NCBI GenBank assembly: GCA_016188625.1
Contig: JACPHL010000068.1
Coordinates: 1 to 5,560 of the forward strand
Origin: Candidatus Rokuibacteriota bacterium
Lineage (GTDB): Bacteria; Methylomirabilota; Methylomirabilia; Rokubacteriales; JACPHL01
DNA: 5,560 bases
Direction: 5' to 3'
Below are positions 1 through 5,560 of the stretch, piece after piece. The position numbers and the translations under genes are program-made. Every line of letters begins with the position of its first letter. The first letter of the stretch is position 1. Below the pieces are notes generated by a model that made no database searches, was not told the origin of the DNA, and saw nothing but the letters and a program-made list of their open reading frames with translations.

Positions 1-5
1 CGATG

Positions 6-19
6 CCTCCCCCGGGAGG
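6..19 (+). promoter_or_regulatory. Shine-Dalgarno-containing small hairpin ahead of the SirB1-like gene
   Basis: CCTCC at 6-10 is complementary to GGAGG at 15-19 with a four-base loop. GGAGG is part of the ribosome-binding tract for the GTG at 29. Pairing would partly hide it, although a second purine run (21-27) remains free. The pairing is seen in the sequence; any regulatory effect is inference, and the sequence further upstream is outside the window. Confidence 0.3.
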
Positions 20-28
20 GGGTGAGGC

Positions 29-862
29 GTGATCGACGAGGCCCTCGAGCGCTTCGGGGAGCTGGTCCGGCGTCACGCGGAAGACCTCGACCTCGCCGAG
101 GGGGCGCTCCTGATCGCCCAAACCGAGTACTCGGACCTCGAGGTCGAGCGCTATCTCGGTCGCCTCGACCGGATGGCCGAGGAGGCCCGAGCCGGCCTCC
201 GGGGCGGCCAGGAGCCCGCGGCAGCGCTCCGGCGGCTCCACGTCTACCTCTTCGAGGAGCAGGGGTTCCGCGGGAACAGCGAGGAGTACTACGATCCCAG
301 GAACAGCTTCCTCAACGACGTCCTCGATCGAAAGACCGGCATCCCCATCACCCTGTCGGTGGTCTACATGGAGCTGGGCCGTCGCCTCGGGCTCACGATT
401 CGAGGGATCGGACTCCCAGGTCATTTTATGGTTGAATGGCAAGGAGATACTGAACGGCTTCTCATCGATCCCTTTAACCGAGGCGCGATCCTGGACGCCC
501 AGGAGTGCCAGGCCCTGGTCGCTCGCGTCATGGACCGACCGATCGAGCTCGGGCCCGAGCACTTCCGGTCGGTCGGCAAGCGGCAGATCCTGGCCCGGAT
601 GCTCCTCAACCTGAAGGGGATCTGGTTCAGCCGGCAGGAGTGGGGGAAGGCCCTCGCAATCGTGGAGCGGCTGCTCCTCCTCGCCCCGGCGGCCCTCGGC
701 GAGGTGCGGGACCGGGGGATCATCCACGCCCGGCTCGGAACATGGGTCGCGGCCGTCCGCGACCTCGAGGCGTACCTCCGGGCCCGGCCGGAGGCCCCCG
801 ACGCCGAGACCGTCCGCCACCACCTGCGGACTGTCCGTCAAGCCCTGGCCTCCCGGAACTGA
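29..862 (+). CDS. SirB1-family protein: transglutaminase-like domain with C-terminal TPR-like helices
   Basis: The 277-aa product has the signature of the SirB1 (E. coli YchA) family. Residues 1-75 are helical. The block at 80-99 contains RGN, YYDPRNS and FLNDVL; GIPITLS is at 104-110; GIGLPGHFMV is at 126-135; LLIDPFN is at 144-150. The last ~90 residues (LLNLKGIW at 192-199, then amphipathic helices) look like tetratricopeptide repeats. The fold is that of the transglutaminase core: His132 and Asp147 fit two catalytic positions, but the expected nucleophilic Cys appears to be Ser110, so peptidase or transglutaminase activity is doubtful. There is no signal peptide or membrane segment, so it is probably cytosolic. 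The molecular role of the family is poorly defined. The start is a GTG preceded by a purine-rich Shine-Dalgarno at 15-27. The next gene begins 10 bases after the stop, which suggests an operon. Family assignment is firm; function is not. Confidence 0.9.
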   Translation: MIDEALERFGELVRRHAEDLDLAEGALLIAQTEYSDLEVERYLGRLDRMAEEARAGLRGGQEPAAALRRLHVYLFEEQGFRGNSEEYYDPRNSFLNDVLDRKTGIPITLSVVYMELGRRLGLTIRGIGLPGHFMVEWQGDTERLLIDPFNRGAILDAQECQALVARVMDRPIELGPEHFRSVGKRQILARMLLNLKGIWFSRQEWGKALAIVERLLLLAPAALGEVRDRGIIHARLGTWVAAVRDLEAYLRARPEAPDAETVRHHLRTVRQALASRN

Positions 863-872
863 GGGCGCGCCG

Positions 873-2027
873 GTGCGGACGGCGGACGTCGTCGTCATCG
901 GCGGCGGGATCATCGGCTGCTCCATCGCCTACCACCTCCTCGCCCGGGCCGGGCGCCTCCGGGTCGTCCTCCTCGAGCGCGAGGCCGAGCTGGGGACCGG
1001 CGCCACCGCCCGGGCCACCGGCGGGATCCGCCACCAGTTCTCGAGCGCGACCCTGATCCGCCTCACCCGGCTCTCGCTCCCCGCCTTCCTCCGCTTCGAG
1101 GAGGAGTTCGGCCGCTCCGCGGACTTCGTCCCCCACGGCTATCTCTTCGTCACCGCCGAGCCCGACCGGCTCGAGGGGTACCGTCGGGCGGTCGCCCTCC
1201 AGCAGTCGCTCGGCGTGCGGAGCCGGATCCTCGCTCCGGAGGAGCTGCGCGACCTCCTCCCCCAGCTCGCCACCGCCGACCTCCTCGGCGGGAGCTTCTG
1301 CCCCGACGACGGCTCGGCCGACCCCCACGGCGCGCTCCAGGGATTCGTCACCCGGGCCCGGGCGCTCGGGCTCGAGGTCCTCACCCGCGCCGAGGTGGTC
1401 GCGATCGATCGCGAGGGGGAGCGTGTGGCAGGAGTGAGAACCGCGACCGAGCGCTACGCCGCTCCGGTCGTGATCAACGCGGCCGGCCCGTTCGCCGACC
1501 GGGTCGCCCACCTGGCCGGGGTGGAGATCCCCTCGAGGCCCTACCGCCGCCAGGTCCTGGTGGTCGAGCCGCCGCCCGAGCTGCCGGAGGTCTTCCCCCT
1601 GATCGTGGACGGGGACAGCGGCTTCTACGTCCACCGCCAGGGGAGGAGCGCCCTCGTCATGGGCGGGACCGACAAGGACAGTCGCCCCGGGACCGAGATC
1701 GCCGTGGACTGGGAGGCCTTCGAGCCGGTCCTGTCCGCCGCGGCCCGGCGGGTCCCGCCCCTGGCCGAGGCGAAGGTGATGCGCGCCTACGCCGGACTCC
1801 GCGACCTCACCCCCGACTACCACGGGATCTTGGGTCAGATCCCGGAGGTCTCCGGCTTCTACGTCGCCTGCGGCTTCTCGGGGCACGGCTTCATGCACGC
1901 CCCCGCGATCGGGCGGCTCATGGCCGAGCTGATCGTGGACGGCCGGGCCCGGAGCCTCGACCTCGCCCCGCTCTCGCCCAAGCGGTTCCGGGCCGGCCGA
2001 TCAGAGACAGAAGTCCAGATCTTCTGA
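873..2027 (+). CDS. FAD-dependent oxidoreductase, DAO family (sarcosine/glycine oxidase-like)
   Basis: The 384-aa product matches the D-amino-acid oxidase/sarcosine oxidase beta-like family in length and layout. The N-terminal Rossmann motif (VVVIGGGIIG, residues 6-15) and Glu35 at the end of strand 2 bind the ADP part of FAD. The conserved stretch GTGATARATGGIRHQF is at 41-56. INAAGPFADRVAHLAG (201-216) is the second FAD-contact region of the family. The C-terminal signature is YAGLRDLTPD (306-315) followed by CGFSGHGFMHAPAIG (333-347). Such enzymes oxidise amines or amino acids such as sarcosine, glycine or proline, passing electrons to O2 or a partner; the substrate cannot be read here. 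There is no signal peptide or membrane helix. The GTG start has GAGGG at 861-865, which overlaps the upstream TGA stop, so translation is probably coupled to the SirB1-like gene. No second (alpha, gamma or delta) subunit gene is visible. Confidence 0.9.
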   Translation: MRTADVVVIGGGIIGCSIAYHLLARAGRLRVVLLEREAELGTGATARATGGIRHQFSSATLIRLTRLSLPAFLRFEEEFGRSADFVPHGYLFVTAEPDRLEGYRRAVALQQSLGVRSRILAPEELRDLLPQLATADLLGGSFCPDDGSADPHGALQGFVTRARALGLEVLTRAEVVAIDREGERVAGVRTATERYAAPVVINAAGPFADRVAHLAGVEIPSRPYRRQVLVVEPPPELPEVFPLIVDGDSGFYVHRQGRSALVMGGTDKDSRPGTEIAVDWEAFEPVLSAAARRVPPLAEAKVMRAYAGLRDLTPDYHGILGQIPEVSGFYVACGFSGHGFMHAPAIGRLMAELIVDGRARSLDLAPLSPKRFRAGRSETEVQIF

Positions 2028-2036
2028 GCGGTAGGT
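2028..2036. other. Nine-base gap between convergent genes, no terminator seen
   Basis: The stop of the FAD oxidoreductase (2025-2027) and the stop of the uracil glycosylase/Nudix gene (2039-2037, minus strand) are separated by nine bases. No strong hairpin with a U-run is visible on either strand nearby, so the 3' ends of the two transcripts probably overlap. Confidence 0.5.
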
Positions 2037-3110
2037 TCAGCCGGAGGCGGCGAGGGCCCGGATGAGGGTGGCGTCGGCGGGCGGGAAGGGGAGGGTCGCG
2101 AGCTCCCCGGGCCGGACCCAGCGGTAGCGCTGCCCCTCCTGGGGGCGGACCCGGCTCGAGGCGAGCCGGCAGCGGAAGAAGTGGAGGCGCACCCGTCGCT
2201 CGGGGTAGGGGTGGGCGACCGCCAGCACCTCCTCCCCCACCTCGACCTCGATGGCCAGCTCCTCGCGGAGCTCCCGGCGCAGGCACGCCTCGAGCGACTC
2301 TCCGGGCCGCCGCTTCCCCCCCGGGAACTCCCAGTACCCAGGAAGGTGCTGTCCGCCCCGCCGCCGGGTGATCAGGTAGCGCCCGTTTCTGGCGATGAGG
2401 GCGGCCGCCACCTCCACCTCCGGGAGCGGCGCCGGCCGGTGGCGCGCCAGGCGCCGGAAGATCCGGAGGAGCGAGGCGCGGTAGGCGGCCCACCCCATGA
2501 AGCGGTTGGCGTTGGAAGGGTGGAGGAGGACGATCACCGTCCGGCCGCCCTGCCGGAAGCTCCGGGCGTGGTCGCGGGGAAAGCTGACTTGGCGGCCGAG
2601 GACCGCCCGCGCCGCGACCGCGCCCACGGCGACGACGATCTTCGGGTCGAGGAGCCGGAGCTCCGTCTCGAGGAAGCGGGCGCAGTTGGCGATCTCCGAG
2701 GCCCTCGGCGCGCGGTTCGCCTCCCGAGCTCCCGGCGCCTCGGGCCAGCACTTCACCGCGTTGGTGAGGAAGAAGAGATCCTCGAGGTCGAGGCCGAGCC
2801 GCCGGATCTCCCCGCGGAGGACCATCCCGGCCCGGCCGGTCCAGTGGCGGGCGTTCCGGATGCTGGCGATCCCCGGCGCCTCCCCGACGAGGACGAGCCC
2901 GGTGTCCGGGCGCCCCACGGCCTCCCAGGGGAACTTCCGGTAGCCGCAGATCGTGGGGCAGCGCGTGCAGGCCGCCACCTCCCGGTAGAGGGCTTTGATC
3001 GCGGTGGCAGCCCCGTGGGGAGGCGCCGACCCCTCGCTCCGCACGCTGCGCGGCGCACCCGCCAGTGGCTCGCCGGGCGGGGCCCCTCCTCTTTTGTCCT
3101 CCGCTCGCAT
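2037..3110 (-). CDS. Fusion protein: Fe-S uracil-DNA glycosylase domain plus MutT-like Nudix hydrolase domain
   Basis: Numbered from the ATG at 3110 the protein has 357 aa. Domain 1 (~38-220) is a family 4-like uracil-DNA glycosylase. Cys48, Cys51, Cys121 and Cys143 fit the four 4Fe-4S ligands. The uracil-pocket motif GEAPG is at 76-80, followed by HWTGRAG (89-95), NAVKCWP (117-123) and the second active-site motif HPSNANR (197-203). A few residues are inserted between the third and fourth ligands compared with typical members. A short linker leads to domain 2 (~233-357), a Nudix domain whose box runs 265-287 (G-x5-E-x7-REL-x-EE-x-A-I). Only the last Gly of the consensus is changed, to Ala, so hydrolysis of an oxidised or deaminated (d)NTP is likely. 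The frame is continuous through both domains. It lies directly downstream of mutY. The start is uncertain: a GTG at 3242 with GGAG six bases upstream would add 44 low-complexity residues and overlap mutY by 82 bases; a GTG at 3044 is also possible. Confidence 0.88.
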   Translation of the reverse strand: MRAEDKRGGAPPGEPLAGAPRSVRSEGSAPPHGAATAIKALYREVAACTRCPTICGYRKFPWEAVGRPDTGLVLVGEAPGIASIRNARHWTGRAGMVLRGEIRRLGLDLEDLFFLTNAVKCWPEAPGAREANRAPRASEIANCARFLETELRLLDPKIVVAVGAVAARAVLGRQVSFPRDHARSFRQGGRTVIVLLHPSNANRFMGWAAYRASLLRIFRRLARHRPAPLPEVEVAAALIARNGRYLITRRRGGQHLPGYWEFPGGKRRPGESLEACLRRELREELAIEVEVGEEVLAVAHPYPERRVRLHFFRCRLASSRVRPQEGQRYRWVRPGELATLPFPPADATLIRALAASG

Positions 3111-3152
3111 TCCGGCTTCCCCACCCGGCTCGCTCACGGCGGGGACCCGCGC

Positions 3153-3173
3153 CGCTCCGCTTAACGCTCCGCT
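3153..3173. repeat. Tandem pair of CGCTCCGCT at the mutY stop codon
   Basis: The nine-base unit CGCTCCGCT occurs at 3153-3161 and 3165-3173, twelve bases apart, flanking the mutY TAA stop (3163-3161 on the minus strand). A related CGCTCCGC recurs at 3035-3042 in the N-terminal coding part of the next gene. This supports the view that the junction is a repeat-rich spacer rather than conserved coding sequence. Confidence 0.4.
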
Positions 3174-3898
3174 CGGGGCCGCCGCCTCCCCACTGGGGGG
3201 GGCGTCGGAAGGGGGGCGGAGCCCCCCTCCGAGGAATCCCACGGGTAGCTCCGGCAGAAGCGGCGCATCGGACAGTCGGGGCAGCGCGGCCGCCTCGCCG
3301 TGCAGACTAGCGCCCCGAAGTCCATCAGCGCCTGGTTGAAGTCGTAGGCGCCGCCCCGCGGGATCAGGGCGGCCACCAGCTCCCAGAGGCGCTTCTGCCC
3401 TTTGAGGCGGCGCAGGCCCACCCGCCCGAGGAAGACCCGCCCGACGAGGCGCCGGACATTGGTGTCGAGGATCGGGGCGTCCCTGGCGTAGGCGAAGGCC
3501 AGGACCGCCCCCGCGGTGTAGCGGCCGATCCCCTTGAAGGCCAGGAGGGCTGCTGGGTCATCCGGGAGCTTCCCTCCGTAGCGGGCCACGGCCTCGCGCG
3601 CGATGGCGTGGAGGCGGACCGGACGGATGTTGTAGCCGAGCGGGTACCAGGTCCTCCGCACCTCCTCCACCGGGGCGCGGGCCAGCTCCTCGAGCGTCGG
3701 GTACCTGACGAGGAACTCGTGGTACTTGGGAAGGACGCGCTCGACCTGGGTCTGCTGGAGCATGATCTCCGAGACGAGGACCCGGTAGGGATCGCGGGTC
3801 TCGCGCCAGGGGAGCCTCCGCCCGTGGCGGCGGTACCAGGCGAGCAGGCGGCGCTGGAAGCGGCGGCGGCGGGCGGGATCGACGGACGGGCGGCTCAC
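3161..3898 (-). CDS. mutY: A/G-specific adenine DNA glycosylase, short form without C-terminal 8-oxoG-recognition domain
   Basis: The 245-aa product is the catalytic half of MutY, which removes adenine mispaired with 8-oxoguanine or guanine. SEIMLQQTQV (43-52) carries catalytic Glu44 and the Gln wedge. LGYN (87-90) supplies the Tyr that intercalates opposite 8-oxoG. The helix-hairpin-helix FKGIGRYTAGAV spans 121-132. ILDTNVRR (143-150) supplies catalytic Asp145. Cys199, Cys206, Cys209 and Cys215 form the exact CX6CX2CX5C 4Fe-4S loop. Full-length MutY proteins are about 350 aa; here only ~25 residues rich in Pro, Gly and Arg follow the cluster, so the Nudix-like C-terminal domain is absent. 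The GTG start at 3898 lies just before recognisable homology and has no Shine-Dalgarno, but a TATAAT box sits seven bases upstream. A TTG at 4012 would add 38 residues without family resemblance. A related thymine-mismatch glycosylase is a less likely reading. Confidence 0.93.
   Translation of the reverse strand: MSRPSVDPARRRRFQRRLLAWYRRHGRRLPWRETRDPYRVLVSEIMLQQTQVERVLPKYHEFLVRYPTLEELARAPVEEVRRTWYPLGYNIRPVRLHAIAREAVARYGGKLPDDPAALLAFKGIGRYTAGAVLAFAYARDAPILDTNVRRLVGRVFLGRVGLRRLKGQKRLWELVAALIPRGGAYDFNQALMDFGALVCTARRPRCPDCPMRRFCRSYPWDSSEGGSAPLPTPPPVGRRRPRAER
3210..3228. repeat. GC palindrome at the mutY/uracil-glycosylase junction
   Basis: Bases 3210-3217 and 3221-3228 are perfectly complementary (8-bp stem, seven pairs G-C) around a three-base loop. 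A second, smaller C4/G4 stem lies at 3188-3198. On the minus-strand transcript the stem sits inside the last codons of mutY and has no U-run after it, so it is not a classic intrinsic terminator. It may instead be a REP-like dispersed palindrome, an attenuator, or an mRNA-stabilising stem between the two repair genes. The sequence encodes the low-complexity MutY tail (around residues 223-228). Confidence 0.5.
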
Positions 3899-3904
3899 GC
3901 CGCC

Positions 3905-3910
3905 ATTATA
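3905..3910 (-). promoter_or_regulatory. Perfect -10 box (TATAAT) for mutY, implying a leaderless transcript
   Basis: On the minus strand TATAAT occupies 3910-3905, followed by six bases and then the mutY GTG at 3898. Transcription normally starts about seven bases after the -10 box, which is at or next to the GTG. No Shine-Dalgarno lies in between. At 17-base spacing the -35 position reads GGAGCC, which is a poor match, so an activator or a different sigma factor might be needed. The box is seen directly; its promoter function and the leaderless start are inference. Confidence 0.45.
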
Positions 3911-3970
3911 GCCGACCCCGTCGAGCGGGCTCCTGGAGGTGCGGTTGTGAGCGGCTAGGGCGATCTGCTC

Positions 3971-3996
3971 TTGACAGCTGTGCATGATTTTTGCAC
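3971..3996 (+). promoter_or_regulatory. TTGACA hexamer overlapping a palindrome and an inverted repeat: candidate operator/promoter
   Basis: A consensus -35 hexamer TTGACA (3971-3976) overlaps the perfect palindrome ACAGCTGT (3974-3981), which abuts GTGCA-N7-TGCAC (3980-3996). A promoter element overlaid by dyad symmetry is the usual look of a repressor or activator site serving the kinase gene, the mutY gene, or both. No good -10 box follows, so this is a candidate only. Confidence 0.25.
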
Positions 3997-4152
3997 TGTA
4001 TGTCCAACGCAAGCAGTGGTCCTCGGGGGTTCCGACTGGCGGGATAAAGGTTCAAGCAAGATAACAAGAGGTCAGACGCAAACAAAAGGATTGGCGAAGT
4101 AAAAACCACAGGGTCTGTCAGCGTCTCGCGCGCTTTTGAGGGGTCTACCGGC

Positions 4153-4157
4153 GGAGG
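4153..4157 (+). promoter_or_regulatory. Shine-Dalgarno GGAGG fixing the kinase start
   Basis: GGAGG lies eight bases before the GTG at 4166 and decides this start over the in-frame TTG at 4136, which has no ribosome-binding site. The frame is closed by a TAA at 4100-4102. Confidence 0.7.
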
Positions 4158-4165
4158 CGGAAATC

Positions 4166-5560
4166 GTGGAAGCGGACAGGCGGGTCCTGGTGGTCGATGA
4201 CGAGCCGGAGATCCTCGCCCTGTTGGCCGAGTTTCTTTCGACGCTCGGCTGCAAGGTGCTGCTGGCGGGGAACGGGGCCGAGGCCCTCCAGCTCTTCGCC
4301 GCGTGGCGGCCCGCCCTCGTCATCACCGACCTCGTGATGCCCGAGGTTGATGGCTTGACGCTGATGCGGGCCGTCAAGGAGGCGAGCCCGCGGACCGAGG
4401 TCCTGGTCATCACCGGCCACGCCGATCTCGACTCCGCCGTCCAGGCGCTCCGGCAGGGCGCCTTCGAGTACCTCACCAAGCCCCTCGACCTCGAGGCCCT
4501 GGGCCGCCGGGTGGAGCAGGCCCTGGAGCGCCGCCGGCTGATCCTCGAGAAGGAGGCTCTCCTCGAGGAGCTGGAGGAGCGGGTCCAGGCCAGGACCGCG
4601 GCCCTGGCGGAGAGCCGGCGACGCCTTGGCGCGCTGTTCGACGGGATCACCGATCCCCTCCTCATCGTCGATCGGGCACTCACGATCCTGGTCGCCAATC
4701 TGGGGGCCGCCAGGTTCTCGGGCACCCCGGTGGAAGACCTCATCGGCCGGAAATGCCACAGGGCGCTGTTCGGGCGGGAGGAGCCCTGCGAGGGGTGCCC
4801 GGTCCGGGAGACCTTCGCCAGCGGCCGGCCCGCCTCCAGCTCCCTGTCGCAGCAGGAGCCGGGCGGGAGCGCCCGCTATCTGGAGATCTCCAGCTATCCC
4901 CTGACCGGCGAGGGGGAGCGGCCGGCGGAGGCCGTCGAGCACATCCGCGACGTCACGGAGAAGGTCCGCCAGGCGCGCTACCTCCACAACGCCGAGAAGC
5001 TCGCCGCCGTCGGGCAGTTCGCCGCCGGGATGGTGCACGAGCTGGGCAACGCCCTGGCCATCGTCACCGCCTCCGCGCAGTTCCTCCTCGGGTACCCCAA
5101 CGACCGCCGGCAGATGGGCCGTCCGTATCTGGAAGCGATACGCCGGAGCGTGACGGCGGCCGAGCGGACGATCCGTGAGCTCCTGGCCTTCGCCCGGCCG
5201 CGGGAGCCCTCCATGGAGGTCTTGAACGTGGCGGAGGTGCTGGATCGCGTCTGCCTCCTCCTTAAGGGGGAGTTGGCGAAGCATGGGGTGGAGGTCGTGC
5301 GTCAGGTGGCCGCCGACCTCCCCGCGATCCGGGGGGATCCGGAGCAGCTCCAGCAGGTCTTCCTCAACCTCCTCCTCAACGCCGTCCAGGCGATGGAGGG
5401 GGGCGGGCCGGTCACGATCAGGGCGGTCTTCGATCCGCCGCAGTGGGCGCGGGTGGAGGTGGTCGACACCGGCCGGGGCATCCCCGCGGAGCACCTCGAC
5501 CGCATCTTCGACCCCTTCTTCACCACCCGGGAGGGGGGCACGGGCTTGGGCCTCTCCATC
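4166..5560 (+). CDS. Hybrid sensor histidine kinase REC-PAS-HisKA-HATPase, cut by window end
   Basis: 465 codons are present and the frame is still open at the edge, probably only a few dozen residues short of the end. Order: receiver domain (1-120) with Asp11/Asp12, phospho-acceptor Asp55 in VITDLVMP, Thr83 and Lys105; a charged, probably coiled-coil linker (~120-150); PAS domain (~151-265); HisKA with phospho-acceptor His291 in MVHELGNAL; HATPase_c with the N box ending NLLLNAVQAM (Asn405), G1 DTGRGIP (434-440), F box FDPFFTT (448-454) and G2 GGTGLGLSI at the edge. There is no membrane segment, so it is a cytosolic sensor. The N-terminal receiver suggests it takes phosphate or a signal from another kinase as well as signalling onward. 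The PAS domain carries Cys197, Cys208 and Cys211, which could bind metal or sense redox state. Ala296 replaces the usual Pro of the H box (HExxNP). Its output partner is not in the window. Confidence 0.92.
   Translation, partial: MEADRRVLVVDDEPEILALLAEFLSTLGCKVLLAGNGAEALQLFAAWRPALVITDLVMPEVDGLTLMRAVKEASPRTEVLVITGHADLDSAVQALRQGAFEYLTKPLDLEALGRRVEQALERRRLILEKEALLEELEERVQARTAALAESRRRLGALFDGITDPLLIVDRALTILVANLGAARFSGTPVEDLIGRKCHRALFGREEPCEGCPVRETFASGRPASSSLSQQEPGGSARYLEISSYPLTGEGERPAEAVEHIRDVTEKVRQARYLHNAEKLAAVGQFAAGMVHELGNALAIVTASAQFLLGYPNDRRQMGRPYLEAIRRSVTAAERTIRELLAFARPREPSMEVLNVAEVLDRVCLLLKGELAKHGVEVVRQVAADLPAIRGDPEQLQQVFLNLLLNAVQAMEGGGPVTIRAVFDPPQWARVEVVDTGRGIPAEHLDRIFDPFFTTREGGTGLGLSI

Follow-up and report, generated by a model that had tools for sequence, protein, structure and literature searches.

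What does a gene do that joins an Fe–S uracil-DNA glycosylase (UDG) to a MutT-like Nudix domain, next to a short mutY? This question is raised by the window analysed here, a stretch of 5,560 nucleotides forming contig C163 of a draft genome (2.6 Mb, 344 contigs, 84% complete), the features of which are collected in table 1. The initial annotation had described one continuous frame comprising both domains and, indeed, Pfam places them in a single unbroken frame (PF03167 UDG with the E-value given in the table, NUDIX_4 at 1.6e-24 and NUDIX at 2.4e-20). On the minus strand, this frame stays open upstream of 3110, as far as 3242, and the conserved part of the protein starts near 2984. Nothing ties the three plus-strand genes of the window to the fusion.

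Table 1. Position of the features identified in the window, with the basis of each assignment or a remark.
Feature	Position	Strand	Basis or remark
SirB1-like transglutaminase/TPR protein	29-862	+	
FAD-dependent DAO-type oxidoreductase	873-2027	+	
UDG–Nudix fusion ORF	2037..3110	-	357 aa counted from ATG at 3110
Alternative in-frame start of the fusion ORF	GTG 2978-2976	-	
MutT-like Nudix domain	2040..2426	-	Pfam, tree, AlphaFold
Nudix box GKRRPGESLEACLRRELREELAI	2250..2318	-	complete save Gly to Ala near its end
Fe–S UDG-superfamily domain, unnamed subfamily	2442..2984	-	PF03167 1.8e-26; clade 100/98; fold match
UDG motif 2 HPSNANR, catalytic His (H155 equivalent)	2502..2522	-	
Motif 3 TNAVKC: uracil-specificity Asn (N80 equivalent) and third Fe–S Cys	2748..2765	-	
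Trp at family-4 F54 position	2841-2843	-	numbering from PMC5387724
Ser at family-4 E47 position	2862-2864	-	numbering from PMC5387724
UDG motif 1 GEAPG	2871..2885	-	alignment to Tth UDGa and A4
MITE-like dispersed repeat, 173 bp	3018..3190	.	between mutY and fusion
Short mutY, catalytic and Fe–S domains only	3161..3898	-	probable GTG start at 3898
Response regulator–PAS–histidine kinase hybrid	4136-5560	+	

The fusion is not confined to one assembly. Among the 59 genomes of the order that were searched, the same architecture was retrieved from a second one, belonging to another family (G003), and the two proteins are 59–60% identical across both domains, a recurrence that goes far beyond chance. 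The G003 protein keeps the equivalents of E41, N80, N89 and H155 (family-4 numbering), the four cysteines and the Nudix box. In G003, the TGA stop of mutY sits in a GTGA whose GTG opens the fusion frame (4 bp overlap); in both genomes, the fusion travels with a short mutY. The fused genes found are these two only, from two families of one order. No such fusion was found in 395 Nitrospirota genomes, a search in which scoring was limited to the top candidates of each genome, and no description of a UDG–Nudix fusion or of a UDG–mutM pair was found in the literature searched, the coverage of which was partial. The fusion is real and predates the window genome. The domain combination is new, and the UDG subfamily on which it is built is unnamed; the families and the chemistry are of known kinds.

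Judged by its sequence, the glycosylase half is a distinct, unnamed Fe–S subfamily of the UDG superfamily. Three genes of this superfamily occur in the window genome, namely a family-4 gene (C42), a family-5 gene (C270) and the fusion, and the fused UDG scores below the cut-offs of both TIGR00758 (family 4; 81.8 versus 125.3 bits) and TIGR03914 (UdgX; 94.4 versus 189.95 bits). With family-4 UDGa (Tth 1ui0, Tma 1l9g), it shares the fold, the four Fe–S cysteines (CTRC, VKC and ANC; C13, C16, C86 and C108 in the fused proteins), a motif 1 of the type GE-A-PG and the equivalents of N80, N89 and H155 (N82, N97 and H162 in the window protein); an ANR motif is also present. However, identity in structural alignment is 26–30%, E47 is replaced by Ser and F54 by Trp, a Nudix domain is carried at the C-terminus and the protein lies outside the family-4/UdgX clade. 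Core identity with UdgX reaches 41%, but the fused UDG has neither the KRRIH loop (with the cross-linking His109) nor the QPG motif, and belongs to a separate clade; from family-5 UDGb it differs in having GEAPG in place of the GLAP motif 1. The AlphaFold fold of residues 1–190 matches family-4 structures, including 1ui0, with Z 17; confidence in this part of the model is moderate, its pLDDT being about 46–77 along most of the chain and the UDG rows of its input being viral family-4-like proteins, which may bias the model. Affiliation of the fused UDG to plain family 4, family 5 or UdgX was ruled out by clade and motifs. Elsewhere in the order, an odd UDG-superfamily protein (L186 1896-2690, G002:C378) with motifs AEAPGRYGADRSRVPLHGD and HPSQRVMNTRR fits none of the compared families.

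The first stand-alone relative of the fused UDG, found by a profile search in Nitrospirota, adjoins fpg (mutM) in genome G673. With a three-row profile (A3), 12 members were detected at 193–308 bits in 269 genomes of one Nitrospirota class, and together with the two fused proteins they make up one clade of 14 (support 100/98), distinct from families 4, 5 and UdgX. A 14-row profile (A4) gives the fused members 238–249 bits and the next proteins, of family-4/UdgX type, at most 95; applied to further genomes of the phylum and to other phyla, it yielded no more members. Close relatives of the fused UDG were not found in 396 Acidobacteriota genomes or in the viral contigs and plasmids searched, and none emerged from phages queried with a Nitrospirota member.

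All 12 Nitrospirota genes lie immediately upstream of fpg and are co-directional with it, the spacing being an 8-bp overlap in six cases, a 3-bp gap in two and 32–247 bp in four. The identity of Fpg was confirmed for one locus (TIGR00577, above cut-off), and at L330 fpg runs off the contig. As a control, 40 family-4/UdgX loci (mean 2.4 kb) were drawn from related and other genomes, and not one of them had fpg, mutY or mutT close by. These links to the GO (oxidised-guanine/oxidative damage) repair system are not fully independent events, as there are two fused genes only and the 12 relatives come from one class; they suggest that the subfamily may be a fourth enzyme tied to this system.

Which base such an enzyme would remove depends on its pocket, formed in Tth UDGa by E41, G42, E47, F54, N80 and H155, with N89 placing the water (PMC5387724). 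There, H155 is critical, replacement E47A lowers uracil excision about 100-fold, and E47 and N80 are compared with Tyr66 and Asn123 of Escherichia coli UNG (PMC5387724). Changes Y147A and N204D make human UNG1 excise T and C (PMC11162499). Across the 14 subfamily members, the equivalents of H155, N89 and E41 are invariant, and the E47 position is occupied by Ser in 13 and by Gly in L336. The fused pair has Trp at the F54 position and Asn at the N80 position; the Nitrospirota members have Phe at the former and, in 12 of 12, Asp at the latter. The E47 and N80 changes coincide with positions whose engineered changes in human UNG admit T and C, Y147 and N204 of human UNG1 being the counterparts of Tyr66 and Asn123. 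We infer that the pocket of the subfamily may be opened to 5-substituted pyrimidines, and that of the Nitrospirota members is probably turned to a cytosine-type face. Given this altered pocket and the GO neighbours, oxidised pyrimidines would be natural candidate substrates and, in view of the cost of E47A in Tth UDGa, uracil excision by the fused UDG may be weak.

The glycosylase half could instead be a third, diverged uracil-DNA glycosylase, joined to MutT by chance and with no functional coupling. The retention of N80, N89, H155 and E41 equivalents in the fused proteins is consistent with ordinary uracil excision, and operon-internal gene fusions are common. Yet the window genome already possesses family-4 and family-5 UDGs, GO genes accompany the subfamily in two phyla, and the unusual S47 and W54 are common to both fused members, which makes this reading unlikely, albeit worth keeping in mind.

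The second half of the question concerns mutY, which was initially said to have lost its Nudix-like domain. The neighbouring MutY does end after its Fe–S cluster: its match to solved MutYs stops just past the Fe–S cysteines, its tail amounts to 24 residues, partly repeat-derived, and its score against TIGR01084 (234 bits) is below the cut-off of 286.5. It shares with MutY/MUTYH the catalytic HhH domain and the Fe–S cluster, the equivalents of E37 and D138 and the four cysteines being kept in alignment with E. coli MutY, but has no C-terminal 8-oxoG-recognition domain; what adjoins it instead is a MutT-type gene or the fusion. The word ‘lost’, on the other hand, has to be given up, since, throughout the order, mutY is generally short and the MutT-like gene separate. 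Of 28 loci in relatives, one starts at a contig end; in every assessable relative (27 of 27), a stand-alone MutT-like Nudix gene comes after the short mutY. The two genes abut or nearly so in 24, and in three (L188, L189 and L190) a single SDR-type dehydrogenase gene intervenes. In a third family of the order (G002), a contig ends shortly after mutY, and a MutT fragment begins another contig.

The pair of short mutY and MutT-like gene also exists elsewhere in the class (f10), in Nitrospira relatives, in some Acidobacteriota and in one Omnitrophota genome, and in the Nitrospirota genome G673 a short mutY adjoins a MutT-like gene as well; full-length MutY is found in most examined genomes of other phyla. 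As for the window genome (84% complete), no second MutY was seen, the other HhH hits read being EndoIII-like, and the Nudix proteins read included no further MutT-type member. In one further genome, a separate 151-aa open frame (G527:C25:3389-3829) matches E. coli MutY residues 202–345 only, alongside a full-length MutY.

The stand-alone Nudix proteins of the relatives are 55–63% identical to the fused Nudix domain. In a tree of 142 Nudix domains, which has few columns and many weak forks and of which the broad groupings alone were used, both fused domains cluster with the genes that adjoin mutY in this order (support 90); a branch with support 96 separates the MutT/NudG side, where they fall, from nearly all MutY C-terminal domains. 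The fused Nudix is the ortholog of the mutY-adjacent MutT-like gene and not a displaced MutY domain, an origin ruled out by tree and motif; the novelty of the locus is the UDG joined to the 5′ end of the MutT gene.

Is this Nudix domain an enzyme? It follows the consensus GX5EX7REUXEEXGU apart from the last Gly (Ala), and of the 112 MutT-like domains compared, 111 have an intact strict box GX5EX7REXXEE. The same strict box occurs in one MutY C-terminal domain only, that of L207. This full-length MutY of a Myxococcales-type genome (G526) has a C-terminal Nudix with an intact catalytic box GGKVEAGETPAEALQREMCEETG and a YSHF motif; the MutT domain of this MutY may be active. The AlphaFold model of residues 194–322 (pLDDT mostly 88–98) reaches Z 20 to MutT with 8-oxo-dGMP, the nearest folds being MutT, MutT2 and CTP pyrophosphohydrolase. 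The fused domain has the fold, the Nudix box and the EFPGGK of MutT and of the NudG/MutT2-type pyrimidine-dNTP pyrophosphatases; it differs from MutT in carrying a glycosylase and in having PPAD at the site of E. coli MutT PPAN119, as in NudG, and scores below the cut-off of TIGR00586 (87.5 versus 97.9 bits). With PPAD as in NudG, both 8-oxo-dGTP and oxidised pyrimidine dNTPs are candidate substrates.

Two roles had been envisaged for this domain, dNTP pyrophosphatase or recognition of 8-oxoG in trans for MutY. The intact box, the grouping with MutT/NudG-type enzymes, the nearest folds and the absence of FSH favour the former, the Nudix half being most likely a working dNTP pyrophosphatase. 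The motif by which MutY reads 8-oxoG is FSH (PMC11078426), and this motif (H-x-FSH) is absent from the fused Nudix domain. The latter role draws on the short MutY having this Nudix gene, or the fusion, as its neighbour in every relative that could be assessed, and on the proposal that the 8-oxoG-reading C-terminal domain of MutY derives from MutT (Noll 1999, as cited in PMC11078426); set against the missing motif, a catalytic box intact throughout nearly all MutT-like domains and a place off the MutY-C-terminal side of the tree, recognition in trans seems improbable.

Nor is the UDG half likely to be a non-catalytic platform that binds damage or DNA and brings the MutT enzyme to it. Loss of E47 and replacement of F54 by Trp, both at uracil-pocket positions, would fit such a role, which nevertheless becomes hard to credit when the equivalent of H155, the strongest catalytic residue, and N89 are invariant in 14 of 14 members.

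The repeat between mutY and the fusion calls for a separate comment. At least 40 copies of it, 85–93% identical, occur in the 2.6-Mb genome; its boundaries are sharp across 26 aligned copies, its ends carry imperfect terminal inverted repeats of approximately 16 bp (GGGAGGCGTCGGCCCC / GGGGCCGACGCCTCCC), and no match was found in Rfam (RNA families). It contains both the mutY stop and the ATG at 3110, and the first approximately 30 residues from this ATG and the last approximately 10 residues of MutY, being repeat-encoded, are unlikely to be conserved protein. Such a repeat in a fragmented assembly might hint at a chimera or an accident of frame, an explanation virtually ruled out by the independent fused copy in another family, the repeat lying moreover upstream of both domains and away from the UDG/Nudix junction.

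We return to a coupled pair of enzymes. Sequence and gene order are best read as those of a glycosylase that is linked to GO, perhaps acts on oxidised pyrimidines and is fused to the MutT of the operon. That an active glycosylase and an active MutT-type Nudix work in a GO-linked unit has, in our estimation, a probability of about 60%, the exact lesion being much less sure. The fusion gene would encode a two-enzyme protein of a GO repair operon: the Nudix half would hydrolyse damaged dNTPs, either 8-oxo-dGTP or those of oxidised pyrimidines, ahead of their incorporation, the glycosylase half would remove a damaged pyrimidine from DNA, and MutY, although it lacks the usual C-terminal reader, would remove the A paired with 8-oxoG. 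The pyrimidine could be uracil or a 5-substituted or oxidised one, e.g. 5-hydroxyuracil; the altered pocket and the gene neighbours of the glycosylase are more in keeping with the latter. Fusion would fix the co-expression and the stoichiometry of pool cleaning and excision.

A more specific proposal can be put forward only tentatively, as the odds lean against it: the subfamily would be a dedicated fourth GO component, an oxidised-pyrimidine glycosylase carrying in natural form the switches engineered in UNG, with S for E47 to admit 5-substituted pyrimidines and, in Nitrospirota, D for N80 to present a cytosine-type face. One phylum would have this enzyme next to mutM, and another would have it joined covalently to MutT, near a reader-less MutY.

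For the specialist, what is novel here is the GO linkage and the pocket changes of the UDG subfamily. The arrangement in which MutY lacks its reader and a neighbouring, separate MutT-type enzyme keeps its catalytic box intact resembles an unfused counterpart of MutY's own C-terminal domain, and it bears on the long-standing proposal of a MutT origin of the 8-oxoG reader (Noll 1999). If our reading is true, the 8-oxoG repair system has a partner undescribed in the literature searched and detectable by genome neighbourhood, the changed active site predicts a changed substrate, and one polypeptide would guard both the nucleotide pool and the DNA.
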